A DNA stretch of 37,700 nucleotides from Gemmatimonadota bacterium (GTDB lineage: Bacteria > Gemmatimonadota > Gemmatimonadetes > Longimicrobiales > Gaopeijiaceae). Shown here piece after piece: positions 1 to 37,700 of the stretch (the first letter of the stretch is position 1; each line of letters opens with the position of its first letter). A program made the translations under genes and the position numbers. The notes beneath the pieces are model-generated. The model searched no databases and was not told the DNA's origin. It was given only the letters and a program-made list of their open reading frames with translations. The DNA is taken from the NCBI GenBank assembly GCA_003248075.1, contig QJYK01000111.1, positions 1 through 37,700 of the forward strand, in the 5' to 3' direction.

Positions 1-406
1 GTCCGGCGCCGCGAGCCGCGGAGGCCTCCGGATCCGCCCGGATGCCCTCCTGGAGCCAGATCGCCGGGTGCTCCGCACGGGAAGCGGCCTGCTCCACGAA
101 CTCCCCGGCCTCCCCGGGGGGCCTGAAGATCACGACCAGGTCCACCGGGTCGTCGACCTCGTCGAGGGAGGCCCGCGCCTTCCTGCCCAGGAGTCGATCG
201 GCGTGGGGATTGACCGGAACGATCTCGTAACCGTGCGCCGCGAGGTACGAAGGAACGCGGCGAGCCGCCTTGTGTGGGTGGCGCGAGAGGCCCACGACCG
301 CCACACGGCGCATCGTCTCGAAGAGACGCTGCAGATGCTCGGCCGACGGGTTGTCGCGGTCCGAGCTCTCACCCAGGAGCAGGCGCACGGCCTCGAGAGG
401 GTCCAT
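1..406 (-). CDS. CoA-binding (YccU-like) protein, partial at left edge
   Basis: The minus-strand frame opens at ATG 406 and stays open to base 1, so the 3' end lies outside the window. About 135 residues are visible. They form a Rossmann fold of the CoA-binding domain type: a first strand and loop VAVVGLSRHPHK, then GYEIVPVNP, LLGRKARASLDEV and VDLVVIFRPPGEAGEF, ending with IWLQEGIR. This order matches the YccU family, whose members are about 140 residues long, so most of the protein is present. Family members are thought to bind CoA or an acyl-CoA, but their physiological role is poorly known. No strong ribosome-binding site is seen before ATG 406. The gene diverges from the kinase-like gene starting at 539, and the 132 bases between them show no promoter I would defend. 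Confidence 0.85.
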   Translation of the reverse strand, partial: MDPLEAVRLLLGESSDRDNPSAEHLQRLFETMRRVAVVGLSRHPHKAARRVPSYLAAHGYEIVPVNPHADRLLGRKARASLDEVDDPVDLVVIFRPPGEAGEFVEQAASRAEHPAIWLQEGIRADPEASAARGAG

Positions 407-538
407 GGCGAGCGACGATAGGAGCCGGGCGGGTGGGGGAGCAACGGGGTCGGTTGCCTCGACCCCGTGATCCGTGCGAACATCCTGCCCGAAATGCGCC
501 CTCCACGGCGAGGACGCTGGGAGATCGAGGGAAGCGAA

Positions 539-1411
539 ATGGAGATCGCAATCGGCGTGGTCGCCGGGCTTGTGCTGGGCGTCCTGGGGCTCGTGGTCGG
601 CCGCTCTCGGGGCGCCGCCGCTGCACGGCGTGAGGGTCGCGAGGAGGGGTACGCCGAGGCCAAGGCCGAGACGGAAGCCCGTATCCGAGCCGCGGCGGAA
701 GCGGTCTCACGCGGCCGGATCCCTACCGACGCGCCGCAGGGGAGCCCGGAGTCGGAGCTGGGCCGCGCCCTCGAGGCCGGTTGGGCTCCACGAGAGGTCG
801 AGCGTGAACGGGCGCTCGAGGAGGCCTTGGCCCGGCTGACCGGCTTCCTCGATCGTGCCGTGCGGGCCCCGTTGTCCGATACCACGGACCAGACGAGCGC
901 CGAGGAGCTGCGCGACCGCATCGCGCGAGCGCTGGGCTCTCTGGAGGACCTCGAGTTCTTCCTCGTGGAGCCGGCGCTCGACGGCAGGAGCCGGGACCTC
1001 CAGTCCCTGGTCCAGCAGGTCACGCACGAATTCGCGCAGGATCAGGGCGTGATGGTCCGCGCCCGCCTCGACGACAGACCGGTTCGCGCCGTGGTCAACG
1101 ACCAGGCGTTCCTGGACGCGCTCTATCTCGTGCTGCACAACGCGGGGCGCTTCGGGCACGCGTCCACCGTGGACGTCACGGTGCTCGCCGAGGGCCCGCG
1201 CGCCGTCGTCCGCGTCCGCGACCGTGGGCCGGGGTTCAGCGAGGAGGCGTTCCGTCGTGCCTTCGACCCCTTCTACTCGACGTCCGACGAGGGCCTGGGG
1301 TTGGGTCTACCCCACGCGCGCAAGACGATCGAGCGGATGGGCGGACGGATCGAGCTGCGCAACGCCCCCGATGGCGGCGCGGAGGTCGAGGTCTCCTTCC
1401 CCTCGGCCTGA
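539..1411 (+). CDS. Membrane-anchored histidine-kinase-like ATPase with degenerate H-box
   Basis: This 290-residue protein starts at ATG 539, preceded by AGGGAAG at good spacing; an upstream in-frame ATG at 467 lacks such a site. Residues 2-21 form one hydrophobic helix, followed by a charged Ala/Glu/Arg-rich, probably coiled-coil segment (22-100). The C-terminal third is a HATPase_c domain: N-box with Asn201, G1 box DRGPGF (228-233), an F-box-like AFDPFYST, and G2 box GLGLGL (252-257). Where a HisKA domain would carry HELRNPL, this protein reads RAVRAPL (106-112), so the phospho-accepting His appears to be Arg106. A nearby H-E-F (His163) sits too close to the ATPase domain to be a normal H-box. 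No response regulator lies next to it. It may be a pseudokinase-type sensor or act on another protein. The ATPase fold is clear; the signalling role is inference. Confidence 0.8.
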   Translation: MEIAIGVVAGLVLGVLGLVVGRSRGAAAARREGREEGYAEAKAETEARIRAAAEAVSRGRIPTDAPQGSPESELGRALEAGWAPREVERERALEEALARLTGFLDRAVRAPLSDTTDQTSAEELRDRIARALGSLEDLEFFLVEPALDGRSRDLQSLVQQVTHEFAQDQGVMVRARLDDRPVRAVVNDQAFLDALYLVLHNAGRFGHASTVDVTVLAEGPRAVVRVRDRGPGFSEEAFRRAFDPFYSTSDEGLGLGLPHARKTIERMGGRIELRNAPDGGAEVEVSFPSA

Positions 1412-1477
1412 GGGGCCGGGCCGGGCTCCCCGCACGCGCGGCGCTCCCGTCGCAGCGTGTCGGCGATCGGAGCCTTC

Positions 1478-1918
1478 CTAGGCGACGTATCCGAAGATCC
1501 GGTACAACATCAGGTAGACGACCAGCCCGGTCACGGAAACGTAGGCCCAGATCGGGAACGCCCAGCGCGCGAGGCGTGCGTGGGCCGAAAAGCGCCGGCG
1601 ACGGACCAGCCAGAGCAACCGGATCAGCAGGGGGACGACCGCCACCGCCAATGTCATGTGGGAGAAGAGAATGGTCAGGTAGGCCACCTTCGCCAGCCCG
1701 CCCCCGGCGAACGTGTGGGTTCCCGTGAACGCCACACGGGTCAGGTAGAACACCAGGAAGAGGGCGGAGGCACCGATGGCCGTCACCATCGCGGCGCGAT
1801 GCCTTCGGACCTTCCCCCGCCTTATGGAGAGATAGCCGAAGAGCAGGGCCAGTGCGCTCGTCGCGTTCAGGGTCGCGTTCACGAGCGCCAGCGCGTCACC
1901 GAGTGCCGACCGATCCAT
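1478..1918 (-). CDS. DUF420 family membrane protein, cytochrome oxidase-linked
   Basis: This 146-residue protein has four predicted membrane helices and scattered conserved-looking histidines: VRRHRAAM, FTGTHTF and FSHMTLA. This pattern fits DUF420, a family whose members (CtaM/YozB type) are commonly encoded beside cytochrome c oxidase assembly genes. Here it lies 19 bases downstream of ctaA on the same strand, which supports a role in maturation or heme supply of an aa3-type terminal oxidase in the inner membrane. The protein ends in RIFGYVA followed by TAG. No oxidase subunit genes are visible in the window. The start at ATG 1918 is the only sensible one upstream of the first helix. Confidence 0.75.
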   Translation of the reverse strand: MDRSALGDALALVNATLNATSALALLFGYLSIRRGKVRRHRAAMVTAIGASALFLVFYLTRVAFTGTHTFAGGGLAKVAYLTILFSHMTLAVAVVPLLIRLLWLVRRRRFSAHARLARWAFPIWAYVSVTGLVVYLMLYRIFGYVA

Positions 1919-1937
1919 GATCCGTGGCCGGTTCGTG

Positions 1938-2861
1938 CTACGCCGGGCTGGCCGCGCCCTTCTCGGGTCGGGGCGCGGCCGGCACGGAAGATGAGGCCAT
2001 GGACGCGAGGTGGACGAGGGACGCCAGCAAGGAAGCGGCGACGAGGGTGTGCAGCGACACGGGCACCACGGCGAGGCCCGTGAGCACCGAGACGACGCCC
2101 AGAGTCAGCTGGATGAGCGCGAGCCCGGCCGCCCAGGCCGCCCAGCTGCGTGCGGCCCGCGGGAGGCCCGCGCGCGCGGTCCACCACGCCAGCGCGATAG
2201 CGGCCAGCACCACCCCCACGCCCAGAAGGCGGTGAAAGAAGTGGATTGCGATCAGCTCGTTGCCCAGCGGCGGCACGATCCGCCCGAGACAGAGGGGTAC
2301 GTCGGGGCACGCCATGCCCGCATCCATGTGGCGGACCAGACCACCCAGAACCGACTGGGCGAATACCAGCCCCGCGACGAGTGCCGCCAGCAGGCGGGTT
2401 CGTGAGGCCGGCGGGGACGGCATCTCCAGCCGGGCACCCGACGTGACCGAAGCGAGCACGGTGGCCAGGCTCAGGAAGAGCAGGGCGAGACCGAGGTGGG
2501 TGGTCGAGACCAGGTCGGGGAGCCGGAAGATCACGGTCAGGCCGCCGAAGACCGACTGCACCAGGAGAAGCCCGATTCCCGCGACCGCGGCCCGGAACAG
2601 CCTGGGGTCTGTCCGGTCGGACTCGCGCCGCACCAGCCATGTGGTGAGCAGCCAGATCAGAAGGAGGCCTCCCGCGACCAGCCGGTGCAGGTGCTCCCAG
2701 AACACGCCTCCCTTCATCTCGGGCATCATGGTACCGAAGCAGGTCGGCCAATCAGGGCAGGCGAGGCTCGACTCGGTCGCGTGGACGACACTTCCCAGGA
2801 AGAGGAGGGCCAGGGTCCAGGCGACGGAGATCTTGAACGCCCGAGGGTGAAGCGTGCGCAT
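1938..2861 (-). CDS. ctaA: Heme A synthase
   Basis: The 307-residue polytopic protein has the internally duplicated eight-helix architecture of CtaA/COX15. The paired heme-ligand histidine motifs are visible in both halves: EHLHRLVAG and STTHLGL in the first, HFFHRLLG and SLHTLVAA in the second. Each half also carries an extracytoplasmic cysteine pair, CPDWPTC near residue 35 and CPDVPLC in the second half, as in the Cys-containing bacterial class. The enzyme oxidises the C8 methyl of heme O to the formyl group of heme A for aa3-type oxidases. The DUF420 gene follows at 19 bases, indicating one transcription unit. The start is ATG 2861, divergent from the ABC exporter, with 136 bases between the two starts. 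No heme O synthase gene is in view. Confidence 0.93.
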   Translation of the reverse strand: MRTLHPRAFKISVAWTLALLFLGSVVHATESSLACPDWPTCFGTMMPEMKGGVFWEHLHRLVAGGLLLIWLLTTWLVRRESDRTDPRLFRAAVAGIGLLLVQSVFGGLTVIFRLPDLVSTTHLGLALLFLSLATVLASVTSGARLEMPSPPASRTRLLAALVAGLVFAQSVLGGLVRHMDAGMACPDVPLCLGRIVPPLGNELIAIHFFHRLLGVGVVLAAIALAWWTARAGLPRAARSWAAWAAGLALIQLTLGVVSVLTGLAVVPVSLHTLVAASLLASLVHLASMASSSVPAAPRPEKGAASPA

Positions 2862-2997
2862 GGTGGCGTCGGATGAGTGCTTGGGTCGGGGTCGGTTACC
2901 CGAGCGACAGGGCCGGGTGCCGCCGGCTCGCGCCCCGGCCGGCCGGCCCTATCTTACCGAGTCGCCTCCCGATCCCACCCAGGTACGAGCCCAGCCG

Positions 2998-4782
2998 ATG
3001 CTCCGAGAGCGCCTGAACCCCGCGCGCGCGGTTCATTTCCTCAGGCGTCTCGCCCCGCGGCTTCGACCCCACCGAGGCGCGCTGGCGGTGGCCTCGGTCC
3101 TCATGCTCTGCGGTGCCGCCATCGGGCTCATCTTCCCGTTGGTGGTGCGCGAGCTCCTGGATGCGGCGTTCCTCGAAGGCGATGCTCGCCTCTTGAATCG
3201 CGTGGCGCTCGGCCTACTGGGTCTGTTCTCGGTGCAGGCGCTCATCAACTTCGGCCAGAGCTACCTGACCTCGTCGGTCTCGGAGCGGGTCGTTGCCGAG
3301 TTGCGCAAAGACCTGTTCGGGAGTCTCGTGCGGCAGTCGGCCGGGTTCTTCGCCAGCCGACGCGTGGGCGAGCTCAGCTCGCGGCTGGCCTCCGACGCGG
3401 CCTTGGTGCAGAACGTCCTTCGCTTCGGCATCCCGGAGCTCGTGCGTCAAGGAATCTTCCTGGTGGGTGCGCTCGGGCTCGTCACCGCCACGAATCCGCG
3501 CCTGACACTCGTCACGCTGACCGCGATTCCCTTCGCCGCCCTGATCGCGTGGTTGTTCGGTCGCCGGGTGCGACGGATGAGCACGGCCATCCAGGATCGG
3601 CTCGCCGGTGCGGTCGCCAGAGCCGAGCAGGTCTTCACGCAGATCCGCACCGTGCAAAGCTTCACGCGGGAGGGCTGGGAGTCGGGTCGCTTCGCGGAAG
3701 ATGTCGACGCCACGCGCGACGGCGGCATCCAACGGGCGTACGCGCGTGCGTCCATGGTGGGTGCGGTGACCTTCGCCGCATTCGGCGCGATCGTGCTCGT
3801 GCTGTGGGAGGGAGGTCGCCTGGTCCTGTCCGGCGTCCTCACCCCGGGCACGCTGGTGGCTTTCCTGCTCTACGCGGTCACGATCTCGGGGGCCATCACA
3901 TCGTTGGCCGGCTTCTACGGGAACCTGCAGGAAGCCGCGGGGGCGGCCCAGCGCATCTTCGAGCTCATCGACCGGGAGCCCGAGCTGCGTAGCCCCCAGC
4001 ACCCCACCGCCATGCGACGACCGGTGCGTGGCGTGGTGTGCTTCGAGCGGGTCACCTTCCGGTACGGCCCCGAGCTTCCGCTCCTGCTCCGGGGCGTCGA
4101 CCTGGAGCTCCGGGAAGGTGAGACGGTGGCGCTGGTGGGCTCTTCGGGAGCCGGGAAGAGCACGTTGGCCGCGCTGCTCCCGCGCTTCTTCGACGTGGAG
4201 GCCGGACGGGTCACGGTGGATGGCATCGACGTGCGCACCCTGGCGCTCGAGGAGCTCAGGGGAGCGATCGGCATGGTGCCCCAGGAGCCGATGCTGTTCG
4301 CAGGCACGGTGCGCGAGAACCTGCTGTACGGCAATGCGTCTGCCACAGAAGACGAGCTGAAGGAAGCGGCCCGGGCCGCGCACGCGGACATCTTCGTGCA
4401 CACGTTCCCGGACGGGCTCGATCAGGTCGTGGGGGAGCGCGGCGTGACGCTGAGCGCCGGCCAGCGCCAGCGTCTCGCCATTGCGCGCGTCATGCTCGAA
4501 CGGCCGCCCATCCTGATTCTGGACGAAGCGTCGAGCAGCTTGGACGCGGAGTCGGAGCGGCTCGTGCAGGATGCGCTGGAGCGCCTCATGAAGGGTCGCA
4601 CGACCCTGGTGATCGCCCACCGTCTCTCGACGGTCATCCGCTCCGACCGCATCCTCGTCCTGGACGAGGGTGTGATTTGCGACGAAGGGTCCCACTCCGA
4701 GCTGCTCGATCGGAGCGAGGTCTACCAGCGGCTCTACCGCCGTCAGTTCGAGGATGCCGTGGCCACGACGAGCGCGGTTTGA
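2998..4782 (+). CDS. ABC exporter, MsbA/subfamily B half-transporter
   Basis: This 594-residue protein fuses a six-helix exporter membrane domain (about residues 1-340) to an ATP-binding domain (about 345-590), the usual length for a homodimeric half-transporter of the MsbA/ABCB type. Visible nucleotide-binding motifs are Walker A GSSGAGKST (381-389, Lys387), a signature reading LSAGQ (485-489) instead of LSGGQ, Walker B ILILDE (Asp509, Glu510), and an H-loop AHRLST. The likely substrate is a lipid or amphiphile exported across the inner membrane; nothing in the sequence fixes it. The start is ATG 2998; the frame is open further back but those residues look non-coding. Translation of this start is not supported by a strong Shine-Dalgarno. 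CorA follows 37 bases downstream and may be cotranscribed. Confidence 0.92.
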   Translation: MLRERLNPARAVHFLRRLAPRLRPHRGALAVASVLMLCGAAIGLIFPLVVRELLDAAFLEGDARLLNRVALGLLGLFSVQALINFGQSYLTSSVSERVVAELRKDLFGSLVRQSAGFFASRRVGELSSRLASDAALVQNVLRFGIPELVRQGIFLVGALGLVTATNPRLTLVTLTAIPFAALIAWLFGRRVRRMSTAIQDRLAGAVARAEQVFTQIRTVQSFTREGWESGRFAEDVDATRDGGIQRAYARASMVGAVTFAAFGAIVLVLWEGGRLVLSGVLTPGTLVAFLLYAVTISGAITSLAGFYGNLQEAAGAAQRIFELIDREPELRSPQHPTAMRRPVRGVVCFERVTFRYGPELPLLLRGVDLELREGETVALVGSSGAGKSTLAALLPRFFDVEAGRVTVDGIDVRTLALEELRGAIGMVPQEPMLFAGTVRENLLYGNASATEDELKEAARAAHADIFVHTFPDGLDQVVGERGVTLSAGQRQRLAIARVMLERPPILILDEASSSLDAESERLVQDALERLMKGRTTLVIAHRLSTVIRSDRILVLDEGVICDEGSHSELLDRSEVYQRLYRRQFEDAVATTSAV

Positions 4783-4819
4783 CGGCTGCGAAGCGACGCG
4801 CGCTTCCTGGAGGATGCGG

Positions 4820-5947
4820 ATGGCGAAGAAGCGGACTCACCTGATTCCACACGCGATCAACCCGCTCCGGCGCATGAGGGTGGTGGGTCGACTGGTGCGC
4901 CGCGTGGTCAAGAAGCCCGGGTCCTCTCCGGGCATCGTCGTCCATACCGGCGAGCGGAAGGTCGAGAAGGTCCGCATTCGCTTCCTCGACTTCGACGATC
5001 AGCACCTCAACGACGCGGAGCGGCCCACGATCGACGAGTGCCTCGACCTGAGGGACCTCCCCACTGTGAGCTGGATCAACGTCGACGGCCTGCACGAGGT
5101 CGACCTGATCCGGCGGCTGGGAGAGCGGTTCGGGTGGCACCCGCTCGTGATGGAGGACATCGCGTCCACGGGACAGCGTGCCAAGATCGAGGAGTACGCC
5201 GAATACGTGTACGTGGTGCTGCCGATGCTGTCGTGGAATGCCGAGCGGGGCCACGTGGACGCGGAGCAGCTCAGCCTGGTTCTGGGTGAGAACTACGTGG
5301 TGACGTTCCAGGAGCGCTACGGGGACGTTTTCGAGGGCGTGCGCGAGCGCATCAGATCGACGGGGACGCGAATTCGCGCTCGGGGGCCCGACTATCTGGC
5401 TTACGCGCTCATCGACGCGGTGGTCGACCACTACTTCCAGGTCCTGGAGACCATTGGAGACCACACCGAAAGGCTCGAGGAGCAGGTGCTGGACGAGCCG
5501 CGCGAGGAGATCATGCACGAGCTGCATCATCTCAAGCGCGAGCTGATCACGGTGCGGCGGTCGATCTGGCCGTTACGGGAGACGCTGGGATCTCTCCAGC
5601 GCAGCGAGACGAAGCTCTTCACCGACCAGACTCGTCTCTTCATCAGGGACGTCCACGACCATGCGGTGCAGGTGCTGGACACGCTGGAAGCGCTCCGCGA
5701 CGTGGTCGGTGGAATGATCGACCTGTACCTGTCCTCGGTGAGCTTTCGAACCAACGAGATCATGAAGGTGCTCACGATCATGGCGAGCATCTTCATCCCC
5801 CTGACCTTCCTTGCCGGGGTCTACGGGATGAACTTCGATGACATGCCGGAGCTGCACCTGTCCTGGGCGTATCCCACCCTCGTCGGTGTCATGATCGTGG
5901 TCGCCGCCGGTATGGTGTTGTACTTCCGTCGGAAGGGGTGGCTCTGA
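4820..5947 (+). CDS. corA: CorA-type magnesium/cobalt transporter
   Basis: The 375-residue protein has the CorA layout: a long soluble acidic and helical N-terminal region, then two C-terminal membrane helices. The diagnostic YGMNF signature (GMN at 336-338) sits at the end of the first helix, and the protein ends in a short positively charged tail RRKGWL. Its homopentamer conducts Mg2+ across the inner membrane. The start was chosen at ATG 4820 because GGAGG lies at 4809-4813; an ATG at 4814 in the same frame would sit directly on that site. The first 30 residues are rich in Arg/Lys, which is a common extra in this family. It lies 37 bases behind the ABC exporter gene, so readthrough is likely. 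Confidence 0.94.
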   Translation: MAKKRTHLIPHAINPLRRMRVVGRLVRRVVKKPGSSPGIVVHTGERKVEKVRIRFLDFDDQHLNDAERPTIDECLDLRDLPTVSWINVDGLHEVDLIRRLGERFGWHPLVMEDIASTGQRAKIEEYAEYVYVVLPMLSWNAERGHVDAEQLSLVLGENYVVTFQERYGDVFEGVRERIRSTGTRIRARGPDYLAYALIDAVVDHYFQVLETIGDHTERLEEQVLDEPREEIMHELHHLKRELITVRRSIWPLRETLGSLQRSETKLFTDQTRLFIRDVHDHAVQVLDTLEALRDVVGGMIDLYLSSVSFRTNEIMKVLTIMASIFIPLTFLAGVYGMNFDDMPELHLSWAYPTLVGVMIVVAAGMVLYFRRKGWL

Positions 5948-6008
5948 GCGCGGCAACGGTCGTAAGATCGTCGGTCGGCGCATCACGCACGGCTCCATGG
6001 GGACGATC

Positions 6009-6497
6009 ATGAGACGCATCGAAGGGTGGGCCCTCGTGCTCGCAGCTGCCCTGCCCGCGTGCTACAGCTACAGGCCCGCGAGCATCCCGGAGGTTTCGCC
6101 GGAGCAGACCGTGCGCGTCCGCCTCGCTCCAGGTGAGGCCGGCAGGCTGTCGGAGTACGTGAAGGCCGAGTCGCGCACCATGGACGGGACCTTCCTCGAG
6201 GAAGGGAGGGACTCGGTGATGATGGAGGTGGCCAGCTTTTCGGAGTTGGAGGGCACCCGGGTCCAGACGTTCCGTCAACGTGTGAACATCGCACGGGCGG
6301 GGATCCTCGACGTCGAGCTCAAGCAGCTCGACCGACCGAAGACCTACCTCGTGACCGGCCTCGCCGCCGCGGTGGCCGTGTTCGTCGCGATCGACAAACT
6401 CACGGGCAACAGGGGGTCCGAGACGAACCGCCCGGTACCCGGTCCCAACGACGCGCGCCGGTCGCGGCTCCTCCTGAGGATCCCGCTGGGGCGCTGA
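6009..6497 (+). CDS. Small lipoprotein with C-terminal hydrophobic helix
   Basis: This 162-residue protein has a short lipoprotein signal ending in LPAC, then a beta-rich middle segment and a hydrophobic stretch near residues 115-132 (LVTGLAAAVAVFVAIDKL). I chose ATG 6009, which has GGGGA just upstream; an in-frame ATG at 5997 only adds four residues. No named family is recognised. The same architecture is repeated by the gene at 16517-16924: a lipobox, about 90 soluble residues with a segment directly before the helix, and a single C-terminal hydrophobic helix. That suggests a paralogous group. Its 3' end converges on a plug-only gene with only seven bases between stop codons. Function is unknown; location is probably the cell envelope. 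Confidence 0.7.
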   Translation: MRRIEGWALVLAAALPACYSYRPASIPEVSPEQTVRVRLAPGEAGRLSEYVKAESRTMDGTFLEEGRDSVMMEVASFSELEGTRVQTFRQRVNIARAGILDVELKQLDRPKTYLVTGLAAAVAVFVAIDKLTGNRGSETNRPVPGPNDARRSRLLLRIPLGR

Positions 6498-6507
6498 GCA
6501 GCGCTCA
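6491..6507. terminator. Short shared hairpin between convergent stop codons
   Basis: The inverted repeat TGAGC-AGC-GCTCA (6495-6507) contains the stop codon of the plus-strand lipoprotein gene in one arm and the stop codon of the minus-strand plug-only gene in the other. An overlapping pairing GCGCTG/CAGCGC spans 6491-6504. The stem is short and there is no T-run, so it is a weak terminator candidate. Confidence 0.35.
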
Positions 6508-7299
6508 ACTCGAGAAGGTGAAGCCGCAGCGGTCCGGAGGCGTCTCCGGTCCGAGCACGGAAGCGGAGGCACTCCGGGTCACGATACGGATCACGCCGTT
6601 CGCGCCCTGGTTCCCATAGGCCCAGCCCCCTGCGGCGCCCTTGGACACCTCGATGCGCTCCACGTCCTCGATGTTGATGGCCGAGAGCGCCTCGAGAGAA
6701 CGCTGCGGGAGAGGCACGCCGTCGACGACCACGAGGGGCTGGACCGGGCCCTGCACGGTGGCCGATCGCCTGCCCACGAGCCGTTGGCTCGCCCCTGGCT
6801 CGTTGGATCCCTGGCCGACCATCTCCGGGGCCACCAATCGGATCGCGTCCTGCAGGGTCTGGGAGTGGCGTCGCCGGATGTCCTCCCGGGTCACGACATG
6901 GGTGGCGTCGCCGCTCCTGCGGGCCCCGAGGGTCCACCCGGCGAGGCGGTCCTCCACGTCCTCGGGAAGCTGCACGGTCAGGCGCACGCTCAGCTCCGTC
7001 CCGGCCACCACCTCGACCTGCCCGAGTCCCGTATGACAGCCGGCGGCGACCGCGGCGATGCGGTACGGCCCCGCACGCACCCCGGTGATCACGAACGCGC
7101 CGTCGGCGTCAGCGAACACCCGGACCCCTGCGTCGAGCGCCACGAGCGCGCCCGGCAACGCGATCCCGTCGCGCGCCGTAACGACCGTGCCCCGGAGGGT
7201 TCCGGTGCCTTCCTGGCCCCCGAGCGCGGTCGGGGCCGGTGGGAGTAGAACGGTCGAGAACGCCAGCGCGCCCAGGAGTCCTATTCGACGAGTGTTCAT
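6505..7299 (-). CDS. Plug-only TonB-receptor-like protein 1 (no barrel)
   Basis: The 264-residue protein has a signal peptide (about 1-33), a carboxypeptidase-regulatory-like beta domain (about 36-112, beginning GTLRGTVVTARDG) and a TonB-receptor plug domain (about 125-250). Plug hallmarks are VVTREDIRRR, PLVVVDGVPLPQ, INIEDVERIEVSKG and ANGVIRIVTR. There is no beta-barrel: the frame ends right after the plug, at DRCGFTFSS. Two Cys occur in the mature protein, one in the first domain (AAGCHTG) and one near the C-terminus, which could form a disulfide. The start is ATG 7299, with GGGAAG in front. Two proteins of the same build occur at 22125-22859 and 27681-28490. It probably acts in the periplasm or at the outer membrane near the SusCD system; its role is unknown. 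A truncated receptor is an alternative. Confidence 0.8.
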   Translation of the reverse strand: MNTRRIGLLGALAFSTVLLPPAPTALGGQEGTGTLRGTVVTARDGIALPGALVALDAGVRVFADADGAFVITGVRAGPYRIAAVAAGCHTGLGQVEVVAGTELSVRLTVQLPEDVEDRLAGWTLGARRSGDATHVVTREDIRRRHSQTLQDAIRLVAPEMVGQGSNEPGASQRLVGRRSATVQGPVQPLVVVDGVPLPQRSLEALSAINIEDVERIEVSKGAAGGWAYGNQGANGVIRIVTRSASASVLGPETPPDRCGFTFSS

Positions 7300-7456
7300 T
7301 TTCGATCTTCCCAAGCATGCCCGGACGGTTCCGTCGGCCCGGGATCATCAAGGTATACGGTGGGAGGCGGACGCGGGTGACAAGGGGGAGGTGCGGCGCC
7401 GGGCGCGGGACTGGTAGCTTTCCGTGGCTCGCCCGGATCCCCTGAAGGAGGTGCTC

Positions 7457-7846
7457 GTGAGCGCCAACGTCGTCCGTCGCGTCACCGCCCTTGTCGCGCT
7501 GCTCCCGGCCGTGGCCTGCTCGAGCATCGACCCCATCGAACGGGGGCCGACCACCGTAACGCTGACCGCGGACCGTCCGGCCGCGGCCACGGGTGAGGAC
7601 ATCGAGTTCTCGTTCTCCGGCACGGGCTCGTCGATCAACGCGCTCCAGCTGGACTACGGAGACGGCGCTTCCGAACGCGTGGAGGCATTCGGCGCGACCA
7701 CGATGAGTGGCCGCCGGACCCACGCGTACACCGAGCCGGGATCCTACACGGTCACCGCCACGCTGGAGGATGCCTTCACGGGCAACGTCTCCGACGACCT
7801 GACCGTACAGATCAACACCCCGGCAGGCTCGCCGGGTAGGCCGTGA
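7457..7846 (+). CDS. Single-PKD-domain lipoprotein
   Basis: The frame starts at GTG 7457, five bases after a strong AAGGAGG at 7445-7451, giving 129 residues. A lipoprotein signal with cleavage site AVAC is followed by one immunoglobulin-like PKD domain: the typical LDYGDGA turn, then YTEPGSYTVTATLED. PKD domains mediate protein or glycan contacts on extracellular proteins. The gene diverges from plug-only protein 1 (158 bases between starts) and precedes the SusC1 promoter, so it may be an accessory surface lipoprotein of this uptake locus. That is context only; it has no recognisable catalytic part. The start upstream at ATG 7424 lacks a ribosome site and would bury the signal peptide. Confidence 0.8.
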   Translation: MSANVVRRVTALVALLPAVACSSIDPIERGPTTVTLTADRPAAATGEDIEFSFSGTGSSINALQLDYGDGASERVEAFGATTMSGRRTHAYTEPGSYTVTATLEDAFTGNVSDDLTVQINTPAGSPGRP

Positions 7847-7851
7847 TCGTG

Positions 7852-7881
7852 TTGACAATCGGACGCGTGGCGGCGTAAAGT
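7852..7881 (+). promoter_or_regulatory. Sigma70-like promoter of susC1-susD1
   Basis: A perfect -35 hexamer TTGACA (7852-7857) is followed after 18 bases by TAAAGT (7876-7881), a four-of-six match to the -10 consensus. It starts just beyond the stop codon of the PKD lipoprotein gene. Transcription would begin near 7888, leaving a leader of about 200 bases before the SusC1 start. SusC2 has a similar arrangement. Confidence 0.6.
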
Positions 7882-8037
7882 CGCCCCGACCGACCGATCG
7901 GAGCCCGTCGCGACAGCAGACGGGCGATCAAATAGACGAGAAACGCGCACCGGGTGTGGCCGCGCTTGTCGTGGTGGCATCCACCGCTGGTCGCGCGACG
8001 CGGGCGGACGACGTGCGTCTGCCGTGGCGTGGCCGAG

Positions 8038-8056
8038 GGCCATCCCCGAGATGGCC
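8038..8056 (+). other. Leader hairpin upstream of susC1
   Basis: GGCCATC (8038-8044) pairs perfectly with GATGGCC (8050-8056) around a five-base loop. It ends 30 bases before ATG 8087. No T-run follows, so it is not an obvious terminator; it could affect leader stability or translation. Confidence 0.35.
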
Positions 8057-8086
8057 AGGATCTCTCGTACACGGAGTGACACATCC

Positions 8087-11017
8087 ATGAACCACCCATC
8101 GTTCGTCCCCACCAGGGGGCGAGGGGCTCGGTCGTGCACGTTCTTGTGCGCTGCCGCGGCTCTCGCCCTCTCGGTGTCGAGCCCGGTAGATGCCAGGGCT
8201 CAGAACGGGACCATCACCGGTTCCGTGACGGACGCGTCCAGCATGCGTCCGGTCGGGTCGGTGCAGGTCTACCTGCTCGACTCGTCGCTGGGAACCCTCA
8301 CGAACCAGGCGGGCCGATACCTGATCCTCAACGTTCCGGCGGGCACGTATCAGGTTCGTGCCGAACGGATCGGCTTCGCCACCGTGACCCAGCAGGTCAC
8401 GGTCACCGCGGGACAGACCGCGACGGTCGACTTCCAGCTCGAGACCGCCGCGCTCGGCCTCGACGAGATCGTCGTCACCGGGACGGCCGGCGCCGCGCGG
8501 CGCCGTGAGGTCGGCAACTCGATCTCGCAGGTGAACGTCGCGGACATCCCCGAGACGCCGCCGAGCGTCGACAACATGCTTTCCGGTCGAGTGCCGGGCA
8601 TGATGGTCATGCAGGGCAGCGCCTCGGCCGGCTCCGGCTCGCAGATCCGGCTCCGTGGCAACGTGTCCGTGGCCATGAGCAACCAGCCGATCATCTACAT
8701 CGACGGCGTGCGTGTCCGTTCGGACGGTCTGGCGATGAACGTGCCTCCGGCTGGCTCCAGCCTGCGGAGCAACAACGACATCGTGAGCCCGCTGAACGAC
8801 ATCAACCCCGCGGACATCGAGCGGGTCGAGGTGATCAAGGGCGCCGCGGCGACGACGCTGTACGGCACCGAGGCGGCCGCAGGCGTGATCCAGATCTTCA
8901 CCAAACGCGGACACACCGGCACGGCGCAGTGGACGGCGCAGGTCGACCAGGGCTTCAGCTACGTGCTGCCCTTCGGCGTGGACCCGGCCAGGCGACCCCC
9001 GAGCGAGCCGGCCGCCACCGAGCCGGGCGGCACCTCGGACTACCTCTACATCAACCCCTGGCTGCGGACCGCACACAAACAGCGGTACTCGCTGTCGGTG
9101 TCCGGAGGCGGGACGAGCCTGCAGTACTTCGTCTCCGGGTCGTATCAGGACGACGAGGGCGTGCTCCCCAACGACTACGAGCAGAAGGCTGTCGTGCGGG
9201 GGAACTTCACGTTCTCGCCGATCGAGAACCTCCAGATCCAGTGGAACACCTCGTACACGAACGACAACCTGGATCTGACCCCGGTTGGGAACAACGCGCA
9301 GGGCATCACCCTGAACGCGTACCGTCGCGACAGGAACTACCTGCGTGCGGAGACCCGCGAGGCCATCGATCCGCTGCTCTCGTTCCAGATCAACACCCAG
9401 CTCGACCACCTCATCTCCGGCATCGCGGCGACGTGGAGCCCCACACAGAGCTTCACGAACCGGCTGAGCGTCGGCTACGACCAGATCCAGCAGGACAACC
9501 GCAACTTCCGGCCGTTCGGCTTCGTGCTGCAGCCGGAGGGCGTCCTCTCGGACCGACGCTACGAATACTCGACACTGACCGTCGACTACGTCGGCTCGTA
9601 CGACTTCCAGCTCCCCAACGACGTCCGCTCGAGCCTTTCCTGGGGTGGTCAGAGCGTGACCACGGACCGACAGGAGACGTCGGCGTACGGCCAGGACTTC
9701 CCGGGCCCGGGCGAGCCGGTGGTGTCTAGCGGCGGCACGACGCTGGGCTTCGAGGACCGGACGAAGGTCGTCAACGCCGGCTTCTTCGTGCAGAACCTCT
9801 TCGACATCAAGAACCGCTACTTCATCACCGGCGGCGTGCGCGTCGACGGCAACAGCGCCTTCGGCGAGAACTTCGGCCTCGAGGTGTATCCCAAGGTCAG
9901 CGTGTCCCACATCATCTCGGACGAGGAGTTCTGGCCCGAGGGGTGGGGGCAGATGAAGCTTCGCGCTGCCTGGGGTCAGTCGGGCCGCGCGCCCGGCGCC
10001 TTCGACAAGGTGCGCACCTACGATCCGGTCGGCTGGGGCGGCGTGCCCGCGTTCCGGCCCCTGAACGTCGGCAACGCCGACATCGGCCCGGAGCGCACCG
10101 CGGAGATCGAGTTCGGCTTCGACGCGTCGATTATCAGCAACCGCGTGACCGCCGAGTTCACCTGGTACAAGCAGACCACCTCGGACGCGCTGTTCGACGT
10201 GCGGCAGATCCCGTCCAACGGCTTCCTCAGCTCGCAGCTGGCCAACATCGGCAAGCTCGAGAACAAGGGGATCGAGCTGAACGTGAACGCCGACGTCCTC
10301 CAGGGCGAGTCGTTCAACTGGCGCCTGGGCGGCAGCGTGTCCACGAACAAGAGCAAGGTGCTGGATCTGGGCGGTGCCCCGGCGTTCTCGCTGGGTGACT
10401 TCGGGTGGGTCGTCGAGGGCCAGCCCGTCCCTGGGATCCGGGCCAACTGCGTGGAGAACCCGGACCAGGCCGGGGTGCCGATCATCAAGCAGGACTGTGA
10501 CATCGGCCCGAACCTCCCGACCCTGATCCTGGGCGTGAACACGGCGCTGGACCTGCCCGGTGGGATCTTGCTGTCGGCCCGCGGCGAGTATCAGGGCGGG
10601 GGCTACATGTACGACGGTGCCGCCTGGAACGCGGTGCGCCGGTCCGTCCGCTGGCCGGGGTGCTTCGACTACTACAAGATCGAGGAGACCCAGGGCGCCG
10701 ACGCAGCCCCGGCGCTGCAGCGTGCGCGCTGCGACCTGGACTACTCGCAGGATGATTTCTTCGTTTATCCTGCGAAGTTCTTCAAGGTGCGTGAGGTGGC
10801 CTTGCAGGCCCCATTGCCGGAGTCGTGGGTTCCGGGGGCGAGTCGGGCCACGTTCACGATTTCCGGTCACAACGTGTGGAAGTGGGTGACCGACGAGTTT
10901 CCGGTGTTCGAGCCCGAGATGGGCACCAATGGCGGGTACAACGAGCCGGTGCGCGCGATGCTCGAGCACGTGCCGCCGCCGGCGACGTACACCTTCTCCC
11001 TCCGGGTCGTCTTCTAG
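8087..11017 (+). CDS. SusC/RagA-type TonB-dependent outer-membrane receptor 1
   Basis: This 976-residue protein has a signal peptide ending near DARAQ, a carboxypeptidase-regulatory-like domain (about residues 40-120), a possible TonB-box-like DEIVVTG (about 125-131), a plug domain with SQIRLRGN, PIIYIDGVRV, ADIERVEVIKGAAATTLYG and AAGVIQIFTKRG, then a long 22-strand type beta-barrel. It ends in phenylalanine (SLRVVF), as outer-membrane barrels do. SusC proteins import glycans or peptides in a pair with a SusD lipoprotein lid, energised by TonB. SusD1 starts 11 bases downstream. The start is ATG 8087, with GGAG ten bases upstream; in-frame ATGs at 8024 and 8051 are less likely because they lengthen the signal. 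The cargo cannot be told from sequence. Confidence 0.95.
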   Translation: MNHPSFVPTRGRGARSCTFLCAAAALALSVSSPVDARAQNGTITGSVTDASSMRPVGSVQVYLLDSSLGTLTNQAGRYLILNVPAGTYQVRAERIGFATVTQQVTVTAGQTATVDFQLETAALGLDEIVVTGTAGAARRREVGNSISQVNVADIPETPPSVDNMLSGRVPGMMVMQGSASAGSGSQIRLRGNVSVAMSNQPIIYIDGVRVRSDGLAMNVPPAGSSLRSNNDIVSPLNDINPADIERVEVIKGAAATTLYGTEAAAGVIQIFTKRGHTGTAQWTAQVDQGFSYVLPFGVDPARRPPSEPAATEPGGTSDYLYINPWLRTAHKQRYSLSVSGGGTSLQYFVSGSYQDDEGVLPNDYEQKAVVRGNFTFSPIENLQIQWNTSYTNDNLDLTPVGNNAQGITLNAYRRDRNYLRAETREAIDPLLSFQINTQLDHLISGIAATWSPTQSFTNRLSVGYDQIQQDNRNFRPFGFVLQPEGVLSDRRYEYSTLTVDYVGSYDFQLPNDVRSSLSWGGQSVTTDRQETSAYGQDFPGPGEPVVSSGGTTLGFEDRTKVVNAGFFVQNLFDIKNRYFITGGVRVDGNSAFGENFGLEVYPKVSVSHIISDEEFWPEGWGQMKLRAAWGQSGRAPGAFDKVRTYDPVGWGGVPAFRPLNVGNADIGPERTAEIEFGFDASIISNRVTAEFTWYKQTTSDALFDVRQIPSNGFLSSQLANIGKLENKGIELNVNADVLQGESFNWRLGGSVSTNKSKVLDLGGAPAFSLGDFGWVVEGQPVPGIRANCVENPDQAGVPIIKQDCDIGPNLPTLILGVNTALDLPGGILLSARGEYQGGGYMYDGAAWNAVRRSVRWPGCFDYYKIEETQGADAAPALQRARCDLDYSQDDFFVYPAKFFKVREVALQAPLPESWVPGASRATFTISGHNVWKWVTDEFPVFEPEMGTNGGYNEPVRAMLEHVPPPATYTFSLRVVF

Positions 11018-11027
11018 GAGCACTGAC

Positions 11028-12293
11028 ATGAGAATCGAGAACAGCAAGACGTTCGCGATGCGGTCGCTCCTGGTGGCCGGCGCGGTGGCGCTGGGAGCGT
11101 GTGACACCAGCGTGACCAACCCCGGGCCGGTCCAGGACGAGTTCCTGAACGACCCGGAGTCCCACGAGGCGATCGTCAACGGAATGGGACGCGCCGTGGC
11201 CGAGGCGCTCAACTGGATCGGCTACACGAGCGCGGCCGTGACCCGGGAGATCCACCCGTCTGGGTCCACGGGGTCCTTCGGGATCACGATCTTATGGCAG
11301 CGCGGTGAGCTGCAGCCCGACGACGACGACCTGGACACGCACTGGGAGCAGGCTCAGCGTGCGCGGTGGTTGGCGGAGAACGGAACGGCCCGGATGGAGG
11401 AGGTCGGCCCCGCGAGCCAGACGCTGCTCGCGCAAGCGTACCTGTGGAGCGGGTATGCGAACCGCATCCTGGGCGAGAACATGTGTGAGGCGGTCATCGA
11501 CGGCGGAGCACCACAGCCGAGGTCGGAGTTCCTCAACCGTGCGGAGGCGGCCTTCGGCCAGGCCATGAGCTTGGGGACCGGCAACCTCGCCACGGCGGCG
11601 GCCGCCGGCCGCGCGTCCGTACGTGTCCACCTGGGCAAGTGGTCGGAGGCGGTCTCCGATGCCTCGAGCGTGCCGGACGGCTTCGAGTACAAGATCCCGT
11701 ACTTCAACACCGGCGAGGAGGGTCTCCTCAATCGGATCCAATGGGCGTCCAACGGGGTCCCCTACCGTGCGCACACCCAGTGGAGCACCAAGTACGAGGC
11801 TTACTACACGGCCACCGGTGACCCACGGGTGCCCTGGAAGGACAACGGCGGCGAGCAGGGCGACGCCGCGATCGACTGCTGCGGCAAGGTGCCGTGGAAC
11901 CAGCAGCTCAAGTACCCGAGCCCGGCGGACGACGTGCGCCTGAGCTCGGGCGCCGAGATGCGTCTGATCGAGGCGGAAAAGCTGCTGATGGACGGGGACA
12001 TGGGGGGCGCGATGGCCAAGATCAACGCCCTCCGCTCGGCAGCTGGTGTGGCGGACGCCACCGCCTCGACCACGGACGAGGCGTGGGCCATGCTCAAGCG
12101 TGAGCGTGGCATCGTGCTCTGGCTCGAGGGGCGGCGCCTGGGAGACTTCAGGCGCTGGTCCGAGAACGGGACCCCCGGGGCGCTGGATCCGCTCGAGGTG
12201 CCCGGGGCGGCTTCCCACCTGACGCAGCAGGATCTGTGCTTCCCGATCCCGCCGTCGGAGCAGCAGACGAACCCGAACGTGCCGATCGCCTAG
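11028..12293 (+). CDS. SusD/RagB-type surface lipoprotein 1
   Basis: The 421-residue protein has a lipoprotein signal with lipobox LGAC followed by the D-T-S-V-T-N-P start typical of SusD homologues. The helical TPR-like body has the family's C-terminal landmarks: RLIEAEKLLMDGD, then an INALRSAAGV helix, WAMLKRERGIVLWLEGRRLGDFRRW, and FPIPPSEQQTNPNV near the end. It forms the substrate-binding lid on its partner SusC1. Translation starts at ATG 11028; the ribosome site GGAG (11017-11020) overlaps the SusC1 stop codon, so the two genes are tightly linked. At 421 residues it is short for the family (usually 450-600), which fits the small SusD group of Gemmatimonadota-like genomes. A CC pair occurs at AIDCCGK. 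Confidence 0.93.
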   Translation: MRIENSKTFAMRSLLVAGAVALGACDTSVTNPGPVQDEFLNDPESHEAIVNGMGRAVAEALNWIGYTSAAVTREIHPSGSTGSFGITILWQRGELQPDDDDLDTHWEQAQRARWLAENGTARMEEVGPASQTLLAQAYLWSGYANRILGENMCEAVIDGGAPQPRSEFLNRAEAAFGQAMSLGTGNLATAAAAGRASVRVHLGKWSEAVSDASSVPDGFEYKIPYFNTGEEGLLNRIQWASNGVPYRAHTQWSTKYEAYYTATGDPRVPWKDNGGEQGDAAIDCCGKVPWNQQLKYPSPADDVRLSSGAEMRLIEAEKLLMDGDMGGAMAKINALRSAAGVADATASTTDEAWAMLKRERGIVLWLEGRRLGDFRRWSENGTPGALDPLEVPGAASHLTQQDLCFPIPPSEQQTNPNVPIA

Positions 12294-12321
12294 GCCAGTC
12301 GGGGCTCATCACAGCGGGACG

Positions 12322-12351
12322 CCGGGCCGGCGGGGTACCCCGCCGGCCCGG
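12322..12351. terminator. Strong palindromic terminator between susD1 and the patatin gene
   Basis: A perfect 30-base palindrome has 14-base arms, CCGGGCCGGCGGGG and its complement, around a central TA. It is followed on the plus strand by GTTTCC. It lies between the convergent stop codons of SusD1 (12293) and the patatin gene (12375), so it probably ends transcription in both directions. Confidence 0.8.
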
Positions 12352-12374
12352 TTTCCATTCTGATGGGGTCCGAG

Positions 12375-13571
12375 TCAGTCCGTGCTGGTCAGGAAGGCGT
12401 CGATCTCCGCGGCCCGTGCGTCCCCGTCCGCTTCGCCGATCTCGATGAGACGACGGAGGTAATCCTGCTGGAACAGGATCAGGCTGAGGAAGTCGGGGCT
12501 GCGTGTCTGGCGCGTCCCCAGGCCGCGCGTGAGGAAGCGAAAGGCCCGGGGCAGGCGGGGCTCGTACGTGTGCGCCAACCGACCCAGATCGGTCGACGGG
12601 CGCATGATCAGGAGCCGAACCGGCCGCAGGCCCAGGCGCTTCTGCTCGGGGAGCGCCTCCAGGAGCTGGTTCAGGCGCTCCAGACGTATGGCGTCGGTAT
12701 CCAGGAGGTCCAGGAAGATCGCGTTCATGAGGACGCCGACCACCTGGGCCGGCGGGGGATATCCGTAGATCGTGGGTTGATCCGCTTCCGCGTCGCTGCG
12801 CGCATAGCGCGTGGAGATCGCCAGGATGCGACGCGCTCCGAGGTGGAGCGCCGGGGAAAGGGGAGCGGTGAGGCGGATCCCGCCGTCCCCGTACCAAGCG
12901 TTCTCGAGCTGCACGGCGGGGAAGAAGAGCGGGAGCGCCGCGGACGCCATGACGTGCTCGACCGTGAGCGTGGTCAGCCTGGCTCTCCGCTGGGGGCGCT
13001 CCCACTCGCGGATACCCTGTCCCTGTACCCAGGTGATCGACTGGCCGGTAGAGTAGCTGGAGGTGCTGATCGCCACGGCCTTCAGGCGCCCCCGCTCGAG
13101 ATTGTAGCGGATTCCCGTCATCTCGCCGCCGACCGCGTGCAGGACCTCGGTCAGGTAGCGTCGAAGGGGCTCCGTGTCGACGAGGCCGCGCACGCGTGGC
13201 ATTCCCCCCCTGCCGCCCGACAGAAGCTGGCGGACCCAGCTCAGGATGTTCTTCGTCAGGGACGCGGTGTCCACCCGGAAGACGTCCTCCACCGTGAGCC
13301 GCGACCAGAGCCCGACGAGCTCCTCGGCGGCCTGCTGGAACGACCCGTGATGGGAGGCGATGAGCGCCGCGTTGATCGCGCCCGCGGACACTCCGGTGAC
13401 GTACGGTGGGGCCAGGTCCGGGAACCGCTTCGACAGGCTCTTCAGGAAGCCGACCTGATACGCGGCTCGTGCGCCTCCCCCGCCCATGGTGACCCCCAGG
13501 TCGTCGAGGAGCGCGCCCCCCGCCGGCTCGGCCGGCCTCTCGGGCGCATCTGGGCTCGGTACGTGGGGCAT
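12375..13571 (-). CDS. Patatin-like phospholipase
   Basis: The 398-residue protein has the patatin fold landmarks: an oxyanion-hole loop GGGGARAAYQVG (30-41), the nucleophile elbow GVSAG (60-64, Ser62) and the second catalytic residue in GDGGIRL (Asp229). The Ser-Asp dyad hydrolyses acyl esters, probably of phospholipids. No signal peptide is visible, so the enzyme looks cytoplasmic or membrane-peripheral. A helical C-terminal part ends near residue 398. The frame stays open far upstream through the antisense of the DUF5916 gene, but homology begins only after ATG 13571, and the preceding bases contain no ribosome site of note. The gene diverges from the DUF5916 gene, with 99 bases between starts. 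The physiological substrate is unknown. Confidence 0.9.
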   Translation of the reverse strand: MPHVPSPDAPERPAEPAGGALLDDLGVTMGGGGARAAYQVGFLKSLSKRFPDLAPPYVTGVSAGAINAALIASHHGSFQQAAEELVGLWSRLTVEDVFRVDTASLTKNILSWVRQLLSGGRGGMPRVRGLVDTEPLRRYLTEVLHAVGGEMTGIRYNLERGRLKAVAISTSSYSTGQSITWVQGQGIREWERPQRRARLTTLTVEHVMASAALPLFFPAVQLENAWYGDGGIRLTAPLSPALHLGARRILAISTRYARSDAEADQPTIYGYPPPAQVVGVLMNAIFLDLLDTDAIRLERLNQLLEALPEQKRLGLRPVRLLIMRPSTDLGRLAHTYEPRLPRAFRFLTRGLGTRQTRSPDFLSLILFQQDYLRRLIEIGEADGDARAAEIDAFLTSTD

Positions 13572-13670
13572 GGATGGGGTTCCGGCAAGATGAGTGACGG
13601 ATCGGGCGGCAAGCTCGGGGCGCCGGTCCCGGAGGTCAACGCCCCGGACCGCTGGGGTGTCGAAGGAACC

Positions 13671-15932
13671 ATGCCGCTCCCCACCGCCGACGTCCGGGCC
13701 CTGCCGCGAGCGACAGCCGTGCTCGTGGCATGTCTCGTGTGCCCGCTCGGCCTCGGCGCCCAGGGCAGGAGTGCGGGTGTGGCTTATCCGCAGCGTGGAT
13801 CGCTGGACGACCCGGAGGCCTATCCACGACCCGTCGCCACCGCGACCCGGACGGAGACCGCGCCCCGCATCGACGGGGTCCTCGACGACGAGGTGTGGAA
13901 GCAGGGCGAGCTGATCACCGACTTCGTGCAGTCGCAGCCGAATCCCGGGCGGCTCGCGACGGAGCGGACCGAGGTGCGCATCCTGTACGACGCCGAGGCG
14001 CTCTACGTGGGCGCGATGCTCTTCGACTCGCGGCCGCAGTCGTACGTCGTCCAGAGCCTGGAACGGGACTTCCCGTCCCTGTCGACGCGTGATGCCGACA
14101 ACTTCAGCATCACGCTCGACACGTTCCTGGACCGCCGCAACTCGTTCATCTTCCAGGTGAACCCCTACGGGGCGGTGCGCGACGGCCAGACCTTCGACGA
14201 CAGCCGGAACCAGGACTTCGGCTTCGACGTTCCCGTCGAGGTGCGCACACGGATGCTCGAGGACGGCTGGAGCCTCGAGATGCGCATCCCGTGGAGCGGG
14301 ATCCGCTACGATGCGGGCCGCGGCGCGCAGTCCTTCGGCATGAACCTCCTGCGTCGCGTCCGTCGCATCAACGAGGATTCGTACTGGGCGCCGGTGCAAC
14401 GAAAAGACCCGGTGCACAGGATGTCCAGGGCGGGCACGCTCCAGGGCCTGGACGGTCTTCCCGACGTCGGCAACCTGGTCGCCAAGCCGTATGTCCTGGC
14501 CGACGACAAGTCTGGGGAGGCGGTCGCCGAGGGCGTCGCCGGGACCGGCGCGGACGTAGGCGTGGACCTCAAGTACGGGATCACCCCGGGGCTGACGCTG
14601 GACGTCACGGTCAACACGGACTTCTCGCAGGTCGAAGTGGACCAGGAGCGGGTGAACCTGACGCGCTTCCCCCTCTTCTTCCCGGAACAGCGCGACTTCT
14701 TCGTGGAGAACTCGGGCGCCTTCACGTTCGGGGATCAGACCGAGCGCGAATACCGCATGGGAGCCTCCCTCCGGGACTTCACGCTGTTCCACTCGCGTGC
14801 CATCGGACTCGCGGGAGGGCGCCCCGTCCCGATCGTGGCTGGAGGGCGGGTCAGCGGGGGCATAGGCCCCTGGGAGGTCGGCGTCCTGGACATGCGCACG
14901 GAGTCCGCGTTCGGCCTCCCCGGCGAGAACTTCGCGGTCCTTCGGGTCCGGCGTGAGGTGGCGGCAGGCTCGGATGTGGGCGTGATGCTCGTGGACCGCT
15001 CGGGGCTCGGGGACGGGATGGCGGACAGCCGCTCCTACGGCGTCGACGCCAACGTGCGCCTGTTCCGGAGCCTGGTGCTGAACTCGTATCTCGCCAGGAC
15101 CGAGACCCCAGGCGCTACCGGTGACCAGACGGCCGCGCGTGTCGGTGCCGCTTGGCGCAGCACGCATTGGAACGTCTCCGGGCTATACCGGCGGATCGGT
15201 GACGACTTCCGGCCGAGCGTGGGATTCGTTCGCCGGCGCGACATCGAGCACACCTACGCCACCATCGGGACACACAGACGTCCGGGCATCTCGATCGTCC
15301 AGGAGATCAACCCGTACGTCGAGCTGCATCACTATTCCAACCTCGGCGATACGTTGGTGACCCGCGAGCTCCAGGCCGGGCTCCAGGTCGACTTCGTGAC
15401 CGGCGCGTCCGTGACGCTTTCGGGCGCGCGCGTGTACGAGCTCGTCGAGACGCCGTTCGCCGTGAGCGGGGGCACGATTCCGGCGGGAGGCTACGACTTC
15501 GACGAGGCCTCCCTCCGTCTGGAGTCCTCCGCGGGGCGACCGCTGTCTGCGAGCTTGTCCCTGAGCGGCGGCGGCTATTACCACGGCGACCGTCGATCCG
15601 TGGGTGGTGGCTTTCGCTGGTTGGTGAGCCATCGTCTGGCGCTGACCGGCTCCGCCGACATGAACCGGATCGAGCTGCCCGACGGCACGTTCACGTCGTC
15701 GGTGTATGCCGGCCGCCTCAAATACGCCTTTTCCACCCGAGCATTCCTGACGTTGAACATCCAGTACAACGAGGACGTCGACCAGCTCGTCACGTATGCT
15801 CGCTTCAACGTGATCCACGCGCCGTTGTCCGATCTCTTCCTGGTCCTCACCGAGCGCCGGCAGCTCGGCGCGGCCGGAGGGGCGCTTGAACGGGCGGTCA
15901 CAATCAAGGCGACGAAGCTGCTCTCTTTCTGA
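13671..15932 (+). CDS. CBM9-like/DUF5916 outer-membrane protein
   Basis: This 753-residue secreted protein begins with a signal peptide ending near GLGAQ. Residues about 55-240 form a carbohydrate-binding-family-9-like beta sandwich, with APRIDGVLDDEVWKQ, EVRILYDAEALYVG and IPWSGIRY. The rest matches DUF5916, recognisable from FPEQRDFFVENSGAFTFG and from repeated amphipathic beta strands ending in a C-terminal phenylalanine (KLLSF), which suggests an outer-membrane barrel. The family is common in SusCD-rich bacteria and is often annotated as a hydrolase, but no catalytic residues can be pointed to. The start is ATG 13671, with AAGGAA close upstream; an earlier in-frame ATG at 13590 would place 27 residues before the signal. 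Confidence 0.85.
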   Translation: MPLPTADVRALPRATAVLVACLVCPLGLGAQGRSAGVAYPQRGSLDDPEAYPRPVATATRTETAPRIDGVLDDEVWKQGELITDFVQSQPNPGRLATERTEVRILYDAEALYVGAMLFDSRPQSYVVQSLERDFPSLSTRDADNFSITLDTFLDRRNSFIFQVNPYGAVRDGQTFDDSRNQDFGFDVPVEVRTRMLEDGWSLEMRIPWSGIRYDAGRGAQSFGMNLLRRVRRINEDSYWAPVQRKDPVHRMSRAGTLQGLDGLPDVGNLVAKPYVLADDKSGEAVAEGVAGTGADVGVDLKYGITPGLTLDVTVNTDFSQVEVDQERVNLTRFPLFFPEQRDFFVENSGAFTFGDQTEREYRMGASLRDFTLFHSRAIGLAGGRPVPIVAGGRVSGGIGPWEVGVLDMRTESAFGLPGENFAVLRVRREVAAGSDVGVMLVDRSGLGDGMADSRSYGVDANVRLFRSLVLNSYLARTETPGATGDQTAARVGAAWRSTHWNVSGLYRRIGDDFRPSVGFVRRRDIEHTYATIGTHRRPGISIVQEINPYVELHHYSNLGDTLVTRELQAGLQVDFVTGASVTLSGARVYELVETPFAVSGGTIPAGGYDFDEASLRLESSAGRPLSASLSLSGGGYYHGDRRSVGGGFRWLVSHRLALTGSADMNRIELPDGTFTSSVYAGRLKYAFSTRAFLTLNIQYNEDVDQLVTYARFNVIHAPLSDLFLVLTERRQLGAAGGALERAVTIKATKLLSF

Positions 15933-15954
15933 CCCGGAGTCCCGACGAAGGCGG

Positions 15955-15983
15955 TTGACCGGGCGCCGTCACTGGACCAGGAT
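15955..15983 (+). promoter_or_regulatory. Possible promoter of lipoprotein gene at 16040
   Basis: TTGACC (15955-15960) is followed after 17 bases by CAGGAT (15978-15983). The -35 matches five of six consensus bases, the -10 only three. It lies between the DUF5916 stop and the next gene. Confidence 0.3.
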
Positions 15984-16039
15984 TGCGATCGGCCGGGCCA
16001 TGCGACCGTTTCGGGGTGTCACCGGCCGGGGAGGCGCGT

Positions 16040-16453
16040 ATGTCGAGTGCGGAGATCCGCGCGGCCGTGGCGAGCATCGGGCTCGTTTGCCTTGCCGCGT
16101 GCGTCAACGACAAATTACCCACGAGTGCGCGGGTCCAGGTGGAGGGCAGTCCGACCGCCCCGCTCGAGCTCGTGGTCTCCAACAACTTTCTGGTGAGCCA
16201 GGGCAACACCCCTGACCAACGCCAGACCGTGCCGCTCGACGCGGACACCATCGCGATTTCCGGCAGCTTCGACCGAGTCTTCGACATCTCCGAGTTCGCT
16301 CGCGTGTTCGTCGTTCTCCGGAACTACGAAGCGACCCCCGAGTCGGTGCGGCTCAGGGTGCTCGTCGACGGCAGCCTCAAGTACGACGAGCAGGGCGTGT
16401 TGGCCGACGGGACGGACCTCCACTTCGTGTTCACGTCCCGCTCCGCGTTCTGA
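16040..16453 (+). CDS. Small beta-rich lipoprotein
   Basis: The 137-residue protein starts at ATG 16040 behind GGGGAGG (16028-16034). A lipoprotein signal ends with lipobox LAAC, then C-V-N-D. The mature part of about 110 residues is predicted to be all-beta: LELVVSNNFLVSQ, DTIAISGSF, FARVFVVLRNYE, VRLRVLVDGS and LHFVFTSRSAF. No family is recognised. It may be cotranscribed with the DUF5916 gene (107 bases upstream) or use its own weak promoter. Its stop converges on the next lipoprotein gene. Confidence 0.75.
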   Translation: MSSAEIRAAVASIGLVCLAACVNDKLPTSARVQVEGSPTAPLELVVSNNFLVSQGNTPDQRQTVPLDADTIAISGSFDRVFDISEFARVFVVLRNYEATPESVRLRVLVDGSLKYDEQGVLADGTDLHFVFTSRSAF

Positions 16454-16477
16454 GCCGCTCTCCCAGGGCCAATCGCT

Positions 16478-16501
16478 CCGCGCGACCGGCGCCTCGCGCG
16501 G
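16478..16501. terminator. Bidirectional hairpin between convergent lipoprotein genes
   Basis: CCGCGCGA (16478-16485) pairs with TCGCGCGG (16494-16501) around an eight-base loop. It sits between convergent stop codons at 16453 and 16517. There is no T-run. Confidence 0.5.
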
Positions 16502-16516
16502 ACGAATGGTGGCCCG

Positions 16517-16924
16517 TCAGCGAAGGGGTCCCTGGTCGCCCTTGCCGTTGATGATGAGAGCGATGGCTGCCACGGTTCCGACGACGGCCACGGCGATGAT
16601 CGCGGAAGTGCGGTTCACGTCGAGGCCCCGGACCAGGATGGCGGAGAGCGAGTCGAGCGAAAACTCCCGGGTCTCGATACCGTCACCGCTCGAGGCGAAG
16701 ACGCCGGTGATGGCGAGCGTGGAGTCGGTCCACCGCACGTCCTCGACGCGCCGTGCCTCCAAGCGTTCGCCGTCCGAGCCGCCCACGCCGGACAGCACCA
16801 CGCCACGGACCTCCTGACCCGAACGAGCCGCGGGCTCCGGGATCGCGATGGATCGAACACCCATGCACCCCACCAGGAAGGGGGCGGCGACCAGCGCCAC
16901 GACGCCTGCCTTGGGTCTCATCAT
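16517..16924 (-). CDS. Small lipoprotein with C-terminal transmembrane helix
   Basis: The 135-residue protein has a signal with lipobox LVGC, a charged beta-rich segment (about 30-100), and one strong hydrophobic helix near the C-terminus (AIIAVAVVGTVAAIALII). The start is the first of two adjacent ATGs (16924 or 16921). The layout matches the lipoprotein at 6009-6497, with a segment ahead of the helix of similar form (SLDSLSAILVRGLDV here, RAGILDVELKQLD there), so the two may be distant paralogues. Anchoring by both lipid and helix is unusual; the helix may instead pack in a complex. It lies 52 bases downstream of the gene at 16977-17720 and may belong to that operon. No function is assigned. 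Confidence 0.7.
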   Translation of the reverse strand: MMRPKAGVVALVAAPFLVGCMGVRSIAIPEPAARSGQEVRGVVLSGVGGSDGERLEARRVEDVRWTDSTLAITGVFASSGDGIETREFSLDSLSAILVRGLDVNRTSAIIAVAVVGTVAAIALIINGKGDQGPLR

Positions 16925-16976
16925 GATCGACCTGCCTCTTCCGCGGGCTTCCAGGTTGGGTTCGTTCCGCGACCGG

Positions 16977-17720
16977 TCATCGCCCCGAGCGTCGGGTGGC
17001 CCTGCAGTCGCGGAGCGTCTGACATGTCACCTCGTATGCATCCCGCTGCTCGGCGGGGATGGAGAGCAGGGTCACCGCGGCCACCACGTCGCGGATGTCG
17101 ACCGTCCGGCCGGGGCGGAACGACAGCCAGAGCCGCCACCGACCGTCTGCGTCCGTCGGAGGCTCGAGCTCCGAGCCTGTCAGCCAGGGGACCGTCGTCA
17201 GCTCCCGTTGGAGGGCGGCGACGTCCGCCGGGTCCGAGGGTCCCTCAGCGAGACCGAGCGACAGACGCTCCGCCGAGAACTGATGGTTGTTCCTCCACCG
17301 GTTGACCGCCGCGTTCACTCTCCACCATTCGGCTCCCTCGTCCAGCAGATATTGTGCGTAGTACTGGAGGAGGATCCCGTTGTGCTTCGAGCCCGTCGCC
17401 AGCGCCCGCTCGATGCGCTGCTCGAACTCCTGCGTGTCGCCATCCGAAAGCGCCTGCATCGCACGCAGGAAGTCCGTATCCGGATCGTCGGGGTTCACGC
17501 GGCTCATGATCTCCGTCAGCTCCGCATGCCTGCGCCAGAAATCCGGGTCCCGGATGGGAGCGGCGCTCGACTCGATCGAGAAACACCCGGCCGCCGACGC
17601 CTCGCAGCCATCCGTCCACCCGGGCTCCCCGCCGGTACGTCCGACGAAGAACTCGCGTACCCCGACGACCGCCCCGACGGCGTAGAACACGATCAGCACT
17701 CGATCTCGCCGGAGCGACAC
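16977..17720 (-). CDS. Membrane-anchored alpha-helical protein of unknown function
   Basis: The gene starts at GTG 17720, only two bases after the stop codon of the polytopic membrane protein gene, with GGAGG inside that gene's last codons, so the two are translationally coupled. The 247-residue product has one N-terminal helix (VLIVFYAVGAVVGV), then a probable extracytoplasmic region with two nearby Cys (DGCEASAAGC), and a helical stretch (about 70-165) of the kind seen in TPR folds: FLRAMQALSDGD, FEQRIERALATG, LLQYYAQYLLDEG. A beta segment with WRLWLSFRPG and a further Cys pair (CQTLRDC) close the protein. No family is recognised. Coupling suggests that it works with its upstream neighbour. 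Confidence 0.65.
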   Translation of the reverse strand: MSLRRDRVLIVFYAVGAVVGVREFFVGRTGGEPGWTDGCEASAAGCFSIESSAAPIRDPDFWRRHAELTEIMSRVNPDDPDTDFLRAMQALSDGDTQEFEQRIERALATGSKHNGILLQYYAQYLLDEGAEWWRVNAAVNRWRNNHQFSAERLSLGLAEGPSDPADVAALQRELTTVPWLTGSELEPPTDADGRWRLWLSFRPGRTVDIRDVVAAVTLLSIPAEQRDAYEVTCQTLRDCRATRRSGR

Positions 17721-17722
17721 GT

Positions 17723-18877
17723 CTACAGGCCCTCCTGGACTTGCCGGTCCCGAACCTTCCACACGAACGAGTCAACGTAGTAGTGCGTCATCCCGTACGT
17801 GTACACGACCAGCTGGGAGAAGAGGGCGGCCGCGGCGACGTAGTCGAGCGCAGGGAGGTTGAACTCGGGGATTGCCGGATACGGTGCGAAGTTGACGACG
17901 CCGAAACCGAACTCGTCGAGCGGTCGGTTGATCAGGAGCTGGAAGAGCATGGCATAGGCTACACCTCCCAGGAGAAACCAGCGCAGCCGTCCTTCACCGA
18001 CCATGCGGCTCCACAAGCCCGGGGTGGCGTGACCCTGCGCCTGGCTTCGACGCATGAAGAAATACACCATGACGATGTACTGGACGCCGTGCATGATGCG
18101 ATGAGCCACGGCGTAGAGCAGAATCGAGTTCGTGTTCCAGGCGACGAAATACCACAGGAAGTAGCTGGCACCGATGAACGCGTACTTGACCGGATTGATC
18201 GGCCGGCCGGCACGGACCGTGCGGGTCACGTGCCAGGCGTACACGCACAGGTAGCCGATCAGAACGACCCAGCTCGCGGTCAGGAGGCCTTCGACGAAGC
18301 CGGCGGAGAGGGGCACGCCCATCCTGTGCAGCTCGCGGATCCACAGGAACCGGAACATCGGGGCGTGCAGGAACATGTGGAGGTAGAGCACCCAATTCAG
18401 CGTCAGATCGAAGCGCCCCGTGGAGTCCAGTCCGCTGCCGGCCTTGAAGTCGTAGATCCGAGCGAATCCGTGCTGCTGCATGATGCTGTGCTGGTGGTCC
18501 CACGCCGACACGAGCAGCAGCAACGTGATCGGAGCCCATGTGAGCCCGGCCATCGTGAAGACGATGATCACGATGGGACCCAGCACCAGGCGCTCCTTGA
18601 AGCGCCTCCACACGTCCGGCATCCCGTACGTTCGAACCCACGTAGCGTAGTGATGCGGGATGGTGATCCAGAGGTTGATCGACGCCACCGCCACGTAGGG
18701 GAGCCACGCTTGGCACCCGAGCGCCACCAGCACCGCCAGGAAGGGAAGGGTCAGGAACCAGACGAGGTCTGCGGGGCCACTCAGGATGTAGCCCGACCGG
18801 AACACGCCACCACCGGCCCCCGCGAGGGCAGCGGTCGCGGGCGCTCCGGTGCTCCGGCCTGTGAGTGGTTCGGACAC
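17723..18877 (-). CDS. Histidine-rich polytopic membrane protein, unknown function
   Basis: Translation starts at GTG 18877, nine bases after GGAGGAAG, giving 384 residues with about eight hydrophobic helices. Histidine clusters sit at helix ends: IPHHYATW, WDHQHSIMQQHGF, LYLHMFLHAP, VAHRIMHGVQY and THYYVDSFVW. Such spacing recalls membrane metalloenzymes of the diiron desaturase/hydroxylase type (HxH, HxxxH), but the exact three-box pattern of those families is not met, so no name is given. A metal or heme site in the inner membrane is the inference. The gene lies downstream of the di-heme peroxidase-like gene, 157 bases away on the same strand, and is coupled to the following gene at 17720. 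Confidence 0.7.
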   Translation of the reverse strand: MSEPLTGRSTGAPATAALAGAGGGVFRSGYILSGPADLVWFLTLPFLAVLVALGCQAWLPYVAVASINLWITIPHHYATWVRTYGMPDVWRRFKERLVLGPIVIIVFTMAGLTWAPITLLLLVSAWDHQHSIMQQHGFARIYDFKAGSGLDSTGRFDLTLNWVLYLHMFLHAPMFRFLWIRELHRMGVPLSAGFVEGLLTASWVVLIGYLCVYAWHVTRTVRAGRPINPVKYAFIGASYFLWYFVAWNTNSILLYAVAHRIMHGVQYIVMVYFFMRRSQAQGHATPGLWSRMVGEGRLRWFLLGGVAYAMLFQLLINRPLDEFGFGVVNFAPYPAIPEFNLPALDYVAAAALFSQLVVYTYGMTHYYVDSFVWKVRDRQVQEGL

Positions 18878-19034
18878 GAGCTGTCGCTTCCTCCGTCGAG
18901 CGAGATCGCGGCCCGTCAGGGCGGACGCGAGATTAGGCCGACGGCTCCGGGGGCCGCAAGCGCTGGTCGCGGGGCGCGCCGGTGGGTCGCCCCCCGGCGG
19001 CGCCGTCGTCGGCTCTGGCGCTGAGCCGCGTATC

Positions 19035-20459
19035 TCAGCACTGGCCTCCCAGGCGAGCATCGGGCTCGAAGCGATGGACCGGCAGCCCGCTGGGTACGCG
19101 CAGCGGCACCAGCTGTTGTAGCGCCTGAGGCGCGGCCCGCGGATCCGTGAGCCCGTCCCGTACGAAAGCGAGGAGGTCCCCGAACTCTTCGTCCGAGAGC
19201 TGCGGCGGGTTCCTGATGAACTCGTGCAGACGCGCCAGCACCGGCTCCATCGGTCCCAGCGAGCCCCGGAGCGTGGGCTCCAGACGGTCGGTGGTGAACG
19301 CTCGAACGCTACCGGCCGCGTCCAGGTGATGCCGGATCGCGTCACTCAGGCATACGAACGCCCCGTTGTGCATGTAAGCCGGCTGATAGGCCGCGTTACG
19401 CAGGGGTTGGGTCCGGAACTTGTATCGGTCCGACTCACGACCGGTCTGCTGCTCGAGGCCGTAGTCCTCGTCGGCCCCGGGTCCGTCGAAGGGTTGGATG
19501 CCATCCGTGGGCACGACCTGCGGGACCCCGAGAACGTGGGGCTCGAAGTCGCTGAACATCTCGTTCGCGAAGCGACCGACGATGTGGCATTCCCCACATT
19601 TGGCACGTCCGAAGAAGAGCTGCGCTCCGCGCTTCTGCGCCGTGGTCATGGCGCCGTGATCACCGCGCGCGAACCGGTCGATGGGGGCGTCGGCGCGCAC
19701 GAGGGTGAACTCGAACTCCGCGATGGCTGCGGCGATGTGCTCGAGCCGAACGGGCGCGCCGTCCGATACCTCGCCGAACACTCCCGCGAAGAGGCTCCGG
19801 TACTCGTCGATGGCGTCGACCCGTCGCGCCACCTCGGCCCGCATGTCCACATGGCTGCCATTGAAGCTCCCCGCCATCTCGTGTCGGTTGATCACGGGCG
19901 TGAACGCCTGTGCCGCGAGCAGGTGGGGAAGTTGAGACAGGGCCGCCCCGTCGGGCGGGGGGAACGTGAAGCCTCGATCGTTTCGGAAAGGATCGAGACC
20001 GTTGGCGATGAAGCGCGAATCCCACATGAGTCGCGGGAAGAAGGCCGCGTTCAGGATGCTCGGGGCCCGCCGCTGATTGTGGGGACCGCGACGGCCGGGG
20101 CCGACCACACCGTTGTTGCCCACCCCGATCGCGATGGACCGGGAATCGTTGAAGCTGACGTTGGGCCCGTGGCAACCCGAGCAGCTGTTGTCACGGGTCA
20201 GCGACAGGACGGGATCGAAGAACAGGAGTCTGCCGATCTCGGCCAGGCGGGGGTCGACCGGCCTTCCGAGCCGCTCCTCCAAGGTCGCCTCGACCCGACC
20301 GGTGAAGCCACGCTCGGTCAGGTGGGCGCTCAGATCGGCGTCGAGGGCCGCCTCCACGGACGGATCCGGAGGGGGTGGCCCGCACGAGGAGAGCGCGACG
20401 GGCAAACTCGCCGCCGCGGCGACAAGGGCTCGGGGCAGGACGCTGATGACGGGTCTCAC
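19035..20459 (-). CDS. Di-heme cytochrome c peroxidase-like lipoprotein
   Basis: The protein of about 474 residues starts at GTG 20459 and has a lipoprotein signal with lipobox LSSC (Cys26). Two c-type heme motifs are present: CSGCH (93-97) and CGECH (288-292), at the spacing expected for the MauG/bacterial cytochrome c peroxidase family. Other landmarks are GRLLFFDPVLS, RAPSILNAAF, MWDSR and QPLRNAAYQPAYMHNGAF. Family members reduce H2O2 or modify proteins with electrons from small cytochromes in the periplasm. It ends in a C-terminal cysteine (GGQC). The start codon is uncertain because no ribosome site is seen. The RnfD-like gene diverges from it, with 94 bases between starts. The protein is likely tethered to the outer or inner membrane on the periplasmic side. 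Confidence 0.9.
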   Translation of the reverse strand: MRPVISVLPRALVAAAASLPVALSSCGPPPPDPSVEAALDADLSAHLTERGFTGRVEATLEERLGRPVDPRLAEIGRLLFFDPVLSLTRDNSCSGCHGPNVSFNDSRSIAIGVGNNGVVGPGRRGPHNQRRAPSILNAAFFPRLMWDSRFIANGLDPFRNDRGFTFPPPDGAALSQLPHLLAAQAFTPVINRHEMAGSFNGSHVDMRAEVARRVDAIDEYRSLFAGVFGEVSDGAPVRLEHIAAAIAEFEFTLVRADAPIDRFARGDHGAMTTAQKRGAQLFFGRAKCGECHIVGRFANEMFSDFEPHVLGVPQVVPTDGIQPFDGPGADEDYGLEQQTGRESDRYKFRTQPLRNAAYQPAYMHNGAFVCLSDAIRHHLDAAGSVRAFTTDRLEPTLRGSLGPMEPVLARLHEFIRNPPQLSDEEFGDLLAFVRDGLTDPRAAPQALQQLVPLRVPSGLPVHRFEPDARLGGQC

Positions 20460-20506
20460 GGGTGGAAGCCAGGATAAGGCGAGGCTGGCAGGACGGGCAA
20501 ACTCGT

Positions 20507-20536
20507 TTGACCCGAGCCCCCTCGCGGCCCAATCTG
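20507..20536 (+). promoter_or_regulatory. Possible promoter of the RnfD-like gene
   Basis: TTGACC (20507-20512) precedes AATCTG (20531-20536) by 18 bases in the 94-base gap between divergent genes. The -10 match is poor. Confidence 0.25.
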
Positions 20537-20553
20537 TGCCGTATGGAGGAAGT

Positions 20554-22128
20554 ATGGCCGACGTGAGCGCCCGCCCCCTCACGCCCGTGCGCGCGATCGC
20601 CATCCCGTGTGCGCTCGGCGCGGTCCTGTGCGCCTACCTGGCGCCTCCCCCGATGCGTGCGACGGCCGGCCTCGCGGCCGGGTTCCTGGGCGCCGGCGGT
20701 CTCCTGGTAGTCTGGGCCATCGTTCTCGCGGCGGCGGCCACCCGAAGCGGGCGTTCCCTGACCTTCGCGGTGGTGGCACACAAGCACCACTGGGTGCAGG
20801 CGTGCGCCCAGCTCGTGCTCCTGACCTACTGGGGCTGGTACGTCCGACCGGTATACGCCTATCTGCCCTTCGTCGTCGCACAGCTGGTTTTCGCGTACGG
20901 CGTCGACGCGCTCCTCAACTGGTCCCGCCGGGGGAGCTGGCAGCTCGGCTTCGGGCCCGTCCCGATCGTCCTGAGCATCAACTTCTTCCTCTGGTTCAAG
21001 CCCGAGTGGTTCTACTGGCAGTTCGTCATCGTCCTGCTCGGATACCTGGGCAAGGAGTTCATCCGCTGGACCCGAGACGGCCGCCGACGGCACATCTTCA
21101 ACCCGTCGTCGTTCCCGCTCGGTGTGTTCTCGCTCGTTCTCATCGTGACCGGCACGACCGGCGTCACGTTCGGACTGGAGATCGCACAGACGCTCTTCAA
21201 CCCGCCCCACATCTACCTGGTGATCTTCCTGGTGGCGCTGCCGGCCCAGGCACTCTTCGGCGTGACGACGATGACGATCTCGTCGGTCCTCACCGCGTAC
21301 GCCTGGAGCCTCGCCTACTACGCCGTCACCGGTACGTACTACTTCCGGGACGCATACATCCCCATCGCGGTCTTTCTGGGGATGCACCTCCTGTTCACGG
21401 ATCCCTCCACATCCCCGCGGACGGGGCCGGGTCGGGTCGCCTTCGGCATCCTGTATGCGATGGCGACCATAGCGCTCGCGGCGGTGCTCGAGTCCGCTGG
21501 CGCGCCGACCTTCTACGACAAGCTCCTCCCGATACCCCTGCTCAACCTGACGGTCCGACGGATCGACCGCGTGGCGGACGCGCTCACGCCGAGTTTGCCC
21601 GGCGGCGCGTGGGCGTCCTCGGGGTACGGGACCGCCCGCCGCCGGCTGGCCATCGTCGGGCTCTGGGTGGCCACCTTCGCGGGCATGACTGCCCTGGGCG
21701 CGGTCGGGGACGACCACCCTGGTCAATACCTGCCCTTCTGGGAGGCGTCCTGCGAGACGGGCAGTGACCGCGCCTGCGCGTACCTGGCGGTCATGGAGGG
21801 CAACTATTGCGAGCGCGGGTCCGGATGGGCCTGCAACGAGCTGGCCATCCAGCAGGCGGTGCGCTGGAGGGACGCCCGGGCCGCGCTATCGACAATGAGG
21901 CGGGGGTGCGACCTGTCGTTTCGGACAGCGTGCGACAACCTGGGGCGTATGGGCAGAGGAGAGCAGGGCCTGGCGCGGGCCCAGCCCGAGCTCAGGGACC
22001 TGCCCATCGTCCTGCGTGGAAGCAAGGGCCCGGTGCGAGCGACCAGCGCGGCCGAGCTCCATGAGCTCGGCTGCCGGAGGGGGTGGTCGGTGCTGTGCCG
22101 TGCCGGCACGGAGGTGGCTGCCGAATGA
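20554..22128 (+). CDS. RnfD/NqrB-like membrane protein with Hcp/Sel1-like cysteine tail
   Basis: The 524-residue protein starts at ATG 20554 behind GGAGGA. Residues 1-385 form about ten membrane helices with RnfD/NqrB/UnbU-like features: HIFNPSSFPLGVFSLVL, WFKPEWFYWQFVIVLLGYLGKE, and IPIAVFLGMHLLFTDPSTSP. RnfD and NqrB carry flavin in ion-pumping electron transport; no partner Rnf or Nqr genes are here, so the reaction is unknown. After the last helix a soluble tail (about 395-524) holds four C-x7-C motifs: Cys400/408, 419/427, 452/460 and 507/515. This spacing is that of disulfide-bonded Sel1-like repeats of the Helicobacter Hcp type. The tail is inferred to be periplasmic. The stop codon overlaps the start of plug-only protein 2 (ATGA, 22125-22128). 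Confidence 0.8.
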   Translation: MADVSARPLTPVRAIAIPCALGAVLCAYLAPPPMRATAGLAAGFLGAGGLLVVWAIVLAAAATRSGRSLTFAVVAHKHHWVQACAQLVLLTYWGWYVRPVYAYLPFVVAQLVFAYGVDALLNWSRRGSWQLGFGPVPIVLSINFFLWFKPEWFYWQFVIVLLGYLGKEFIRWTRDGRRRHIFNPSSFPLGVFSLVLIVTGTTGVTFGLEIAQTLFNPPHIYLVIFLVALPAQALFGVTTMTISSVLTAYAWSLAYYAVTGTYYFRDAYIPIAVFLGMHLLFTDPSTSPRTGPGRVAFGILYAMATIALAAVLESAGAPTFYDKLLPIPLLNLTVRRIDRVADALTPSLPGGAWASSGYGTARRRLAIVGLWVATFAGMTALGAVGDDHPGQYLPFWEASCETGSDRACAYLAVMEGNYCERGSGWACNELAIQQAVRWRDARAALSTMRRGCDLSFRTACDNLGRMGRGEQGLARAQPELRDLPIVLRGSKGPVRATSAAELHELGCRRGWSVLCRAGTEVAAE

Positions 22129-22859
22129 AACGGATGGCGTTCTGCGGGTCGTCTCTGGTGGTATGGGCGCTCGCCGTGCCGAGCCTGCGCGCCCAGGAGC
22201 CCGAGCGGGCCGCGCTCGAGGGCCAGGTGGTGGACAGCCTGACCGAGCGGCCCCTGGAGGGCGTCCTCCTCCGGCTCGACTCCGGGGTGGAGACGCGCTC
22301 CGACCGCTCCGGTCGCTTCACGCTCGGCGGTCTCGAGCCGGGGCCCCACGTGCTCGCCGCGCTCACCGAGGACTGTCGGGTGGCCTGGGTGGGCGTCCAC
22401 CTCGTGGCCGGCGGCACCGCGGAGGTGACGGTCTCCATGCCGGCGCCTCCGGGCGGCGCTCGGCCGCAGAGGGCGGCAGTTCCCGAGCGGGCTCGCTCCG
22501 GCGGACGGCTGGTGACCGCCGCCGAGATCGACGCGATGCGCGCGAGGTCGCTGCGCGACGTCATCGGTCGGATCGCACCCAGCATGATGTCACGCGGCAG
22601 GAACTCCCTGCTGTCATCAGACGTGGAGTTCGTCGTCGTGGTGGACGGTGTCCGGGCGGCCGATGGGGACCGCACCCTGGACAACATCCGGCCGGAGGAC
22701 GTCGAGACCATGGAGCTGGCGCCGGGCTCTTCGGCGGGGTGGGAGTTCGGCTCCGCAGGATCGGCGGGCCTCATCAGGATCGTGACCCGTGGGAGTCCGA
22801 GCCGTACCCCGGAGCCCAGTGGGGCGTCGTGCGTCGTCCCGGGCATGCGGGGGCCGTAG
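22125..22859 (+). CDS. Plug-only TonB-receptor-like protein 2 (no barrel)
   Basis: The start codon overlaps the previous stop (ATGA), and GGAGGT lies nine bases upstream, so translation is coupled to the RnfD-like gene. The 244-residue protein has a signal peptide ending near LRAQE, a carboxypeptidase-regulatory-like domain (about 28-105, LEGQVVDSLTERPLEGV), and a plug domain (about 125-225) with LRDVIGRIAPSMM, EFVVVVDGVRA, IRPEDVETMELAPG and SAGLIRIVTRG. It ends without a barrel at a short Pro/Ser tail with one Cys (SGASCVVPG). The mature protein has two Cys, one in the first domain (TEDCRVAW) and one at the end, as in plug-only protein 1. The SusC2 promoter follows after 60 bases. Role unknown, likely periplasmic. 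Confidence 0.8.
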   Translation: MKRMAFCGSSLVVWALAVPSLRAQEPERAALEGQVVDSLTERPLEGVLLRLDSGVETRSDRSGRFTLGGLEPGPHVLAALTEDCRVAWVGVHLVAGGTAEVTVSMPAPPGGARPQRAAVPERARSGGRLVTAAEIDAMRARSLRDVIGRIAPSMMSRGRNSLLSSDVEFVVVVDGVRAADGDRTLDNIRPEDVETMELAPGSSAGWEFGSAGSAGLIRIVTRGSPSRTPEPSGASCVVPGMRGP

Positions 22860-22918
22860 GAAGTTTCCGAGCCAGCGCCGGAAGCTCCCTCACGTGGACA
22901 CGCCGCGGCGCCGAAAAG

Positions 22919-22947
22919 TTGACATCCGGACCCGAGAGCCCTATTTC
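22919..22947 (+). promoter_or_regulatory. Sigma70-like promoter of susC2-susD2
   Basis: A perfect TTGACA (22919-22924) is followed after 17 bases by TATTTC (22942-22947), a three-of-six match. The predicted transcript has a leader of about 150 bases before ATG 23107. The same -35 and a long leader occur before susC1. Confidence 0.5.
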
Positions 22948-22988
22948 TGCCCCGTTTCACGTCTTCTTGTTGTGACTCTGGGTATCCA

Positions 22989-23010
22989 CTCCGGCGCCTT
23001 CCCGCCGGAG
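22989..23010 (+). other. Leader hairpin upstream of susC2
   Basis: CTCCGGCG (22989-22996) pairs perfectly with CGCCGGAG (23003-23010) around a six-base loop, in the presumed 5' leader. A G-run follows rather than a T-run. Confidence 0.4.
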
Positions 23011-23106
23011 CCTAGGGGGGGGTGGCGACCCTCTCCATTTGCAGCGTGGGCCCTGCCCGCCTCGAAGGCCGAGGTCCGTAGCCCCGCGCAAAACAAAGGA
23101 GGACCC

Positions 23107-26085
23107 ATGAGTCATCCGAAGTTCGTGGACGCCTCGCGTCGAAGGTTCCGATGCGGGCTCGCCGGCCTCATGGCGCTCGCCCTCGCGGTCGTCGTCGCTA
23201 CCGACGTTACGGCCCAGGGCACAGGGACGGTCACCGGGATCGTCCGAGACGCCGTGAACCGGAATCCCCTGCCGGGCGCCCAGGTGTCGGTCGAGGGCGC
23301 CGGCCTGGGCGGCCTGGCCAACAACGTCGGGCGCTTTCTCATCCTGAGCGTTCCGGCCGGCCAGCACACCATCCAGGCCCAGCTCATCGGTTACCGGAGC
23401 GTCTCCCTCTCGGTTACGGTGACCGCCGACGAGACTATCACGGTGGACTTCGACCTACGCCAGGAGGCGCTGTCGTTGGAGGGCGTGGTCGTGACCGGCA
23501 CCGCCGGTCAGGCGCGGCGCCGTGAGATCGGGAACCAGATCAGCCAGGTCACCTCTCAGGACATCGAGCTGGCCGCGGTGACCGACATCGGCGACATCCT
23601 CCAGGGACGCACGACCGGAGTGCAGATCAACGACTTCGGTGGCCAGGTCGGCCAGGCGAGCCAGATCCGGCTTCGTGGCAACAGCTCTCTGACCCAGGGG
23701 AACAACCCGCTGATCTACGTCGACGGCATCCGGATCAAGAACAACGAGCTGGAGGAGGACGACGACGAGGCAGGTGCAAGCTCGTCCGTGTTCGACATGA
23801 TCAACCCCAACGACATCGAGCGGATCGAGGTCGTCAAGGGTCCGGCGGCGACCACGCTGTACGGTACGGAGGCCGCCGGGGGCGTGATCCAGATCTTCAC
23901 GAAGCGCGGAACCGCGGGCGCGCCGGCGTGGACGTTCAGCGCCGACGCCGGTCTGCACAGCATGCCCTACATCGGAAACAGCCTGAACCCGAAGTCGATC
24001 AATCCGACCGGGTTCCAGATGAACGACTGCACGCGCTCCCAGCGCTTCAACGCCCAGACCATGCAGTTCGAGATCATCAACGAGCGCGAGCCCGGCTGCC
24101 CGGACAACGGGAGCTGGTTCCGCAAGGGCTATTTCCAGCGCTACAACGTGAGCGTGCGTGGTGGCGGAGAGAACGTGAACTACTTCGTCTCCGGACGCTG
24201 GGAGAACGAGGATGGCGTCGTCGATCCGCAGGGACAGGAGTCGTACGGCGTGCGCGGCAATGTGGCATTCACCCCGCTCCAGGGACTGAACATCTCCCTG
24301 AACAACAACTACCAGCACCGGAAGGTGACGTGGATCCCCGACGGGAACAACGCCTCCGGTCTCACGCTCAACGTGCTGCGCGGCACCGCCGGGTACACCC
24401 CGGGGAACGACGACTCCCTGGTGCTGCAGAACGACCTGTTCAGCGACGTAGACCTCTTCCAGACTGCGGCGACCGTCGCTTGGGCGCCCAACACGATGTG
24501 GGACCACCGCCTGACGGTGGGGATGGACTACTCGCTGGCGGACTTCATCGACTGGAAGCCCTGGGGCTTCTACGAAGACCCGACGGCCAACCGCGAGAAC
24601 GACGAGCTGAAGGAGCGGAACCTGACGTTCGACTACTCCGGCTCCATCAACTACAGCCCCATCTCCGACATCAGCTCGCGCTTCTCGTTCGGGGGCCAGC
24701 TCTACGAGGAGTTCACGTACCGGCTGAACGCGTTCGACGAACAGTTCGCCGGGCCCGGTGAGGCGCTCATCGGCGACGGCACGAATCGGGACGTCGGGGA
24801 GGACCGGCTGCGGGTACGCAGCGGGGGCTTCTTCCTCCAGGAGGCGGTGGGCTTCAAGGACAAGCTGTTCCTGACCGCGGGCGTGCGCTGGGACGGCTTC
24901 AGCACGTTCGGCGAGGGCTTCGGTCTCGCGACCTACCCGAAGTTCTCGGCGTCGTACATGCTCTCGGACGAGTCGTTCTTCCCGACAGGGATCGTGGAGC
25001 AGCTGAAGCTCCGCGCTGCGTGGGGCCAGTCCGGCAAGGCGCCGGGGGCCTTCGAGGCAGAGAAGCTCTGGGAGGCCGCGGACGCGGACGAGCAGGTGCC
25101 CGCGGTGATCATCGACAATCTCGGCAACCCGGACCTCGGACCCGAGAAGAGCACGGAGATCGAGTGGGGCTTCGACCTGTCGGCGCTGGACGGCCGCGTG
25201 ACCCTCGAGTTCACGAAGTACGACCAGACCACGAAGGACGCGCTCATCGGTGTGTCCGGGACGCCCTCCTCCGGGACCGACAACACGGTTCTCCGGAACC
25301 TCGGTGAAGTGAAGAACTGGGGCACGGAGTCGGCGCTCAACCTGGTGCCGTGGCGCAGCGAGAACGTCGAGTGGTCGGTGGGCGTGCAGTGGAGCACCAA
25401 CGACAGCGAGATCACCGACCTGGGGCCCCTCGAGCAGCTCGACGGCGGTCGCCAGGTGGGACGGCCGCTCTACATCCAGTACGACGATGTCCTCACCAAC
25501 CCCGGTGAGTACGGGGTGGCGCCGATCCTGGCGGACACGATGATCGGACGGCTCTTCCCCACCGACATCGTCAACCTCCGTACCCGTGTCACGCTCTGGC
25601 AGTCGCTGACGCTGGACGTGGTGGGGGAGGGGCAGTACGGGATGGTGCGGCCCGTGGGGCCGGCGTACCAGAACATGCGCAGGACCTCGCTCACCAACCC
25701 GGTGTGGCCCTACTGCGCGCCGATCCTGGCGCAGTGGCAGGCGACGCCCGGGCCGAACAGCAACCGGATCGCGAACTCGGGGCTGAGCACGGACCAGATC
25801 TCCCAGTGCATCCAGCAGTACTCGGACCAGGGCGTGTGGACCACTGCCGCCGACTTCTTCAAGCTCCGCTCCGCCACGATCTCGTGGCGTCTGCCGGAGA
25901 GCTGGGTCCCCCGCGCCCGGAGCGTGCAGCTCTCGCTCCAGGGCAAGAACCTGTTCAAGATCACCGACTACTACGGGCTCGACCCCGAGGGACAGGACAA
26001 CGGCTTCGAGGACTCGACGCCCAACGACTACTACACCTTCGGGCAGCCGAGGACGTTCATCTTCGGCGTGACCGTGAACTTCTAG
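23107..26085 (+). CDS. SusC/RagA-type TonB-dependent outer-membrane receptor 2
   Basis: ATG 23107 follows AAAGGAGG (23095-23102). The 992-residue protein has a signal peptide ending near VTAQG, a carboxypeptidase-regulatory-like domain (about 37-120), a plug with SQIRLRGNSSLTQG, PLIYVDGIRI, NDIERIEVVKGPAATTLYG and GGVIQIFTKRG, and a large barrel ending in phenylalanine (FGVTVNF). The hinge VVTGTAGQARRREIGNQISQV at about residues 126-146 closely matches that of SusC1, so the two receptors share an ancestor, yet the barrel sequences differ in loop lengths. An acidic insertion (ELEEDDDEAG) sits in the plug. It should import its cargo with the SusD2 lid, using TonB energy. Cargo is unknown. Confidence 0.95.
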   Translation: MSHPKFVDASRRRFRCGLAGLMALALAVVVATDVTAQGTGTVTGIVRDAVNRNPLPGAQVSVEGAGLGGLANNVGRFLILSVPAGQHTIQAQLIGYRSVSLSVTVTADETITVDFDLRQEALSLEGVVVTGTAGQARRREIGNQISQVTSQDIELAAVTDIGDILQGRTTGVQINDFGGQVGQASQIRLRGNSSLTQGNNPLIYVDGIRIKNNELEEDDDEAGASSSVFDMINPNDIERIEVVKGPAATTLYGTEAAGGVIQIFTKRGTAGAPAWTFSADAGLHSMPYIGNSLNPKSINPTGFQMNDCTRSQRFNAQTMQFEIINEREPGCPDNGSWFRKGYFQRYNVSVRGGGENVNYFVSGRWENEDGVVDPQGQESYGVRGNVAFTPLQGLNISLNNNYQHRKVTWIPDGNNASGLTLNVLRGTAGYTPGNDDSLVLQNDLFSDVDLFQTAATVAWAPNTMWDHRLTVGMDYSLADFIDWKPWGFYEDPTANRENDELKERNLTFDYSGSINYSPISDISSRFSFGGQLYEEFTYRLNAFDEQFAGPGEALIGDGTNRDVGEDRLRVRSGGFFLQEAVGFKDKLFLTAGVRWDGFSTFGEGFGLATYPKFSASYMLSDESFFPTGIVEQLKLRAAWGQSGKAPGAFEAEKLWEAADADEQVPAVIIDNLGNPDLGPEKSTEIEWGFDLSALDGRVTLEFTKYDQTTKDALIGVSGTPSSGTDNTVLRNLGEVKNWGTESALNLVPWRSENVEWSVGVQWSTNDSEITDLGPLEQLDGGRQVGRPLYIQYDDVLTNPGEYGVAPILADTMIGRLFPTDIVNLRTRVTLWQSLTLDVVGEGQYGMVRPVGPAYQNMRRTSLTNPVWPYCAPILAQWQATPGPNSNRIANSGLSTDQISQCIQQYSDQGVWTTAADFFKLRSATISWRLPESWVPRARSVQLSLQGKNLFKITDYYGLDPEGQDNGFEDSTPNDYYTFGQPRTFIFGVTVNF

Positions 26086-26100
26086 CCCGGAGGCCAGACC

Positions 26101-27495
26101 ATGAGGAAGCACAGAGAGAAGCGAATGGCGTTGGGCCCCGTCCTGCTGGGCGCGGCGGTCGCAGCGATGCTCTCCGGGTGCGACCTGGGGATCCAGAACC
26201 CGGGCCGAATCTCGGACGACGCGCTGAACGATCCCAGCCTGATGGGCGTGGTCGTGAACGGCATCGCGAACGAGTTCAACATCACCACCGACAACTTCTC
26301 GTTCGACGTGGCTCGTCTCACCGACGAGATGGCGGGCACCGGGAGCTACTTCCAGACCGGCCGCTACCGCCGCGGGGCCCAGGACTGGGAGGAGACCAAC
26401 GCCCAGTGGGGCTACTACCACGAGACCATCTGGACCGCCGAGCAGGCGATCGAGCGCATGGAGAGCCTCGAGGACTTCGACCAGAACACGAGCCCGCTGA
26501 CCGCGAGGGCGTACCTGCTCAAGGGTCTGGCGGAGAGGAGCTACGGGGAGGCCTTCTGCGAGGTCATCTACGACGAGGGCGCCGTGGAGCCGCGCACGGC
26601 CGCGTTCGACCGGGCGATCACGGCGCTGACCACGGCCGTCACGATCGGGAGCGCGGCGGGGCCCGACGGCGCCGAGTATGTAACGGCCGCGCGGGCGGGT
26701 CTCGCGCAGGCGTACATGGGCAAGGGCGACTTCGGCCAGGCCACGAACTACTCGAGTCAGGTACCCACCGACTTCGAGGTGTCGGCCCACTACCACCAGA
26801 ACGCGAACCAGAACCTCTTCTTCAACGAGACCTGGGACCGGGCGGAGATCGGGCTGTACAACACGTACGGTGGCACCCTGGCCACGGAGGACCCCAGGGC
26901 ACCGTACACGATCTGCGGCACGTTCGACGACCCGGCCAACCCCAAGAACTCCAACGTCACGCCCACCGGGCTGTGCACGGCACACCAGGGGGCGGACGGG
27001 GTCACGGCGCACTACCGCCAGGAGAAGTACCCCGAGTCCGGGTCGGACATCCCCGTGGTCAAGGGGACGGACATGCGCCTCATCGAGGCCGAGGCCGCGC
27101 TGCGAAACGGGAACCTGGCGGGATTCACGGCGAGCATCAACGAGGTGCGCGCCTTCTACGGTCTGGACCCCATCGCCCAGCCTGCGACGGCGGGGGCCCT
27201 CGAGTACCCGAACGCCTACGACGCCAGCACCGGCGACGTCACGGCCCCGGGCGTGGACGGTTGGTCGATCCTGGACGGAGAGCGGTACCTGACGCTCTTC
27301 ATGGAAGGCCGGCGGGAGTGGGATCTGCACCGGTGGGATCATCCGTTCCTGAACGGCGGCATCGTCTTCTGGGACGCGGAGGACCGGCGCTCGTCGTGCT
27401 GGGTGATTCCCGAGATCGAGTGCACGCTCAACCAGACCGTCAAAGGCTCGAGCTTTGCGAGCGGGGTCGGGAGCGGGACGGTAACCTGCGGCTGA
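26101..27495 (+). CDS. SusD/RagB-type surface lipoprotein 2
   Basis: The 464-residue protein starts 15 bases after the SusC2 stop, behind GGAGG (26089-26093). A lipoprotein signal with lipobox LSGC leads to C-D-L-G-I-Q-N-P-G, the usual N-terminus of the family. Helical TPR-like units and C-terminal landmarks follow: MRLIEAEAALRNGN, SINEVRAFYGL, and GERYLTLFMEGRREWDLHRW. It caps SusC2 and binds substrate at the cell surface. Several Cys lie in the C-terminal part (SSCWVIPEIEC and a final VTCG), absent at the same place in SusD1, and may form disulfides. Two hairpins follow the stop codon. Confidence 0.93.
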   Translation: MRKHREKRMALGPVLLGAAVAAMLSGCDLGIQNPGRISDDALNDPSLMGVVVNGIANEFNITTDNFSFDVARLTDEMAGTGSYFQTGRYRRGAQDWEETNAQWGYYHETIWTAEQAIERMESLEDFDQNTSPLTARAYLLKGLAERSYGEAFCEVIYDEGAVEPRTAAFDRAITALTTAVTIGSAAGPDGAEYVTAARAGLAQAYMGKGDFGQATNYSSQVPTDFEVSAHYHQNANQNLFFNETWDRAEIGLYNTYGGTLATEDPRAPYTICGTFDDPANPKNSNVTPTGLCTAHQGADGVTAHYRQEKYPESGSDIPVVKGTDMRLIEAEAALRNGNLAGFTASINEVRAFYGLDPIAQPATAGALEYPNAYDASTGDVTAPGVDGWSILDGERYLTLFMEGRREWDLHRWDHPFLNGGIVFWDAEDRRSSCWVIPEIECTLNQTVKGSSFASGVGSGTVTCG

Positions 27496-27513
27496 GCTCA
27501 GCCCCTCGACGCG

Positions 27514-27532
27514 CCGGGGAGGTCCTCCCCGG
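27514..27532 (+). terminator. First hairpin after susD2
   Basis: CCGGGGAGG (27514-27522) and CCTCCCCGG (27524-27532) flank one base, so the practical stem is about eight pairs with a three-base loop. It starts 19 bases after the SusD2 stop. Confidence 0.5.
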
Positions 27533-27551
27533 GCGGAACATGGAGGCCGCT

Positions 27552-27578
27552 CGCCCCCGCCGAAGCTCGGCGGGGGCG
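27552..27578 (+). terminator. Second, strong hairpin after susD2
   Basis: CGCCCCCGCCGA (27552-27563) pairs perfectly over 12 bases with TCGGCGGGGGCG (27567-27578) around AGC. A short CTTTC lies a few bases downstream. It is the best terminator candidate for the susC2-susD2 transcript. Confidence 0.7.
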
Positions 27579-27680
27579 ACGCGCTTTCGGGGCGTCGATG
27601 TAACCGGCGGGCCCGTGCTTCGGTACGGAACGGACAGGGCCGCGGGAGTCGGGAAGCGGGCGAAGGGAGGACTCATTCGA

Positions 27681-28490
27681 ATGTGTGCATCTGCCAGACT
27701 GCGGTGGGCTGTGGCCGGGAGCGTGGTGCTCCTCGGGTCGGGGTTGCCGCTCACCCGTGGCGAGGCGCGGGGACAGGAGCTCCGAGGCGCGATCGTGGAC
27801 GCCGCCTCGGCGCGTCCGGTCGTCCTCGCCTACGTCGGCCTGCTCGCGCCCGGCCGGGAGTTCGTCGTGGCGACACTCGCCGACGGCGAGGGCCGGTTCT
27901 CCATCCGGGCGCCCGAGGCCGGCTCGTACTTCCTGTACGTGGCGCGCACGGGGTACCGGCCGCTGCTGGACGGGCTCTTCGACCTGGGAGAGGACGGCGT
28001 CCTCGAGCTTTCGGTCGGCATGACGCCGGCGCCGATCCCGGTGGAGCCGGTGGTCGTGGAGGTGGAGGGGCGGGGCGTGGACCTGGCGTCGGTGGGCTTC
28101 TACGAGCGCCGGGCCTCGGGCCAGGGTCACTTCATCACGCGGGAGGAGATCGAGCGCTCAGCCGTGGGGGAGCTCGCCGACGCTATGAGGAACGTGGTGG
28201 GGCTCCGCGTCTACGAACCCGGCGTGAACCCGCTCTTCCCCACCGGAGTGCAGCACTCGGAGATCCTCGTGCGGCGGGACGGCGAGTGGTGCTCGCCCAC
28301 CCTGTTCGTGGACGGAGTCGCCGTCGCCCGGGGCGGGCGGGGCGGCAGCCGTCCCGTTCGGCCGGACGACTACGTCGACCCCTCTGAAGTGGACGGCGTC
28401 GAGATCTACACGCGACCGGCCGAAACCCCGCTGGAGTTCGAACGGACCGGCGGCTGCGGCGCCGTGTTGGTCTGGACCCGCAAGCGGTAA
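27681..28490 (+). CDS. Plug-only TonB-receptor-like protein 3 (no barrel)
   Basis: The 269-residue protein starts at ATG 27681, ten bases after GGGAGG. It has a signal peptide ending near EARGQ, a carboxypeptidase-regulatory-like domain (about 34-115, LRGAIVDAASARPVVLAYV) and a plug domain (about 150-262): HFITREEIERSAV, LADAMRNVVGLRV, PTLFVDGVAVARG, DPSEVDGVEIYTRP and a final CGAVLVWTRKR. There is no barrel. Two Cys lie in the mature part, in GEWCSP and TGGCGAV; both are within the plug, unlike in the other two copies. It follows the susC2-susD2 terminators, so it may be read by leakage or from a promoter not recognised in the 185-base gap. It is probably a secreted or periplasmic accessory of the uptake locus. 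Confidence 0.8.
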   Translation: MCASARLRWAVAGSVVLLGSGLPLTRGEARGQELRGAIVDAASARPVVLAYVGLLAPGREFVVATLADGEGRFSIRAPEAGSYFLYVARTGYRPLLDGLFDLGEDGVLELSVGMTPAPIPVEPVVVEVEGRGVDLASVGFYERRASGQGHFITREEIERSAVGELADAMRNVVGLRVYEPGVNPLFPTGVQHSEILVRRDGEWCSPTLFVDGVAVARGGRGGSRPVRPDDYVDPSEVDGVEIYTRPAETPLEFERTGGCGAVLVWTRKR

Positions 28491-28521
28491 GCCGAGGCCC
28501 GCGCCTGTCGACCCGGATCCC

Positions 28522-28911
28522 TCAGCCGAGCACGGGTCTCTGGATCGCCAGGATGCCCAGGACCACGACCGCCAGAGAGATCGTGGTGGCGACGGCGTAG
28601 GGGAGCACGGTCCGCCGCTCCGGCGGGCGCTTACGCATGACGGCGGGAACGACGTGAGCGACGGCGGTGGCGAGGACCATCAGGACGATGTGCACGCCCA
28701 GGTCGTTGGTGAAGCCGTATCCGGTGACGATCATGGCGACGCCGAGAAACAGGTTCACGTCGAGGAGCGCCCGGTACGCCACGGCCAGGTTCTTCATGTT
28801 CCGGTCGTGGGGCCGTCCGGTCGCGCGGCCGTAGAGGGCGTAGGCCACCGTGGCGATTCCCGCGAGGAGAATCAGGTAACGGAGCCCGGAGTGCGTGTGG
28901 AAGAGAAACAT
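28522..28911 (-). CDS. Small four-helix inner-membrane protein
   Basis: This 129-residue protein has four hydrophobic helices and an N-terminal signature FHTHSGLRYLILL that is seen in a group of small uncharacterised bacterial membrane proteins. Histidines also occur at PHDRNMKN, GVHIVLMV and AHVVPAVM, close to helix ends, which could bind heme or metal, but no partner is visible. The start is ATG 28911 without a clear ribosome site. The 194 bases between this gene and the Asp-box gene hold a terminator palindrome and presumably its promoter, which I could not identify. I give no function. Confidence 0.7.
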   Translation of the reverse strand: MFLFHTHSGLRYLILLAGIATVAYALYGRATGRPHDRNMKNLAVAYRALLDVNLFLGVAMIVTGYGFTNDLGVHIVLMVLATAVAHVVPAVMRKRPPERRTVLPYAVATTISLAVVVLGILAIQRPVLG

Positions 28912-29083
28912 GCGGCCGCGGTCGAGGTGTCGGTGCTGGGAACGAGGTTCGGACGCGCAGCGCCCAGCGCGAACGTAACATGTCGTCCCGCGGTCACGTA
29001 CCTTCCCGGTGAGCGATGATCATCCTCCGCGGCGTCGGGGCGGCATACCCCCGGCGCTTCACGCTGCCGTTCGCCGTCTTCCA

Positions 29084-29109
29084 CTGAGCCCCGCGGCCGC
29101 GGGGCTCAG
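29084..29109 (-). terminator. Palindromic terminator containing the Asp-box gene stop codon
   Basis: A perfect 26-base palindrome, CTGAGCCCCGCGG and its complement, lies at the end of the minus-strand Asp-box gene. Its TGA stop (29106-29108) is part of one arm. There is no T-run, as is common in GC-rich genomes. Confidence 0.6.
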
Positions 29110-32063
29110 CGACCGGTTTCCCGACGGATCGCGGCCAGCTCGGCGCGCGCCGCCTCGATCGCGTCGCGCTGGGAGCGGGTCGGAGGATACAGGGTGCCGG
29201 GCCGGACCTGACCTCCGTTCAGGTCGCCGAAGATCCCGTTGACGGTCCGGGCCACACGGCGGATGCGCGCCTCGGGCGTATCCCGAGGCCCTGCCTGCTG
29301 ACCGAACCCGAAGCCGCCTCCGGAGACCCCCATGGCCTGCATGAGGGCGCCTACCTCCGCGGACAGCCCCATGAGGTCCAGCATGAAGCGCTCACGGGAG
29401 CGATACTCAGCCACGGAGATCGGCATCTCGGGATCCCCCCGCACCTCGACTGATCGGGCGTACTCGCCGCCGCGTGCCACGAGTGTGACCGTGTACCGTC
29501 CGGGAGACACGAGGGGGCCACGGTCGGCGACGGGCCGCGCCAGCTCCGGATCGTGGAACGGCGCCCACACGTCCGGGCCCTCGGCCGTGGGATGTCGAAG
29601 GTCCCAATTGACCCGGTGTACCCCGGTTTCCGAGGGCACCTGGACGCGGCGAATCACCTGGCCGTCGTCCCGCGCGATGCGGAGGGTGGCGTCACCGCTC
29701 CCGGGCCCCAGTCGGTATGTGACCAGGACCCCGTCGACGGGGTTCTCCCCGGCGAACTCGGCCTGACCCCGGTAGGACGTGTCCTTTCGGTAGACCTTGA
29801 ACGTGCCCGGGGCGATGGAGAAGAGCGCGGTGGCGCCCTGCGTGCGGCTCCACTCGACGATGGGCCGGGTGTCGTCGAGGATCCAGATCGCGCGCCCGTG
29901 CGTGCCGATGACCAGGTCCTTCTCCCTCGGGTGGATCAAGAGGTCGTCGTATGCGGTGGTGGGGAGATTGGGGACCTTCGCCCAGGTCGCGCCCGCGTCG
30001 GTGCTGGCGAAGAGGGCGTGCTCGGTGCCGAGGAAGAGCACGTCGGCGTTGTCCGGGTGCTCCAGCACGGCGTTGACGGATCCCATGGTCGGCAGGCCCG
30101 CATGGAGCGGCATCCAGGTCGCGCCGAAGTCCTCCGTGCGGAAGACGAAGGGTCGGAAGTCCCCGTCCCGGTGGGCGTCGAATGCCGCGTACGCGGCGCC
30201 CGGCGCCCTGGCAGATGCGATCACGCGACTCACGTAGGTTCCGTCGGCGACACGGCGCACGTTGCGCGACACCTCGCTCCAGCTCCGGCCCCCGTCGCGG
30301 GAGACCTGGAGGTTCCCGTCGTCGAAGCCGACCCAGAGGATGTCGGGATCGAGGGGCGACTCCGCGATCGTGGTGGCCTCCCCGAAGCTCCCGGTGCCGT
30401 CGTTTCGTGAGATCGTGATATCGCGGCCCCTGACGCCCATGAGCTCCAGGTCGTCGCGGTCGATGTGGCGACTCAGATCCTCGGTGCGCTCCCACGACTC
30501 GCCGCGGTCCCGGGAGACGAAGACGCGGTTGCCTGCGACGTAGAGCACGTCCGGATCATGCTTGGAAAGGAGGGACGGCGACGTCCAGTCGAAGCGGTAC
30601 TGCTCGCCCTCCGGCGGGATCGGCGACACGTCCAGCATGTCGCCTGTGTGGGTGTCGTAGCGGAAGTAGCTGCCGTCGTTGGAGCTGCCGTACGCGTAGC
30701 GCGCGTCACGCGGGTCCGCATGCCAGGACATGCCGTCGCCGAAGCCGTTCTGCATCCAGTCGTCGTTCACGATGCCCGCCCAGCGTCGGGTCTCCGAGGG
30801 TCCCATGAACGAGTGATTGTCCTGAAGCCCGCCGTACACCCAGTACGGATCGCGCATGTCGACCCCGATCCAGTAGAACTGGGCGATGGGGAAATTGTTC
30901 ACCTTCCTGAAGCTCTGACCCCGGTCGTAGCTCTCCCAGAGGCCGGCGTCGCCACCGAGGTAGAGGTGCCCGGAGTCGTTCGGGTCGATCCAGAGCGCAT
31001 GATGGTCGGCGTGGACCCCCACGTCGTACGTGGGCGCGCGCGCGATCTGCGTCCAGCTCCTGCCGCCGTCCTCGCTCACGTACGACTGCGTGGCGAGGGC
31101 ATACACGCGGTTCTCGTCGGTCGGATCGATGAAGATCTCGGAGTAGTACATCGGCCTGCCGTTCTGGGGGCTGACGCGCTCCCAGGTCGTCCCGCCATCG
31201 CTGGTCCGATACGTGCCCTGCCCATCGCGGGTACCGTGCTCGACCAGCGCATTGAGCACGAGGGGGTTGCTCCTCGATATCGCGAGTCCGATGCGCCCCT
31301 TGTCGCCCGCCGGCAGGCCGCCCGTGAGCTCGGTCCACGTGTCCCCGCCGTCGGTGGTCTTGTAGATGCCCGAGCCGGGGCCGCCGCCGTTGAAGCCCCA
31401 CGCGCGCCGCAGGCGCTGGTAGGTCGCGGCGTAGAGCACCTCGGGACGGGAGGGATCCATCACCAGGTCGACGGCTCCCGTGTACTCGTTCACGCGGAGG
31501 ACTCTGTCCCATGTGCGCCCGCCGTCCCGCGTGCGGTAGACGCCGCGGTCTTCGCTCGCGGCCCACAGGTTGCCCAGGGCGGCCACGTAGGCGACTTCGG
31601 GATTGGTCGGGTGGATCTCGATCTTGCCGATGTGTCTCGTGCCGGCCAGTCCAACGTGACGCCAGCTCGCTCCCCCGTCGTCGGACCTGTATACGCCGTT
31701 GCCCCAGGACGTGCTCTGACGGTTGTTCTGCTCTCCCGTGCCCGCATACACGATGCGGGGGTCTGAAGGCGCGAGCGCGACGTCGCCGAACGTGCTGACC
31801 GCCATGGTGTCGAAGACGTTGGTCCAGGTGTGACCCCGGTTCGTGCTCTTCCACAGCCCACCCGACGCCGCGGCGACGTAGAGCGTGGACGGATCTGCGG
31901 GCACGGCCTCGATGTCGTGGACCCGCCCTCCGGTCACCGCGGGGCCGATCGAGCGGGCATGGAAGGCCGCGAGATCCTGAGTGCGGATCGGGGCCTGCGC
32001 CAGCACGGCTCCGGGGGCCAGGAACGCGAGCGCGCTGAGGGCGACGTATGCTGGTCTCGTCAT
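29106..32063 (-). CDS. Secreted sortilin/VPS10-like Asp-box beta-propeller protein
   Basis: The 985-residue protein has a signal peptide ending near AVLAQ and a propeller region with at least ten Asp-box (BNR) turns of the form S-x-D-x-G-x-T-W: STNRGHTW, SDDGGASW, TRDGGRTW, TTDGGDTW, TSDGGTTW, SEDGGRSW, SRDRGESW, SRDGGRSW, TEDFGATW and STDAGATW. The C-terminal third (about 720-985) is a beta-sandwich followed by an amphipathic helical tail with a Gly-rich patch (VSGGGFGFG). The family is abundant in Gemmatimonadota-like and Bacteroidota genomes and is often labelled glycosyl hydrolase, but no catalytic residues are evident; ligand or peptide binding is as likely. The ATG overlaps the stop of the exonuclease gene (ATGA, 32060-32063), so the two are translated together. 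Its own stop lies in a palindrome. Confidence 0.9.
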   Translation of the reverse strand: MTRPAYVALSALAFLAPGAVLAQAPIRTQDLAAFHARSIGPAVTGGRVHDIEAVPADPSTLYVAAASGGLWKSTNRGHTWTNVFDTMAVSTFGDVALAPSDPRIVYAGTGEQNNRQSTSWGNGVYRSDDGGASWRHVGLAGTRHIGKIEIHPTNPEVAYVAALGNLWAASEDRGVYRTRDGGRTWDRVLRVNEYTGAVDLVMDPSRPEVLYAATYQRLRRAWGFNGGGPGSGIYKTTDGGDTWTELTGGLPAGDKGRIGLAISRSNPLVLNALVEHGTRDGQGTYRTSDGGTTWERVSPQNGRPMYYSEIFIDPTDENRVYALATQSYVSEDGGRSWTQIARAPTYDVGVHADHHALWIDPNDSGHLYLGGDAGLWESYDRGQSFRKVNNFPIAQFYWIGVDMRDPYWVYGGLQDNHSFMGPSETRRWAGIVNDDWMQNGFGDGMSWHADPRDARYAYGSSNDGSYFRYDTHTGDMLDVSPIPPEGEQYRFDWTSPSLLSKHDPDVLYVAGNRVFVSRDRGESWERTEDLSRHIDRDDLELMGVRGRDITISRNDGTGSFGEATTIAESPLDPDILWVGFDDGNLQVSRDGGRSWSEVSRNVRRVADGTYVSRVIASARAPGAAYAAFDAHRDGDFRPFVFRTEDFGATWMPLHAGLPTMGSVNAVLEHPDNADVLFLGTEHALFASTDAGATWAKVPNLPTTAYDDLLIHPREKDLVIGTHGRAIWILDDTRPIVEWSRTQGATALFSIAPGTFKVYRKDTSYRGQAEFAGENPVDGVLVTYRLGPGSGDATLRIARDDGQVIRRVQVPSETGVHRVNWDLRHPTAEGPDVWAPFHDPELARPVADRGPLVSPGRYTVTLVARGGEYARSVEVRGDPEMPISVAEYRSRERFMLDLMGLSAEVGALMQAMGVSGGGFGFGQQAGPRDTPEARIRRVARTVNGIFGDLNGGQVRPGTLYPPTRSQRDAIEAARAELAAIRRETGR

Positions 32064-33142
32064 CGGTCGACTCGGGTGGGGGTCTCGACTGGGGTGACGT
32101 CGGGGAACGCGTCGGGAGGGGGGGCGGGGGCGGCGCGCTCGAGGGCCGCGCGGACGAGATCCTGCACCTCTTCGTCCATATCCTCGGCTCCCAGCATCCA
32201 CCGGAGGTAGTCGGGCTCCTGGCCTGCGATCTCGTCCAGCGCGCGGCCGCGGTGCTTTCCCCTCCGGAAGACACGTCCGTCCTCTTCACTGCTGAACCAA
32301 CGATCCACCTCGGTGATCATCGGCGCATACTCCTCGCAGTACGCGTGGAGGCCGTCCAGGTCGCGAGGCAGTCCGTCGTATCGGGCGAGCTGCGCCGACA
32401 GGACCGCGGCGGAGGTTCGGATGTCACCCAGCGCGGTGTGGGCTTCCTCGTGCTCCCGACCGAGGTAGAACCGGGCTGCGGCGGAGAGGTCTCGAGGCTC
32501 CTCGCGGTGGAAGATGTTCTGGACGTCGACGACGCGGCGCCCGTCCAGCTCGAAGCGGATACCGCAGCGGCCGAACTCGGCCACGAGCATCGCGAGATCG
32601 AAGCGCCGGATGTTGAAGCCGGCGAGGTCGCAGCCCTCCATCATGTCGTAGAGCGCGCGGGCGCGGGCGCAGAACGGTGCTTCATCCTCGACGTCCGCAT
32701 CGGTGATCCCGTGTACGGCCGTGGCCTCGCGTGGGATGGGAATGCCGGGGTTGAAGCGCCGCACCCGCTCCAGGACGTCTCCCTGGGGCGTGACCTTGAT
32801 GAGCGCGAGCTCGACGATTCGATCGTTGCGCATGTGGAGGCCGGTCGTCTCCAGATCGAAGAAGACGAGGGGCCGGTCCAGCTCGAAGGGAAGTTCCATG
32901 GCCTCTCGGATCGCGCGGCCGCGGCGCACGAGCGGGGCCACGGAGAGGAGCACCCAGGCGGTCTCCAGCAGGATGAAGCCGGCCCGCCGGTCGACGATGG
33001 CGACCCAGGCCAGGAGGGACGCACCGACCAGATTCAGCAGCGCGTACACCACGTCGGTGGGCTTGGCATACCCTGTCTGGCTCAAGCCGTACGCCAGCAG
33101 GATGCACAGGGCTCCGACCAGAGAGACCACCTGATAGAACAC
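32060..33142 (-). CDS. Membrane-anchored DEDDh exonuclease (CBU_0592-like fusion)
   Basis: The 360-residue frame begins at GTG 33142 with AGG about seven bases upstream. Residues 1-75 form about three hydrophobic helices resembling a CBU_0592-type small membrane protein: VSLVGALCILLAYGL, then YALLNLVGASLLAWVA and LLETAWVLLSV. Residues 90-255 are a DnaQ-like 3'-5' exonuclease domain with all five DEDDh residues: Asp96 and Glu98 in FFDLETTGL, Asp182 in FNIRRFDL, His235 and Asp240 in HTALGD. Residues 295-317 (GKHRGRALDEIAGQEP, then YLRWML) resemble the small domain following exonucleases of the ExoX type. A Pro-rich tail ends the protein. An internal Met82 could start a soluble form. The Asp-box gene overlaps the stop. 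Substrate is unknown, DNA or RNA. Confidence 0.85.
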   Translation of the reverse strand: MFYQVVSLVGALCILLAYGLSQTGYAKPTDVVYALLNLVGASLLAWVAIVDRRAGFILLETAWVLLSVAPLVRRGRAIREAMELPFELDRPLVFFDLETTGLHMRNDRIVELALIKVTPQGDVLERVRRFNPGIPIPREATAVHGITDADVEDEAPFCARARALYDMMEGCDLAGFNIRRFDLAMLVAEFGRCGIRFELDGRRVVDVQNIFHREEPRDLSAAARFYLGREHEEAHTALGDIRTSAAVLSAQLARYDGLPRDLDGLHAYCEEYAPMITEVDRWFSSEEDGRVFRRGKHRGRALDEIAGQEPDYLRWMLGAEDMDEEVQDLVRAALERAAPAPPPDAFPDVTPVETPTRVDR

Positions 33143-33241
33143 GGTCTACCTCGCGCCGCGTGGATGGACGGACGGGGGGCCGTGCCCTACCGTCTGCGAG
33201 CAGACCTTCCCATACCCGGAGGGGACCGAGGTGTGTCGAGC

Positions 33242-34219
33242 ATGAGGGCAGTGGTGATCACCGAGCCCGGCGGACCCGAAGTGCTTCGGGTCCTCGAGGT
33301 GAAGAGGCCGGAGCCCGGTCCCGAGGAGGTCCTCGTGCGCGTCGCGGCCTCCGGACTCAACCGAGCCGACATTCTCCAGCGTAGGGGCGGGTACTCGGCT
33401 CCCGCGGGATCCCCCGACGACATCCCGGGCATGGAGTTCTCCGGGACGGTCGAGGTGCTGGGGCCGGGTGCCTCGCGTTGGAAGGTGGGCGATCGTGTGA
33501 TGGGGATCGTGGGGGGCGGAGCCTATGCGGAGTGGGTAGCCTGCCACGAGGGTTCGGCCATGGCGGTGCCGGAGGGCGTCGGGCCAGTGGACGCCGCCGC
33601 GATTCCGGAGGTCTTCCTGACCGCCTTCGACGCGGCCATCCTGCAGGCGGGTCTGCAGGGGGGCGACACGCTCCTGGTCCACGCGGTCGGGAGCGGGGTC
33701 GGCACCGCCGCGGTCCAGCTCGGTCGAGCGTGGGGCGCGGTCGTGATCGGGACGTCTCGGACGCCGGCGAAGCTGGCCGCCTCTGCGGCGCTCGGGCTGA
33801 CGCACGCGGTCCACGCCGACGCGCAGTGGCCCGACCGCGTTCTCGGGTTGACCCAGGGGCGGGGGGCGGACGTCATCCTCGACCTGGTCGGCGGTCCGTA
33901 TCTGCCGGGCAACCAGCAGGTGCTGGCGCTCGGGGGCCGCCACCTGGTCGTGGGTGTCCCGGGCGGCGCCCGCTCGGAGATGGATCTGCGGGCGCTCATG
34001 GTGCGCCGAGGGACGATCCGCGGCACGCTCCTGCGGCCGCGTTCGTTGTCGGAGAAGGCGGAGCTCGTCGCGGCGTTCGAGGAACGCGCGCTCCCGCTTC
34101 TGGAGTCGGGTGCGCTCCGGCCGGTCGTCGATACGGTCTACCCAGCGGCGGAGGCCGCCGAGGCCCACCGGGCCATGGAGCTGAACCGGAACTTCGGAAA
34201 GCTCCTCTTGGCTTGGTGA
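33242..34219 (+). CDS. NAD(P)H:quinone oxidoreductase, PIG3-like zeta-crystallin family
   Basis: The 325-residue cytoplasmic protein belongs to the medium-chain dehydrogenase/reductase superfamily, quinone-reductase branch. It begins MRAVVITEPGGPEVL, and carries the branch motif NRADILQRRGGY with a following GSPDDIPGMEFSG, plus the nucleotide-binding loop VHAVGSGVGTAAVQL. Zinc ligands of alcohol dehydrogenases are absent, as expected. The enzyme reduces quinones with NADPH, one electron per transfer. ATG 33242 was chosen; a GTG at 33233 has the better ribosome site (GGAGGGG at 33218-33224) and would add three residues. It diverges from the exonuclease gene. Confidence 0.9.
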   Translation: MRAVVITEPGGPEVLRVLEVKRPEPGPEEVLVRVAASGLNRADILQRRGGYSAPAGSPDDIPGMEFSGTVEVLGPGASRWKVGDRVMGIVGGGAYAEWVACHEGSAMAVPEGVGPVDAAAIPEVFLTAFDAAILQAGLQGGDTLLVHAVGSGVGTAAVQLGRAWGAVVIGTSRTPAKLAASAALGLTHAVHADAQWPDRVLGLTQGRGADVILDLVGGPYLPGNQQVLALGGRHLVVGVPGGARSEMDLRALMVRRGTIRGTLLRPRSLSEKAELVAAFEERALPLLESGALRPVVDTVYPAAEAAEAHRAMELNRNFGKLLLAW

Positions 34220-34278
34220 ACCGCTCGAGCCGGAGGGGGCGCTGGATCTCCGGGTGCCGATCCCGTAACATCACGCCC

Positions 34279-34791
34279 ATGACGGCCACCATCCTCTCCA
34301 TCCGCGTCCTGCACGTCCTTCTCGGCGCCCTTTGGGTGGGCGCCGTCGCCATCACAGCCCTGTTCCTCGACCCGACGGTCCGCGAGATGGGACCCGAAGG
34401 TGGGCGGATGATGGGTATTCTGCAGCGTCGCGGGTTTCAGCGCACGATCCTGATCGTGGCCACCCTCACCGTGCTGACCGGTGTCTGGCTGCTCTGGCGT
34501 CTTTCGGGCGGATTCTCGTCGTCCTTCATGGGCTCCCGCGCGGGCGTGGTGCTCAGCACCGGTGGTCTGCTGGGGACGATCGCGCTGTTGATCGGTGCGC
34601 ACGTGGTCACCCCTACCGGAAAGCGGCTCGGGGCCCTGGGCGCCAGGCTCGCGGAAGCGGGGACTCCCCCCTCTCCGGAAGATCTCGCGGACGTGGCGCG
34701 TCTTCAGCGCCGTTTGACCGTGGCGCTGCGCATCGTCGCGACCCTGGTGTCGGTGACCGTCGCGCTGATGGCGCTCGGCCCGCACCTCTGA
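34279..34791 (+). CDS. Four-helix membrane protein, CopD/DUF2269-like
   Basis: This 170-residue protein has four hydrophobic helices. The first contains HVLLGALWVGAVAITALFL, a helix pattern with an early His and Trp-Val-Gly seen in small CopD-like or DUF2269-like integral membrane proteins. A second His sits at IGAHVVTPTGKR. The family has been linked to copper or heme, but the evidence here is only similarity of pattern. It starts at ATG 34279 without a visible ribosome site, 59 bases behind the quinone oxidoreductase, and converges on sucA with a shared terminator. Confidence 0.6.
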   Translation: MTATILSIRVLHVLLGALWVGAVAITALFLDPTVREMGPEGGRMMGILQRRGFQRTILIVATLTVLTGVWLLWRLSGGFSSSFMGSRAGVVLSTGGLLGTIALLIGAHVVTPTGKRLGALGARLAEAGTPPSPEDLADVARLQRRLTVALRIVATLVSVTVALMALGPHL

Positions 34792-34810
34792 GCCGGAAAA
34801 GGCCGGCTCA
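34789..34810. terminator. Bidirectional terminator containing both convergent stop codons
   Basis: TGAGCCGG (34789-34796) pairs with CCGGCTCA (34803-34810) around AAAAGG. The stop of the membrane protein gene (34789-34791) and the stop of sucA (34808-34810 on the minus strand) are the outer ends of the stem. Confidence 0.65.
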
Positions 34811-37700
34811 CGGCTCCAGTCCGAGGGCCTCCAGCACGAGAGCCTCCTGCTGGACCGCGTGGTCGGCGGCCTTCCCTTCGGCCGGGCTGGCTCGCTCCGG
34901 TCGCGCCACGTAGGAGAGGTGGACCTTGCGCGGTACCACCCCTCTGAGCCGTGGGCCCACGAACGTGAGGGCCCCCATGTTGCGTGGCTCCTCCTGGGTC
35001 CACACGACCTCCTCCAGGTTCGGGTAGCGCCCGAGCAGGGCTCCGAGGGCGTCGGTGGGGAACGGGTACAGGAGCTCGAGTCGCGCCACGGCGCTGCCCA
35101 CCGCGTCGTGGCGGCGGGCATGGGTCTGGATGTCGTAGTAGAGCTTGCCCGAGCAGAGCAGGAGTCGCCTCACCGACGACGGATCCTCGGCGCCGGGATC
35201 ATCCAGAACGTGCTCGAAGCCGCCGGTCATGATCTCTCCCACCGTGGAGACCGCCAGGGGGTGCCGGAGCAGGCTCTTGGGCGTCATGACCACCATGGGC
35301 CGCTCCGGGCGCCGAAGCGCCTGGCGACGCAGGAGATGGAAGTACTGCGCAGGCGTCGAGGGGTAGGTGATCCGCATGTTGCCCTCGGCGCACAGCTGGA
35401 GGAAACGCTCCAGTCGCGCGCTCGAGTGCTCGGGACCCTGCCCCTCGTATCCATGGGGGAGGAGGAGGGTGAGCCTCGAGTACTGGCCCCACTTCGTGAG
35501 CCCCGACGAGAGGAACTGGTCGATCATGACCTGGGCGACGTTCACGAAGTCGCCGAACTGCGCCTCCCAGAGCACGACTTCGTTCCCGGCTCCGACGGAA
35601 TACCCGTACTCGAAGCCGATGACGGCCATCTCGGTCAGGGGCGAGTTGTAGACCTCGAGGCGCGCGTCCGAAACCTGCTGGAGCGGCACGAACTCGGCTC
35701 CCGTGTGCACGTCGTGCAGGACCATGTGTCGGTGGCTGAAGGTCCCGCGTTGAGCGTCCTGACCGGTGAGTCGGACCGGGATCCCTTCCTTCAGGAGTGA
35801 TCCCACGGACAGCGATTCGGCGTGGCCCCAATCCAGGGACTTCGCCGCCCCGAACTCGGTCGAGCGCCGTGCGAGCTGACGCCAGAGCTTCGGGTGGGGG
35901 GTGAAGCCCTCGGGGAGCGTGACCAGGGCCCTGTCGATCTCCGCGAGCGTCTCCAGCGTTACCCCCGTGGTCTCGGGCACCACGGGGATCTCGTAGTCCG
36001 GGTCGGGCGTGTCGTCCCCGACGGGCTCGTACTCGCGGACGCGGTCCTGGGTCTCCCGCAGGACGGTGGCGACATCGTTCTGCAGATCGGCCACGTGCCC
36101 CTCGGTGACCCCGCCCTCCTCCAACAGCTTCGCCGCCAGGATCGCGCGAACCGTCGGGTGCTCCGCGATCTTCGCGTACAGGACCGGCTGGGTGTAGGCG
36201 GGCTCGTCGCCCTCGTTGTGACCGTGCCGCCGATATCCGACGAGGTCGATCACGAAATCGTCCGCAAATCGCGCCCGATACGCCATCGCCAGCCGGGTCG
36301 CGGCCAGGCAGGCCGCGGCGTCATCGGCGTTCACGTGCACGACGGGAATCCCGTAGCCCTTGGCGAGGTCGCTCGAATAGAACGTCGAGCGCGCGTCCCT
36401 GGGATCGGTTGTGAAGCCGACCTGGTTGTTGACGATGATGTGGATCGTGCCGCCCACGTCGTAGCCGCGGAGACGCGCCATGTTGAGCGTCTCCGCCACC
36501 ACGCCCTCTCCCCCGAAGGCGGCGTCACCATGGATCAGGACCGGCACCACGGCCGCGGTGTCGAGCCGCGCCTCCGTTCCGGGTCCCTCGAACTGACGCG
36601 AGCGCGCGAAGCCGTTCACCACCGGATCCACGAACTCGAGGTGGCTGGGATTCGGCATGAGCGTGACGCGGATCTCGCCGATGCCCTCGAAGGTGCGCAC
36701 GCCGCGCGCTCCATGGTGGTACTTCACGTCGCCCGTGCCGCCGACGTCCAGCTGTCCGCCCTGGAGACTCGGTCCCTCGAACTCCGAGAGGAGCTCTCCG
36801 TAGGAGACGCCCACGACGTGGGTGAGGACGTTGAGGCGACCCCGATGCGCCATGCCGATCACGACGTCGGTGCCCCCGTTCCGGATCGCGAGCTCGAGGG
36901 CGAGGTCGAGCATGGGAACGAGCATGTCGTTCCCCTCGATCGAAAACCGTTTCTGGCCGAGGTAGGCCCGGTGCAGGAACTGCTCGAGACCCTCGACCTC
37001 CGTAAGCCGACGGAGGATGTCGACGAGCTCGTCCGGAGCCGAGTCGGTGAAGTGTCGTGCGTCCTCCACGTGATCCCAAAGCCACGCCACCTTCACCGGA
37101 TCGTCCAGATGCTCGAACTCGTATCCGATCGACCCGGCATAGGTCGCCCGAAGCTCCTGGAGCGCGTCGGCGACGGAGCGTTCCTCGTCGTCGTCCAGGA
37201 CGAGCGACGAAGGCATCAGCGCCAGCTCCTCCATGGACGTGCCGAAGAAGGCGGGGCTGAGCTGTGGGTGGCCGGGAGGCTCGGAGCCGAGGGGATCGAT
37301 TCGGGCGAGCTGGTGTCCGTGGTCGCGGAACGCCTGCACCAGCGCTGCGGCGCGGTGCACGATCGGCAGGATCCGGATCAGGCCGGCGTCCTGCGGGGCC
37401 GGGGCCGCCGGCGTCGGGGCGGGAGGCGCGACCTCGACCGGCTCGGCGACCCGGGGCGCGGGCGGTGCCGGGGCCGCAGCCGGCACCGCGGCCGGGGCCG
37501 CAGGCGGGACCGCTGACACCGGGGCCGGGGCCGCCGGGGCTGCGCTTCTCCGCGGCAGCGCTTCCAGGCCATCGGGCGCGTACAGCCCCTCGGCCAGCAT
37601 GCGGGAGCCGTTCTCCGAGAACAGCTTGCGCCACGCGGCCGGGACCGAGTCCGGGTTGCGAGCGAATTGCTCGAACATCGCCTGGGCGTAGGCGGCGTTC
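34808..37700 (-). CDS. sucA: 2-oxoglutarate dehydrogenase E1 component, partial at right edge
   Basis: The frame is open to the right edge, where it reads NAAYAQAMFEQFARNPDSVP; this is the usual start of the E1 N-terminal helix, so only a few residues are missing and ATG 37678 is internal. The enzyme decarboxylates 2-oxoglutarate with thiamine diphosphate in the TCA cycle. Landmarks are IGMAHRGRLNVL, the diphosphate/metal site HGDAAFGGEGV with VNNQVGFTT, GYRRHGHNEGDEP, and in the last third ENSSARLERFL-like GPEHSSARLERFLQL. Between the N-terminal helix and the catalytic part runs an Ala/Pro-rich flexible linker (about residues 45-95 from Met 37678), as in lipoyl-bearing E2 proteins. A linker of this kind may extend the E2-binding arm. 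E2 and E3 genes are not in the window. Confidence 0.95.
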   Translation of the reverse strand, partial: NAAYAQAMFEQFARNPDSVPAAWRKLFSENGSRMLAEGLYAPDGLEALPRRSAAPAAPAPVSAVPPAAPAAVPAAAPAPPAPRVAEPVEVAPPAPTPAAPAPQDAGLIRILPIVHRAAALVQAFRDHGHQLARIDPLGSEPPGHPQLSPAFFGTSMEELALMPSSLVLDDDEERSVADALQELRATYAGSIGYEFEHLDDPVKVAWLWDHVEDARHFTDSAPDELVDILRRLTEVEGLEQFLHRAYLGQKRFSIEGNDMLVPMLDLALELAIRNGGTDVVIGMAHRGRLNVLTHVVGVSYGELLSEFEGPSLQGGQLDVGGTGDVKYHHGARGVRTFEGIGEIRVTLMPNPSHLEFVDPVVNGFARSRQFEGPGTEARLDTAAVVPVLIHGDAAFGGEGVVAETLNMARLRGYDVGGTIHIIVNNQVGFTTDPRDARSTFYSSDLAKGYGIPVVHVNADDAAACLAATRLAMAYRARFADDFVIDLVGYRRHGHNEGDEPAYTQPVLYAKIAEHPTVRAILAAKLLEEGGVTEGHVADLQNDVATVLRETQDRVREYEPVGDDTPDPDYEIPVVPETTGVTLETLAEIDRALVTLPEGFTPHPKLWRQLARRSTEFGAAKSLDWGHAESLSVGSLLKEGIPVRLTGQDAQRGTFSHRHMVLHDVHTGAEFVPLQQVSDARLEVYNSPLTEMAVIGFEYGYSVGAGNEVVLWEAQFGDFVNVAQVMIDQFLSSGLTKWGQYSRLTLLLPHGYEGQGPEHSSARLERFLQLCAEGNMRITYPSTPAQYFHLLRRQALRRPERPMVVMTPKSLLRHPLAVSTVGEIMTGGFEHVLDDPGAEDPSSVRRLLLCSGKLYYDIQTHARRHDAVGSAVARLELLYPFPTDALGALLGRYPNLEEVVWTQEEPRNMGALTFVGPRLRGVVPRKVHLSYVARPERASPAEGKAADHAVQQEALVLEALGLEP

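Follow-up and report, generated by a model that had tools for sequence, protein, structure and literature searches.

The gene at 20554..22128 (+) of the window, by which we mean the whole stretch of 37,700 nt analysed here (Gemmatimonadota bacterium, GCA_003248075.1, contig QJYK01000111.1, positions 1-37,700, forward strand), encodes a 524-aa RnfD-like membrane protein with an Hcp-type Sel1 tail, as judged from its translation, its homologues and their alignment. This RnfD-Sel1 fusion is a conserved, uncharacterised family, no description of which was found in a literature search that had most subscription papers outside its reach. The most likely reading, in which we place middling confidence, is that these proteins combine a membrane anchor bearing a flavin/quinone-type pocket with a peptide-binding periplasmic adaptor, and that they hold or couple an envelope partner. 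All features of the gene given below lie on the plus strand.

Besides cysteines 19, 26 and 84, the translated protein has eight more, arranged as C400/C408 (21751..21777), C419/C427 (21808..21834), C452/C460 (21907..21933) and C507/C515 (22072..22098), which are the positions claimed for four C-x7-C pairs in the preliminary description of this DNA. The pairs are hardly fortuitous, as four disjoint ones arise in 5 per million trials (~5e-6) when eight cysteines are placed randomly in a 134-residue tail. Homology searches detected relatives in 35 of 98 related genomes, most matches spanning nearly the full length, and further members in Gemmatimonadota, Acidobacteriota and Myxococcota came from scanning species genomes, so that the suggestion of looking for the same fusion elsewhere turned up a family. 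Among 150 genomes of the phylum, full-length members occur mainly in the window's own family, and four genomes (G141, G142, G144, G194) have tandem copies, overlapping or abutting in three. The window's own genome harbours a second copy (L081; G000:C177:3839-5348), split over two frames by either gene decay or faulty assembly. Although the members of the 35-sequence alignment share only ~40-57% identity with the window protein, the first six tail cysteines are invariant and C507/C515 fall in the class conserved in at least 90% (~95% for this pair); pairs kept at such divergence indicate that tail and membrane part evolve as one protein, and the loss of pairs in close homologues that might have spoken against the earlier description did not occur. 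A tree of 46 members has two large parts, with the window protein in the one lacking a clade linked to FGE-like proteins (see below); neighbours were clustered over 48 loci, with genes called by a codon-usage script.

Scanned alone, the window protein gives no Pfam or NCBIfam match at E<=1, so that profiles and scans of the other members were required to place it. NQR2_RnfD_RnfE (PF03116) is matched by 32 of the 35 members, mostly weakly and below the curated cut-off, the rnfD model by 23, and Sel1 by 9/35. An AlphaFold model obtained with the window protein and ten relatives (mean pLDDT 81.5) aligns in VIA-align with RnfD at Z 19.3 (8rbq, 250 residues, rmsd 3.4) and with NqrB at Z ~18-18.5, while Amt/Rh proteins (Z 13) and urea transporters (Z <10) come lower in the list. 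Model residues 74-359 correspond to RnfD residues 17-344, and the RnfD/NqrB-fold core can be delimited as residues 74-350 (20773..21603); upstream of residue 74, where the RnfD matches begin, lies an extra N-terminal helical pair (residues 11-65, 20584..20748; model helices 11-27 and 38-65). The RnfD/NqrB-type membrane part proposed earlier is therefore borne out by fold, profile and member matches, as a remote relationship. For closer placement, two sets were compared with the family: canonical RnfD, defined by strong PF03116 matches and exemplified by a separate rnfD in the window's own genome (L085), and standalone RnfD-like proteins (L105, L107, L111, L117, L119, L121-L123), which are here called UnbU-type. 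Profile comparison aligns the family with the UnbU-type set over 226 columns (prob 93.8), whereas the canonical RnfD set aligns over just 77 (prob 47), and by this measure the nearest kin are the standalone UnbU-type proteins, not Rnf subunits. One of the UnbU-type proteins adjoins an FG-GAP/UnbV_ASPIC protein, and a second one is a fusion with FG-GAP repeats. L107, L111 and L122 (G087, G085) combine the standalone core with FG-GAP-type repeats in a single open frame (Pfam-shown for L111), another architecture in which an RnfD-like core is joined to an extracytoplasmic domain.

Structure comparison further shows that the core is a whole RnfD plus one more hydrophobic helix, the last of the membrane part (residues 360-380, 21631..21693). 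The ends of RnfD and NqrB lie in the cytoplasm. These proteins have ten helices (PMC12174285), which places both ends on one side, and the presence of an extra helix after the core, with mean K+R dropping in the 35 members from 6.4 in the stretch before it to 1.0 after it, makes it very probable that the tail (residues 386-524, 21709..22125) is periplasmic. Homology to RnfD and the charge distribution thus favour the topology assumed at the outset, and no sign of a cytoplasmic tail was encountered.

The preliminary description had also raised a covalent FMN site in the membrane part, and here the alignment gives a negative answer. Relative to canonical RnfD, UnbU-type proteins have a large gap over the covalent-FMN loop T-G/A-A-T-P, and the NP-to-TD distance, clearly longer in canonical RnfD, is 90-99 residues in the window family and the UnbU-type proteins (90-95 in the latter); since the FMN loop falls in the gap and the NP-TD distance is short, the site is absent. 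An ApbE match is present in 27/35 carrier vs 35/63 non-carrier genomes (98 genomes, p 0.05), and its lack in eight of the 35 carriers, including one- or two-contig genomes, argues against a covalent flavin as well. With the loop gone and ApbE missing from these genomes, covalent flavinylation of RnfD-Sel1 was rejected.

A different picture emerges for riboflavin, which in Vibrio cholerae NqrB is held by the side chains of Thr162, Asn200, Asn203 and Asp346 (PMC9325719, PMC10643135), with D346A crippling the pump (PMC10643135). Motif alignment by way of the UnbU-type proteins makes HIFNPSS (residues 180-186, 21091..21111) the counterpart of the NqrB motif N200-x-F-N203-P-A205, matching Asn200 with H180, Asn203 with N183 and Ala205 with S185, and makes TDPSTSP (residues 282-288, 21397..21417), aligned with TDYATSP of RnfD 7zc6, the counterpart of the motif with Asp346, which becomes D283; the T162 equivalent is uncertain. 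All four columns (H180, N183, S185, D283) are invariant in the 35 members. The replacement of N200 by an invariant His implies that the pocket differs, and the retention of the Asn203 and Asp346 equivalents that a non-covalent flavin, or a ligand resembling it, is most likely bound in the core; taken together, the sequences are consistent with a retained, altered riboflavin-type pocket near the cytoplasmic face. Neither an NAD-binding domain (PF00175) nor an NqrC/RnfG partner was found in the protein, in other members of its family or among the window neighbours; the latter also include no Rnf/Nqr subunit, no FMN-bind partner and no FG-GAP/UnbV partner, and the recurrent neighbours across the 48 loci are others.

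The tail was claimed to carry the disulfide pattern of Hcp-type Sel1-like repeats, and both profile and structure uphold this. The family profile matches HcpC at E 9.8e-13 and HcpB at E 1.4e-4 (Pfam Sel1 is not matched by the single window sequence), and for the tail modelled alone (pLDDT 86) the first Foldseek match is HcpB (prob 0.95, E 0.22) and the VIA-align list is led by Sel1 proteins at Z ~7, a value that is middling taken alone. The model contains only about three well-formed repeats; in one acidobacterial member (L036) the array is longer by further C-x7-C repeats. In Hcp proteins the disulfides are structural, each tying a repeat by its end to the beginning of its successor; groove asparagines, conserved in Sel1/TPR proteins, bind the peptide backbone (PMC3851747). 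In the RnfD-Sel1 family, N428 is kept in 35/35 members and N462 in 34/35, each located after the second cysteine of its own pair (C419/C427 and C452/C460, respectively). By analogy, the four C-x7-C pairs would lock a short Sel1-like solenoid through disulfides, and an adaptor role suits the tail better than that of an electron-passing arm.

Both neighbours named at the outset are present, namely, a divergent di-heme CCP/MauG-family protein (19035..20357, minus strand; PF03150 E 1e-34) and an orphan CarboxypepD_reg + Plug protein (22134..22859, +) that starts 6 bp downstream of the RnfD-Sel1 gene. Beyond the latter, on the plus strand, come a SusC-like TonB-dependent receptor (23170..26085), a SusD-like lipoprotein (26125..27495; PF07980 E 4e-10) and, by domain scan, a second orphan CarboxypepD_reg + Plug protein (27711..28490). 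One other genome, G021, repeats the set of CCP/MauG, RnfD-Sel1, plug protein, SusC and SusD, with the CCP/MauG gene adjoining the family gene and a plug homologue at the same place, and its RnfD-Sel1 protein is not the closest relative of the window's in the tree. The coupling to neighbours proposed earlier thus holds in part: the peroxidase adjacency is kept in G021 alone among the other sampled genomes, and CCP/MauG was set aside as a partner, whereas the receptor link is stronger than had been claimed. The window SusC finds its best match in six other genomes in the copy lying 0.3-7.5 kb from an RnfD-Sel1 gene, out of 4-11 homologues per genome (chance ~2e-5, for genomes chosen for a nearby SusD), with G026 as an exception and G043 broken by contig ends. 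SusD proximity is seen in 7/12 genomes vs 0.3 expected, counting multi-copy genomes once and with relatedness uncorrected. Within the window's clade, SusD-like genes occur near 9/23 loci, at several separate places in the tree and in varying gene order, and SusD therefore cannot be a required partner for all members. The window as a whole contains two SusC/SusD pairs (8243-12293 and 23170-27495) and three orphan plug proteins without a barrel, the third of these, at 6559-7233 (-), being a homologue of the one at 22134-22859 (+) by search. The MauG gene has beside it, on its own strand, a gene for a 360-aa protein with membrane-like stretches and no Pfam match (17723-18805, -).

A distinct partner marks the clade mentioned above (support 100/100), 18 of whose 19 members have an FGE-sulfatase-domain protein, encoded by the next gene at 17 loci and fused in L068. 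This FGE-like partner, at gene +1 in L062-L080, usually has a hydrophobic N-terminal segment and is separated from the RnfD-Sel1 gene by a gap of -40 to 183 bp. The fused protein (L068, 7868-10264, minus strand) joins the RnfD-like core, Sel1 tail and FGE-like domain in one 798-aa frame and has lost the last cysteine pair. FGE uses copper-cysteine chemistry. In the FGE-like partner an invariant C-P-E-C holds the only widely conserved cysteines, which makes such chemistry unlikely, and a role as a classic formylglycine enzyme, to which the presence of the domain could point, was likewise considered unlikely. Nine loci, drawn from both subfamilies (L042, L044, L045, L051, L062, L066, L076, L078, L079), have a gene for an NHL-repeat protein close to the family gene.

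The mechanism that we propose starts from a core in the inner membrane that, on the evidence of fold and profile, is a standalone UnbU-type descendant of RnfD/NqrB, that has lost the periplasmic covalent-FMN loop according to the alignment, and that most likely binds a non-covalent flavin, or a ligand resembling it, towards the cytoplasmic side and close to the quinone pool. The extra last helix would then very probably take the chain into the periplasm, where, as Hcp homology suggests, disulfides of the four pairs would lock the short solenoid, and its conserved groove asparagines could dock a peptide of an envelope partner. Judging by gene linkage, the docked partner of the one subfamily may be its FGE-like protein, and that of the window's own subfamily is most likely the receptor system of SusC, SusD and plug protein linked to it; linkage does not equal interaction, and the window itself has two SusC/SusD pairs. 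The RnfD-Sel1 protein would in this manner couple or hold its partner at the inner membrane, with no electron passage along the cysteines. A bolder version, in which these proteins are a new, RnfD/NqrB-derived class of quinone/flavin proteins linking the inner membrane through the disulfide-locked Sel1 tail to SusC/SusD receptors of the outer membrane or to an FGE-like protein, as an extra coupling or signalling device for TonB-dependent uptake, strikes us as improbable.

Other functions can be envisaged for the same architecture. RnfD and NqrB share the fold of ammonium and urea channels (PMC12174285), as the Amt/Rh score of the model also reflects, and because of this common fold the core might act as a solute channel or carrier that moves a small compound delivered via SusC/SusD, with the tail docking the receptor side. 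The loss of the covalent FMN loop and the linkage to SusC/SusD would suit such a role, to which we assign a small yet appreciable likelihood, considering that RnfD/NqrB rank clearly above channels in the structure list, that the invariant N183 and D283 occupy riboflavin positions, and that the FGE-linked subfamily mostly has no SusC/SusD neighbour within five genes. We regard as similarly unlikely a core without any ligand binding, a mere anchor for the Sel1 adaptor: UnbU-type proteins lack adjacent Rnf partners and N200 is changed to His, as might be expected of such a scaffold, but the many polar core positions invariant in the 35 members (H79, Q82, K167, H180, N183, D283, K323) would be needless for a plain anchor.

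The preliminary description envisaged a redox arm. Spelled out, electrons would leave membrane quinol or flavin and travel through the paired cysteines to a protein in the periplasm, for instance CCP/MauG. Kinship with RnfD/NqrB and the divergent MauG-type gene speak for it, as does the finding of close MauG orthologues in family carriers only (6/6, p 6e-4, with relatedness uncorrected), a gene that in four of those six genomes is located elsewhere. Weighed against this are the missing covalent FMN site, the lack of a nearby electron-donor or FMN-bind subunit, the eight of 35 carriers without ApbE, and the structural nature of the Hcp disulfides (PMC3851747). Electron transfer through the cysteines is thus unlikely, and of the readings considered the electron-passing arm is the least supported and, in our estimate, quite improbable. 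An anchor with a ligand pocket and a peptide-binding adaptor remains our preferred reading, and RnfD-Sel1 function is open to testing through its invariant residues and the partner genes linked to it.

Several known systems offer points of comparison. The Hcp proteins of Helicobacter (HcpB 1klx, HcpC 1ouv) have in common with the tail the C-x7-C pairs, the helical repeats and the conserved Asn after the second Cys (PMC3851747), but are soluble, cysteine-rich and composed of more repeats, whereas the family has a short array fused to a membrane core. RnfD/NqrB proteins (PF03116) share the core fold (Z 18-19), the FNP and TDPxTSP motifs and the Asn203/Asp346 equivalents, from which the family departs in its lack of the covalent-FMN loop and of Rnf/Nqr partners, its His for N200, its extra helices at both ends and its Sel1 tail. 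Nqr/Rnf-like flavinylation systems (PMC8238504, PMC10979944) likewise have an NqrB/RnfD-like subunit that does not conserve the flavinylated Thr; they differ in carrying an NqrC/RnfG-like partner and a fused NAD-binding domain, both of which were looked for and not found here. Closest are the UnbU-type proteins, alike in their short core without the FMN loop, in the K...H-x-x-N-P-S/T motif and in joining a membrane core to an extracytoplasmic domain; their partner domain is FG-GAP/UnbV_ASPIC, not Sel1, and the sequence link is at profile level only. An RnfD/NqrB core known from multi-subunit ion pumps thus also exists in single proteins with periplasmic adaptors attached; in this family it no longer has the covalent flavin but has retained the riboflavin position. 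Along with the UnbU/UnbV pairs, this points to a general plan of an RnfD-like core plus an extracytoplasmic domain.
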